Assembly: GCF_024979235.1 (NCBI RefSeq)
Contig: NZ_JANLCM010000002.1
Coordinates: 1,581,841-1,645,840 of the forward strand
Source of the DNA: Herbiconiux aconitum
GTDB lineage: Bacteria; Actinomycetota; Actinomycetes; Actinomycetales; Microbacteriaceae
DNA length: 64,000 bases
Reading direction: 5' to 3'
The notes beneath the pieces are model-generated. The model was not told where the DNA came from. It made no database searches and saw only the letters and a list, made by a program, of their open reading frames with translations. Positions within the stretch are counted from its first letter, which is position 1; the number at the start of each line of letters is the position of its first letter. Shown piece by piece: positions 1 through 64,000 of the stretch. The position numbers and the translations under genes are program-made.

Positions 1-523
1 TGGCGGTGACGTAAGGGATGGGGGTGCCCGACACTTCCCGGCGGCCGATGAACACGAAGGGGTATCCTTCGCCGGCCAGGCGCACCAGCTCGTCGTCGTT
101 GGTCTCGAACCCCAGCATGATGGCCCCGTCGGCCAGCCGGAGTCGGTTCGACCCGTTGCCGTAGATCGACCGCGACCCGTCGGGGCGCTGCGTCGAGGCG
201 AAGAGCACCAGGTCCAGCCCCTCGTCGACCGCTTGCTCTTCGATGCCGTTGAGGAACTCGTTGTAGTAGTCCTCGGAACTGATCGGGAAGACGCGCTCGA
301 AGGTGTGCACCCCGATCAGGCCGTTGCGCCCCCCTCGGAGGGAGCGTGCGGCCGCGTTCGGCACGTAGCCGGCTTCGGCGAGCGCGGCGCTGATGCGCTT
401 CTGCGTGGCCTCGGGGATGCCGTTCTCGCTCGCCCGGCCATTGAGCACCATCGACACGGTGGCCTGGGAGACGTTGGCCGCGCGAGCAATGTCGCTCTGG
501 CGTGGAGACTTCGCTCTACCCAC
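1..523 (-). CDS. LacI-family transcriptional repressor (3' part outside window)
   Basis: About 174 N-terminal residues are visible before the gene leaves the window. The start is taken as the GTG at 523-521 because GAGGAGGGA lies just upstream of it; an in-frame ATG at 553 has no such site. Residues 8-30 (QSDIARAANVSQATVSMVLN) form a typical LacI helix-turn-helix, followed by the hinge (AARSLRGGRNGLIGV) and the start of the periplasmic-binding-protein-like effector domain. It is divergent from the beta-mannosidase gene, and a palindrome lies between them. I infer that it represses the mannoside gene and responds to a mannose-derived sugar; the ligand is not readable from the sequence. Confidence 0.9.
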   Translation of the reverse strand, partial: MGRAKSPRQSDIARAANVSQATVSMVLNGRASENGIPEATQKRISAALAEAGYVPNAAARSLRGGRNGLIGVHTFERVFPISSEDYYNEFLNGIEEQAVDEGLDLVLFASTQRPDGSRSIYGNGSNRLRLADGAIMLGFETNDDELVRLAGEGYPFVFIGRREVSGTPIPYVTA

Positions 524-559
524 GGCCGTTCCCTCCTCGTCGAGTTGCCGCATCCGCGA

Positions 560-588
560 CTGATACGCATTAGTAGAACACGAGACAA
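560..588 (-). promoter_or_regulatory. Candidate promoter of the LacI-type repressor gene
   Basis: On the minus strand there is a -35 hexamer TTGTCT (588-583), a 17-nt spacer and a -10 hexamer TATCAG (565-560), about 40 nt before the GTG start. The same -10 hexamer occurs in the divergent promoter at 659-664. This was assigned by eye only. Confidence 0.4.
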
Positions 589-635
589 CGGCTCGCGCAA
601 CTAGGATCTCGAGATACGGACGACGGCGACCCCGC

Positions 636-664
636 TTGCGCTTATACATATAAGCGACTATCAG
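636..664 (+). promoter_or_regulatory. Candidate promoter of the beta-mannosidase gene
   Basis: A -35 hexamer TTGCGC (636-641), a 17-nt spacer and a -10 hexamer TATCAG (659-664) precede the ATG at 691. The spacer is almost entirely filled by the palindrome at 639-656, the classical position for repression by blocking RNA polymerase. Confidence 0.45.
639..656. promoter_or_regulatory. Palindromic operator, likely LacI-family site
   Basis: CGCTTATA-CA-TATAAGCG is a perfect 8-bp inverted repeat around a 2-nt centre. It is AT-rich in a GC-rich genome, lies between divergent LacI-type repressor and beta-mannosidase genes, and sits between the -35 and -10 boxes of the latter. An even-centred palindrome of this length is usual for LacI-family operators. 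Confidence 0.6.
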
Positions 665-690
665 TTGATTCCGCGACGAAACGGAGTTCG

Positions 691-3147
691 ATGATCACGC
701 GCACCGCCCTCAGCCACGGTTGGACACTCGATCTTGCTCCCGGAACGGATTCCTCGAGGGTTCCTGCGCACATCCGCGATGCCCTGCCGATCCCCGCGAC
801 CGTCCCGGGAACCGTGCACACCGACCTCCTCGCCGCCGGCCTCATCGTCGACCCCTATCTCGACCTGAATGAGATCACGCTCGACTGGATCGGTCGAGCC
901 GAGTGGGTCTACTCGCTTCCCCTCCGTCACTCCCCCGCGCCGGGCGACCGCACCGTGCTCGCCTTCGACGGCCTCGACACGGTGGCCTCCGTCACCGTGA
1001 ACGGAACGGTCGTCGCACGCACCGAGAACATGCACCGCCGATACGAGATGGATGTCACGGAGGTGCTCGGCGGCGGTGACGACATCCTCGAGGTGCGGTT
1101 CCATTCCGCCTGGGCTTTCGGCGAGGCGGAGCGCAAGCGCATCGGCGAGCTGCCGAATATCTATCCGGCTCCGTTCAACTATCTGCGCAAGATGGCCTGC
1201 AACTTCGGCTGGGACTGGGGGCCCGCGCTCGTCACCGCCGGCATCTGGCGCGCTGTGACGCTCGTCAGCGGCCCACCGTCGCGCATCGCCCGCGTCAGCC
1301 CGCATGTCACGGTCACCGGGGCCACCGGACGAGCGCTTTTCGAGGTGGAGCTCGCCGCTCCCGCCGGGACGGCACTGCGCCTCGATGCTCGAATCGGTCA
1401 TTCGCACGCGCGCGCCGACATCGAAGCCGGAGCGGTCAGCGCGCTCGTGGAGGTGTCCGTGCCCGAGCCGGAGCTGTGGTGGCCCACCGGGCTCGGCGAC
1501 CAGCCCCTCCACGAGGCATCCGTGCGCCTGCTCGAGGGCGACACGCTGCTCGACGAGTGGCGCGAGCGCATCGGGTTCCGGACCGTGCGACTCGACACCT
1601 CCGCCGACGAGATCGGTTCGGCCTTCGCCTTTCTCATCAACGATGCGGCCGTTCCCGTGCGCGGGGCGAATTGGATTCCCGACGACTGCTTCCTGCCGCG
1701 CGTCACCGAGCAGCGTCTGCGGGAACGACTCGTCCAGGCGGTCGACGCGAACATCAATCTGCTCCGCATCTGGGGTGGTGGAGTCTACGAGAGCGACACC
1801 TTCTACCGGCTCTGCGATGAGCTCGGCATCATGGTCTGGCAAGACTTCCTCTTCGCCTGTGCGGCCTACCCCGAGGACGAGCGGCTCGCCGCCGAGGTCG
1901 CCGCCGAGGCGCGCGACAACGTGCAGCGGCTCCTGCCACATCCGAGCCTCGTGCTCTGGAACGGCAACAACGAGAACATCTGGGGCTGGTTCGACTGGGA
2001 CTGGCAGCAGCAGATCGGCGACCGCACGTGGGGGCTCGGCTACTACCTCGACCTCCTGCCGGAGATCGTGGCGACGGTCGATCCGAACCGTCCCTACTGG
2101 GCCGGCAGCCCCTATTCCGGAACGATGGACGTGCATCCGAATGCCGACGAACACGGCCTGAAGCACATCTGGGATGTCTGGAACGAGCTCGACTACCGGC
2201 ACTACCGCGACTCCGCGCCGCGATTCGTGTCCGAGTTCGGCTGGCAGGGGCCGGCGGCCTACTCCACCATCGCGCGATCGATCCGCGACCGCACCCTGAC
2301 CTCCAGGTCACCCGGCACGCTGCACCACCAAAAGGCGAACGCCGGCAATCACAAGCTGGAGCGGGGCCTCGTCCCCCACCTCGATGTGCCGGTCGACTTC
2401 GACGACTGGCACTTCGCCCTGCAACTGAACCAGGCCTGGGCCATCGGGCTGGGCGTGCGCCATTTCCGGTCACTGCATCCGCGATGCTTCGGCACGATCG
2501 TCTGGCAGTTCAACGACTGCTGGCCGGTGACATCGTGGTCGGCGGTCGACGGCGACGGCCGCAAGAAGCTTCTCTGGTATGCCTTGCGGGATGCGAACGC
2601 GACCGCGCTCCTGACGGTGCAGCCGCGCGCAGAGGGTCTGGCCGTGGTCGCCGTGAACGACCGCTCGGATTCGTGGCGCATCCGTTTGACGGTGCGACGG
2701 CTCTCCTTCGACGGGCGCGAGCTGGCCCGGTTCACCGGCCGGTTCGCCGCCGATCGGCTGGCGACCGCGGAGATCCGGCTCCCACAGGATGTCGCAACAG
2801 CCACCGACCCACGCTCCGAGTTGCTCGTCGTGGAGAGCGACACGGGTGAACGCGACATCTGGTTCTACGCCGAACCCCGTGACCTCGACCTCCCGACAGC
2901 CCGATTCGACACCACGATCGAGCGTCGCGGGGAGGTGGTCGAACTCACCGTCACCGCGCACACCGTGCTCGTCGACCTCAGCGTGTTCCCCGACCGCCTG
3001 GCCCCAGCGGCCGAGGCCGACACCTCGCTCGTCACGCTGTTGCCGGGCGAGAGCACGGTGTTCCGCATCACGGGTCTACCACCGCACCTTGACGAGCCGC
3101 TCGTCGAGCGTCCGCAGCTGCGAACGCTCAACGAACTGCTGCACTAG
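691..3147 (+). CDS. Beta-mannosidase (glycoside hydrolase family 2)
   Basis: The 818-aa protein hydrolyses terminal beta-D-mannosides released from mannans or mannooligosaccharides. It has no signal peptide, so it should be cytoplasmic and act on imported oligosaccharides. The N-terminal part is the GH2 jelly-roll/sandwich region (WDWGPAL near residues 172-178), followed by the TIM barrel. The acid/base glutamate is E428 in NGNNEN and the nucleophile is E515 in VSEFGWQ. Length and motifs fit bacterial GH2 beta-mannosidases rather than beta-galactosidases. ACGGAG precedes the ATG. The gene is convergent with der and overlaps it by 4 nt. Regulation by the adjacent LacI-type repressor is inferred from the operator at 639-656. 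Confidence 0.93.
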
Positions 3148-4682
3148 CGCTTGCGCTTCTCGCGCACCCGCATGTTGACCACGATCGGTGATCCCTCGAA
3201 GCCGTAGATCTCGCGCAGTCGACGCTGCACGTAGCGGCGGTAGCCGGGGTCGAGGAAGCCGGTCGCGAACAGCACGAAGGTCGGCGGGCGCGACGCGGCC
3301 TGCGTTCCGAACAGGATGCGCGGCTGCTTGCCTCCGCGCACGGGGTGCGGATGCGCCGCCGTGAGTTCGGCGAGGAAAGCGTTGAACTTGCCGGTCGGAA
3401 TACGCGTGTCCCACGAATCCAGCGCGAGCTCGAGCGCGGGCACGAGCCGCTCCAGGTGCCGCCCGGTGCGCGCCGAGATGTTCACGCGCGGCGCCCAGGT
3501 GACGTGCGCGAGATCCTGCTCGATCTCGCGTTCGAGGTAGCGGCGCCGCTCGTCGTCGAGCAGGTCCCACTTGTTGAACGCGAGCACGAGCGCGCGGCCC
3601 GATTCGAGCACGAGGTCGATGATGCGCAGGTCTTGCACCGAGATCGGCTCGGTGACATCCAGCACCACGACGGCCACTTCGGCCTTCTCCAGAGCAGCGG
3701 ATGTGCGCAGCGACGCGTAGAAGTCGGCCCCCTGCTGCAGATGCACGCGCTTCCGGATGCCGGCGGTGTCGACGAAGGTCCAGACCTTGCCGCCGAGTTC
3801 GATCTGCTCGTCGACCGGGTCACGGGTGGTGCCTGCCATCTCGTTGACCACGACACGTTCCTCGCCCGCCGCCTTGTTCAGCAGCGAACTCTTGCCCACG
3901 TTCGGCCGACCCAGGATGGCGACGCGACGCGGCCCGCCCACTTCCTGCTTGGCGACGTTGGAGACCTCGGGCATCTTCTCCATGATGATGTCGAGGAGGT
4001 CGGCCACCCCGCGGCCGTGCAATGCCGAAACCGGGTACGGCTCGCCGAGCCCGAGCGACCACAGGGCCGAGGCGCCGGGCTCCTGCCGCACGTCGTCGAC
4101 CTTGTTGGCGGCGAGGAACACGGGCCGATTCGCTCGGCGAAGCAGCTTCACGACGTGCTCGTCGGTGGCGGTGGCGCCCACGTTCGAGTCCACCACGAAC
4201 AGCACCACGTCGGCAAGGTCGATCGCGACCTCGGCCTGCGCGGCGACGGCGGCGTTGATGCCCGAGGCATCCGGCTCCCAGCCGCCCGTGTCGACGAGGG
4301 TGAACCGGCGCCCGTTCCACTCCGCTTTGTACGCCACACGATCGCGCGTAACACCCGGCGTGTCTTCCACGACGGCTTCACGACGCCCCAGGATGCGGTT
4401 CACCAGCGCCGACTTGCCCACGTTCGGGCGGCCCACGATCGCGAGCACCGGCAGTGCGGGCAGATAGAAGATGCCGTCGGGGTAGTCGTCGGAGAGCTCG
4501 AGCAGGTCGAGGTCGCCCTCGTCGAGCTCGTAGTCGTTGAGGCCCGAGCGCAGGGTCGCTGCCCGCTGCTCCGCCAGATCTTCGTCGACCTCGGCGAGCC
4601 GCGTGACGAGGTCGTCGTCGGGCGCGTCGAACTCCTCCGGGTCGTTGACGGGGCTGGAGGTGGGGTTCTGGCTATCCGCCAT
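3144..4682 (-). CDS. der: GTPase Der (EngA), 50S ribosome assembly
   Basis: The 512-aa protein has tandem GTPase domains: Walker A GRPNVGKS at residues 84-91 and again at 258-265, with NKVD (193-196) and NKWD as G4 motifs, then a C-terminal KH-like domain ending in basic residues. An acidic N-terminal extension of about 75 residues precedes the first G domain, as in actinobacterial Der proteins. Der acts in late 50S subunit maturation. The start overlaps the 3' end of cmk by 11 nt, so it is probably co-translated. It is the last gene of the long minus-strand run; its TAG stop shares the CTAG at 3144-3147 with the stop of the convergent beta-mannosidase gene. Confidence 0.97.
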
Positions 4683-5361
4683 GCGAGGTCCTCGCTGTCT
4701 GAACGACTTCGACCACCGCGGAAACGGTCTGCTCGAAGTCGAGGTCGGTGGAATCGACGGTGGTGACGCCGTCGGCGGCGTTCATGAAGTCGACGACGCG
4801 AGAATCCGCTTTGTCGCGAGACCGGAGGGCCTCACCGACGGCGGCGGCCGACTCGCTGGTCAGTTCCTTAGAACGCCTCGCCATTCTAGCGTCTTCTGTG
4901 GCGGTGAGCAGGATGCGCACCGGCGCATCCGGCGCGACGACCGTCGTGATGTCCCGGCCCTCGGCCACGATCCCGTCGAACGGGGTGCCCGCCATGATCA
5001 TCCGGAAGCGCTCGTTGAGCCAGCGCCGCACCTCGGGGATGCGCGCGACGAGGCTGACCACGCCGGTGACACGCGGCTCGCGGATCGCCTCCGTCACGTC
5101 CGCGGAGCCCACGCGCACGTAGTAGTCGTCGGGGTCGGTGCCGATCCGGAAGTCGAAGTTCGGCAGCTCGGCCACGACGTCCGACGCCTGGGCGGCGTCG
5201 ATCCCCCGCACCATGAGGTGCCACGACAGCGCGCGATACGACGCCCCGGTGTCGAGGTAGGCGAAGCCGAGGGCTTTGGCAACGGCGCGGCTCACGCTCG
5301 ACTTGCCGCTGCCGGCGGGGCCGTCGATCGCCACGATCACGGGTGTTGAACCGGTGCTCAT
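4672..5361 (-). CDS. cmk: Cytidylate kinase
   Basis: The 229-aa protein phosphorylates CMP/dCMP to the diphosphate using ATP. The P-loop GPAGSGKS lies at about residues 14-21 and is followed by the (Y/F)LDTGA(S/M)YR region that contacts the nucleobase; RDITT and RRSKE of the lid region are present. The ATG at 5361 was chosen because GGAGG lies 8 nt upstream and because it forms an ATGA overlap with the tyrA stop. A longer in-frame reading exists upstream but lies antisense-like inside tyrA and carries no family sequence. The cmk-der pair is a conserved actinobacterial arrangement. Confidence 0.96.
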
Positions 5362-6446
5362 CCGGCGATCCTCCATCCACGGTCCGCGAGCGCGGCCGTC
5401 AGTCGTTCCACGGCCTCGGGCAGCACCGCGATCTCGGCGAGGCCGATCTGGGCGCCGGGCGAATGCTCGAGGCGCAGGTCTTCGAGGTTCACGCCGATCT
5501 CGCCCATCTCGGTGAGCAGTCGCGCCAGTTCGCCCGGGGTGTCGTCGACCATCACGACGAGCGAGGCGAAGCGCCGATCTTGACCGTGCTTGCCCGGGAT
5601 GCGGGCGACTCCGGTGTTGCCGCCGGCCAGTTCTTCGGCGATGCTGCGGCGCGATCCGGGTGCCACCGGGTCGGCGAGCGCGTCGATGAAGCGGTCGAGG
5701 TCGGCGCGGAACTCCTCCAGCACCGACACCACGGGCGCAGCGTTCGCGCCGAGGATCTGCACCCACAGCTCGGGGTCGCTGCTCGCGATGCGCGTGACGT
5801 CGCGAAGTCCCTGGCCCGCCAGGTTCACCGCCGCATCCGGAGCGCCGGCGAGGCGACGTGCCATCAGGGTCGACACCACCTGCGGGGCATGCGAGACGAG
5901 AGCGACGCTCGAGTCGTGCTCCTCGGCGGTCATCTCCACGAGGGTCGCGCCGAGGTCGAGGATGAGGTCGTCGACCGCGGCGGCGGTCTGGTACGAGATT
6001 CCGGCATGGCCGGCCACCACCCACGGTCGGCCGAGGAACAGGTCGGCGCGGCCCGACATCGGGCCGCCCTTCTCGCGCCCGGCGAGGGGATGCGATCCCA
6101 CGTAACGGGTCACGTCGCCGCCCGCGGCGATCACGGCGTCGAGGATCGGCTTCTTCACGCTCGCCACGTCGGTGACGACGGCGCGCGGGTAGGCCGAGAG
6201 CTCGCGCACGATGACGGATGCGGTCACGTCGGGCGGCACGCACACCACCACGATCTGCGGTTCATCGCCATCCGTCGCTCCCCGTCCGGCGCCGTAGTCG
6301 ACGGCGATGCTGACGTTCGTCGGCGACGCGTCGGAGAGGATGACGTCGACCCCGCGAGCGCGGAGGCCCAAACCGATACTGGTGCCGAGCAGGCCCACCC
6401 CGACGACCCGTACGGGCCCCGTCAGACGGCTCTCGACCACGGTCAC
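5358..6446 (-). CDS. tyrA: Prephenate dehydrogenase with C-terminal ACT domain
   Basis: The 362-aa protein converts prephenate to 4-hydroxyphenylpyruvate in tyrosine synthesis. The N-terminus has a Rossmann NAD(P) motif ([15 protein letters not shown], about residues 15-29), and [11 protein letters not shown] (about residues 117-127) is the typical prephenate-site segment. Residues from about 290 form an ACT domain ([15 protein letters not shown]), suggesting allosteric control by an aromatic amino acid. The GTG start overlaps the rluB stop as GTGA. Its position between rluB and cmk is common in actinobacteria. Confidence 0.93.
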
Positions 6447-7291
6447 TCCTCGGTTTCTTCGACGGACTGCGGCGACCCGTCCGACTCCTCCGACCCGGCA
6501 GCGGGCGGTCCCACTTCGTCGATGGCGTCGCGCGACAGGGTGAGCAGCAGGCCGACTTCTACTTTAGTCAGGTCGCGCAATCCGCCCGCCTTCAGGGTGC
6601 CGAGGTTCAACGGCCCGAAGGAGCGCCGCACCAGCTCGGTGACCGGGTGCCCCACCTCGTGCAGCATGCGACGCACGATCCGGTTGCGCCCGGAGTGCAG
6701 CGTCAGCTCCACGATGGAGGTCTCACGGTCGACGTCGAGCAGTCGCGCCTTGTCGGCGGAGATCGGACCGTCTTCGAGGTCGATCCCGTTCGTGAGCTTC
6801 GAGACGGTCTGCGGGCTGACCCGCCCGTCCACCTTCGCGATGTAGGTCTTCAGCACACCGAACGACGGATGCGCGAGCACGTGCGCCAGGTCGCCGTCGT
6901 TGGTGAGGATGAGCAGTCCGCTGGTCTCGGCATCCAGCCGCCCCACGTTGAAGAGGCGCTCTTCGTACTGCTCGGTGTACCGCTGGAGGTCGGGCCGGCC
7001 GTATTGGTCGGCCAGCGAGCTCACGATGCCGATGGGCTTGTTGAGCATCACGTAGCGCTTCGCCGGGTCGAGCTGCACGGCGACGCCGTCGACGGAGACC
7101 TGGTCGTTCACGGGGTCGATCCGGCGCCCGAGCTCGATCACGACCTGGCCGTTGACCTCCACCCGCCCGGCCTCGATCAGCTGCTCGGAGACGCGGCGCG
7201 ACGCCACGCCGGCAGCCGCCATCACCTTCTGCAGGCGAACGCCCTGGGGTTCTGCGTTGTCGTCCCACGGGGGGATCTCGAAGGGGGTCAT
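6443..7291 (-). CDS. rluB: 23S rRNA pseudouridine synthase, RluB/RsuA type
   Basis: The 282-aa protein has an N-terminal S4 RNA-binding domain (about residues 17-65, RLQKVMAAAGVASRR) and an RsuA/RluB/E/F catalytic domain with the catalytic aspartate in GRLDAETSGLLIL. It is expected to isomerise a uridine in 23S rRNA helix 90 or a nearby site; the exact target cannot be read from the sequence. The ATG at 7291 forms an ATGA overlap with the scpB stop. An in-frame upstream extension lies within scpB and was not used. The C-terminal tail of about 25 residues is acidic and low-complexity. Confidence 0.93.
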   Translation of the reverse strand: MTPFEIPPWDDNAEPQGVRLQKVMAAAGVASRRVSEQLIEAGRVEVNGQVVIELGRRIDPVNDQVSVDGVAVQLDPAKRYVMLNKPIGIVSSLADQYGRPDLQRYTEQYEERLFNVGRLDAETSGLLILTNDGDLAHVLAHPSFGVLKTYIAKVDGRVSPQTVSKLTNGIDLEDGPISADKARLLDVDRETSIVELTLHSGRNRIVRRMLHEVGHPVTELVRRSFGPLNLGTLKAGGLRDLTKVEVGLLLTLSRDAIDEVGPPAAGSEESDGSPQSVEETEE

Positions 7292-7905
7292 CGTGCCATT
7301 CCGATCTCGTCGAATCCGTCGCTGCCGTCGTCGAGCAGCGGCGAGATCTTCGGCAGCTCCTCGAGCGAGTTGATGCCGAGCTGCGTGAGCAGCATGTCCG
7401 TCGTGCCGTAGAGGATCGCGCCGGTCTCCGCCTGAGTGGAGACCTCGGTGATGAGTCCGCGACTCAACAGCGTCCGCACCACGGAGTCGACGTTGACGGC
7501 GCGGATGGAGGCCACTGCGCCGCGGCTGATCGGCTGCTTGTAGGCGATCACCGAGAGCGTCTCCAGTGCGGCTTGCGAGAGCCTCGACGGGTTCTGGGTG
7601 AGCACGAAGTCGGCCACCAGCCCGTCCCATTCGCCGCGCACGTAGATGCGCCAGCCGCCCGCCACCTCGCGCAGCTCGAATCCTCGGCGCACGGAGTTCG
7701 GGGCCACACCGTCGTAGTCCTCGACGAGCCGTTCGATCCCCTGGCGCACCACGGGCACCGGGCGGGCGAGCGCCGTTGCGAGCGACACCAGGCTCTGCGG
7801 CTCATCGGCCACCATGAAGATCGCTTCGAGCGCCCGGTCGACGTCGATCTGTGCGATCGGCTCCGCGACGCTCTCGTCCCGTTCTTCCGTCATCTCAGTT
7901 GTCAT
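7288..7905 (-). CDS. scpB: Segregation and condensation protein ScpB
   Basis: The 205-aa protein has the paired winged-helix architecture of ScpB, with the conserved stretch FVLTQNPSRLSQAALETLSV followed by AYKQPISR. ScpB dimers bind the kleisin ScpA and, with SMC, form the bacterial condensin that compacts and helps segregate the chromosome. The ATG at 7905 is preceded by GGGAG and overlaps scpA by 11 nt. A second in-frame ATG at 7893 has a weaker ribosome-binding site. Confidence 0.95.
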   Translation of the reverse strand: MTTEMTEERDESVAEPIAQIDVDRALEAIFMVADEPQSLVSLATALARPVPVVRQGIERLVEDYDGVAPNSVRRGFELREVAGGWRIYVRGEWDGLVADFVLTQNPSRLSQAALETLSVIAYKQPISRGAVASIRAVNVDSVVRTLLSRGLITEVSTQAETGAILYGTTDMLLTQLGINSLEELPKISPLLDDGSDGFDEIGMAR

Positions 7906-8728
7906 AATCGGCTCCCAAGTTGGCCAGGTTGTCTTCGTTCCAGTTCTCGGCCGTCCAGCGCAGCGTGAGTTCGCCGAGCGGTTCGAGCTGTTCGAACGAG
8001 ATGGAGGCGTGCCGGTAGAGCTCGAGCACGGCCAGGAAGCGGGCGATCACCACCCCTTTCTCGGCGATGCCCACGATCAGCTGCCGGAACGAGACCGGGG
8101 CGCCCGACGACCGCAACACCGCCACGACGTGCGCCGCCTGTTCCCGGATGCTCACGAGCGGCGCGTGCAGGTGCTCGAGCCCCACGACGGGGATCTCCCG
8201 TGGTGCGAGCGCGAAGGCGGCGAGCGCCGCGAAGTCGTCGGCCGAGAGCGTCCACACCAGCTCCGGCGTCTGCTGCCGGTACTTCTCTTCGAGCCGCACC
8301 TGGCGCGGCCGACGTGTCGACTCCTCGTCGAAGCGATCGGCCAGCCACGCCGACACCTCCTTGAAGGCGCGGTATTGCAGCAGACGCGCGAACAGCAGGT
8401 CGCGTGCTTCGAGCAACGCCACGTCTTCGGCGTCCACGAGCTCGCCCTGCGGCAGCAGCCCCACGATCTTCAGGTCGAGCAGCGTCGCCGCCACCACGAG
8501 GAATTCGGATGCCCGGTCGAGCTCCACGTCGGAGTCGAGGTTCTTCAGGTAGCCGATGAATTCATCCGTCACCCGGCTGAGCGAGATGTCGGTGATGTCG
8601 AGTTCGTGCTTCGAGATGAGGGTCAGCAGCAGATCGAACGGCCCCTCGAAGTTCGACAGGGTCAGCGAGAAGCCGGGTGCGGTCGCCGCCCCCTCTGGCG
8701 CGAGCTGGTTCTCAGGCGATCGCGCCAC
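7895..8728 (-). CDS. scpA: Segregation and condensation protein ScpA (kleisin)
   Basis: The 277-aa kleisin shows the ScpA signature FEGPFDLLLTLISKHELDI near residues 28-46, with a C-terminal winged helix that would bind the SMC head. It bridges SMC and ScpB. The start is GTG at 8728, 17 nt inside the end of parA, so translation is probably coupled. The order parA-scpA-scpB-rluB is conserved in actinobacteria. Confidence 0.95.
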   Translation of the reverse strand: MARSPENQLAPEGAATAPGFSLTLSNFEGPFDLLLTLISKHELDITDISLSRVTDEFIGYLKNLDSDVELDRASEFLVVAATLLDLKIVGLLPQGELVDAEDVALLEARDLLFARLLQYRAFKEVSAWLADRFDEESTRRPRQVRLEEKYRQQTPELVWTLSADDFAALAAFALAPREIPVVGLEHLHAPLVSIREQAAHVVAVLRSSGAPVSFRQLIVGIAEKGVVIARFLAVLELYRHASISFEQLEPLGELTLRWTAENWNEDNLANLGADYDN

Positions 8729-9626
8729 GGGCGACCAGTTCTCTGGCCAGCTGCTTGTACGACTTGGCCGAGGAGTGCTCCGGTGCGAACTGGGTGATGG
8801 GCTTACCGGACACGGTGGCGTCGGGGAACTTCACGGTGCGACCGATCACGGTCTCGAACACCTTGTCGCCGAAGGTCTCCACCACGCGTTCGAGCACCTC
8901 GCGCGAGTGCAGGGTGCGCGGGTCGTACATGGTGGCGAGGATGCCGTCGAGCACGATGGCGGGGTTCAGCCGGTCGCGGATCTTGTCGATCGTCTCCACC
9001 AGCAGCGCCACCCCGCGCAGCGCGAAGTACTCGCACTCGAGCGGGATCAGCACGCCGTGGCTCGCCGTCAGCGCGTTCACGGTGAGGAGGCCCAGTGAGG
9101 GCTGGCAGTCGATCAGGATCACGTCGTATTGGTCGCTCACCTTGCGCAGAACCCGCGACAGGATCGACTCGCGTGCCACCTCGCTCACGAGGTGCACTTC
9201 GGCGGCCGAGAGGTCGATGTTGGCCGGGATGATGTCGAGGCCCTCGACGCTCGTGTGCTGGATGGCCTCGTTCGGGTCTTTCAGCGTGCCGAGGAGGAGG
9301 TCGTAGATGGTGGGGGCGTCATGCGTCAGCACACCGAGACCGGCCGAGAGAGCACCCTGCGGGTCGAAGTCGATGGCGAGCACCTTGCGGCCGTATTCGG
9401 CGAGCGCCGCTCCCACATTGACACTGGTCGTCGTCTTGCCGACGCCGCCCTTCTGGTTGCAGAGCGAGATGATGCGCGCCGGCCCGTGCGACTTCAGTGG
9501 TGCCGGCACCGGGAACTCGCGGAGCGGCCTGCCGGTGGGGCCGATTTTGGGGAGATCGAGGCCCGCCAGCTCATCGGCCTGCTTCTTCTTCGCCGTTCTC
9601 GTGATCCTGGTCGGCACCGAAGTCAC
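8712..9626 (-). CDS. ParA/Soj-family ATPase next to scpAB
   Basis: The 304-aa protein has a deviant Walker A motif (KGGVGKTT, about residues 59-66), FDPQGAL and LIDCQPSLGLL of the ParA/MinD family, and a basic N-terminal tail. No parB or parS is visible, and the gene leads the scpAB cluster, so it is the scp-linked ParA paralogue rather than the origin-proximal partition ATPase. It may position the condensin or the nucleoid; this is inference. The GTG at 9626 is shown, but AGGAG sits better (8 nt) before a GTG at 9617, which would remove three residues. A -10-like TAGAAT lies at 9669-9664. Confidence 0.9.
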   Translation of the reverse strand: MTSVPTRITRTAKKKQADELAGLDLPKIGPTGRPLREFPVPAPLKSHGPARIISLCNQKGGVGKTTTSVNVGAALAEYGRKVLAIDFDPQGALSAGLGVLTHDAPTIYDLLLGTLKDPNEAIQHTSVEGLDIIPANIDLSAAEVHLVSEVARESILSRVLRKVSDQYDVILIDCQPSLGLLTVNALTASHGVLIPLECEYFALRGVALLVETIDKIRDRLNPAIVLDGILATMYDPRTLHSREVLERVVETFGDKVFETVIGRTVKFPDATVSGKPITQFAPEHSSAKSYKQLARELVARGAIA

Positions 9627-9671
9627 TCCTCGTTCCTGCCCGCCATCCCGGCGGACTTGACTGATTCTATG

Positions 9672-9782
9672 CCGGAGTGGCTGTGCTTCGCGCAGCCACT
9701 CCGGGCGTCGCCGGTCCTCGCCCGGCGCCGCGCGACATGTTCGCGTGTGGTCGCTACCGCGGCCGCGCGCTTACCCTGGGTC
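9672..9782 (+). repeat. 111-bp intergenic repeat, copy 1, with covarying hairpin
   Basis: This non-coding interval between parA and xerD matches 57102-57212 (inverted) over exactly 111 bp without gaps. It begins with a 15-bp hairpin at 9672-9704 (loop TTC) and continues with a 78-bp block that is about 90 percent identical between copies and contains palindromic cores around ACATGT and GCGGCCGC. The hairpin stems differ in sequence yet both stay paired. The hairpin abuts the parA promoter region. I do not recognise it as a named element. Confidence 0.85.
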
Positions 9783-9844
9783 ATCGAGTAGGGCCTGTTG
9801 CGTGCATTCTCATCTCCGACCACCTGGAATGTGCAACGCTCATC

Positions 9845-10777
9845 TCACCTGGCCCGCGGGTGTGCCGTCTGGTACATGTCGATCAACGTGTCCGCGGTCA
9901 CGTGCGTGTACAGCTGCGTCGTCGTCACCGACGAATGCCCCAGCAGGTCCTGCACCACCCGCACATCCGCGCCGCCCTGCAGGAGGTGGGTGGCGAAGGA
10001 GTGCCGGAAGGTGTGTGGCGAGATGTGCGTCTCGAGCTTCGCCCGATCGGCCGCGGTCTGGATCACGAGCCAGGCGGCCTGTCGGCTGAGGCGTTGGCCC
10101 CGGATGCCCAGGAACAACGCCGGCGTCGACGGACCGCGCACCGAGAACACCGGTCGCACCCGCACGAGGTACGCATCGAGGGCGGCTCGCGCATACCGCC
10201 CCACGGGCACGATCCGCTGCTTGCTGCCTTTTCCGGTCACCCGCACGATGTCCCCGTCCTGCACGTCGTCGACGTTGAGGTCGACCACCTCCGAGATGCG
10301 CGCACCGGTGGCGTAGAGCAGTTCGAGCAGCGCGCGGTCACGCAACGACACCGGGTCGTCGCCGCCCGTCGCGGTCAGCAGCCGGTCCATCTGCTCGATC
10401 GAGATGGCCTTGGGCAGGCGCAGGGCGAGTTTCGGCGGCTTCACCTCGCGCGCGGCATCCGTGTCGACGAGGCCCTCCTCGGCCAGGTAGCGGTGGAAGC
10501 TGCGCACCGACGACAGGATGCGCGCGATCGACGAGGCGCTGAGCTCGGTCTCGCTCGCGGTGCGGGCCGCCTGGGTGAAGGCGCTGATGTCGGCCTCAGC
10601 CACCACCGCGACGTCATCGATCCCCCGCGAGCGCAGCCAGTCCGCGTAGCGTCCGAGGTCGCGGCGATACGCGGCGACGGTGTTGGCGGCCAGTCCCCGT
10701 TCGATCGTGATGTGGCGCAGAAAACCGTCGATCGCCCGGTTGATCCCGGTCGGTTCCGCCGCCACCTGCTGGGTCAT
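9845..10777 (-). CDS. xerD: Tyrosine recombinase XerD
   Basis: The 310-aa recombinase has an N-terminal SAM-like core-binding domain and a C-terminal catalytic domain. Visible catalytic features are R in ATGARISEVV, H-x-x-R in PHTFRHSFATH, H in LGHSSV and the nucleophilic Y in TTTQLYTHV. XerC/XerD resolve chromosome dimers at dif. The location between a NUDIX gene and parA-scpAB matches the actinobacterial xerD locus, which favours XerD over XerC. The ATG at 10777 lies 11 nt after the NUDIX stop. An imperfect hairpin (GTTGC...GCAAC, 9798-9837) follows the stop and may attenuate transcription. Confidence 0.93.
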   Translation of the reverse strand: MTQQVAAEPTGINRAIDGFLRHITIERGLAANTVAAYRRDLGRYADWLRSRGIDDVAVVAEADISAFTQAARTASETELSASSIARILSSVRSFHRYLAEEGLVDTDAAREVKPPKLALRLPKAISIEQMDRLLTATGGDDPVSLRDRALLELLYATGARISEVVDLNVDDVQDGDIVRVTGKGSKQRIVPVGRYARAALDAYLVRVRPVFSVRGPSTPALFLGIRGQRLSRQAAWLVIQTAADRAKLETHISPHTFRHSFATHLLQGGADVRVVQDLLGHSSVTTTQLYTHVTADTLIDMYQTAHPRAR

Positions 10778-10788
10778 GGTCGCCGGTG

Positions 10789-11433
10789 CTACTCGGCGGC
10801 GTGTCCGGTCGCCGCCCCGCGGAACCGCGGATGGGCGGGCCAGGCGTCGTCGGCGGCCCGCAAGGTCGCCCAACCCTGCGCGCGAGAGGCGTGGGCGGCG
10901 AGGGTACCGATCACGAGCGAGGGGTTCTGAACGCGGCTCGCGAGCACGGCCTCGAACAGCTCGTCGAGGCTCACCCAGCGCTTCTCCATGTCGGCCTCCT
11001 CGCCCTCGCGGGCGAAGGCGGCGGTGGCGCTGAGTCCGCGGGCGACGAAAATGCGGATGGCCTCGTTGTTGCCGCCCGGGGTCGTCACGTAATCCATCAG
11101 CACGTGCCAATCGGATGCGGCGAGGTCGACCTCCTCCGCCAGCTCGCGTTTGGCGGCGTCGAGCGGCGATTCGGTGTCGACGTCGAGGAGACCGGCGGGC
11201 GGCTCCCATTCGCGACGGCGCACCGGATGCCGGTACTGCTTGATCAGCAGCACCCGGTCGTCGTCGTCCAGCGCGAAGATCGCGACGGCCCCGGGATGGT
11301 CCACGAAATCGCGGTGCAGGGTCGCACCCCCGAAGTCGAAACCTTCACGGCGAACGTCCCAGACGTAGCCGTCGAACACGACCTCGCTCGACGAGACGGG
11401 CGCCTCGGCGAACTCGTCGGCCAGCTCAGGCAT
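10789..11433 (-). CDS. NUDIX hydrolase, ADP-ribose pyrophosphatase type
   Basis: The 214-aa protein contains a Nudix box (residues [24 protein letters not shown], with the REL-x-EE core) embedded in an ADP-ribose pyrophosphatase-like fold (WEPPAG upstream of the box). The probable substrate is ADP-ribose or a related sugar nucleotide. The ATG at 11433 is chosen because AGGA lies 5 nt upstream; an ATG two codons earlier (11439) is adjacent to its AGG. The gene overlaps pyrG by 8 nt. The pyrG-NUDIX-xerD order is conserved in actinobacteria. Confidence 0.9.
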
Positions 11434-13150
11434 CGGCATCCTGCACCGGGAACAGCCGGGTGGCTTCCTGACGCTCGAGCGACGCGGCAACCAGACCTTG
11501 GAACAACGGATGCGGCCGGCTGGGCCGCGACCGCAGCTCCGGATGCGCCTGGGTCGCCACGTAGTACGGGTGCACGTCGCGCGGCAGCTCGACGTATTCC
11601 ACCAGGTGTCCGTCGGGCGAGACGCCGGAGAACCACAGGCCGGCATCGGCGATCTGCTCGCGGTACTTGTTGTTCACCTCGTAACGGTGACGGTGGCGCT
11701 CGGCAGCTGAGGATGCGCCGTAGACCTCTTCCACGATCGATCCGGCCGCGAGTTCGGCTTCGTAGAGACCGAGGCGCATGGTTCCGCCGAGGTCGCCGCC
11801 GGCGATGATGTCGACCTGCTCGGCCATCGTCGCGATCACGGGGAACTCGGTGTCGGGGTCGAACTCGCTCGACGAGGCGCCCGGAAGGCCCACCACGTTG
11901 CGGGCGTACTCGATCACCATGCACTGGAGGCCGAGGCAGAGCCCCAGGGCCGGGATGCCGTTCTCGCGGGCGAAGCGCAGCGCGCCGAGCTTGCCCTCGA
12001 TGCCGCGCACGCCGAATCCGCCGGGCACCAGGATGCCGTCGACGCCCTCGGCCCCGGAGAGCTCGCGGGCGGCTCCCTCGGGCGTCTGGCAGTTGTCCGA
12101 CGGAATCCACTTGATCTTCACCTTCGTACGGTGGGCGAACCCGCCCGCCCGCAACGCCTCGGTCACCGAGAGGTAGGCGTCGGGCAGGTCGATGTACTTG
12201 CCCACCAGACCGATCGTCACCTCGTGCTTGGGCTCGTGCACGGCGTCGAGCAGCGGCTGCCAGCCCGACCAGTCCACGTCGGTGGCCTTCGATCCGAGGT
12301 CGAGGTGGTCGACGATGTAGGCGTCGAGTCCCTGCTCGTGCAGCATCGTCGGGATGTCGTAGATCGAGGGAACGTCGATGGCGTTCACCACGGCCTGCTC
12401 GTCGACGTCGCACATCAGCGCGATCTTGCGCTTGTTGCTCTCCGAGACGGGCCGGTCGCTCCGCAGCACGAGCGCGTCGGGCTGGATGCCGATCGACCGG
12501 AGGGCGGCGACCGAGTGCTGCGTCGGCTTCGTCTTCTGCTCACCCGAGGCGTTCATGAAGGGCACCAGCGAAACGTGCACGAAGAAAACGTTCTTGCGGC
12601 CCAGCTCGTGGCGAACCTGGCGGGCCGACTCGATGAACGGCTGCGACTCGATGTCGCCCACCGTGCCGCCGATCTCGGTGATGATCACGTCGGGGCGGGA
12701 GGCGTCGTGAGCCTGGAGGCGCATCCGTCGTTTGATCTCATCGGTGATGTGCGGAATGACCTGCACCGTGTCGCCCAGGTATTCGCCGCGGCGCTCCTTG
12801 GCGATGACGCTGGAATAGATTTGACCGGTCGTCACGTTCGCGGCCTGATTCAGGTTGATGTCGAGGAACCGCTCGTAGTGACCGATGTCGAGATCGGTCT
12901 CCGCGCCGTCGTCGGTCACGAAGACCTCGCCGTGCTGGAACGGGTTCATCGTTCCCGGATCGACATTGAGATAGGGATCGAGCTTCTGCATCACGACGCG
13001 GAGTCCGCGCGCGGTGAGCAGATTGCCCAGGCTGGCGGCGGTGAGGCCTTTACCCAGAGAGGAGACGACACCCCCGGTGACGAAGATGTGCTTCGTCAGT
13101 TTCGAGTCGTTTTGGTTGTTCTTACGTTCCGCGTCATGAGCATCGTCCAC
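11426..13150 (-). CDS. pyrG: CTP synthase
   Basis: The 574-aa protein makes CTP from UTP, ATP and glutamine. The N-terminal synthetase domain begins [17 protein letters not shown]; the C-terminal class I glutamine amidotransferase domain has the nucleophile in LGLCLGLQ. The start is a GTG at 13150. A TAGGAT box ends 8 nt upstream, consistent with a short or absent leader. The C-terminus overlaps the NUDIX gene. Confidence 0.97.
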
Positions 13151-13189
13151 GGAGTTCCATCCTAACAGTGCTGCGACGCCATTCGTCGT

Positions 13190-14614
13190 TCACGAGATGA
13201 GCAAGTCGTCGTCGGACTTCTCGGCGGGGTTGTCCGGTTCCTCCGCCTCCGGCACCTCCACCACCACGATCTCCGGTGGCACGGGCCGCTGCAGCAGCTC
13301 GACGAGCAGCAAGAGCACCACCGCGATCACCGCGGTCCAGATGATCTGCCCCGTCGACAACGGGCGCAAGAACAGGATGAAGGCCGCCGCGGCCACACCG
13401 ATCAGCACCTGGATGAGCACTCGCTGCTTACCGAGCACCCGCCCGAAGGCCCCCGTGGAGATCCCGCGCGCGTCGCCGATGGCACGGAGCCGCGTCGCGG
13501 CGTCTCCGAAGGCTCGGCGCAGAGCCGGTGCCGGTCGGTAAGGACCGACGGCCCAGCTGATCACCATCACCGTGAACGCGAGCACCGCCACCGCCACGAC
13601 CGTGCTGGCGATCATCGACGTCACGGTGTCGTAGATCACTCCCGCGGCGTCGATCGGCACGTACCGCGGAGCGATCGACGCGACCGTCACCAGGTTCCCG
13701 ATCCGCAGACCGATCCCGAGCAGAACCATCAGCGCGCCGAGCGACAACCCCGTCCAGAACAGCGCCACGGTGCGGCGTTTCGCCGCCACGACGCCCGCTG
13801 CCAGAAAGGCGATCGCGATCCACGGCAGCCACACCCCGAGGCTGACCGCCAACCCGTAGGCGAGGGTGAGCTGACCGAAACTGTCCGACTGCGCCACCAC
13901 GATGTTCATGTCGACGCTGGGGATGGCATCCGCGAAACTCAAGCCCTGGTCGATCATGGCGGCTTTCACCGCCTCGATGATCGGGCCGAGTTGCACCGAG
14001 AGCTCCCCTGAGGAGGAGATCGAGAGGGCACCCGCCGGATCGTTGGTCATGGCCGCCACCAGCTGCTGGTGACTCACCCGGAGCGCCTGCTCCCAAATGT
14101 CGGCGAAAGCCGGAGATTCGACGAAGTTCGTCACCACCGTGGTGGCGAGCGACTGCAGGCCGAGCGCCGCGGGCCTCTTCAGCGCAGACAGGGCAGCGGA
14201 TGCGGCCGGCGGCAACCCCAGTTCGTCGACCGCGTCGAACACGTCACTGGTGGTCTTCTCGAAGTCGACCTGCTCTTCGACAGCGGTCATCACCTCCTCG
14301 ATCACGAAGGCCTGAATGGCGGCATCTTCGGCCAGCGGCGCGAACGTCGAGACGAAGGCCTCGGTGTTCGCCAGTTGACTCTGCGTCCAGGTCGCCGCAA
14401 CGGCCACCGGCGCCAGAATCAGGCCGATCACCACGAGAACGACGGATGCGACGGTGCGGCCTCGCCCTCGACGCCGGCGTTTGACGGGCTCCAGACCACT
14501 CTCAGTGTCGAGCGGAAGGGTGTCGGCGAGTCCCGCATGCGCCCGTAGCCGCTCGTTCTCCGCCTGGAGCTGTTCGACCATCGCGGCCAGCTCGCTGTTC
14601 GTCAACCGTGCCAT
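13190..14614 (-). CDS. Multi-spanning membrane protein of unknown function
   Basis: The 474-aa protein starts with a short leucine-zipper-like segment (residues 4-27, AAMVEQLQAENERLRAH), then an Arg-rich patch and a transmembrane helix at about 54-76. A soluble, probably extracytoplasmic region follows (about 77-245). Further helices lie at about 247-275, 281-303, 336-357, 396-417 and 424-444, and the tail is acidic. I do not recognise the family. Its place between recN and pyrG corresponds to a slot that holds other envelope proteins in mycobacteria. The ATG at 14614 is preceded by GGGGACGAG. Confidence 0.85.
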   Translation of the reverse strand: MARLTNSELAAMVEQLQAENERLRAHAGLADTLPLDTESGLEPVKRRRRGRGRTVASVVLVVIGLILAPVAVAATWTQSQLANTEAFVSTFAPLAEDAAIQAFVIEEVMTAVEEQVDFEKTTSDVFDAVDELGLPPAASAALSALKRPAALGLQSLATTVVTNFVESPAFADIWEQALRVSHQQLVAAMTNDPAGALSISSSGELSVQLGPIIEAVKAAMIDQGLSFADAIPSVDMNIVVAQSDSFGQLTLAYGLAVSLGVWLPWIAIAFLAAGVVAAKRRTVALFWTGLSLGALMVLLGIGLRIGNLVTVASIAPRYVPIDAAGVIYDTVTSMIASTVVAVAVLAFTVMVISWAVGPYRPAPALRRAFGDAATRLRAIGDARGISTGAFGRVLGKQRVLIQVLIGVAAAAFILFLRPLSTGQIIWTAVIAVVLLLLVELLQRPVPPEIVVVEVPEAEEPDNPAEKSDDDLLIS

Positions 14615-14701
14615 CGTCTCGTCCCCTTCAACCCCCTAGGTGGCTACAGTGTGGCACAAGGGCAATCGAGGAGTCATCGCAGAATCAGCGTGACATCGGG
14701 T

Positions 14702-16423
14702 TCATCCACGCGCCGCGGCGAGGCTCTCCGCCGTTGAGAGAAGTTCCGCGGCGTGGGCGAGCCCTGATTCCGAGTCAGGCAGCCCGGAGAGCAGCCGCGC
14801 CATCTCCGCGAGGCGGTCGTCGCCGGCGAGCTGAACGACGTTGCTCGCCGTCACCGGACCGTCCTGGTCTTTCTCCACCCGCAGGTGGTTGGTGGCGAAC
14901 GCGGCCACCTGCGCCAGGTGCGTCACCACGATCACCTGCGACGATCGCGCGAGCACGGCCAGGCGCCGCCCGATCTCGATCGCTGAGGCGCCGCCCACCC
15001 CCGCATCCACCTCGTCGAAGACGAAGGTCGGCACGGGATCGGCCGCTGCCAGCACGACCTCGATCGCGAGCATCACCCGCGAGAGCTCGCCGCCGGAGGC
15101 CCCTTTGTTGAGCGGCCGCGGCTCGCTGCCCTCGTGCGCACGGAGCAAGAACTGCACGAGGTCGCGCCCGGTGGAGCCGAGGTCGTCGCGCTGCTGCACC
15201 TCCACCACGAACCGCGCGTTCGGCATCGCGAGCGCGCCCAACTCGTCGGTGACGGCAGTCGAGAGCCTCTCCCCCGCGTCACTGCGCAGCGCGCTGAGGT
15301 CGTCGGCGATCCGCGTCAGCTCGGCGTACTCGTCGTCGACCAGCGCCGAGAGCTGTTCGATGCGATCGGAGTCGGAGTCGAGTTCGAGCAGGCGCGGCTC
15401 CGCCTCGGCGGTGAAGGCGAGCACATCGGAGAGTTCGGGACCGTACTTGCGGGTCAGCACCGTCAGCTGGGCGCGTCGTTCCTGCACGCGGTCGAGTTCG
15501 CCCACTTCATCGGTTTCGAGCCCTGACACGTAACTGGCCAGCTGAGTGGAGATGTCGGACACGATGAAACTCGCATTCGCGAGAGCTTCGACGATGGGCG
15601 CGAGCGCCGTGTCATGGTGGGCCACCCGTTCGAGGCTCCGCAACGCGGCGTCGATCAGCCCGACTGTGTCCGGTCCGTCGCCCGTTTCGCTCGAGATGCC
15701 CTCCCGCGCCTCGGCGGCCGCCAACCGCAGGTCTTCGAGGTTCGTCAGGCGCCCCGCCAGATCGGCCAGCTCAGCGTCTTCGCCCTCGACGGGCGCGACT
15801 GCCGAGATCTCGTCGATGGCCGCCCGGAGTTGTTCGGCTTCGCGCAGGCGCGACGAGCGCTCGGTCACGAGTGCGTCGATCTCGGAACTGTGCGCCTGCC
15901 ACGACTCGTAGAGACTCCGGTATTCGGTCACGCGTTCGGCGAGCGCTGGTCCGGCGAAACTGTCGAGCGCTCCGCGCTGGGCTGACTGGCTCTTCAAGCG
16001 GAGCTGGTCGGATTGGCCGTGCACCACGACCAGGGCGCTGCCGAGCTCGGAGAGCACGCTGATCGGCGCCGACCGGCCGCCCACGACTGCACGGCTGCGC
16101 CCCTCGGCCGAGACGGAGCGCGACAGGATGACCTCGGCGTCGCCGATATCGCCGGCGTCGTCGAGGTCTCCTCCCACCTCCCGCACGCGATCCGCGACGA
16201 CTCCATCACGACCCACCAGGATGCGGCCCTCGATCCAGGCCTGCCCCGCTCCCTTGCGAATCGACCCCGTGTCGGCACGCTCGCCGAACAGCAGCCCGAG
16301 CGCCGACACCACCATGGTCTTGCCCGCGCCGGTCTCGCCGGTGACGGCGGTGAACCCCGGGCCGAGCGGCAGCACGGCTTCGCCGATCACGCCGAGGTCT
16401 CTGATCGACAGTTCCTCAATCAC
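14702..16423 (-). CDS. recN: DNA repair protein RecN
   Basis: The 573-aa SMC-like ATPase has Walker A GETGAGKT at residues 29-36, a central coiled-coil region, and the C-terminal signature GGELSRVMLAIE with Walker B FDEVDAGVGG. RecN acts early in double-strand-break repair. The GTG start overlaps the NAD kinase stop by 8 nt; the tlyA-ppnK-recN order is conserved in actinobacteria and suggests one transcript. Confidence 0.96.
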   Translation of the reverse strand: MIEELSIRDLGVIGEAVLPLGPGFTAVTGETGAGKTMVVSALGLLFGERADTGSIRKGAGQAWIEGRILVGRDGVVADRVREVGGDLDDAGDIGDAEVILSRSVSAEGRSRAVVGGRSAPISVLSELGSALVVVHGQSDQLRLKSQSAQRGALDSFAGPALAERVTEYRSLYESWQAHSSEIDALVTERSSRLREAEQLRAAIDEISAVAPVEGEDAELADLAGRLTNLEDLRLAAAEAREGISSETGDGPDTVGLIDAALRSLERVAHHDTALAPIVEALANASFIVSDISTQLASYVSGLETDEVGELDRVQERRAQLTVLTRKYGPELSDVLAFTAEAEPRLLELDSDSDRIEQLSALVDDEYAELTRIADDLSALRSDAGERLSTAVTDELGALAMPNARFVVEVQQRDDLGSTGRDLVQFLLRAHEGSEPRPLNKGASGGELSRVMLAIEVVLAAADPVPTFVFDEVDAGVGGASAIEIGRRLAVLARSSQVIVVTHLAQVAAFATNHLRVEKDQDGPVTASNVVQLAGDDRLAEMARLLSGLPDSESGLAHAAELLSTAESLAAARG

Positions 16424-17330
16424 GATCCATCGGCCCCCGCCACCCGTTCACGGGCAGATTGAACTTGCGCACCAGGCGATCGGTGAACGGCGCCATGTGC
16501 AACCGCGCGAGGCGCACCGGCGTCGGCGAGCGGCGCACCACCACGCGCGCGCCTTTCGGCAGATCCCACATCCGGCGGCCGTCGGCCCAGAGCACGGCGC
16601 CGCCCTGGGTGCGGTCGAGTACCTCCACCGCGAGCGCGGAATTCGGTCCGACGACCAGTGGGCGCGCGAACAGCGCGTGCGGACTGAGCGGCACCATCAG
16701 CAGCGCGTCGAGGCTCGGCCACACCACCGGCCCGCCGGCCGAGAAAGAGTAGGCGGTCGACCCGGTGGGAGTCGACATCACCACGCCGTCGCAGCCGAAG
16801 CTCGACAACGGGCGCCCGTCGACCTCCACCACGACCTCGAGCATGCGTTCGCGACTCGCCTTCTCGACGGTGGCCTCGTTGAGTGCCCAGGTCTCGTAGA
16901 CGACTTCGGAATCGACCTTCACCCGCACCGCCAACGTCATCCGCTCTTCCACCAGGTAGTCGCGCCCGAGCGCACGGTTCACGGTCTCGGTGAGGTCTTC
17001 GCGATCACTCTCGGCGAGAAACCCCACGTGCCCGAGGTTCACCCCGAGCAGCGGGACGGTCGAGCCGCGCACGAGTTCGGCCGCCCGCAGGATGGTGCCG
17101 TCGCCGCCGAGCACGATCACGAGCTCGAGGTCGAACACGGTCACGCCCGAACCGAGGGTCTCGAACGACCCCAGATCGGCGAGCGCCTCCGTTTGGTCGT
17201 TCTCGTCGAGCGGACCGATCACCGGAGTCACCCCGGCGCCCCGCAATTGCTGGCACACGCTCTGCGCGGCCACGACGGAGTCGTGACGCCCGGTGTGCAG
17301 AACGACCAGCATGTATCGCTCAGCAGACAC
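16416..17330 (-). CDS. nadK: NAD kinase
   Basis: The 304-aa protein phosphorylates NAD to NADP. The GGDGTILRAAE motif (about residues 74-84) and the NE-containing segment ALNEATVEK are typical, as is the glycine-rich STPTGSTAYSFSAGGP. The GTG at 17330 gives the full-length family start; an ATG six codons later (17312) is an alternative. It lies 3 nt downstream of tlyA. Confidence 0.95.
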   Translation of the reverse strand: MSAERYMLVVLHTGRHDSVVAAQSVCQQLRGAGVTPVIGPLDENDQTEALADLGSFETLGSGVTVFDLELVIVLGGDGTILRAAELVRGSTVPLLGVNLGHVGFLAESDREDLTETVNRALGRDYLVEERMTLAVRVKVDSEVVYETWALNEATVEKASRERMLEVVVEVDGRPLSSFGCDGVVMSTPTGSTAYSFSAGGPVVWPSLDALLMVPLSPHALFARPLVVGPNSALAVEVLDRTQGGAVLWADGRRMWDLPKGARVVVRRSPTPVRLARLHMAPFTDRLVRKFNLPVNGWRGPMDRD

Positions 17331-17333
17331 GCA

Positions 17334-18137
17334 TCACGCTCCTGTCATCTCGGTGACTCGTCCCAACCATTCTGTCGGATGGGAACCGACATCCTGATTG
17401 AACCAGACCAGGTACTCCAGATTCCCGGCACCGCCGGCAATTGGGGAGGGGATCAGGCCGGCTGTGGATAACCCGAGGTCGTACGCGGCCCACAGCACGT
17501 TGGTCACCGCGTCGGCGCGGAGTGCGGCGTTCCGCACGATGCCCTCTTTCACACCCGTGCGGCCGACCTCGAACTGCGGCTTCACCAGCAACACGAAGTC
17601 CGCGTCGGGCCGGGCGACCGACCGCAGCGGCTCCAGCACCAGCCCGAGCGAGATGAACGAGAGGTCGCCCACCACGAGGTCGACCGGCCGGTCGATCCCG
17701 GATGCGCCGGCGAGGGTTTCCGGGGTGGCGAACCGCAGATTGAAACCCTCCACCGCAATGACACGCGGGTCGCGGGCGATGATCGGATCGAGCTGATCGT
17801 GCCCCACATCGGCCGCGATCACCCTTTCGGCGCCGCGCTCCAGCAGCACCTGGGTGAAACCTCCGGTGGAGGCACCGGCGTCCAGCGCCAGCACGCCGTC
17901 GACGCGCACACCGGAGAAGGCGTCGAGCGCCGCGATCAGCTTGTTCGCGCCGCGGCTCACGTAACGGTCGACCGCGTCGACGGTCACGGTTTGTTCCTCG
18001 CTCACGGGGAACGAGGCCTTGACCTGCGGCGTCCCGTCGACACGCACGTAACCGTTGGCGATCAGACGCGCAGCATGGGTGCGCGACCGGGCCAGGCCGC
18101 GAGCGGCGACCACGGCATCCAGACGAGCACTACCCAT
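17334..18137 (-). CDS. tlyA: TlyA-type 16S/23S rRNA 2'-O-methyltransferase
   Basis: The 267-aa protein has an N-terminal S4 domain (about residues 4-60, LDAVVAARGLARSRTHAARL) and an FtsJ/RrmJ-like Rossmann methyltransferase domain with SAM motif LDAGASTGGFTQVLL and VGDLSFISL. TlyA methylates cytidines in 16S and 23S rRNA, and its loss gives capreomycin resistance in mycobacteria (established knowledge). The ATG start lies inside the last codons of the 52-aa gene upstream (8-nt overlap). The gene lies about 1.2 kb downstream of an rRNA operon on the same strand, unlike in mycobacteria. Confidence 0.95.
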   Translation of the reverse strand: MGSARLDAVVAARGLARSRTHAARLIANGYVRVDGTPQVKASFPVSEEQTVTVDAVDRYVSRGANKLIAALDAFSGVRVDGVLALDAGASTGGFTQVLLERGAERVIAADVGHDQLDPIIARDPRVIAVEGFNLRFATPETLAGASGIDRPVDLVVGDLSFISLGLVLEPLRSVARPDADFVLLVKPQFEVGRTGVKEGIVRNAALRADAVTNVLWAAYDLGLSTAGLIPSPIAGGAGNLEYLVWFNQDVGSHPTEWLGRVTEMTGA

Positions 18138-18288
18138 CCGACGGCGACGCGTCCCCGCCCTCGAGGCGGGCTTTCAATTCTTCGTGCACTTGGGCGTATG
18201 CGATCGCACGCTGGTCCAGGGGCTGTTCCTCGATGACGCGGAGCCGCGGAACCAGTGCGGCATCGTTGTCGACGTCGTCTGTGTTCAC
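18130..18288 (-). CDS. Conserved small protein between HAD phosphatase and tlyA (52 aa)
   Basis: A 52-residue reading frame starts at GTG 18288 (MNTDDVDNDAALVPRL...) and ends 8 nt inside tlyA. It is acidic at both ends with a central amphipathic segment (RAIAYAQVHEELKARLEGG). A small protein of similar size lies in the same position in mycobacteria (Rv1693, from memory), which supports it as a real gene. I know of no function. The ribosome-binding site (GGGCAG) is weak. Confidence 0.75.
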   Translation of the reverse strand: MNTDDVDNDAALVPRLRVIEEQPLDQRAIAYAQVHEELKARLEGGDASPSDG

Positions 18289-18343
18289 CTGCCCAGCGTA
18301 CCGTGCGCATCCGGCTGCGGCACCGGGACGGGCGGGCGTCCGG

Positions 18344-19363
18344 TCAGCTGTAGAGCGCAGGGTCGACGTCGAGCGCGTGGATCGACAGGCCCGAGTTCCA
18401 GATCGCCGCGGAGCCCGCGCGCACCAGATCGGTGGGCGAGTCGCCGGTCTTCACCACGCGCACCACGTGTCCCTTCATCCGCACGACGGATGCGCCCACC
18501 GAGGTCTCCGAGCCGTCCTTCGAGGTCACCGTGGCGGGGTACGGATCGAACAACTGACGCAGATCCGCCAGGATGAAGTCGGGGCGGGAGCCCGCCGGCG
18601 CGGCGAGCACCTGCTTCGCCCGGTCGATGCCGGTGAGCACGTGGATCGCCCGCAGCCCGGCGCGCTTGGCGCCCAAGGTGTCGGTGTCCAGGCGGTCACC
18701 GATGAACGCTGCGTTCTCGGCTCCGAACCGCGCAAGGGCCACTTCGAAGATCGGCGCCTCGGGTTTGCCCGCCACCACGGGCAGCCGTCCGACGGCTGTG
18801 TGCACCGCCGACACCAGCGTGCCGTTGCCGGGGGCGATACCGCCGGCCACCGGAATGGTCCAGTCGGTGTTGGTGGCCACCCAGTGCACGGCCGGGTCGT
18901 GCAGCGCGAAGCTCGCCTCGGCCAGCTGCGTCCACCCCACCTCGGGCGCGAATCCCTGCACCACGGCGGCGGGGCGATCGGATGCCGATCGGGTCACGAC
19001 GAATCCGGCCTTCTCCACCTCGGACACGAGACCGATTCCCCCCACCACGAGCACGGTCGCTCCGGGGTCGATGAGCGTGACCAGGATGCGCATGGCCGCC
19101 TGCGGCGACGTCACGACGTCTTCCGGAGCCACGGTCAGCCCGAAGCTGCTGAGGTGCTCCGCCACCTGCGCGTCGGTGCGCGACGCATTGTTGGTGATGA
19201 AGCCGGTGCGAAGACCCTCGGATGCCACACGCGACAATGCGTCGACCGCATACGGGATGGCCGTGGGGCCTTGATAGACCACGCCGTCGAGATCGGCGAG
19301 AACGGCGTCGACACCGTCGAGCGGGAGCATCGGCTCCGTCTTCTTCGTTCCGAACAGACCCAT
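18344..19363 (-). CDS. HAD-superfamily phosphatase, NagD-like
   Basis: The 339-aa protein carries the HAD nucleophile motif ADLDGVVY (D24, D26), the class IIA-type TNNAS segment and the C-terminal GDRLDTDTLGAK motif. Family members dephosphorylate phosphoglycolate, nucleotides or sugar phosphates; the substrate cannot be assigned. The ATG at 19363 follows GAGGAAGAGGA. It begins only 24 nt after the terminator stem of rRNA operon 1, leaving little room for its own promoter. It heads the HAD-small protein-tlyA-nadK-recN run. Confidence 0.9.
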   Translation of the reverse strand: MGLFGTKKTEPMLPLDGVDAVLADLDGVVYQGPTAIPYAVDALSRVASEGLRTGFITNNASRTDAQVAEHLSSFGLTVAPEDVVTSPQAAMRILVTLIDPGATVLVVGGIGLVSEVEKAGFVVTRSASDRPAAVVQGFAPEVGWTQLAEASFALHDPAVHWVATNTDWTIPVAGGIAPGNGTLVSAVHTAVGRLPVVAGKPEAPIFEVALARFGAENAAFIGDRLDTDTLGAKRAGLRAIHVLTGIDRAKQVLAAPAGSRPDFILADLRQLFDPYPATVTSKDGSETSVGASVVRMKGHVVRVVKTGDSPTDLVRAGSAAIWNSGLSIHALDVDPALYS

Positions 19364-19387
19364 CGTCCTCTTCCTCGCGTTAACGCA

Positions 19388-19417
19388 AAATGGCCACCCA
19401 TTGCTGGGTGGCCATTT
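19388..19417 (-). terminator. Intrinsic terminator of rRNA operon 1
   Basis: A 12-bp perfect stem (AAATGGCCACCC / GGGTGGCCATTT) with a 6-nt loop lies 10 nt after the 5S 3' end; the stem's own T run is followed by TGCGTT on the minus strand. Confidence 0.9.
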
Positions 19418-19427
19418 CACAAAGAAG

Positions 19428-19547
19428 TCCGGCGGTGTCCTACTCTCCCACAAGGTCCCCCTTGCAGTACCATCGGCGCAGAGAGTCTTAGCTTCCGGGT
19501 TCGGAATGTGACCGGGCGTTTCCCTCTCGCTATGGCCGCCGAAACAC
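19428..19547 (-). rRNA. rrf: 5S ribosomal RNA, operon 1
   Basis: The minus strand reads TGTTTCGGCGGCCATAGCG...GACACCGCCGGA, about 120 nt with complementary ends and the usual CCGAACCCGGAAG loop. Boundaries are estimated from the terminal helix. Confidence 0.95.
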
Positions 19548-19592
19548 TATTGATGTATCAAAGTGAATTCGAGCAATCATTGCTGATTGTTC

Positions 19593-19617
19593 GGTTCTCG
19601 ACCGTACATCGAGAACC
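19593..19617. other. Hairpin in the 23S-5S spacer, operon 1
   Basis: GGTTCTCGA (19593-19601) and TCGAGAACC (19609-19617) form a perfect 9-bp stem with a 7-nt loop, next to a TAGTGGACGC-like box that also occurs in the 16S-23S spacer. It is probably an rRNA processing or antitermination signal. The same structure lies at 26686-26710 in operon 2. Confidence 0.6.
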
Positions 19618-19683
19618 ACATAGTGGACGCAAGCAATCTTGGCTCTAAATACCAGCCTTACAACGGTATGAAGATAGTGATTA

Positions 19684-24741
<5,058 letters not shown>

Positions 24742-24977
24742 TGTTTACGCACAGACACGACCACCGGAATAGGCGGACCGCGCTGCAAGTTTGAAACTGA
24801 CAGAACAAATCATTACTGACTTGCTTTGTTGTTCTAAATGTTTCCCAAAAGGAATCCCTCTCCGACCAAAGCCGAAGCGGGGTTTTTGGCATATGACATT
24901 GTGCACGCTGTTGAGTTCTCAAGGATCGGATGCTCCAAAAACCAGGCCTTCCAGCCATCGTTCCGGGCAACTTCTCT
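24742..24977 (-). other. rRNA leader, operon 1
   Basis: About 235 nt separate the core promoter from 16S. The minus strand carries TTGAGAACTCAACAGCGTGC (24922-24903), a box resembling those in the rRNA spacers and probably involved in antitermination or RNase III processing. No protein gene is supported here. The same sequence lies at 31835-32070. Confidence 0.7.
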
Positions 24978-25005
24978 ATATTACCTGCTCCCAACCCCAT
25001 GTCAA
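24978..25005 (-). promoter_or_regulatory. rRNA operon 1 core promoter
   Basis: A -35 hexamer TTGACA (25005-25000), a 16-nt spacer and a -10 hexamer TAATAT (24983-24978) form the most consensus-like promoter in the window. It falls inside the repeat shared with operon 2. Upstream of it, outside the repeat, lies an inverted repeat GCCGAGA-N5-TCTCGGC (about 25022-25040). Confidence 0.75.
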
Positions 25006-25193
25006 ATCGGCCGTTTTCGGCGCCGAGACAAGATCTCGGCACGCCAAACTAACCATGACACCATCGGTCAGGATCAAGATGTTCTTCGGAGCCGCGTCAC
25101 CCTAGAGCTGGGCCCGTAATGGACACCGCGCTTCTTCGTGTTTCGCGTTGCTCCGAGGCAACTTGTCAACCATAACCAGTCTCAGACCCGACG

Positions 25194-26426
25194 TCAAATC
25201 GACTCGTCGTCGTCTTCTTCGAACACTTCGATGGTGTCGTCGGGCTCACCGTTCAAGGCGAGGTCGGCGCGCTCGGCGCGCTGCCGCCACTCGGCCGACT
25301 CTTCGTCCTGTCCCAGCTCCGCGAGCACCTCGGCATAGGCGTCGAACAGCTCGGGGCTGTAGGAATAGGCCACGTCGGGGTTCAGCTGAGGGATCTCGAG
25401 CTCGGTGAGTGCGGCATCCGCCTGGCCGAGGTCGAGTCGTGCACCTGACATCGCGATCGCGACAGCCACCTGCGACGGCACCGAGAGCGTCGACCGCTCG
25501 ACGGACCGACCGGCCTCGAGCGCGCGCTCAGGACGCCCCATCCCCCGCTCGCTGTCGATCATCAACGCGAGCTGCTCGTTCGATCCCGAGATCCGCCGGA
25601 ACGTGCGAAGTTCCCGCAGGGCGAGGGCGTAGTCGCCGGTGGCGTAGGCGGTGATGGCGAGGGTCTCGCGCACCACGCCGATCCTTCCCGCGCGCCGGGA
25701 TGCCGACATCGCGTGCTGGTGCGCCAACTCGGGATTCTCGTCGATCAGCCGACCGGCCATCACGAGGTGCCGAGCGACTTCCTCGGCGTTCTCCTTGTTC
25801 AGCGTCTTCAATTCCATACGCGCGACCTTGTCGAGATCTCGTCCGACGACGTCGTCGGGGATCTCGGGGTCGTCGTGCCGCGGACGCACCGAACGCAGCT
25901 CCCGTGCGAGCAGTTCCTCTTCGGTGAGAGGAGGACGCTCGAACCGGGATGCGCTCTGGTCGTTACGGGCCGGCTTGCCGTCCTTGGTCCAGAGGCGCCG
26001 CTCCCCCGGTCCGCCACTCGAGGGCCGGCCACCGCGATCAGGTCGCCCGCCGCGATCAGAACCACCGCGCTCCGGCCGCCCGCTGCGGTCGCCGCTGCGC
26101 TCAGGTCGGGCACCGCGATCGGGACGCGCACCGCGATCGGGACGAGCACCGCGATCGGCGGCGCCGGCACGCTCAGGGCGTGCGCTGCGATCGCTCCGAC
26201 CACCGGCGTCCGGTCGTCCGCCGCGATCGGGGCGAGAGCTGTTGTCACGGCGCGGCGTGAACGGTCGCTTGTCGGTATCGTCACGCGCAGGCCGACTACC
26301 GTGCGGGCGGGCCGACCGGTCCGAGCCGGCGTCTTTGCGGGGAGGGCGTCGGTCGCCATCATCGCGCTTCGGACGCGCGTCGCCGCCGCGATCGTCGCGA
26401 CGTTTCTCGTCATCGTTGTCGGTCAT
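25194..26426 (-). CDS. Arg/Gly-rich TPR-like protein between the two rRNA operons
   Basis: The 410-aa protein (ATG at 26426, preceded by GAGGAGGG) has a highly charged low-complexity N-terminal half (residues 1-150) rich in RPDRGGRPDR / RGARPDRGA repeats, like RGG-type RNA-binding tails. The C-terminal half (from about 185) is helical and TPR-like (AEEVARHLVMAGRLIDENPE, GDYALALRELRTFRRISG), ending in an acidic tail. A TPR protein (Rv1691 in M. tuberculosis, from memory) occupies the same place relative to the HAD phosphatase and tyrS, but there without rRNA genes. It starts 54 nt after the terminator of rRNA operon 2. Function unknown; RNA or ribosome association is speculative. Confidence 0.85.
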   Translation of the reverse strand: MTDNDDEKRRDDRGGDARPKRDDGDRRPPRKDAGSDRSARPHGSRPARDDTDKRPFTPRRDNSSRPDRGGRPDAGGRSDRSARPERAGAADRGARPDRGARPDRGARPERSGDRSGRPERGGSDRGGRPDRGGRPSSGGPGERRLWTKDGKPARNDQSASRFERPPLTEEELLARELRSVRPRHDDPEIPDDVVGRDLDKVARMELKTLNKENAEEVARHLVMAGRLIDENPELAHQHAMSASRRAGRIGVVRETLAITAYATGDYALALRELRTFRRISGSNEQLALMIDSERGMGRPERALEAGRSVERSTLSVPSQVAVAIAMSGARLDLGQADAALTELEIPQLNPDVAYSYSPELFDAYAEVLAELGQDEESAEWRQRAERADLALNGEPDDTIEVFEEDDDESI

Positions 26427-26480
26427 GGGGCCCTCCTCAGGCACTCATTCGGCGGCTGCAAATACCACGGACTTAACGCA

Positions 26481-26510
26481 AAATGGCCACCCATTGCTGG
26501 GTGGCCATTT
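26481..26510 (-). terminator. Intrinsic terminator of rRNA operon 2
   Basis: This is the same 12-bp stem and 6-nt loop as at 19388-19417. It lies 54 nt before the start codon of the TPR-like gene. Confidence 0.9.
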
Positions 26511-26520
26511 CACAAAGAAG

Positions 26521-26640
26521 TCCGGCGGTGTCCTACTCTCCCACAAGGTCCCCCTTGCAGTACCATCGGCGCAGAGAGTCTTAGCTTCCGGGTTCGGAAT
26601 GTGACCGGGCGTTTCCCTCTCGCTATGGCCGCCGAAACAC
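26521..26640 (-). rRNA. rrf: 5S ribosomal RNA, operon 2
   Basis: The sequence is the same as at 19428-19547, displaced by 7,093 bp. Confidence 0.95.
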
Positions 26641-26776
26641 TATTGATGTATCAAAGTGAATTCGAGCAATCATTGCTGATTGTTCGGTTCTCGACCGTAC
26701 ATCGAGAACCACATAGTGGACGCAAGCAATCTTGGCTCTAAATACCAGCCTTACAACGGTATGAAGATAGTGATTA

Positions 26777-31834
<5,058 letters not shown>

Positions 31835-32070
31835 TGTTTACGCACAGACACGACCACCGGAATAGGCGGACCGCGCTGCAAGTTTGAAACTGACAGAACA
31901 AATCATTACTGACTTGCTTTGTTGTTCTAAATGTTTCCCAAAAGGAATCCCTCTCCGACCAAAGCCGAAGCGGGGTTTTTGGCATATGACATTGTGCACG
32001 CTGTTGAGTTCTCAAGGATCGGATGCTCCAAAAACCAGGCCTTCCAGCCATCGTTCCGGGCAACTTCTCT
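31835..32070 (-). other. rRNA leader, operon 2
   Basis: This is the leader between core promoter and 16S, the same as in operon 1, with the AGAACTCAACAG box at 31996-32015. Confidence 0.7.
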
Positions 32071-32098
32071 ATATTACCTGCTCCCAACCCCATGTCAA
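32071..32098 (-). promoter_or_regulatory. rRNA operon 2 core promoter
   Basis: TTGACA (32098-32093), a 16-nt spacer and TAATAT are shared with operon 1. The upstream DNA is unrelated to that of operon 1 from 32109 onward and has its own inverted repeat GAGATC-A-GATCTC (about 32116-32128). Confidence 0.75.
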
Positions 32099-32286
32099 AT
32101 CGGCCGTTGCGCGGTGAGATCAGATCTCTGCGCACCGAACTCGAGACTTCTGGAGTGGGTGTCTTACATCCTAGGCGTCTAGGCACAGAACTACTAGGTA
32201 GAGTGTGCCTTTCGGCGGATGAAGTGGCCCCCGCTTGAGGCCGGGAAGCTCTTCCGCTTTCCGCACCTTTGGGGTGACGAGTTAGT

Positions 32287-32316
32287 AGATTACGCGGGTG
32301 TTTCGAGAGGCCGCAA
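32287..32316 (-). promoter_or_regulatory. Possible additional upstream promoter of rRNA operon 2
   Basis: The minus strand has TTGCGG (32316-32311), an 18-nt spacer and TAATCT (32292-32287), about 190 nt upstream of the core promoter. No equivalent of similar quality was seen upstream of operon 1. The rest of 32109-32405 holds no gene that I can support. Confidence 0.35.
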
Positions 32317-32405
32317 ATTGCGACGCATCCCGGGCGTGTCGGCCTGATTTCTCGCGGATGTAGTCTCAAAGGGACAGATTGTCGCAAGAGAGGAAACACC
32401 CACTG

Positions 32406-33035
32406 ATGGTGTACACGGTAATGGCGACACGAGGTCCGGGTGATGCGCAGGATGCGCTCTACCCCTCTGTGGACGCGAAGTTCACGATCGTCGAAGAAGA
32501 CCGGGACGGCATCGCTCCGGTCTGGCACGCGGCATCCGCCGTTCGGGTCGATGAGAGCGCCGGCAGCACGGAAACGCCCACCGGCGCCGTGGGCTCGTCG
32601 TTCGCGATGACGGATGCGCGCGTCTTGATCCGCGCATCCACGGGCACGAAGAAGAGCGAGGTCGAGGTCGGCCACGTGCGCTACCCCTGGATCCAGGAAG
32701 TGGGCTACCACCAATCGACGGGCGTCGATGATCCCGGAGTGGTGCAGTTCACGGTGCACCTGCGCGGAGACGACGACGTGATCGTGCGTCGGTCGGTGTC
32801 ACTCGAGGTCGGCAAGTCGGGCGACCCCCGTGCCATCGCCTTGCAGGCCGCGGTGAAGATCGCCGATTACCGCCTCGCGACCACGCCCAACCTCAGCGAT
32901 GACAAGCGCTGGACCCTGGCGAAGCTGCGCACCCCGAAGCCGCCGGTTCGTGAAGAAGCGCAGCTCACGCTCATCCGTCTTCCGGGTTCGGTGCATGTGA
33001 GCGCCGACACCGCGATCCCCGTCACCGTCGGGTGA
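32406..33035 (+). CDS. Conserved-looking protein of unknown function (209 aa)
   Basis: The protein (MVYTVMATRGPGDAQDALYP...) has no signal peptide or transmembrane helix and reads like a beta-rich soluble domain (alternating hydrophobics in TDARVLIRAS and GVVQFTVHLRGDDDVIVRRSVSLEVG), followed by a helical LQAAVKIADYRL. The ATG at 32406 has AGAGAGGA 11 nt upstream; a TTG nine codons earlier is less likely. It is one of few plus-strand genes, divergent from rRNA operon 2 and convergent with tyrS. Codon use and GC match the neighbours. I do not recognise the family. Confidence 0.75.
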   Translation: MVYTVMATRGPGDAQDALYPSVDAKFTIVEEDRDGIAPVWHAASAVRVDESAGSTETPTGAVGSSFAMTDARVLIRASTGTKKSEVEVGHVRYPWIQEVGYHQSTGVDDPGVVQFTVHLRGDDDVIVRRSVSLEVGKSGDPRAIALQAAVKIADYRLATTPNLSDDKRWTLAKLRTPKPPVREEAQLTLIRLPGSVHVSADTAIPVTVG

Positions 33036-33053
33036 CCGGCCGGGCGGGTTCGG

Positions 33054-34361
33054 TCAGCTGATCGTGACGCCGGCGAGAGTCTTCTTGCCGCGACGCAGCA
33101 CCGCGAACCCGCCCGCCAACGCGGCACCACCGAGAGACGCGCTCTCGTCGGTCACCTTCGCGTTGTTCAGATAGACCCCGCCTTGCGCGATGGCGCGGCG
33201 GCCCTCCCCCAGGCTCGAGACGAGTCCGGTGTCGAGCAAAGCCTCCACCACCGTCGTCGCCCGGGTGACCGGGACGTTCGGCAGTTCGGCGATCGCCGCA
33301 CCGAGCGTCGCCGCATCCAGTTCGGCCAGCTCGCCCTGACCGAAGAGGGCGGCCGCCGCCGCGATCGCCGCATCCGTCGCCGCGACCCCGTGCACCAAGG
33401 CCGTCACCTCGTAGGCCAACGCCCGCTGCGCCTCGCGCCGGAACGGCTCGTCGGCCACCGCTTGCGCCAGGCGCTCGATCTCGGCACGCGGCCGGAACGA
33501 GAAGATCTTCAGCCGGTCGATCACGTCGGCGTCGTCGGTGTTGAGCCAGAACTGATAGAACGCGTAGGGACTCGTGAGCTCCGGATCGAGCCAGATCGCA
33601 TTTCCCTCGCTCTTGCCGAACTTCGTGCCGTCGGAGTTCGTGATGAGCGGGGTGCCGATGGCGTGCACGCCGACATGCTCCGCGCGATGGATGAGGTCGG
33701 TGCCGCTCGTGAGATTGCCCCATTGGTCGCTGCCCCCGGTCTGCAACACGCAGCCGTAGCTCCGGTAGAGCTCGAGATAATCGAGCCCCTGCAAGATCTG
33801 GTAGCTGAACTCGGTGTAACTGATTCCCGCATCCGAGTTCAGCCGAGCGGAGACTGCGTCTTTCTTCAGCATCGTGCCGACCCGGAAGTGCTTGCCGATG
33901 TCGCGCAGGAAGTCGATGGCCGAGAGCGGCGCCGTCCAGTCGAGGTTGTTCACCAACCGGGCGGCGTTGTCGCCGTCGAAACTCAGGAACCGCGCCACCT
34001 GGCCCTGGAGGTAGCCCACCCACTCGGCCACGGTGTCTTTCGTGTTGAGTGTGCGCTCGGCGCTCGGCCGAGGATCGCCGATCAGCCCGGTCGATCCGCC
34101 TACCAGGCCGAGCGGCTTGTGCCCCGCCAACTGCAGACGACGCATCACCAGCAATTGCACCAGGTTGCCCAGATGAAGGCTCGGGGCGGTGGGGTCGAAT
34201 CCGCAGTAGAAGGTGATCGAGTCGCCCGCCAACAGCGCCTTCAACTCCGCCGGATCGGTGGAGACGTGCACCAGGCCGCGATAGACCAACTCGTCCCACA
34301 CATCGTCGAACGACGCATCGTTCTGCTGCGCGATCACGGGCGGGGTGACTGACTCTGACAC
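33054..34361 (-). CDS. tyrS: Tyrosyl-tRNA synthetase
   Basis: The 435-aa class I synthetase has the HIGH-like motif HLGN (in PSLHLGNLVQL), the KMSKS-like motif KFGKS, the specificity segment YQILQGLDYLELY, and a C-terminal S4 domain (AIAQGGVYLNNAKV). It starts with GTG at 34361; there is no Shine-Dalgarno sequence, but TAGGCT ends 8 nt upstream, so the mRNA may be leaderless. Confidence 0.97.
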   Translation of the reverse strand: MSESVTPPVIAQQNDASFDDVWDELVYRGLVHVSTDPAELKALLAGDSITFYCGFDPTAPSLHLGNLVQLLVMRRLQLAGHKPLGLVGGSTGLIGDPRPSAERTLNTKDTVAEWVGYLQGQVARFLSFDGDNAARLVNNLDWTAPLSAIDFLRDIGKHFRVGTMLKKDAVSARLNSDAGISYTEFSYQILQGLDYLELYRSYGCVLQTGGSDQWGNLTSGTDLIHRAEHVGVHAIGTPLITNSDGTKFGKSEGNAIWLDPELTSPYAFYQFWLNTDDADVIDRLKIFSFRPRAEIERLAQAVADEPFRREAQRALAYEVTALVHGVAATDAAIAAAAALFGQGELAELDAATLGAAIAELPNVPVTRATTVVEALLDTGLVSSLGEGRRAIAQGGVYLNNAKVTDESASLGGAALAGGFAVLRRGKKTLAGVTIS

Positions 34362-34404
34362 GGTATTCGAGCCTACCAGCGCGCTGGGAGACGGTCGGTC
34401 CGGG

Positions 34405-34998
34405 TCACGCCTTCGGATGCCGTTTGTAGGGCGAGACGGTCGGGTCGCCCTCCAAGAAGTAGCGCCACTCGAACGGCTGCCGGCCGCCGGCTCCGCTCAC
34501 CCCGGTGCGGAGGCTCGTGGCGATGCCGGAGGCGCGGGCGGGTGGGAACTCCAGCGAGAACGGTTCGCGGTCGAGCGCCGCTCCGTTGTCGGCCATCGCG
34601 ATGCCGAGCGCGCGCACCAGCCGGGCGGGGCCACGAGCGAGCTCGGCGTCGTTCTTCGCCGTGGTGCGGCGCTCGCGTGCCAGGTCGATCCCCTCGACGA
34701 CCTCGCCCCCGCGGAGCAGCACGGCGGTCGCTTCGCCCGGCGGCGAGCAGACCACGTTCGCGCACACGTGCATCCCGTAGGTGAAGTACGTGTACAGGTG
34801 GCCCGGCTCGCCGTACATGACCGAGTTGCGGGCGGTCTTGCCGCGGAAGGCGTGCGATCCCGGATCGAGCCCGTCACCGATGTAGGCCTCGACCTCGGTG
34901 ATGCGGATGGCGACCGCGCCTGCCGGCGAGTCGTGGCGGAACACCGCGCCCAGCAACAGCGGAGCGATCTCCAGCGAGGAAGCAGCGAGGTCGACCAC
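34405..34998 (-). CDS. 3-methyladenine DNA glycosylase (AAG/Mpg family)
   Basis: The 197-aa protein matches the AAG family: ITEVEAYIG (catalytic glutamate region), GPGxL-type segment here as GEPGHLYTYFTYGMH, and ARGPARLVRALGI. It excises alkylated purines as the first step of base-excision repair. The start is GTG at 34998, 11 nt after the small membrane-protein gene. The mpg-tyrS neighbourhood also occurs in mycobacteria. Confidence 0.9.
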   Translation of the reverse strand: MVDLAASSLEIAPLLLGAVFRHDSPAGAVAIRITEVEAYIGDGLDPGSHAFRGKTARNSVMYGEPGHLYTYFTYGMHVCANVVCSPPGEATAVLLRGGEVVEGIDLARERRTTAKNDAELARGPARLVRALGIAMADNGAALDREPFSLEFPPARASGIATSLRTGVSGAGGRQPFEWRYFLEGDPTVSPYKRHPKA

Positions 34999-35009
34999 GG
35001 GATGCCGGG

Positions 35010-35170
35010 TCAGAACAGACGGACGCCGAGCGAGAGGCTGACCACGATGCCGGCGATCACCACGACACCCGCCAGGGCGATGATCAGCCAGACCACGCGG
35101 TTCGGCAGCGGACGCCGCCAGAATCCGGGATCGCCGGGTTCGCGCTCGGGCTTCGGGTTCTTGTCGTTCA

Positions 35171-35171
<1 letters not shown>
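35010..35171 (-). CDS. Small single-pass membrane protein (53 aa)
   Basis: MNDKNPKPEREPGDPGFW... has a charged, proline-rich N-terminus, then RRPLPNR, one hydrophobic helix (about residues 27-49, VVWLIIALAGVVVIAGIVVS) and a very short C-terminus. Its ATG overlaps the argH stop by one base (TGATG), which supports coupled translation and a real gene. Function unknown. Confidence 0.75.
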
Positions 35172-38831
<3,660 letters not shown>

Positions 38832-38845
38832 GAGTGGCCTCCGGT

Positions 38846-39763
38846 TCAGTGGGCGGCCGCCGGCACGACCTCCGTGCCGACACCGCCCGGGGTGAATACT
38901 TCGAGAAGGATGGAGTGCGCCTCGCGGCCGTCGATGATCGCGGCCTTGGCCACACCGCCGTCGACCGCTTCGAGGCAGGCCGACATCTTGGGGATCATGC
39001 CGGACTCGAGGCTCGGCAGCAGGGCGCGCAGCTCCTCGCTCCCGATCACCGAGACGAGCGATTCGCGGTTCGGCCAGTCGCTGTAGAGCCCCGCGACGTC
39101 GGTCAGGATGACGAGCTTCGCCGCGTTCAGCGCGACCGCCAGGGCCGCCGCCGCGGCATCCGCGTTGACGTTGAGCACCTGGCCGGGCTCGTCGATGTCG
39201 GGGGCGATCGAGGAGACCACCGGGATGCGCCCGGCGTCGAGCTGCGCGAGCACGCCCTCCGGGTTCACGCCCACCACGTCGCCGACGAGCCCGAGATCGA
39301 CGAGCTCGCCATCGATCTCGACCTGACGCTTCTGACCCTCGAACAACCCCGCGTCTTCGCCCGAGAGGGCCGCCGCGAGCGGGCCGTGCTCATTGATGTG
39401 GCTCACGATGTCGCGACTGATCTGGCCGGTGAGCACCATGCGCACCACGTCCATCGCCTCCGGGCTCGTGACCCGGTAGCCACCACGGAACTCGCTCTCG
39501 ATGCCGAGCCGCTCGAGCATCTGCGAGATCTGCGGCCCCCCGCCGTGCACCACGACCGGACGGATGCCCACCGAACGCAGGTAGACGATGTCTTCGGCGA
39601 AGGTGCGTTGCAGATCGGGGTCGACCATGGCGTTGCCGCCGAACTTCACCACGATGACCTGCCCATGGAAGCGCTTCAGCCAGGGCAGCGACTCGATCAG
39701 CGTCTGCGCCTTGACGTGCGCGAGCTCGGCAGCGGCGGCGGAGGGAACGGCGTATTCGGGCAT
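38846..39763 (-). CDS. argB: Acetylglutamate kinase
   Basis: The 305-aa amino-acid kinase has VVKFGGNAM and [10 protein letters not shown] phosphate-binding segments and [12 protein letters not shown]. Second step of arginine synthesis. The ATG overlaps the argJ stop as TGATG. An N-terminal helix before the kinase core (residues 1-25) resembles that of arginine-inhibited hexameric enzymes, so feedback inhibition is plausible. Confidence 0.96.
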
Positions 39764-40926
39764 CAGCTGGCGTACGCGCTGTTCTCGTGCACGTAGTCGT
39801 GGGTGAGGTCGTTGGTCCAGATGGTGGCCGAAGCCGCGCCTTGCTTCAGATCGATCAGGATCGTGCAGGCGCGCGGCGTGAGGTCGACCAGCTCGCGGTC
39901 GTCTCCGGGCTCGCCCGCGCGGCACACCATCACGCCGTTCATCGAGACGTCGATCGCGTAGGGGTCGAACGCGGCATCCGTCGTTCCGAGGGCCGCGAGC
40001 ACGCGACCCCAGTTCGGGTCGTTGCCGAAGATCGCGGCCTTCAGGAGGTTGCTGCGCGAGACGGCGCGGCCCACCACCACGGCGTCGTCTTCGCTCGCGG
40101 CGTTCACGACCTCGATCGCGATATCGTGGCTCGCCCCCTCCGCGTCGCGCTGCAGCTGCAGGGCGAGGTCGCGGCAGAGCGCGGTGAGGCCCTCGGTGAA
40201 CTCGGCCTCGTCTGCGACGACTCCGGAGGCGCCGGAGGCGAGGAGGGCGACCGTGTCGTTGGTCGACATGCAGCCATCCGAGTCGACGCGGTCGAAGGTG
40301 ACGCGGGTGGCCGAGCGGAGCGCGCGGTCGAGCACCTCCGGGCCGAGGTCGGCATCGGTGGTGATGACGACCAGCATCGTCGCTAGGCCCGGTGCGAGCA
40401 TCCCGGCCCCCTTCGCCATACCCCCGATCGACCAGCCGGCGGCCGACTCGACGACGGCCTCCTTCGGATGCGTGTCGGTGGTCATGATGGCGGTCGCCGC
40501 ATCCGCTCCCCCGGTCTCCGCGGAGAGCGCGGCGACGGCGGCGGGAACGGTGTCGACGATCTTGTCGCGGAAGATCTGGTCGCCCACGCCGATCAGGCCC
40601 GTGGAGCACACGAGCACGTCGGACGCCGAGATGTCGAGCGCTGCGGCAACGGCCTCGGCGGCGGCGTGCGTGGTCTGGAAGCCGAAAGCTCCGGTGAAGC
40701 AGTTCGCGCCCCCGGAGTTGAGGATGACGGCCTCGACCGTGCCGTCTTTCACCACCTGCTCCGACCAGAGAACCGGATTCGCCTTCGCGCGGTTCGAGGT
40801 GAACACCGCGGCAGCACTCCTACGCGGCCCGTCGTTCACCACCAGAGCCAGATCGCGGGCACCGGTCGATTTCAGGCGTGCGACGACACCCGAGGCGCGG
40901 AACCCGGCCGGCCGGGTGACGCTCAC
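39763..40926 (-). CDS. argJ: Bifunctional ornithine acetyltransferase / N-acetylglutamate synthase
   Basis: The 387-aa protein recycles the acetyl group from acetylornithine to glutamate. The autocleavage site lies in [15 protein letters not shown], with the threonine of ATML as the expected nucleophile of the beta chain. The start is GTG at 40926 in a GTGA overlap with the argC stop. An in-frame upstream extension into argC is not family-like. Confidence 0.95.
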
Positions 40927-41969
40927 GGCGCGAGCCCATCGATGCTGAGACCGAGCCGCTCCGGGAGGCCCAGCGCGATGTTCGTCGACTGGATGGCGGC
41001 CCCGGCCGTTCCCTTCACCAGATTGTCGAGCGCAGTCACGCTCACGACACGCTCGGCCGCTTCGTCGACCGCGAGCCCGATCAGCGCGGTGTTGGCGCCG
41101 ATCGTGTCGCTGACGGAGGGGAAGGATCCCTCGGGCAGCAACTCGACGAAGGGCTCGTCGGCGTAGGCGAGCTCCCACGCCGAACGAACGTCGGCGGCGC
41201 TCACCCCCGGCTGCAGGCGAGCGGTCGAGGTGGCCAGGATGCCGCGGGCCATCGGCACGAGCACGGGGGTGAACGAGACCGTCACGGCCTCACCGCCCGC
41301 ACCCGTGAGGTTCTGCACGATCTCGGGCACGTGCCGGTGGGTGCCGCCGACGCCATAAGCGTGCGCCGAGCCGAGCAGCTCACTCGCGAGCAGGTCGGTG
41401 CGCAACGTCTTGCCGGCGCCGGACGGACCGACGGCGAGCACAGCGACCAGGTCGATGGGCTGGATGACGCCGGCGCGGATGCCGGGTGCCAGCCCCAGGC
41501 TCACGGCGGTGACGTTGCAGCCGGGAACGGCGATGCGGTTCACGCCGACGAGGTTCTCGCGCTGCTTGGCGCCGGAAGCCAGCACCAGCTCGGGCAAGCC
41601 GTAGGGCCAGGAGCCATGGTGCTCCGACTTGTAGAACTGCTCCCACGCGCTCGCACTGACCAGCCGGTGGTCGGCGCCGCAGTCGACCACAAGGCTCGCG
41701 TCACCGAGTTCGTCGGCCAGCGCGCCCGACTTGCCGTGCGGCAGTGCGAGGAAGACGACGTCGTGGCCCTTCAAGACATCCGGGGTCGTCTCCTGAAGCA
41801 CCATTCCCCGGTAGGAGCGCAAGTGGCCGTGCACGCTCGTGAGCTGCTGGCCCGCGTTGGCGTGCGCCGTGACGGTTCGCACCTCGAACTCCGGATGCGC
41901 GCTCAGCAGACGGAGCACCTCGCCCCCGGCGTATCCGCTGGCTCCCGCCACCGCGACTGAATAGACCAT
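40923..41969 (-). CDS. argC: N-acetyl-gamma-glutamyl-phosphate reductase
   Basis: The 348-aa NADPH-dependent reductase has the nucleotide-binding GASGYAGGE (residues 9-17) and the catalytic C151 in VPGCNVTA. It is the first gene of argCJBDF-H. A TAGATT box ends 6 nt before the ATG and there is no clear Shine-Dalgarno sequence, so a promoter in the 29-nt pheT-argC gap with a leaderless mRNA is possible. No clear ARG-box operator was seen. Confidence 0.96.
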
Positions 41970-41998
41970 GAATCCAATCTAGCCGTATCGTCCTGGCC

Positions 41999-44530
41999 CT
42001 ATTCCCGCACCGTCGCCGAGTGGAGTTCGGCGGCGCGGGCAGCACCCGCGAGCTTCGCAGCACTGGCCTCGGCGGCCGTGAGGGTGCGATCGGGCGCCCG
42101 GAAACGGAGGGCGAAGGTGAGCGACTTGGCGGCATCCGGAAGTCCGACTCCGCGGTAGTCGTCGACGAGACGGATGCTCTCCAAGAGCTCGCCCGCTCCC
42201 TCGACGATCGCGCGCCGCACCTCGCCCGCCGGCACGTTTTCGGCCACCACGAGCGAGAGATCTTGAGTCGCCGCGGGGTAGCCGCTGATCGGGGCGACCT
42301 CGATCGTCGAACCGGCCACGGCGATCAGCACATCGAGGTCGAGTTCGGCGACCGCGACGACGCGCGGCAGGTCGAGCTCGTGGGTGAGGGCGGGAAGGAT
42401 CTCACCGGCGAATCCGACGCTCTTCTCCCCCTCCGGTGTCTCGACGAAGATCTCGGCGGTGCGGCCCGGGTGCATCGACTTGTGGAGACCCGGTTCCACC
42501 CGCAGCTCGACGGCGAGCGCCGACTCGAGCAGGCGCACCACGTCGAGCGCGTCGGCGATCCCGACGGGCACGGCCGGCTGCCCGGGCTGCTTGTCGACGG
42601 CATTTCCGAGAAGCAGCACGCCGACATGACGGGGCTGCGGCGGGATGCCCGCGTGCAGCCGCCCGAGATCGTCGTCACTCGGCAGCGCGGCACCCACCGG
42701 CAACTCGGGCTGACCGTAGCTGCGCCCGGCTTCGGGACGGAAGACCAGACCCAATTCGAACAGGGCGAGGTCGGTGAGGCCGCGCGACAGGTTGCGGCGC
42801 GCGATGTCGATGAGCCCCGGGATGAGCGAGGTGCGGAGCAGAGCCGCGCCCTCATCGAGCGGGTTGGCGACGCGGATGGCGGGAACCTCGCCGTCGTCGG
42901 GGCTGCCGAAGGCGGTGTTCTGCGCCGCGTTCAGGAACGGGTAGGCCAGCACCTCGGTGAGGCCGCCGGCAGCGAGCACATCCGCTGTTCGACGGCGGGT
43001 GACCTGCGACACCGTGAGACCGCGCCCGGGCGGAGCCACCGGCAGCACGCTCGGGATGCGGTCGTAGCCCACGATGCGCGCCACCTCTTCGGCGAGCGAG
43101 GCCTTGTCGATCAGGTCGGGGCGCCACGAGGGCGGGGAGACCTCGAAGCCGGCGGCGTTCTCTTCCACCACCGATCCGATCTCGGCCAAGGAGCTCGCGA
43201 TGTCGTCGGGTGTGAAGTCGACCCCGACCAGGCGCTGCACGTAGCCGAACGGCAGCATGATCGAGCCGAGTTCCGGATGCTCGTGGTGCACCGAGCCCAG
43301 ACCGTCGGCCGTGCCACCGGCGAGCGTCTCCAGCAGTTCCACCACTCGGGCCGCCGCGGGCTGCGCGACTTTCGGATCGACGCCGCGCTCGAAGCGGCGC
43401 GAGGCCTCGCTCGGCAGCTTGTGGCGCCGGGCGGTGCGCGCGATCGACACGGGGTCGAAGTTCGCGGCCTCGATCAGCACGTTCGTGGTGGCGTCGGAGA
43501 TCTCGGTGGCCGCGCCGCCCATCACGCCAGCGAGGCCGATGGCCCCGCGGTCGTCGGTGATGAGCAGGTCTTCGGGGTCGAGCGTACGGGTCTGACCGTC
43601 GAGCGTTTCGAGGGTCTCCCCCTCGGCGGCGCGACGCACCACTATGCCGCCCTGCAACGCATCCAGGTCGTAGCCGTGGATGGGCTGGCCGAATTCGAGC
43701 ATCACGTAGTTCGTGATGTCGACGATCAACGAGATCGAACGGATGCCCGCGAGCTTCAGCCGCGCGATCAGCCAGGCCGGCGACGGACGGGTGGGGTCGA
43801 CTCCCCGCACCACACGGGTGACGAAGACGGTGGCGCCGACGCGGCCACGGATCGGGGCCTCGTCGTGGATGGCCACCGGGAACCCGGTTCCCACCACCGG
43901 CGTGACGCGTGCGACCGGGTCGCGGAAGGCCGCTCCGGTCGAGTGCGAGTATTCGCGGGCGATTCCGCGGATCGAGAACGCGTAGCCGCGATCGGGCGTG
44001 ACGTTGACCTCGACGGCCTGGTCGTCGAGGCTCAGCAGGGCGATCGCATCCGTTCCCACTTCGGGATCGAGATCGAGCGTCGCGAGCCTCAGGATGCCGT
44101 CGTGCTCGTCGCCCAGGCCGAGCTCGCGCGCCGAAGCGATCATGCCGTCGGAGACGTGGCCGTAGGTCTTGCGCGCCGCGATGGCGAAACCGCCGGGCAG
44201 CACCGCACCCGGGAGGGTCACCACCACCTTGTCGCCGATCTCGAAGTTGCGGGCGCCGCAGACGATGCCCCGCACATCCGCTCCCCCGTCGGCTGCGCTC
44301 TGGCCCTCGGGCGCCACCCGCACCTGACACCAGCGGATGGTCTTGCCGTTGGACTGCGGTTCCTCGACGAACTCGAGCACCTGCCCCACGACGATCGGGC
44401 CGCTGAGGTCGAAGTCGTGCGAGCCCTCTTCTTCGAGACCCACCTTCACCAGGGCGGCGTGGATGTCGGCGATGTTCGCGTCGGCCGGGAGGTCGACGTA
44501 CTCCGCGAGCCAGCTGATCGGTACCCGCAC
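41999..44530 (-). CDS. pheT: Phenylalanyl-tRNA synthetase beta subunit
   Basis: The 843-aa protein has the N-terminal OB-fold tRNA-binding domain (about 40-150), B3/B4 editing and B5 domains, and a C-terminal FDX-ACB anticodon-binding domain (LSLVVAENVPAGEVRRAI). It works as an alpha2-beta2 tetramer with PheS. GTG start, 2 nt after the pheS stop. Confidence 0.97.
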   Translation of the reverse strand: MRVPISWLAEYVDLPADANIADIHAALVKVGLEEEGSHDFDLSGPIVVGQVLEFVEEPQSNGKTIRWCQVRVAPEGQSAADGGADVRGIVCGARNFEIGDKVVVTLPGAVLPGGFAIAARKTYGHVSDGMIASARELGLGDEHDGILRLATLDLDPEVGTDAIALLSLDDQAVEVNVTPDRGYAFSIRGIAREYSHSTGAAFRDPVARVTPVVGTGFPVAIHDEAPIRGRVGATVFVTRVVRGVDPTRPSPAWLIARLKLAGIRSISLIVDITNYVMLEFGQPIHGYDLDALQGGIVVRRAAEGETLETLDGQTRTLDPEDLLITDDRGAIGLAGVMGGAATEISDATTNVLIEAANFDPVSIARTARRHKLPSEASRRFERGVDPKVAQPAAARVVELLETLAGGTADGLGSVHHEHPELGSIMLPFGYVQRLVGVDFTPDDIASSLAEIGSVVEENAAGFEVSPPSWRPDLIDKASLAEEVARIVGYDRIPSVLPVAPPGRGLTVSQVTRRRTADVLAAGGLTEVLAYPFLNAAQNTAFGSPDDGEVPAIRVANPLDEGAALLRTSLIPGLIDIARRNLSRGLTDLALFELGLVFRPEAGRSYGQPELPVGAALPSDDDLGRLHAGIPPQPRHVGVLLLGNAVDKQPGQPAVPVGIADALDVVRLLESALAVELRVEPGLHKSMHPGRTAEIFVETPEGEKSVGFAGEILPALTHELDLPRVVAVAELDLDVLIAVAGSTIEVAPISGYPAATQDLSLVVAENVPAGEVRRAIVEGAGELLESIRLVDDYRGVGLPDAAKSLTFALRFRAPDRTLTAAEASAAKLAGAARAAELHSATVRE

Positions 44531-44532
44531 GA

Positions 44533-45609
<1,077 letters not shown>

Positions 45610-46545
45610 CTACTCGGTCGTGCGGTTCTCCGGATTGCCTCCCGGCGCATCCGCCGGCGCCGGCAGAATCAGCACACGCCCGCCGGTCTCGGCCCCATCG
45701 GTGATGACGATGGGGCCGGCGCCACCGCCGCGACCCCGCCGCTGGCGGGCCAGCCGGCGAGCCACCCACGACAGCGACAGGTTGACCGCGAGGTAGATGA
45801 CCAAGGTCACGATGAACAGCGAGAAGAGGTAGCGGTTGCCGTAGAAGCTGGCGAGGTTGTTCATCGTGGTGCGGATCAACTCGTTGTAGCCCACGATGTA
45901 CCCGAGGCTGGTGTCTTTCAGCAGAACCACGAGCTGCGCCACGATCACCGGCAGCATCTGACGGAAGGCCTGCGGGAACTCGACCGACATCTTGGTCTGC
46001 AGCCGGGTGAGGCCGAGGCTCAGTCCCGCCTCGCGCTGACCGCGCGGCAACGACGCGAGTCCTGACCGCAATGCCTCGCCGATGATGGCGCCGTTGTAGA
46101 TGCCGAGGGCGATCACCACGGCCCAGAACGCGCCGGTCGAGGCGACGAGCAGGATGAACAGCATCATCAGCAGCACCGGCATGCCGCGGAAGAATTCGAG
46201 CACGACGGTGGTCGGGATGCGCACCGCGGCATAGACGGACGTGCGAAGCATCGCGAAGAGCACGCCCACCACGAGCGCCATCGCGGCCGCGACGGCCGCA
46301 GCCCTCAAGGTGTTGAGGAGACCCTGACCGATGAAGCCCCAGACCTGGGGGTCGGCGAAGATGTCCCACCGGCTCGGCGCGAAGTACCCCGGAAGTTTGA
46401 GGCCCGACGACTCGCGGGGCTGCGCGAGGGTGAACGCGATCCAGACCACTCCGGCGATCAAGACGGCGAGCACGATCAGCGAGATGATCAGCGATCGCCG
46501 CCGCGTTTTGGGACCGGGAGCGTCGAAGAGAACGGAAGCACTCAT
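45610..46545 (-). CDS. gluD: Amino-acid ABC transporter permease (GluD-like)
   Basis: The 311-aa integral membrane protein has an N-terminal helix (about 18-40), several further helices and the permease loop EALRSGLASLPRGQREAGLSLG that contacts the ATPase. An extended hydrophilic C-terminus (about 275-311) has no obvious role. ATGA overlap with gluC. The gluA-B-C-D order matches the glutamate importer of Corynebacterium; glutamate is the likely but unproven substrate. Confidence 0.88.
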   Translation of the reverse strand: MSASVLFDAPGPKTRRRSLIISLIVLAVLIAGVVWIAFTLAQPRESSGLKLPGYFAPSRWDIFADPQVWGFIGQGLLNTLRAAAVAAAMALVVGVLFAMLRTSVYAAVRIPTTVVLEFFRGMPVLLMMLFILLVASTGAFWAVVIALGIYNGAIIGEALRSGLASLPRGQREAGLSLGLTRLQTKMSVEFPQAFRQMLPVIVAQLVVLLKDTSLGYIVGYNELIRTTMNNLASFYGNRYLFSLFIVTLVIYLAVNLSLSWVARRLARQRRGRGGGAGPIVITDGAETGGRVLILPAPADAPGGNPENRTTE

Positions 46546-47195
46546 CGCTGCACCACCAATCGTCGTTCGAGTCGGCCGGAGAGGATGCCGAGCGGAATCG
46601 TGACCACCAGGTAGAAGGCCGCGATGGCCAGCAGGATGGCGATGACCGCGTTCCCGTTCGCGTTGGACAACTCCTTGGCCACCGTGAACAGCTCCACCAC
46701 GAAGAAGCCGCCGGCCACCGAGGTGTTCTTGGTGAGGGCGATCAACACGTTGATGAGTGGTGGGATGACCATCCGGAACGCCTGCGGAAAGATGATCAGC
46801 GTCACCGATTGCCGGAAGCCGAGCCCGAGGCTCCGCGCAGCCTCGGCCTGCCCCACCGGCACCCCGTTGATGCCCGACCGCAACGCCTCGGCCACGAAGG
46901 GCGAGGTGTAGAGCGTGAGCCCGATGATGGCGCAGGCGAGGTAGGGCAGGGTCGATCCGAGGTAGGGCAGGATGATCGCGCAGAAGAACAGCACCAGCGT
47001 GAGCGGTGTGTTGCGCAGGGTCTCGGTGTAGAAGGCGGCGAAGCCGTTCAACGAGGGCACCGGCGCGATGCGCATGGCCGCCACCACGGTGCCGAGCACG
47101 AGCGCACCCGTGCCCGACACCACGAGCAGCAGCAGAGTCATGCCGAATCCGTCGAGGAACCTGGGCAGGTTCTCGATGATGGCGTTCATCCGCAT
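46542..47195 (-). CDS. gluC: Amino-acid ABC transporter permease (GluC-like)
   Basis: The 217-aa His/Glu/Gln-type permease has five or so helices and the EAA-like loop EALRSGINGVPVGQAEAARSLG. The ATG at 47195 is used; an ATG two codons later (47189) follows GGATGCGG and is equally possible. It pairs with the GluD-like permease as a heterodimer. Confidence 0.88.
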   Translation of the reverse strand: MRMNAIIENLPRFLDGFGMTLLLLVVSGTGALVLGTVVAAMRIAPVPSLNGFAAFYTETLRNTPLTLVLFFCAIILPYLGSTLPYLACAIIGLTLYTSPFVAEALRSGINGVPVGQAEAARSLGLGFRQSVTLIIFPQAFRMVIPPLINVLIALTKNTSVAGGFFVVELFTVAKELSNANGNAVIAILLAIAAFYLVVTIPLGILSGRLERRLVVQR

Positions 47196-47256
47196 CCGTT
47201 CATTGGCCGCAATCGTTCATGTGGTGGCAGTCGTTCCTCTGGTGTGGGTCGGCGCG

Positions 47257-48129
47257 TCAGTAGCGATCGACGGCCGGCGGGTCGACGAACTCCAGCACCT
47301 GGCCGGCCGTGGAGTCCCAGGCCTCCTGGTAGCTGCCGTCTTCATACGACTTCTCGAGCACGTCGTTGATGTAGTCGCGGAACTCGGTGTCGTCGAGCGC
47401 GAGACCGATGCCGTAGGGCTCATCGGTGAACGGCTTGCCGACCACCTTGAACTCGCCCTCGTTCTGGGCGGCGAGACCGGCCAGGATCACGTTGTCGGTC
47501 GACACGGCGACCACCTGACCGCTCCGCAGCGGCTCAAGGCAGTTGGTGTAGGTGTCGGTGAGCAGCGGCTGGGCGCCGATCTCGGCGAGTTTGGCGGCCG
47601 GGGTCGATCCAGTCACCGAGCAGACCGGCTGGCCCACCAGGTCGTCTTCGGTCTTGATGTCGTCGTTGTCGGCCTTGACCAGGATCGACTGACCCGCCAT
47701 GTAATACGGGCCGGCGAAGGAGACGACCTCCTTGCGCTTGTCATTGATCGTGTAGGTGGCGACCACGAGGTCGACCTCGCCGTTCTGGATGAACGGTTCG
47801 CGGTTGGCCGAGACGGCCTCTTTCCACTCGATCTTGTCTTCGGGAATGCCGAGGCTCGACGCGATGATCTTGCCGATCTCGATGTCGAAGCCCACCGGCA
47901 CGTTGTCAGGGCCGAGCAGACCGAACAGCGGCTGGTCGAACTTGGTGCCGATCGTGATGGTGCCTGCGTCGGCCAGCGCTGCCATCGTCGACCCTTCGGC
48001 GAAGCTCGGCGCTGGTTCGGGGGTGGATATGGAGTCCTCGGTGGCGGGATCGGTCGACCCCGCACATCCGGTCAGAACGACCGCGGTGGCCGCGGCGAGT
48101 GCGAAGAACGACAGCTTCGTGTGCCTCAT
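47257..48129 (-). CDS. gluB: Amino-acid ABC transporter substrate-binding lipoprotein (GluB-like)
   Basis: The 290-aa family 3 solute-binding protein has a lipoprotein signal peptide with lipobox LTGC (C22), so it is anchored to the outer face of the membrane. The fold starts at ITIGTKFDQPLFG, with VGFDIEIGKIIA as the domain signature. Two cysteines (in QPVCSV and TNCLEP) may form a disulfide. It captures glutamate or a related amino acid for GluCD. Confidence 0.9.
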   Translation of the reverse strand: MRHTKLSFFALAAATAVVLTGCAGSTDPATEDSISTPEPAPSFAEGSTMAALADAGTITIGTKFDQPLFGLLGPDNVPVGFDIEIGKIIASSLGIPEDKIEWKEAVSANREPFIQNGEVDLVVATYTINDKRKEVVSFAGPYYMAGQSILVKADNDDIKTEDDLVGQPVCSVTGSTPAAKLAEIGAQPLLTDTYTNCLEPLRSGQVVAVSTDNVILAGLAAQNEGEFKVVGKPFTDEPYGIGLALDDTEFRDYINDVLEKSYEDGSYQEAWDSTAGQVLEFVDPPAVDRY

Positions 48130-48207
48130 GGTTCGTACCTCTCTTCGTGCTGTTCAGCTGGTGCTACGTGCATTCCCCGCAACGGCTGTGCGCGGGGGTG
48201 TTCCCGC

Positions 48208-48987
48208 CTAGTGGGCGAGGATCTTCGAGAGGAAGTCTTTCGCTCTCGGTGACTTGGGGGCGCCGAAGAACTCCTCGGGCGAGGCTTCTTCTTCGATGCG
48301 GCCGTCGGCCATGAAGATCACCCGATCAGCCGCCTTGCGGGCGAAGCCCATCTCGTGGGTGACGACGATCATGGTCATGCCGTCTTTGGCGAGACCGACC
48401 ATCACGTCGAGCACCTCGTTGATCATCTCCGGGTCGAGAGCGCTGGTCGGCTCGTCGAGCAGGATGAGTTTCGGCTCCATCGCGAGCGACCGGGCGATGG
48501 CCACGCGCTGCTGCTGACCACCGGAGAGCTGCGCCGGGAGCTTCTGCGCCTGATCGGCCACGCCCACCCGCTCGAGCAAGGCCATCCCGCGCTCCTCGGC
48601 AGCCTTCTTCGAGAGCTTGCGCACCTTCATCGGCGCGAGGGTCACGTTCTCGAGCACCGTCTTGTGGGCGAAGAGGTTGAACGACTGGAACACCATTCCG
48701 ACATCGGCCCGCAACGTGGCCAGCTCGCGGCCCTCGTTCGGGAGCGCGATGCCGTCGATGGAGATCGTGCCCGAGTCGATGGTCTCGAGCCGGTTGATGG
48801 CTCGGCACAGCGTCGACTTGCCGGAGCCCGAGGGGCCGATGACGACCACCACTTCGCCGCGGGCGACCGTGGTGTCGATGTCTTTCAGGACGTGGAGATC
48901 GCCGAAGTGCTTGTCGACGTGATCGATGACGACGAGGGGATCGGCAGCACCCCCTGTCCCTCGAACGGGGGTGGTGTGCGCATCCAT
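48208..48987 (-). CDS. gluA: Amino-acid ABC transporter ATP-binding protein (GluA-like)
   Basis: The 259-aa ABC ATPase has Walker [10 protein letters not shown] (about residues 51-59), the Q loop VFQSFNLF, the signature LSGGQQQR, Walker [13 protein letters not shown] and the H loop VVTHEMGF. It energises the GluCD permease. It is the first gene of the operon; the 93-nt gap upstream contains TACAGT (49044-49039) as a possible -10 box. Confidence 0.92.
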
Positions 48988-49080
48988 GATGCCTTACCCA
49001 ACCACACCCGTTCCAGGCTCAGCAACGAGTAATCGACGACTGTAACCGAAGCGAAACACGAGCGGCACGGATCGGGCGGT

Positions 49081-49881
49081 TCAGGAGCGCAGTGCGAAGG
49101 CACTTTCGTACAGACAGACGGATGCCGCCGTGGCGAGATTCAACGATTCCGCCTGGCCGTAGATGGGCAGCGAGACGGCGCGATCGACCAGGGTGAGCTG
49201 TTCGTCTGCGAGCCCTCTCGCCTCGTTGCCGAACACCCACGCGGTGGGGTTGCCGAGGAGTCCGGCGGTGCGCACGTCGAGCAGGTCGTCGCCCTTGATG
49301 TCGGCGGCGAGCGTCTGGAGGCCCGCCTCACGGGCGCGCTCCACGACGTCGGCCAGAGTCGCCTCCATGGCGACCGGCAGGTGGAACAACGACCCGGTGG
49401 TGGAGCGCACGACCTTCGGGTTGTACAGGTCGACGGAGCGGCCGGTGAGGATGACGGCATCCGCACCCGCCGCATCCGCCGCCCGGATGATGGTGCCCGC
49501 GTTGCCGGGGTCGCGCACCTCTTCGAGGATGGCGATCAGCCGCGGGCCCGCGGAGAAGATGTCTTTCACGGCCGTGGGGAACTGCTTGCAGACCGCGACG
49601 AAGCCCTGAGGCGTGACCGTGTCGGCCATGGCGTCGAGCACCTGCTCGGTGACGAACTCGACGTTGATGCCGGCGGACTCCGCGGCCTGAGCGATCTCGG
49701 TGTAGCGCTCGAGAGCGGTGGGGGTCGCGAAGAGCTCGACGAGCAGGTGAGGGCTGAAGGTCAGTGCCTCGGAAACGGCCTGCGGCCCCTCCAAGAGAAA
49801 GAGCCCGGTCTCGGACCGGGCTCCCTTCTTGGCGAGTTTCGCCACTGCCCGAACGCGCGGTGATCGCGGATTGTCAAGCAT
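49081..49881 (-). CDS. SpoU/TrmH-family rRNA 2'-O-methyltransferase
   Basis: The 266-aa protein has the SPOUT motifs DPGNAGTIIRAADAAGA, NEARGLADE and SLNLATAASVCLYE, and an N-terminal substrate-binding segment (LFLLEGPQAV). It probably methylates a ribose in rRNA, as TsnR/RlmB relatives do. It lies about 50 nt downstream of rplT. An intrinsic-terminator-like hairpin covers codons of residues about 20-27 (49801-49823), so readthrough from the ribosomal operon may be limited. Confidence 0.9.
   Translation of the reverse strand: MLDNPRSPRVRAVAKLAKKGARSETGLFLLEGPQAVSEALTFSPHLLVELFATPTALERYTEIAQAAESAGINVEFVTEQVLDAMADTVTPQGFVAVCKQFPTAVKDIFSAGPRLIAILEEVRDPGNAGTIIRAADAAGADAVILTGRSVDLYNPKVVRSTTGSLFHLPVAMEATLADVVERAREAGLQTLAADIKGDDLLDVRTAGLLGNPTAWVFGNEARGLADEQLTLVDRAVSLPIYGQAESLNLATAASVCLYESAFALRS
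49801..49823 (-). terminator. Terminator-like hairpin inside the 5' coding region of the SpoU gene
   Basis: GAGCCCGGTC and GACCGGGCTC form a perfect 10-bp GC-rich stem with a 3-nt loop; on the minus strand it is followed by TTTCTCTT. It lies 110 nt after the rplT stop and within codons of the next gene. Confidence 0.55.
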
Positions 49882-49932
49882 GTGGCGCTCTCTTTTTTCA
49901 GTTCTCGTGGTGAGGTTCGTGAAGGATTCTGA

Positions 49933-50319
49933 CTACGCAGCGCTCTTCGGCGCAGAGGTGTCAGCCGGCAGAGCCGACTTCGCGCTCTCGACCAAAGCGG
50001 CGAAGGTCGCCGGCTCGTTGACGGCCAGCTCCGCGAGGATGCGGCGGTCGACCTCGATGCCCGCCAGAGCGAGGCCCTGGATGAAGCGGTTGTAGGTCAG
50101 GCCGTTCAGACGCGACGCAGCGTTGATGCGCTGGATCCACAGACGGCGGAAGTCGCCCTTGCGCGCACGGCGGTCACGGTAGGAGTAGACGAGGGAGTGG
50201 GTGACCTGCTCCTTGGCCTTGCGGTAGAGGCGCGACCGCTGACCGCGGTAGCCCTCTGCGCGCTCGAGGATGACGCGACGCTTCTTGTGGGCGTTGACGG
50301 CCCTCTTTACTCTTGCCAT
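49933..50319 (-). CDS. rplT: 50S ribosomal protein L20
   Basis: The 128-aa protein starts [19 protein letters not shown], the typical L20 N-terminus, and carries [20 protein letters not shown]. It binds 23S rRNA early in 50S assembly. The family is usually about 118 aa; here the last ten or so residues are an Ala/Lys/Pro tail. Third gene of infC-rpmI-rplT. Confidence 0.98.
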
Positions 50320-50362
50320 TGTTCTTTATTCCTTCTGGTCTCTGGTCGGCGGCAGTCGGTGA

Positions 50363-50557
50363 CTACAGGCCGAGAAGCTTCTTGGCAACCTTGGTGTCGG
50401 CCTTCGACAGCACCTGGTCTTTGTTCAGGCGAGCCTTGCGCCCCGGGGCCTTGACCTCCAGGTTGTGGCGCATACCGGCCTGCTGCTTCATGATCTTGCC
50501 GCTTCCGGTGACCTTGAAACGCTTCTTGGACCCGGAGTGGGTCTTCATCTTGGGCAT
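50363..50557 (-). CDS. rpmI: 50S ribosomal protein L35
   Basis: The 64-aa basic protein starts [20 protein letters not shown], the canonical L35 beginning. It lies between infC and rplT, 27 nt and 43 nt from them. Confidence 0.98.
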
Positions 50558-50584
50558 TGGTTCTCCTTGTGTGTTCTGGCTCGG

Positions 50585-51199
50585 TTACTCGGCCGGTTCG
50601 GCCGGAGTGGTCTGTTCAGCCGGGGCTGCTTCGTGGTTACGGGCCTTGGTGGCGTCGCGCTTGGCGTTCGCCTCGGCCTTGGCCTCGGACTTGTTCTTCA
50701 GCGGGCCGATGACCATGACCATGTTGCGGCCATCGATCGTGGGGCTCGACTCGACGGTGCCGAACTCGGCCACGTCTTCGGCAAAGCGCTGCAACAGGCG
50801 CACACCCTGGTCGGGGCGGGACTGCTCACGGCCGCGGAAGAGGATCATCGCCTTGACCTTGTCGCCAGCCTTGAGGAACCCTTCGGCGCGCTTGCGCTTG
50901 GTCTCGTAGTCGTGGACGTCGATCTTCAGACGGAACCGCACCTCTTTGAGGATGGTGTTCGCCTGGTTGCGACGGGCTTCCTTGGCCTTCTGCGCGGCTT
51001 CGTACTTGAACTTTCCGTAGTCCATGATCTTCGCGACCGGAGGCTTGGAATTGGGCGCGACCTCGACGAGGTCGAGATCTGCTTCCTGGGCAAGCCGAAG
51101 GGCGACGTCGATACTGACGACGCCGACCTGCTCGCCGCCTGGGCCCACGAGGCGCACCTCGGGGACTCGAATACGGTCGTTTGTACGGGGATCGCTGAT
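50585..51199 (-). CDS. infC: Translation initiation factor IF-3 with ATC start codon
   Basis: The family N-terminus ([20 protein letters not shown]) extends 14 codons upstream of the first GTG (51157). The only codon in the right place is ATC at 51199-51197, 6 nt after a perfect AAGGAG. This gives 204 aa: N-domain, linker ([17 protein letters not shown]) and C-domain ([19 protein letters not shown]), then an Ala/Glu-rich tail. In E. coli infC starts with AUU and IF-3 represses its own non-AUG start (established knowledge); the same autoregulation is likely here. Confidence 0.93.
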
Positions 51200-51403
51200 G
51201 CGTTACTCCTTAGTTTCGTTCGTTGTCACGAAAGCAAGGAATCCCGCGTGCGCGCCCTCGTACTGCTGGGCGACAAAAACACGGTGCTTTGACCCGGTAA
51301 CCTAATGAAGCGGTATGCGCGGGTGGGAGATTCTCCACTTTCGTACTGAGACCAAAGGTCCCAGAGCCTCAGAGAGTCTAGCAGAGACTCGTCGAAACAG
51401 TAA
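51200..51403 (-). promoter_or_regulatory. infC leader and candidate promoter
   Basis: On the minus strand TTACTG (51403-51398), a 17-nt spacer and TAGACT (51380-51375) form a possible promoter, giving a leader of about 170 nt. The leader has a small hairpin (51348-51362, GGGACC-TTT-GGTCTC) and ends in AAGGAG. A ribosomal-protein or IF-3 responsive structure is possible but not recognised. Confidence 0.4.
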
Positions 51404-51415
51404 GGATGTCTCGCG

Positions 51416-51754
51416 ATGAGCGATTTCCATGATGCCAGCGCGATCCGGGACATCGCGGAGGTGCCCGCGATCGAGGTCATCACCACCACGGCGGTGCACC
51501 TGATGAGCGCGGCCGCCGTGAAGTGCGGGCTCTCCGACGACCCCGATGTGGAGACCGACCTCGATGAGGCGCGCAAGCTCATCACGGCCCTGGCGGGACT
51601 CGTGACCGCATCCGCCCCGTTCCTCGGAGACCAGCACGCCCGCAGCCTGCGTGACGGGCTGCGTTCGCTGCAGCTGGCGTTCCGCGAGGCGTCGCCCATT
51701 CAGGACCCGGTGGGCGAGGGACCGGGCGAGAAGTACACCGGTCCGGTCAGCTGA
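51416..51754 (+). CDS. DUF1844-type small protein
   Basis: The 112-aa protein (MSDFHDASAIRDIAEVPAIEV...) matches the DUF1844 pattern: AVHLMSAAAVKCGL followed by DLDEARKLITALAGLVTASAPFLG and RSLRDGLRSLQLAFREAS. It is soluble and mostly helical, with a proline/glycine tail. AAGGATG lies upstream of the ATG. It is divergent from infC, a common position for this family in actinobacteria. Function unknown. Its last 8 nt overlap the convergent SseB-like gene. Confidence 0.85.
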   Translation: MSDFHDASAIRDIAEVPAIEVITTTAVHLMSAAAVKCGLSDDPDVETDLDEARKLITALAGLVTASAPFLGDQHARSLRDGLRSLQLAFREASPIQDPVGEGPGEKYTGPVS

Positions 51755-52538
51755 CGGCGGTCAGCTTCACACCGAGCGAATCGACGCGCTCGGCGATAGT
51801 CGCATCCTGCGCCCACGCATCCTGCAGCCGGCCGACCAGGGCACCGAGCGCCGCCTGATCGAGGCCGGGCAGCAGGGCGAGCAGCACGACGAGTTCACGA
51901 CCGCTCAGCCGCGCATCCGGATCACCCGCCACCAGCCGGAAGGCGGCGATTGCGGGTTCGCCGGAGATCGAACGCTCGAACGCGGCAGCGACCGCGGGGT
52001 CGGCCGTGGGCGCTTGCCAGGGCAGATCCTGCGCGATCGCCCAGACGGCTGGGCGCCGCAGTGCGAACTCGGTCGGCGAGCCCGGATCGATGACGATGAG
52101 CTCGGTGTCCTCCGCCGCCGCCGCCAGGGCTGCTCGGCGGGCCGCGACCGGGATGGGGCGCGCCGTCGGGTTCCAGACCGCCAGCGCTTCCACCGACGTG
52201 AAGGCGGGCAGCACGCGGCGGCCGTCGGGGCCGCTCACCGTGACGAGGGAGAGCTCCTGCGTCTTGTCGACGCGGAGGCCGGCATCCGTCACCCCCTCGT
52301 CGCCCGCATGGGCGACCAGCGGCACCAGGAGGCGAACGCCCCGGAGGGCGTCGACGACATCGGACTGACTCGCGCCATCGTTGTCGCGGTCGTCACGGAA
52401 ACGTTGGATGGCGGCGATCAGCTCCTCGGGAGCGCTGCCGTCGTCGTTCTCACTGCCGTGCGACTCGAAGTGCCGACCCTTCCACGGCTGGCCCGCGGAG
52501 TCGCCGGGCCCGGGCGACGGATGCCCGTGCTCAGTCAG
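51747..52538 (-). CDS. SseB-like protein, probable CTG start
   Basis: The conserved actinobacterial SseB-like N-terminus ([20 protein letters not shown], then [10 protein letters not shown] and [17 protein letters not shown]) lies upstream of the first GTG in frame. Between the hisA stop and this region the frame has no ATG, GTG or TTG. The first plausible initiator is CTG at 52538-52536 (CTG ACT GAG CAC), overlapping the hisA stop by 8 nt, giving 263 aa. SseB-like proteins have no settled biochemical role. The gene follows hisA, as is common in actinobacteria. A sequencing error or another unusual start is possible. Confidence 0.75.
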
Positions 52539-53277
52539 ACGCCACGTCCAGTGCCTGGGCCAGCGTGAAGGCTCCGGAGTAGAGCGCGCGACCCACGATC
52601 GCGCCCTCGAGACCGAGCGGCACGAGTGCGCGCAACTCGGCGATGTCGTCGAGACTCGAGATGCCCCCCGAAGCGATGACGGGGCGCGAGGTGCGCTCCA
52701 TCACCTGGCGCAGCAGCTCGACGTTCGGGCCCTTCAGCGTGCCGTCTTTCGTGACGTCGGTCACGACGTATCGCGCGCAGCCGGCCTCTTCGAGACGGTC
52801 CATGACCTGCCAGAGGTCACCACCGTCTTGGGTCCAGCCGCGGGCCGCGAGCGTCGTGCCGCGCACGTCGAGGCCGACGGCGATCGCGTCGCCGTAGCGG
52901 GCGATGACGTTGGCGGCCCACTCGGGGTTCTCGAGGGCGGCGGTGCCGAGGTTGATGCGCTTCGCCCCGGATTCGAGCGCCGTCTCGAGGCTCTCGTCGT
53001 CGCGGATGCCGCCCGAGACCTCGACGTTGACCCCTCGGGCCTGGCGGATGACCTTCTTGATGATGCCGAGGTTGCTGCCGCGCCCGAACGCCGCGTCGAG
53101 GTCGACGAGGTGGATCCACTCCGCACCCTGCGCGATCCAGTCCGCCGCCGCGTCGACCGGATCACCATGGTTGGTCTCGGTGCCGGCCCTGCCCTGGGTC
53201 AGCCGCACGGCTTTGCCGTCGGCGACGTCGACGGCCGGAAGCAGCACGAGACCGGGCGCTTTGTTGAACTCGCTCAT
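52531..53277 (-). CDS. hisA: Phosphoribosyl isomerase HisA, probably bifunctional PriA
   Basis: The 248-aa (beta/alpha)8 enzyme isomerises ProFAR in histidine synthesis. [15 protein letters not shown] (catalytic Asp), [11 protein letters not shown] and [14 protein letters not shown] (second Asp) are present. In actinobacteria this enzyme (PriA) usually also replaces TrpF; that function is inferred from taxonomy. ATG at 53277. Confidence 0.94.
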
Positions 53278-53330
53278 CACAGGGTGTCCTCGGAAGTATG
53301 GAACGGGCGCAGAAAACGCCCCTGGGAAAT

Positions 53331-53978
53331 CTACCGCAGGGTGCCGATCCAGTTCGCCATCAACCGGATGCCGGCGTCTCCCGACTTCTCCGGGTGGAAC
53401 TGCGTGGCCGAGAGCGGCCCGTTCTCCACCGCGGCCACGAAGCGCGAGCCGTGCTCGGCCCAGGTGACCAGCGGCGGGCGGTGCGTCTTGTCGGGGGTGA
53501 GGTGCCAGTCCTGCGCGGCGTAGGAGTGCACGAAATAGAAGCGCTGATCCCGGATGCCCGCGAACAGCACCGAATCGGCCGGCGACTCGACGGTGTTCCA
53601 GCCCATGTGCGGCACCACCTCGGCGTCGAGCCGTTTCACGGTGCCGGGCCACTCGGCGAGGCCCTCCGTGTCGACGCCCCGCTCGATGCCGTCGGCGAAC
53701 ATCACCTGCATGCCGACGCAGATGCCGAGCACCGGTCTCCCACCCGCGAGCCGCTTGTCGATGATCTCGCCGCCGCGAACGCCGTTCAGCTGCTCCATCA
53801 CGGCGCTGAACGCGCCGACGCCCGGCACGACCAACCCGTCGGCCTCCAGCGCAGTCGCGCGATCGGCCGTGACGGTCACGTCGGCGCCGGCACGCTCGAG
53901 TGCTTTGGCGGCGGAGTGGATGTTGCCGCTGCCGTAGTCGAGAACGACGACCGACGGACGGCGCTGCGGGTCGCTCAT
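53331..53978 (-). CDS. hisH: Imidazole glycerol phosphate synthase, glutaminase subunit
   Basis: The 215-aa class I amidotransferase has the nucleophile in LGICVGMQ and the C-terminal His/Glu pair in QFHPEKSG. It supplies ammonia to HisF, which is not in the window. It lies 13 nt downstream of hisB. Confidence 0.95.
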
Positions 53979-53991
53979 GCGCGCATCCGGA

Positions 53992-54597
53992 TCACAGGGC
54001 GCCCTTGGTCGACGGCACGCCGCTCACGAGCGGATCGAGCGCCTTCGCCTGGCGGAACGCCCGCGCGAACGCCTTGAACTCGGCCTCGGCGATGTGGTGC
54101 GGATCACGGCCGCCGAGCACGGTGAGGTGCACCGTGAGCCCGGCGTTGAAGGTGATGGCCTCGAAGACGTGACGCACCATGGCGCCCGTGAAGTGGCCGC
54201 CGATGAGGTGGAACTCGAACCCGGCCGGCTCCCCCGAGTGCACGAGGTAAGGGCGGCCCGAGATGTCGACCACGGCCTGCACGAGCGCCTCGTCGAGCGG
54301 CACGAGAGCGTCGCCGAAGCGCGAGATGCCCGTCTTCTCGCCCAGCGCCTGACGGATGGCCTGACCCAGCACGATCCCGACGTCTTCGACCGTGTGGTGC
54401 ACGTCGATCTCGATGTCGCCTTTCGCCCGCACAGTGAGGTCGGTGAGGGAGTGTTTCGCGAACGCCGTGAGCAGGTGGTCGTAGAACGGCACCGACGTCT
54501 GGATGTCGGAGACGCCGGTTCCGTCGAGGTCGAGGGTGAGGTCGATCGACGACTCGCTCGTCTCCCGCTGGAGGTGGGCGGTGCGGGGTTCAGTCAT
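53992..54597 (-). CDS. hisB: Imidazoleglycerol-phosphate dehydratase
   Basis: The 201-aa monofunctional dehydratase has the duplicated metal-binding segments [13 protein letters not shown] and HHTVEDVG. It starts ATG at 54597 in an ATGA overlap with hisC. A TAGGAT box also ends 6 nt before the ATG, inside hisC. Confidence 0.96.
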
Positions 54598-55706
54598 GGC
54601 ACGATCCTACCGAGAGGCCGTTCGACACTCTCCGCCGTCAGTTCGCGCATGGCGTCGAGGAACGCTGTGGTCTCGGCCTGTGTGCCCGCGCTCACCCGCA
54701 GGTGACCCGGGATGCTGAGGTTGCGGATGATGATGCCCCGCTCGATCAGCCGGTCGAACAGCCACTCCGGGTCGTCGACCCCGCCGAACAGCACGAAGTT
54801 CGAGGCGCTCGGCCACGGTGAGTAGCCCAGCGCGCTGAGGCCCTCGATGATGCGGTCGCGCTGGGCCTTGATGTCGTCGACCATCGCGAGCATCTCGGGG
54901 GCGTGGGCCAGGGCGGCAACGGCCGCCGCCTGGGTGAGTGCGGAGAGGTGGTAGGGCAGGCGCACAAGACGCAGGGCATCCGTCACCGCCGGGTCGGCCG
55001 CGAGGTAGCCGAGGCGGGCACCGGCGAAGGCGAAGGCTTTGCTCATGGTGCGGGAGACGATGAGACGCGGCCGCCCCTCGAGCAGGCTCAGTGCATCCGG
55101 TTCGTCGCTCGGCGTGAACTCGGCGTAGGCCTCGTCGACCACCACGATGCCGTCGGTCGCGTCGTATGCCGCCGCGATCGTATCGAGACCGAGCGCGGTT
55201 CCCGTGGGATTATTCGGCGAGCAGAAGAAGACGATGTCGGGATTCGTGCGCTCGATCCAGTCGACCGCGGTCTCGGGCGAGATCTCGAAGCCCTCGTCGC
55301 GCTCCCCCGCGATCCAGCGGGTGCCGGTGGCGGCGGCGATGATCGAGTGCATGGAGTAGGTGGGCGGGAAGCCGAGCACCGAACGGCCGGGCCCGCCGAA
55401 GGCCATCAGGATCTGCTGCAGCACTTCGTTGGAACCGTTGGCGGCCCAGATGTTGTCGCGCGTGAGGCCGGCACCGAGGTAGCCGGCGAGCGAGTCGCGC
55501 AGAGCGGTGAACTCGCGGTCGGGGTAGCGGTTGACGGTGAGCAGCTCGCGGGCGATGGACTCGATGATGTCGCGCGCCACGTCTTCGGGAATCGGATGGG
55601 TGTTCTCGTTGACGTTCAGTTCCACCGGCAGGTGCAGGTGCGGAGCGCCGTAGGGGCTGAGACCGCGGAGGTCGTCTCGAATGGGCAGATCATCGAGTGA
55701 AGTCAC
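54594..55706 (-). CDS. hisC: Histidinol-phosphate aminotransferase
   Basis: The 370-aa fold-type I PLP enzyme has [20 protein letters not shown] and the PLP lysine in [20 protein letters not shown] start at 55706 without a Shine-Dalgarno sequence; TAGAAT ends 7 nt upstream. It leads hisC-B-H-A; hisD and hisF are absent from the window. Confidence 0.95.
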
Positions 55707-55760
55707 CCGAGGAATTCTACCGCCCGAGGTCGGCCGACTCGCCCCGTCGACCTTGACGGA

Positions 55761-56108
55761 TCAGTTCGCCAAATCGACCGGAACGGCGATGCGCTGGCCC
55801 GGCTGCACCGAGGACTCGTGCAGCTGGTTGAGGCTCATGATCTCGGCGATCACGTCGCGCGGGTCGGCATCCGGCGCGATCGTCTCGGCGATGCCCCAGA
55901 GGCTCTGCCCGGCCTGGACCGTCAGGTAGTCGAAATCAGCCGATCCGGCGCTGCCCGTGGCGATGGCGGACCCACCGCTGAACATCGCGAGCAGGCCGAG
56001 CACGGTGATGGCGGGAAGAGCGATCACCACAGCGAGAACTTTGCGACCACGGGACGTGATGCGCAGCCGAGTGGCGTGTGCGGTTCCGAGAGGTGCTGCG
56101 TAGCTCAT
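55761..56108 (-). CDS. LysM-domain membrane-anchored protein
   Basis: The 115-aa protein has a basic N-terminus, a hydrophobic segment (about residues 24-45, VLAVVIALPAITVLGLLAMF) and a C-terminal LysM domain (DYLTVQAGQSLWGIAETIAP...IAVPV) that should bind peptidoglycan on the outside. GGAGGAATC precedes the ATG. A LysM gene divergent from lexA is a conserved actinobacterial pair (compare Rv2719c, a LexA-regulated cell-wall protein in mycobacteria). Confidence 0.88.
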   Translation of the reverse strand: MSYAAPLGTAHATRLRITSRGRKVLAVVIALPAITVLGLLAMFSGGSAIATGSAGSADFDYLTVQAGQSLWGIAETIAPDADPRDVIAEIMSLNQLHESSVQPGQRIAVPVDLAN

Positions 56109-56169
56109 GATTCCTCCTGAGGGATTCGCACCGGCGCTCGGCCGGGAGCGCCGGTGCGAAGTTATGTTC

Positions 56170-56183
56170 CGAATGTATATTCG
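56170..56183. promoter_or_regulatory. Candidate LexA operator (SOS box)
   Basis: CGAAT-GTAT-ATTCG is a perfect 5-bp inverted repeat with the 14-nt spacing of the Gram-positive LexA box (CGAAC-N4-GTTCG), with a symmetric C-to-T change. It lies between the LysM gene and lexA and could control both. A near-match (CGAAATGTCTTCG, 56203-56215) has the wrong spacing. Confidence 0.55.
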
Positions 56184-56353
56184 ATTTTTCGTGTCGTCAA
56201 GTCGAAATGTCTTCGAGAATCAGCGACACACTCGAATTCATGTACGTTTTCGAGCAGTTCTCGGATACAGTTTCGACCAACAGGAGAACTCAATCACCAG
56301 CCACCGACATTGATGCGGTGAAGGCGATCAGATCGACCAGAAAGCAGGTAGAC

Positions 56354-57028
56354 GTGGCGAACGATGCGGGCCGCACCCGGCGGCGAAAGAGCCTGAGCGA
56401 CAAGCAGCTCGCCATCCTCGACGTCATCCAGCGCTCGGTGATCGCGCGGGGCTACCCGCCGAGCATGCGCGAGATCGGCGACGCCGTCGGGCTCTCCTCC
56501 CTGTCGAGCGTCACGCATCAGTTGAATCAGCTCGAGCTGAGCGGTTACCTCCGGCGCGATCCCAACCGGCCGCGCGCGATGGAGGTGCTGATCGACGTTC
56601 CGGGGTCGGATGCGAATCAGACCCCCGACATCGACTCCGCCCCACCCGTGGGCGACGCGACGCTCGTGCCGCTGGTCGGCCGCATCGCGGCAGGCATCCC
56701 GATCACCGCCGAGCAGCAGGTCGACGAGGTCTTCCCCCTCCCCCGCCAGCTCGTCGGCAACGGCGACCTCTTCATGTTGAAGGTGGTCGGCGAATCGATG
56801 ATCGACGCGGCGATCTGCGACGGCGACTGGGTGGTCATCCGTCAGCAGAACACGGCAGAGAACGGCGACATCGTGGCCGCCATGCTCGACGAGGAGGCCA
56901 CGGTCAAGGTCTTCCGCCAGCGCGACGGTCACACCTGGCTGCTCCCCCGCAACAGCAACTTCGAGCCCATCCTCGGCGACTTCGCCACCGTCCTCGGCAA
57001 AGTGGTCGCCGTTCTCCGCGCGGTCTGA
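56354..57028 (+). CDS. lexA: LexA repressor
   Basis: With the GTG at 56354 the protein has 224 aa, the usual size. The N-terminal winged helix ([16 protein letters not shown]...[14 protein letters not shown]) binds SOS boxes; the C-terminal S24 domain has the cleavage site A113-G114 (GRIAAGIPI), S148 (VGESMID) and K185 (ATVKVF). The same frame is open back to ATG 56207, but the extra residues are not LexA-like and would start downstream of the operator; a GTG at 56318 is another option. RecA-stimulated autocleavage derepresses the SOS regulon. Confidence 0.94.
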
Positions 57029-57101
57029 GCCCATCTCACGCGGTCTCGTCCCTCACCGAGTGGATCAGCACGAGATCGAACGCGACAGGCCGCTCCAGGA
57101 C

Positions 57102-57212
57102 GACCCAGGGTGAGCGCGCGGCCGCGTCAGCGACCGCTCGCGAACATGTCGCGCGGCGCCGGGCAGGGACCGGCGACGCCCGTGGAGCCCGCGCGAAGCA
57201 CGGGCCCCACGG
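57102..57212 (-). repeat. 111-bp intergenic repeat, copy 2, with covarying hairpin
   Basis: This is the inverted second copy of the element at 9672-9782, lying between the convergent lexA and metE genes. Read on the minus strand, its 15-bp hairpin (57212-57180) begins 3 nt after the metE stop and could stop transcription there; the rest runs toward lexA. The stem has different bases from copy 1 but pairs equally well. 57029-57101 holds nothing else that I recognise. Confidence 0.85.
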
Positions 57213-57215
57213 CAG

Positions 57216-59546
57216 CTAGACACCCACGCGAGCGCGCACCAGGCGGGTGGCCTCCAAGACGTTGCGCAATGATGCAACGGTCTCGTCGTAGCCACGCGTC
57301 TTGAGACCGCAGTCGGGGTTCACCCACACCTGGCGCTCCGGGATCGACGCGAGCGCCTTCTCCAGCAGCTCGGTGACCTCCTCGACCGACGGCACGCGGG
57401 GCGAGTGGATGTCGTAGACGCCCGGGCCCACCCCGTGGTCGAAGCCGCTCGCCTCGATGTCCTGCACGACCTCCATGCGCGAGCGGGCCGCCTCGATGGA
57501 GGTGACGTCGGCGTCCAGCTTGCGGATGGCGTCGATCACCACACCGAACTCCGAGTAACAGAGGTGGGTGTGGATCTGGGTCGAGGCCCGCACCCCCGCG
57601 GTCGCCAGCTTGAACGATCCCACCGACCAGTCGAGGTAGGCGTTCTGGTCGCGCTTCTTCAGCGGCAGCAGCTCGCGGAGCGCCGGCTCGTCGACCTGCA
57701 CGATGGGGATGCCCGCGGCTTCCAGGTCGTGGATCTCGTCGCGCAGCGCGAAGGCGACCTGGCGTGCGGTCTCACCGAGCGGCTGATCGTCGCGCACGAA
57801 CGACCAGGCGAGGATGGTGACCGGTCCGGTGAGCATGCCCTTGACCGGCTTCGACGTGAGGCTCTGCGTGAACACCGACCAGTCGACCGTGATCGGGGCG
57901 GGCCGCGACACGTCGCCCCAGAGGATCGACGGTCGCGTGCAGCGGCTGCCGTAGGACTGCACCCAGCCGTTCTCGGTCACCGCGAACCCGTCGAGGTTCT
58001 CGGCGAAGTACTGCACCATGTCGTTGCGCTCGGGCTCCCCGTGCACGAGCACGTCGAGTCCGATCTCCTCCTGCAGCTCCACCACGCGACGGATCTCGTC
58101 GCGCATCAGCTCGCTGTAGTCGTCGGGTGAGAGCTCGCCCTTCACGAGACGCGCTCGGGCCCGGCGGATGTCGCCGGTCTGGGGGAACGACCCGATCGTG
58201 GTGGTGGGAAGGAAGGGCAAACCGAGCGCCGCTTCCTGGGCCTCGAGTCGGGCGGCGTAGGCGTCGCGCTCGAAGTCACCTCCGCTGAGGGCCGCTTCGC
58301 GCAACCGCACGTCACCGTCGCGCACACCCGGCGCGGCCAGGCGGTCGGCCAGAGCCGCGGTCGCCTGATCGAGCTCCTCTTCGATGACCACGCGCCCTCC
58401 GCTGAGTCCATGGGCGAGCGTCGCGATCTGTTGCACTTTCTGGTCGGCGAAGGCCAGCCAGCTCGCGAGGCGCGGGTCGAGCTTCGACTCGTCCTCGACG
58501 TCGTGCGGCAGGTGGAAGAGCGAAGTCGACGATGACACCGAGACGTTGAAGGTCAGCGCGCCGAGTGCCTCGAGCTTGTCGTAGGCGGCAGCCAGGTCGC
58601 CCCGCCAGATGTTGTGGCCGTCGATGACGCCGCCCACCAGCACGGTCTCGCCCAGGTGCCCGAGCGCGGGGTCGAGTGCGTTCGGCAGCGATCCGCGCAC
58701 CAGGTCGAGCCCGATGGCTTCGACTCCGGATGCGACGAGCACCGGCAGCGCGTCGTCGAGACTGTTGTAAGCGGAGGCCACGAAGATCGACGGGCGCTCC
58801 CCCGTGGTCAACGTCGCGTAGGCGCTCTCGACCGCCGCCAGTGTCACGGCGCGCGGCACGTCGACGCTCTCACTGACGAGCCCGGACTCGTCGAGCTGCA
58901 CCCACTCGGCGCCGGCCTCGGCCAGCGTCGCCAGCAGCTCCTGGTAGACCGGGAGCAGGTCGGCGAGGCGATCGAGCGGCTGGTAGCCCTCGGGGGCGTC
59001 GTCGCTCGCTTTGCTCAGCAGCAGGAAGGTCACCGGCCCCACGATCGAGGGCCGCGTGAGGTAGCCTTCGGCCTTCGCCTCGAGGAACTCGTCGAGGATG
59101 CGCTCGCTCGCCAGCGAGAAGGCCGTCTCCGGTCCGATCTCGGGCACGAGGTAGTGGTAGTTGCTGTCGAACCACTTGGTCATCTCGAGCGGTGCCCGGG
59201 ATCCCTCGCCGCGTGCGATCGTGAAGTAGCCCGCGAGGTCGATCCGCCCGTCGGCGTCGACCAGGTCGGCGAAGCGGGAGGGCACGGCGCCCACCGTCAC
59301 CGCCGCATCCAGCACCTGGTCGTAGTAGGAGAAGCTCTCGGGGATCGACGAGTCACTCTGGCCGAGGCCGAGCTCGACAAGCCGCTCGCGGGTGGCGGAA
59401 CGAAGGCCCGCCGCCGTGCGCTCGAGTTGCTCGGCGCTGATCGATCCCGCCCAGAAGGCTTCGACGGCCTTCTTGAGTTCGCGGCGACGGCCGATGCGCG
59501 GGTAGCCGAGGATGGTGCCGGCAGGGAACGAGGTCTGGTTGCTCAT
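57216..59546 (-). CDS. metE: Cobalamin-independent methionine synthase
   Basis: The 776-aa protein transfers a methyl group from 5-methyltetrahydrofolate (polyglutamate) to homocysteine. The N-terminal barrel starts LGYPRIGRRRELKKAVEAFW; the C-terminal barrel has the zinc ligands in IHTHLCYSEF and NPDCGLKTRG and FPTTTIGSFPQT before it. The ATG at 59546 makes an ATGA overlap with the metF stop, so metF-metE is one unit that supplies and uses methyl-folate. Confidence 0.97.
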   Translation of the reverse strand: MSNQTSFPAGTILGYPRIGRRRELKKAVEAFWAGSISAEQLERTAAGLRSATRERLVELGLGQSDSSIPESFSYYDQVLDAAVTVGAVPSRFADLVDADGRIDLAGYFTIARGEGSRAPLEMTKWFDSNYHYLVPEIGPETAFSLASERILDEFLEAKAEGYLTRPSIVGPVTFLLLSKASDDAPEGYQPLDRLADLLPVYQELLATLAEAGAEWVQLDESGLVSESVDVPRAVTLAAVESAYATLTTGERPSIFVASAYNSLDDALPVLVASGVEAIGLDLVRGSLPNALDPALGHLGETVLVGGVIDGHNIWRGDLAAAYDKLEALGALTFNVSVSSSTSLFHLPHDVEDESKLDPRLASWLAFADQKVQQIATLAHGLSGGRVVIEEELDQATAALADRLAAPGVRDGDVRLREAALSGGDFERDAYAARLEAQEAALGLPFLPTTTIGSFPQTGDIRRARARLVKGELSPDDYSELMRDEIRRVVELQEEIGLDVLVHGEPERNDMVQYFAENLDGFAVTENGWVQSYGSRCTRPSILWGDVSRPAPITVDWSVFTQSLTSKPVKGMLTGPVTILAWSFVRDDQPLGETARQVAFALRDEIHDLEAAGIPIVQVDEPALRELLPLKKRDQNAYLDWSVGSFKLATAGVRASTQIHTHLCYSEFGVVIDAIRKLDADVTSIEAARSRMEVVQDIEASGFDHGVGPGVYDIHSPRVPSVEEVTELLEKALASIPERQVWVNPDCGLKTRGYDETVASLRNVLEATRLVRARVGV

Positions 59547-60532
59547 GCGTATTCCTTGATCGGTGGGGAGGGGACGAGCCCGCACTCGCGGAGGACGGCG
59601 AGTGCGGCGTGGTGCTGGTTGAAGGTGTAGAGGTGGAGAGACGGGGCGCCACCGACGATCACGGTGCGGGCGAGATCGGAGGCGTGCGCGACCCCGATCC
59701 GGAAACGCACGTCATCGTCGGGAGCGTCCTCGAGCGAACGGATCAGGTCGACCGGAACGTCTTGACCGGAGAGCTCCGCGATGCGCCGCAGCCGGGTGGG
59801 CGTGGTGACCGGCATGATGCCGGGCACGATCGGCATCGTGACGCCGCCGTCGCGGGCGCGCTCCACGAAGCCGAGGTAGTCGTCGGCGTGGAAGAACAGT
59901 TGGGTGATCGCGAAGTCAGCGCCCGCGACCTGCTTGGCGAGCAACGCGTCGACGTCGTGAAAACCGGCGTTGCTCCGCGGATGCCCGTTCGGGAACGCCG
60001 CGACCGACACCTCGAGCCTCCGGCGTCCGTCTTTGACACGGGAGGCCCGGGGAAGGCCAGGAACGTCTTCTTCGATGTAGGGCATCCGCTCGGCCTGCAC
60101 CCGATGGATCAGCTGCACCAACTCGCTCGCGCTCCCCAGGTCGCCCAGCACGACGTCGTCTTCGCTCGAACCCCGGGGCGGGTCGCCGCGCAGCGCGAGA
60201 AAGCTCGAGACACCTGCCTCGAGGAACTCGCGGATGACCGTGGTCGCCTCGGCATACGACGAGCCGACGCAAGTGAGATGAGCCAACGGCCGCACCGACG
60301 TGGTGTCGAGGATGTGGCGCAGCAGGTCGATCGACGCATCGCGGCTCGATCCGTTCGCTCCGTAAGTGACCGAGATGTACTCCGGATGCGCGGCCGCGAG
60401 CACCGCGACCGTCTCCCGCACCGCGCGAGTCGCCTGCTCGGTGCGCGGCGGGAACAGTTCGAAGGAGAACGGAACCGTGGGACAGTCGGGCTCCGAGCCG
60501 AGCGACGACGACGCGGCAGACGATGTGGACAT
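59543..60532 (-). CDS. metF: 5,10-Methylenetetrahydrofolate reductase
   Basis: The 329-aa FAD-dependent TIM barrel makes 5-methyltetrahydrofolate for MetE. PFSFELFPPRTE (catalytic Glu), VTYGANGSSRD, HLTCVG, LRGDPP and the FAD-contact region FAITQLFFHADDY are present. The ATG at 60532 follows GGGAGG. A longer reading upstream is not family-like. Confidence 0.95.
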   Translation of the reverse strand: MSTSSAASSSLGSEPDCPTVPFSFELFPPRTEQATRAVRETVAVLAAAHPEYISVTYGANGSSRDASIDLLRHILDTTSVRPLAHLTCVGSSYAEATTVIREFLEAGVSSFLALRGDPPRGSSEDDVVLGDLGSASELVQLIHRVQAERMPYIEEDVPGLPRASRVKDGRRRLEVSVAAFPNGHPRSNAGFHDVDALLAKQVAGADFAITQLFFHADDYLGFVERARDGGVTMPIVPGIMPVTTPTRLRRIAELSGQDVPVDLIRSLEDAPDDDVRFRIGVAHASDLARTVIVGGAPSLHLYTFNQHHAALAVLRECGLVPSPPIKEYA

Positions 60533-60776
60533 CGGTCGTCCTCCCTGTCGCTCGTGCGCCGAACGCCTCGCGGAGGGGGACCGCTGCTTCGAGGCCGCAC
60601 GCGACCACGGCGCATCCGGGAACCATCTCCGGTGGGAGGCGCATCGTGGGCGGATGCCGGGCTCGGCTGTCGCTCCTGCTGCCACGGATGCGGCAGCGAA
60701 TGCCCCGACTCTAACAAGCGGGGGCGGGAGACGACAGAGCCGTGACCGAATGTGACAGGAAGCCCGCAGACGCGAA
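60533..60776 (-). other. metF upstream region, no gene
   Basis: About 240 nt lie between metF and the hflX terminator. The minus strand contains several complementary GCATCCG / CGGATGC segments that could fold into alternative stems, and a GTTAGAGT -10-like box near 60711. I could not match it to SAM, SAH or cobalamin riboswitches by eye. No small gene is supported. Confidence 0.4.
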
Positions 60777-60812
60777 GAAGCCCGGGGCACGCTCCAGCGC
60801 ACCCCGGGCTTC
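60777..60812 (-). terminator. hflX terminator
   Basis: A 17-bp stem (GAAGCCCGGGG... with two G-U pairs on the minus strand) with a 2-nt loop lies 8 nt after the hflX stop and is followed by TTCTTCG. Confidence 0.75.
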
Positions 60813-60820
60813 CGGCACGG

Positions 60821-62383
60821 TCAGCGAGTGACCGCGAACTCTTCCAACCGCTCCTCGAACTCCGGGTTCACGAGAGCCCGCACGTGAGTGCCGGCCTCCT
60901 CGTAATCGGTGCTGAGAACCGTGTTCTTCTCATGCAGCATGGTCACGACGTCACCGCGCTCGTAGGGCACGAGCAGGTCGACCTCGACGGTCGGCCTCGG
61001 AAGCATCTCGTCGATGGCCGCCAGCAGCTCCGGGATGCCTTCGCCGGTTCGGGCCGACACGAAGATCGCGTTCGGCTCGAGGCCGCGCAGCACCAGCCGG
61101 TCGTCGGGCGCGACCAGGTCGCTCTTGTTGAACACCACGATCTCCGGGATGCCGCGGGCGCCGGCGTCGCCGAGCACGTCGCGAACCGTCGTGATCTGGC
61201 TCGCCGGATCGGGATGCGATCCGTCGACCACGTGCACGACGACATCCGAACCGGCCACCTCTTCGAGGGTCGAACGGAATGCCTCGACCAGCTGGTGAGG
61301 CAGTTGCCGCACGAAACCCACGGTGTCGGCCAGCGTGTACGGCCGGCCATCGGCGGTCGAGGACTTGCGCACCGTGGCATCCAGCGTCGCGAACAATGCG
61401 TTCTCCACGAGCACGCCCGCGCTCGTCACCCGGTTGAGCAACGACGATTTGCCGGCATTGGTGTAACCGGCGATCGCGACGCTCGGCACGGCGTTGCGCA
61501 CGCGGTTGGCCCGCTTCGCATCGCGCGCCGGCTTCATCTCCTTGATCTGCTTACGCAGCTTGGCCATCCGGGTGTGGATGCGGCGACGGTCGAGTTCGAT
61601 CTTCGTCTCACCCGGTCCGCGCGAACCCATACCGGCGCCGGCGCCACCCACCTGGCCACCGGCCTGGCGGGACATCGACTCGCCCCACCCGCGAAGACGC
61701 GGGAGGAGGTATTCGAGTTGCGCGAGTTCGACCTGCGCTTTGCCCTCGCGGCTCTTGGCGTGCTGGCTGAAGATGTCGAGGATGACGGCCGTGCGGTCGA
61801 TCACCTTGACCTTCACCACGTCTTCGAGCGCACGACGCTGGCTCGGGGCCAGCTCGGTGTCGGCGATGACGGTGTCGGCACCGAGCGACTGCACGATGGC
61901 GCGCAATTCCTCGGCCTTGCCTTTTCCGAAATAGGTGCTCGGGTCGGGATGCGGCCGGCGCTGCAGCAGGCCGTCGAGCACGACGGCTCCCGCGGTCTCG
62001 GCGAGGGCGGCGAGCTCGTGCAACGAGTTCTCCGCGTCGCCCAACGTGCCCTGCGAGTAGACGCCGATGATCACGACGTTCTCGAGCCGCAACTGGCGGT
62101 ATTCGACCTCGGTGACGTCTTCGAGCTCGGTGGAGAGCCCGGCCACTCGCCGGAGCGACTGGCGGTCTTCGCGGTCGAACTGGTCGCCGTCGTAGTTGGC
62201 ACCCGACGCATCCGCTGTCGCTGTTCCGATCGCATCGGGGCGCTGAAGCGCCTGCGCCGAACCGGTGGCGAACAGCGAGTAGCCGCTCGAGCGGCTCTCG
62301 GCGCTCGACAGCACGCGGGCGACGACGTCGTCGGTGGTGGTGGTGTCCGTGTCAACGGTCTCGTGGTCTGACATTGCAGCCAA
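60821..62383 (-). CDS. hflX: GTPase HflX
   Basis: The 520-aa protein has the HflX N-terminal domain (STYFGKGKAEEL), the glycine-rich linker (GGAGAGMGSRGPGETKIE), a coiled region and the G domain with GYTNAGKSSLLN, DTVGFVRQLPH and NKSD. HflX splits stalled or hibernating ribosomes. The TTG at 62383 is preferred because AAGGAGG lies 6 nt upstream; an ATG three codons later (62374) is badly spaced. Divergent from the methyltransferase gene with only 31 nt between. Confidence 0.94.
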   Translation of the reverse strand: MAAMSDHETVDTDTTTTDDVVARVLSSAESRSSGYSLFATGSAQALQRPDAIGTATADASGANYDGDQFDREDRQSLRRVAGLSTELEDVTEVEYRQLRLENVVIIGVYSQGTLGDAENSLHELAALAETAGAVVLDGLLQRRPHPDPSTYFGKGKAEELRAIVQSLGADTVIADTELAPSQRRALEDVVKVKVIDRTAVILDIFSQHAKSREGKAQVELAQLEYLLPRLRGWGESMSRQAGGQVGGAGAGMGSRGPGETKIELDRRRIHTRMAKLRKQIKEMKPARDAKRANRVRNAVPSVAIAGYTNAGKSSLLNRVTSAGVLVENALFATLDATVRKSSTADGRPYTLADTVGFVRQLPHQLVEAFRSTLEEVAGSDVVVHVVDGSHPDPASQITTVRDVLGDAGARGIPEIVVFNKSDLVAPDDRLVLRGLEPNAIFVSARTGEGIPELLAAIDEMLPRPTVEVDLLVPYERGDVVTMLHEKNTVLSTDYEEAGTHVRALVNPEFEERLEEFAVTR

Positions 62384-62414
62384 GACTAGCCTCCTTGTTT
62401 GCTAGATTCCCTCT

Positions 62415-63020
62415 ATGGATGGCGAGCACTACTTCTCTGCGCAACCGGCGGGAGAACTCTCCCTCCGTGAGATCGACGTCACCTTGGCCGGCGCTCCCTA
62501 CCGCCTCACGACGGCGTCGGGCATCTTCAGTCCCGAACGGATCGACACCGGCACCCAGGTGCTGCTCGCGAACGTGCCCACTCCTCCGCCCGGCGGGAAT
62601 CTGCTGGATCTCGGATGCGGATGGGGGCCGATCGCACTCTCACTCGCCCTGGAATCACCGCACGCGACGGTGTGGGCGGTCGACGTGAACGAGCGCGCTC
62701 TGGATCTGGTTCGTAGAAATTCTCACATCATGGGTCTGAAGAATATCAACGCCTGCCGCCCTGAGGATGTTCCCGATGGTCTCGGATTCATGACGATCCG
62801 GTCGAATCCGCCCATCCGCGTCGGAAAAGACGTGCTGCATTCGATGATGCGCACGTGGCTTCCGCGGCTGGAGGAGGGAGCGGATGCCTGGCTCGTCGTG
62901 CAGAAGAACCTCGGGTCGGATTCGCTGCAGCGCTGGCTCGAGGCGGAGTTCCCTTCGCTCGCGGTTTCGCGCACCGCCACCAGCAAGGCCTTCCGAGTGC
63001 TTCGGGTGCGGAACCGCTAG
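62415..63020 (+). CDS. RsmC-like class I methyltransferase
   Basis: The 201-aa protein has the SAM motif LLDLGCGWGPIA (about residues 63-74) and the N6/N2-type catalytic motif as SNPPIRVGK, matching the C-terminal domain of 16S rRNA G1207 methyltransferase RsmC. It lacks the N-terminal pseudo-methyltransferase half of E. coli RsmC, as is normal in Gram-positives. There is no Shine-Dalgarno sequence; TAGATT ends 6 nt before the ATG. Confidence 0.88.
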   Translation: MDGEHYFSAQPAGELSLREIDVTLAGAPYRLTTASGIFSPERIDTGTQVLLANVPTPPPGGNLLDLGCGWGPIALSLALESPHATVWAVDVNERALDLVRRNSHIMGLKNINACRPEDVPDGLGFMTIRSNPPIRVGKDVLHSMMRTWLPRLEEGADAWLVVQKNLGSDSLQRWLEAEFPSLAVSRTATSKAFRVLRVRNR

Positions 63021-63023
63021 ACC

Positions 63024-63055
63024 GTTAGATCGCCAGGTCGTTAGATCGCCAGGTC
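63024..63055. repeat. 16-bp perfect tandem duplication at the dapF 3' end
   Basis: GTTAGATCGCCAGGTC occurs twice back to back (63024-63039 and 63040-63055). The second unit holds the dapF stop and last codons; the first is non-coding and lies between dapF and the convergent methyltransferase gene. Confidence 0.9.
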
Positions 63056-63919
63056 GCCCTCGAAGACGAGTTCCGCAGGGCCGGAGAGCGCGACGTGCTC
63101 GCCGTCTTCGGTGGGGAACATCCGCACTCCCACCACTCCGCCGGGAACGGCGACGCTCCAGTTGTTCGGCGCACCCTGGCCGGCCCAGTAGCGCGTGGCG
63201 AGGGCTGCCGCCGCAGCGCCCGTGCCGCAGGACAGCGTCTCGCCACTCCCCCGCTCGTGCACGCGCATCCTGATGTGACCGACGCCGTCACGCACGAGGG
63301 GCTCGCCGGGCACCACGAACTCGACGTTCGCACCCTCGATGGGCGCGGGCTCGAGGTGCGGGATGAAGGTGAGGTCGGCGTCGTCGAGCTCGTCGTCGTC
63401 GGCCAGAGCCACGACCACATGCGGATTGCCGATGTTGATGCCGAGGCCAGGGCGGGCGACCTGGAGGTTCTTCGCCCGCACGAGCGGTTCGCCGCCGTCG
63501 AGCTTCCAGCGGCCGAGGTCGACCTGGAAGCCCAGCTTGTTCAACTGCACGTCGCGCACGCCGCCGCGGGTGCCGATGGCCAGCGTCTCGCCGGGGGCGA
63601 GGGTGGCCAGACCGTTGTCGAGCAGGTAGCGGGTGTAGACCCGGATGCCGTTGCCGCACATTTCGGAGAGCGAGCCGTCGGCGTTGTAGTAGTCCATGAA
63701 CCACTCGGCCGCCTCGTCTTCGGCCAGCGCGGCAGCTCCGGCGTCGAGGCTGCGCGAGCGCACGACCCTGAGGATGCCGTCGGCCCCGACACCGAAATGC
63801 CGGTCGCAGATCGCGGCGATCTGGGTGGGGCTGAGGTCGATCTCGCCGTCGGGGTCGGTGAAGAGCACGAAATCGTTTCCGGTGCCCTGGCCCTTGGTGA
63901 AGTGGAGGTCGGCTGGCAT
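63041..63919 (-). CDS. dapF: Diaminopimelate epimerase
   Basis: The 292-aa protein interconverts LL- and meso-diaminopimelate for lysine and peptidoglycan. The two catalytic cysteines lie in EMCGNGIRV (C88) and [24 protein letters not shown] is the family N-terminus. No Shine-Dalgarno sequence; TAGACT ends 6 nt before the ATG. An acidic insertion (about residues 58-72) relative to the family core is a lineage variation. Confidence 0.96.
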
Positions 63920-63931
63920 GGATCAAGTCTA

Positions 63932-64000
63932 GGGGCGCTCCGCGGGCGCTCGGCGCGGCCCGGCGCGGGTCGGCGCGGGCGGCGCGGGCCGGCCCGCGCG
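63932..64000. other. Very GC-rich region with 10-bp imperfect tandem repeats
   Basis: Upstream of dapF the units CGGCGCGGCC, CGGCGCGGGT and CGGCGCGGGC follow one another (63951-63980), then degenerate copies run to the window end. No gene is visible. Confidence 0.6.

Follow-up and report, generated by a model that had tools for sequence, protein, structure and literature searches.

Folded intergenic repeats of Herbiconiux as probable arms of a REP/BIME-like mosaic element

Insertion sequences of the IS200/IS605 family carry subterminal hairpins on one strand and have neither a constant terminal inverted repeat nor a target duplication. In the REPINs, the unit that spreads is a doublet, i.e., a pair of inverted repeats. 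According to the available part of PMC3733652, REPs are 20-40 bp long, consist of a single hairpin and end in an unpaired GTAG or CGTC. REPs and BIMEs are described there as dispersed intergenic palindromes that frequently form dimers with the tagged ends outward and the partners often unlike. They are found mostly between convergent or unidirectional genes near stop codons, the GTAG termini often providing a TAG stop, and the stems fall into sub-families with complementary changes and G-T pairs (PMC3733652). The same part of that paper derives the tagged REPs mainly from Proteobacteria, describes the CGTC group as apparently having no transposase of its own and leaves open how a group lacking RAYT spreads; the word "Actinobacteria" does not occur in it. 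In pneumococcus, BOX, RUP and SPRITE are folded intergenic repeats with slow turnover, over-represented between convergent genes; BOX is modular, and RUP and BOX fold by pairing their terminal inverted repeats (PMC3049150, in the part available). High-GC Gram-positive bacteria are represented by two Mycobacterium genomes and one Corynebacterium genome in the accessible portion of PMC2267715, and the genus Herbiconiux is the subject of PMC10011130, as far as its available part goes. Among the titles listed in searches of the open-access literature, none concerned the Herbiconiux repeat family described here.

The stretch of 64,000 nucleotides analysed here (the window) contains two copies of this repeat, which the initial annotation had correctly located at positions 9672-9782 on the plus strand (copy 1) and 57212-57102 on the minus strand (copy 2). 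Their alignment spans 111 bp, has no gaps and shows identity at 94 positions. Ten of the mismatches fall in the first 33 nt, which form hairpin H1, and the approximately seven differences claimed for the following 78-bp block were counted as exactly seven. At the H1 stem positions for which compensation had been proposed, both sides are indeed altered with pairing kept (position 4, GC>TA; 5, AT>GC; 11, TA>CG), and the TA pair at position 7 becomes G·U, as had been stated; a further compensatory change at position 9 (GC>CG) had been overlooked. The proposed extent of 111 bp is right in so far as both copies are conserved there, while the unit itself is longer, as a conserved tail runs approximately 22 nt past this limit and many copies elsewhere have a conserved tip, up to approximately 13 nt long, ahead of H1. 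The frame PAPRDMFA-(C/S)GR can be read directly in both sequences, and the appropriate annotation of both copies is a repeat, not small proteins. Neighbour genes were assigned by domain search: copy 1 has xerD on one side and the parA upstream region on the other, whereas copy 2 faces lexA and directly follows metE, as had been noted, its start sitting in the metE stop codon. Of the 15 spacers of the genus read at the parA junction, 12 have a -10-like TAGAAT, a putative promoter -10 element. We consider it rather likely that both copies represent arms of a non-autonomous, REP/BIME-like mosaic element restricted to Herbiconiux, which is selfish, is selected for its folded strand and is kept at the 3' ends of genes.

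Table 1. Positions of the arm features in the window and of further features mentioned in the text.
Feature	Position	Strand	Remark
Copy 1, hairpin H1	9672..9704	+	15-bp stem, TTC loop, 15-bp stem
Copy 1, hairpin H2	9705..9731	+	
Copy 1, core	9734..9782	+	GACATGTTC, hairpin H3, TTACCCTGGGTC
Copy 1, H3 stem	9743-9754 with 9759-9770	+	
Copy 1, outer two pairs of H3	9739-9740 with 9773-9774		TC/TT mismatch between these pairs and the stem
Copy 1, possible pairing	9734-9736 with 9780-9782		GAC with GTC
Copy 1, conserved tail	9783..9804	+	ATCGAGTAGGGCCTGTTGCGTG; beyond the limits of the initial annotation
Copy 1/parA upstream junction	9662..9671	-	CATAGAATCA
Copy 2, tip	57213..57218	-	TAGCTG; TAG is the metE stop codon
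Copy 2, hairpin H1	57180..57212	-	
Copy 2, hairpin H2	57153..57179	-	
Copy 2, core	57102..57150	-	H3 and CTCACCCTGGGTC
Copy 2, tail	57079..57101	-	
Two rRNA operons	19427-31834		5S-23S-16S
Second palindromic repeat (about 56 bp)	L160:15071-15126		
Second palindromic repeat	L160:15209-15262		
Second palindromic repeat	L157:2233-2288		
Second palindromic repeat	L146:1990-2044		
Second palindromic repeat	L149:2217-2272		
Second palindromic repeat	L194:1390-1443		
Y1_Tnp-like gene of G001	L165:1456-1878		between lexA and metE
Tip motif away from listed arms	G000:C1:2317599-2317609		TGTGYTAGYTG
Tip motif away from listed arms	G000:C2:1386891-1386901		TGTGYTAGYTG

The dispersed family that had been predicted from this pair comprises at least 91 arms in the 4.16-Mb genome to which the window belongs (the own genome), as found by a covariance-model search in which 150 of 9,360 candidates were scored (threshold E <= 0.01). 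With copy 1 as the query, 40 of 120 candidates in the own genome were scored, which gave at least 40 matches, none with an E value worse than approximately 1e-17. The core pattern with up to three mismatches gave 56 hits, the reversed pattern none. Among the 39 relatives searched, arms were found in 14 of the 15 other Herbiconiux genomes and in none of the nine genomes of other genera of Microbacteriaceae; weak hits in three of 15 order-level genomes (E 1e-4 to 1e-3) were taken as chance. The number of matches across the genus ranges from 0 to at least 27 per genome among the matches listed, genome G001 being without arms and G009 and G013 having one match each. The exact core pattern was present in 18 stretches of named genomes, i.e., in Herbiconiux ginsengi (12), H. 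daphne (2), H. solani (1), a Herbiconiux MAG (2) and an unclassified member of Microbacteriaceae (1). The initial annotation had considered the possibility of only two copies without homologues elsewhere; what is found is many copies and homologues within the genus. A mobile vehicle was also sought and rejected, as no arm match was obtained in viral contigs (searched with the exact pattern), plasmids or phages.

The arms are approximately 140 nt long and consist of a short tip, three hairpins (H1-H3) and a tail, in the order tip (CTGTGYTRGYTG, often only TAGCTG), H1, H2, CGACATG, H3, CACCCTGGGTCGTCGA and tail. The H1 stem has 15 bp and a triloop, the H2 stem 10 bp and a 7-nt loop, and the H3 stem 12 bp, extended to 16 bp where GA stands in place of TC. 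Tips, as read by eye, are CTAGCTG, TTAGCTG or TAGG..TACC, and a second type of arm, B, has different H1 and H2 sequences and the outward end GGTACC. The hairpins act as modules that are exchangeable across arms. The H2 loop occurs as two block alleles, found in 37 and 1 of the 39 own arms of alignment A1 and in 28 and 31 of the 60 arms of alignment A2, and the H3 loop sometimes holds an additional hairpin. At L060, L191, L203, L215, L188 and L054, which come from several genomes, the loop of this additional hairpin resembles GGCCTGCGGTC. In a common sub-family of own arms there is a TC/TC tandem mismatch in H1 and in the extension of H3 (A1 columns 8-9/35-36 and 75-76/105-106), other arms having complementary letters at these columns.

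As defined by length, single hairpin and terminal tag, the GTAG and CGTC super-families do not include the arms: three hairpins in approximately 140 nt stand against one in 20-40 bp, and the end is TAGCTG or TAGG..TACC instead of GTAG or CGTC, a conserved CGTC being present but internal to the arm. The hosts differ as well, the arms being actinobacterial. The folding, the intergenic location and the preference for convergent genes are shared with BOX, RUP and SPRITE, from which the arms are set apart by description, as both sequences and modules differ. Among the three identities offered by the initial annotation, a REP-like element, a structured non-coding RNA and a protein-binding site, the first fits best. 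Many dispersed intergenic copies and inverted dimers, which define REP/BIMEs, are found here as well, and so are the placement at gene 3' ends and the donation of TAG, which are typical of REP/BIMEs without being defining.

Covariation was followed in two alignments. A1 contains 39 of the 40 copy 1 matches (L046, with a hairpin inserted in H3, is excluded), and covariance model R1 was built from it. In A1, a plain sequence alignment whose counted structure was hand-drawn from the same sequences, 21 of 40 pairs are doubly changed and 93.5% of the cells pair, and none of 500 shuffles matches the observed value on any of five measures. In A2 (60 arms from other genomes), which was fitted to the model structure and leans towards it, and which includes some orthologous arms of G014 and G005, 29 of 40 pairs are doubly changed and 0/500 shuffles reach this. 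When tested against a tree-aware null, in which substitutions were re-placed on the tree in 300 simulations, 4 of 44 structure pairs of A1 were significant at E<0.05 as against 0 of 8,867 others; for A2 it was 9 of 44, and the five significant pairs that lie beyond the structure all fall within the loop block of H2. An alignment of many copies devoid of covariation, the other outcome foreseen at the start, was thus not obtained, and the arms covary above the tree-aware null, as is required of a structured RNA.

The wobble pairs bear on which strand is folded. One H3 pair is U·G in 38/38 own and 60/60 other distinct arms (98/98). Among the 38 own arms, G·U also stands at three further pairs, in 30, 37 and 38 arms; these pairs vary in A2, where 19/50, 38/52 and 38/60 of the arms with letters on both sides have G·U or U·G. 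Over all pairs, G·U cells number 148 against 8 A·C cells in A1 and 211 against 44 in A2. Without the four wobble pairs the counts become 5 against 8 and 56 against 44, i.e., the excess is gone in A1 and smaller in A2. The predicted folds have energies of -83.6 and -87.5 kcal/mol on the sense strand and -65.9 and -74.9 kcal/mol on the antisense strand, the weaker antisense fold being partly the same evidence as the wobble pairs, which are mismatches on that strand; a helix CGCGACA/TGTTGCG in the predicted fold of copy 1 was left out of the structure. The initial annotation had suggested selection for an RNA or a cruciform. The covariation supports a selected structure, but the cruciform has become less likely, because it would use both strands and the U·G pairs are fixed and the opposite strand folds less well. 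That one single strand, RNA or ssDNA, is the form that matters is supported but not settled: few pairs carry the argument, and the evidence is a leaning, not a proof. The letters of the fixed wobble pairs might instead be conserved because a protein recognises them.

The latter possibility would also leave room for a purely mutational origin of the covariation, in which template switching in palindromes perfects the stems without selection (quasi-palindrome correction). Mutations of this type are known (PMC3820800, in the part available), and both the two block alleles of the H2 loop and the near lack of a G·U excess beyond the four wobble pairs are consistent with it. Template switching should, however, erase U·G pairs, yet one of them persists in all 98 arms and another two persist in 37 and 38 of the 38 own arms, and the TC/TC mismatch has been retained in many own arms; we regard this origin as quite improbable.

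The arms are concentrated at the 3' ends of genes. The 70 gene spaces that contain arms comprise 46 convergent, 22 tandem and 2 divergent ones, whereas the corresponding numbers for 59 background spaces of at least 100 bp are 11, 27 and 21 (Fisher p=7e-8). The background is the window plus approximately 152 kb of two relatives and itself contains spaces with arms. Gene positions were taken from a simple codon-usage caller, the start codons of which are unreliable. Such convergent placement would also be expected of bidirectional terminators that are alike by common ancestry, and in several genomes arm-free fabF and metE spacers have, as judged by eye, terminator-like palindromes in the same place. 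H1, however, passes straight into H2 without the T run of an intrinsic terminator, unlinked arms are up to 100% identical, and the conserved unpaired stretches are unnecessary for termination, so that common ancestry as terminators appears improbable. A terminator palindrome of its own accompanying every arm, which looked true at the own fabF and groEL, was likewise dismissed, since a downstream palindrome beating all 20 shuffles was found for only 13 of 59 single arms.

A stop codon faces the tip of 72 of 88 arms, in 52 of them within 30 bp, and the tail of 75 of 90 arms, which is just as frequent. TAG accounts for 34 of the 52 tip-side stops in comparison with 56 of 182 in the background, and in 23 of 88 arms a stop codon is located at or within the tip region. 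The stop codon of fabF is TAG in three of six arm-bearing genomes (own, G006 and G003) and in 0/10 others, as determined for 16 loci by model search and by eye (L192, L195 and L196 were judged arm-free by eye only, and the arm of the own locus L182 was taken from the genome-wide covariance-model search). In two of these three genomes the arm abuts the TAG, and in G003 it is further away. A close metE match was found in four genomes only: the own gene ends in TAG, those of G001 and G013 end in TGA, and G002 has TAGCTG without an arm. A pre-existing TAG stop as the target of the element was considered and is weakened, since arm-free fabF (10/10) and metE (2/2, in G001 and G013) end in TGA or TAA. 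The armless TAGCTG at metE of G002, as well as an armless TAGCT in G005, can be read as a scar or as a target.

All this is compatible with a structured 3'UTR RNA that benefits the host as a protector of mRNA 3' ends, a terminator or a protein-binding site, and that duplicates slowly without being selfish. The covariation against both shuffles and the tree-aware null and the arms at stop codons and between convergent genes speak for such a role, as do two observations made by eye: the fabF 3' end has arms or ordinary palindromes depending on the species, and in four genomes (own, G002, G006 and G015) an apparent terminator hairpin of groEL fills the slot of H1. Single arms in tandem spaces, however, have no preferred orientation relative to the upstream gene (10 sense, 8 antisense), which disfavours an element working only in sense and, together with the stop codons equally frequent on the tail side, argues against a purely sense 3'UTR role. 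Moreover, the searches detected arms in a single genus, where the matches listed range from 0 to at least 27 per genome, and the REPs of other phyla have the same placement (PMC3733652, available part). We consider the host-beneficial RNA possible but somewhat unlikely.

The arrangement of neighbouring arms points instead to the mosaic element. Of 17 pairs of close arms (<500 bp apart), 16 are inverted with the tips outward and one is tandem, so that palindromic, dispersed arms in tip-outward unlike dimers, located at gene 3' ends and donating TAG, resemble REPs and BIMEs. An inverted repeat pair spreading within a genome is also known from the REPINs (PMC3116915, in the part available), from which the arms differ in being much larger and in having no RAYT partner in the own genome. 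Two own composites located 581 kb apart could be aligned and have sharp ends, from GCTGTG... to ...GGTACCC. A composite shared by G014 and G005 has alike inverted tips of the GCTGTGCTAGCTG type at both ends. Inverted tips and sharp boundaries are features of a classical MITE, moved by the DDE transposase of an insertion sequence with matching ends; but the tips of the own composites are unlike (GCTGTG... vs ...GGTACC), no consistent target-site duplication was found at the composites, and the exact tip motif TGTGYTAGYTG has 11 hits in the own genome, nine of them at known arms. We regard a MITE as very improbable. The other two hits (Table 1) are possibly remnants or chance, the reversed pattern having 24 hits. 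In or beside the elements of G014 and G005 there is also a second palindromic repeat of approximately 56 bp (GTTGGTCGCGCAGATGG...GAGCGACCAAC; Table 1).

The arms present at a given place differ between species. The parA-xerD spacer contains one arm in the own genome, an arm of the other type with an H1 remnant in G002, H1 alone in G015 and, as read by eye, arms lacking H1 in G003 and G008; the model had no hit in 10 other, short spacers, and the spacer L067 is incomplete. G014 and G005 are 89-95% identical over aligned stretches, and at the six loci aligned the number of arms is equal in three, lower by one arm in two and differs as present/absent in one, where G014 has the arm and G005 only TAGCT; the arms in L147, L161 and L162 have no counterpart among the stretches compared. 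Two unlinked own arms are identical, 100% over 130 bp, and their spread or conversion is therefore recent.

A RAYT was rejected as the mover of the arms. The Y1 transposase (PF01797), the presence of which in the genome characterises RAYT-mobilised REPs, was not detected in the own genome and was found in one of the 16 genomes of the genus, which is the arm-free G001; the arms share the absence of RAYT with the CGTC group of REPs. The lone Y1_Tnp-like gene of G001 is located between lexA and metE, in the gap where the own genome has copy 2. Y1 transposases usually have an HUH motif, which this gene lacks as judged by eye. An autonomous version of the element between arms was also looked for in the own genome, in two convergent stretches with wider spacing; as judged by eye, these contain host genes (GNAT, phosphoglycerate mutase and M16 peptidase in the first, CarD, IspDF and CysS in the second) and no transposase. 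Subterminal hairpins, no constant inverted repeat and no consistent duplication nevertheless liken the arms to IS200/IS605, from which the counts of Y1 transposase (0 in the own genome, 1/16 in the genus) set them apart. This anatomy suggests movement as a single strand by an enzyme supplied in trans.

A complete element of the proposed kind would consist of two inverted arms with the tips outward round a central palindrome, and would be roughly 350-600 bp in size; single arms, including both copies of the window, probably are what remains after the loss of one arm. Selection would act on the arm's own strand, folded as a single strand of either DNA or RNA. The main role would be selfish, with the hairpin array as the substrate of the enzyme that copies or moves the element. 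Copies would persist at the 3' ends of genes, above all between convergent ones, where the tip can serve as a stop codon and the hairpins may become a folded 3'UTR. Judging from their placement at gene 3' ends, such arms may end or protect the mRNAs.

The arms look and sit like REPs, yet they are larger and modular, and the searches detected them in a single actinobacterial genus. No Y1 transposase was found in 15 of the 16 genomes searched. How "orphan" REPs spread, and whether they matter to mRNA ends, could be tested cleanly with this family. It is conceivable, though rather unlikely, that the arms represent a new class of single-strand hairpin mobile elements in Actinobacteria, moved by an enzyme other than RAYT and donating stop codons and 3' ends; these elements would have exchangeable hairpin modules round an invariant GGUCG...CGGCC core with the fixed U·G pair.

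At the gathering score, the only Rfam match in the window was rRNA. It belongs to two operons in direct tandem, 7,093 bp apart, which are 99.8% identical over 5,671 bp (Table 1).
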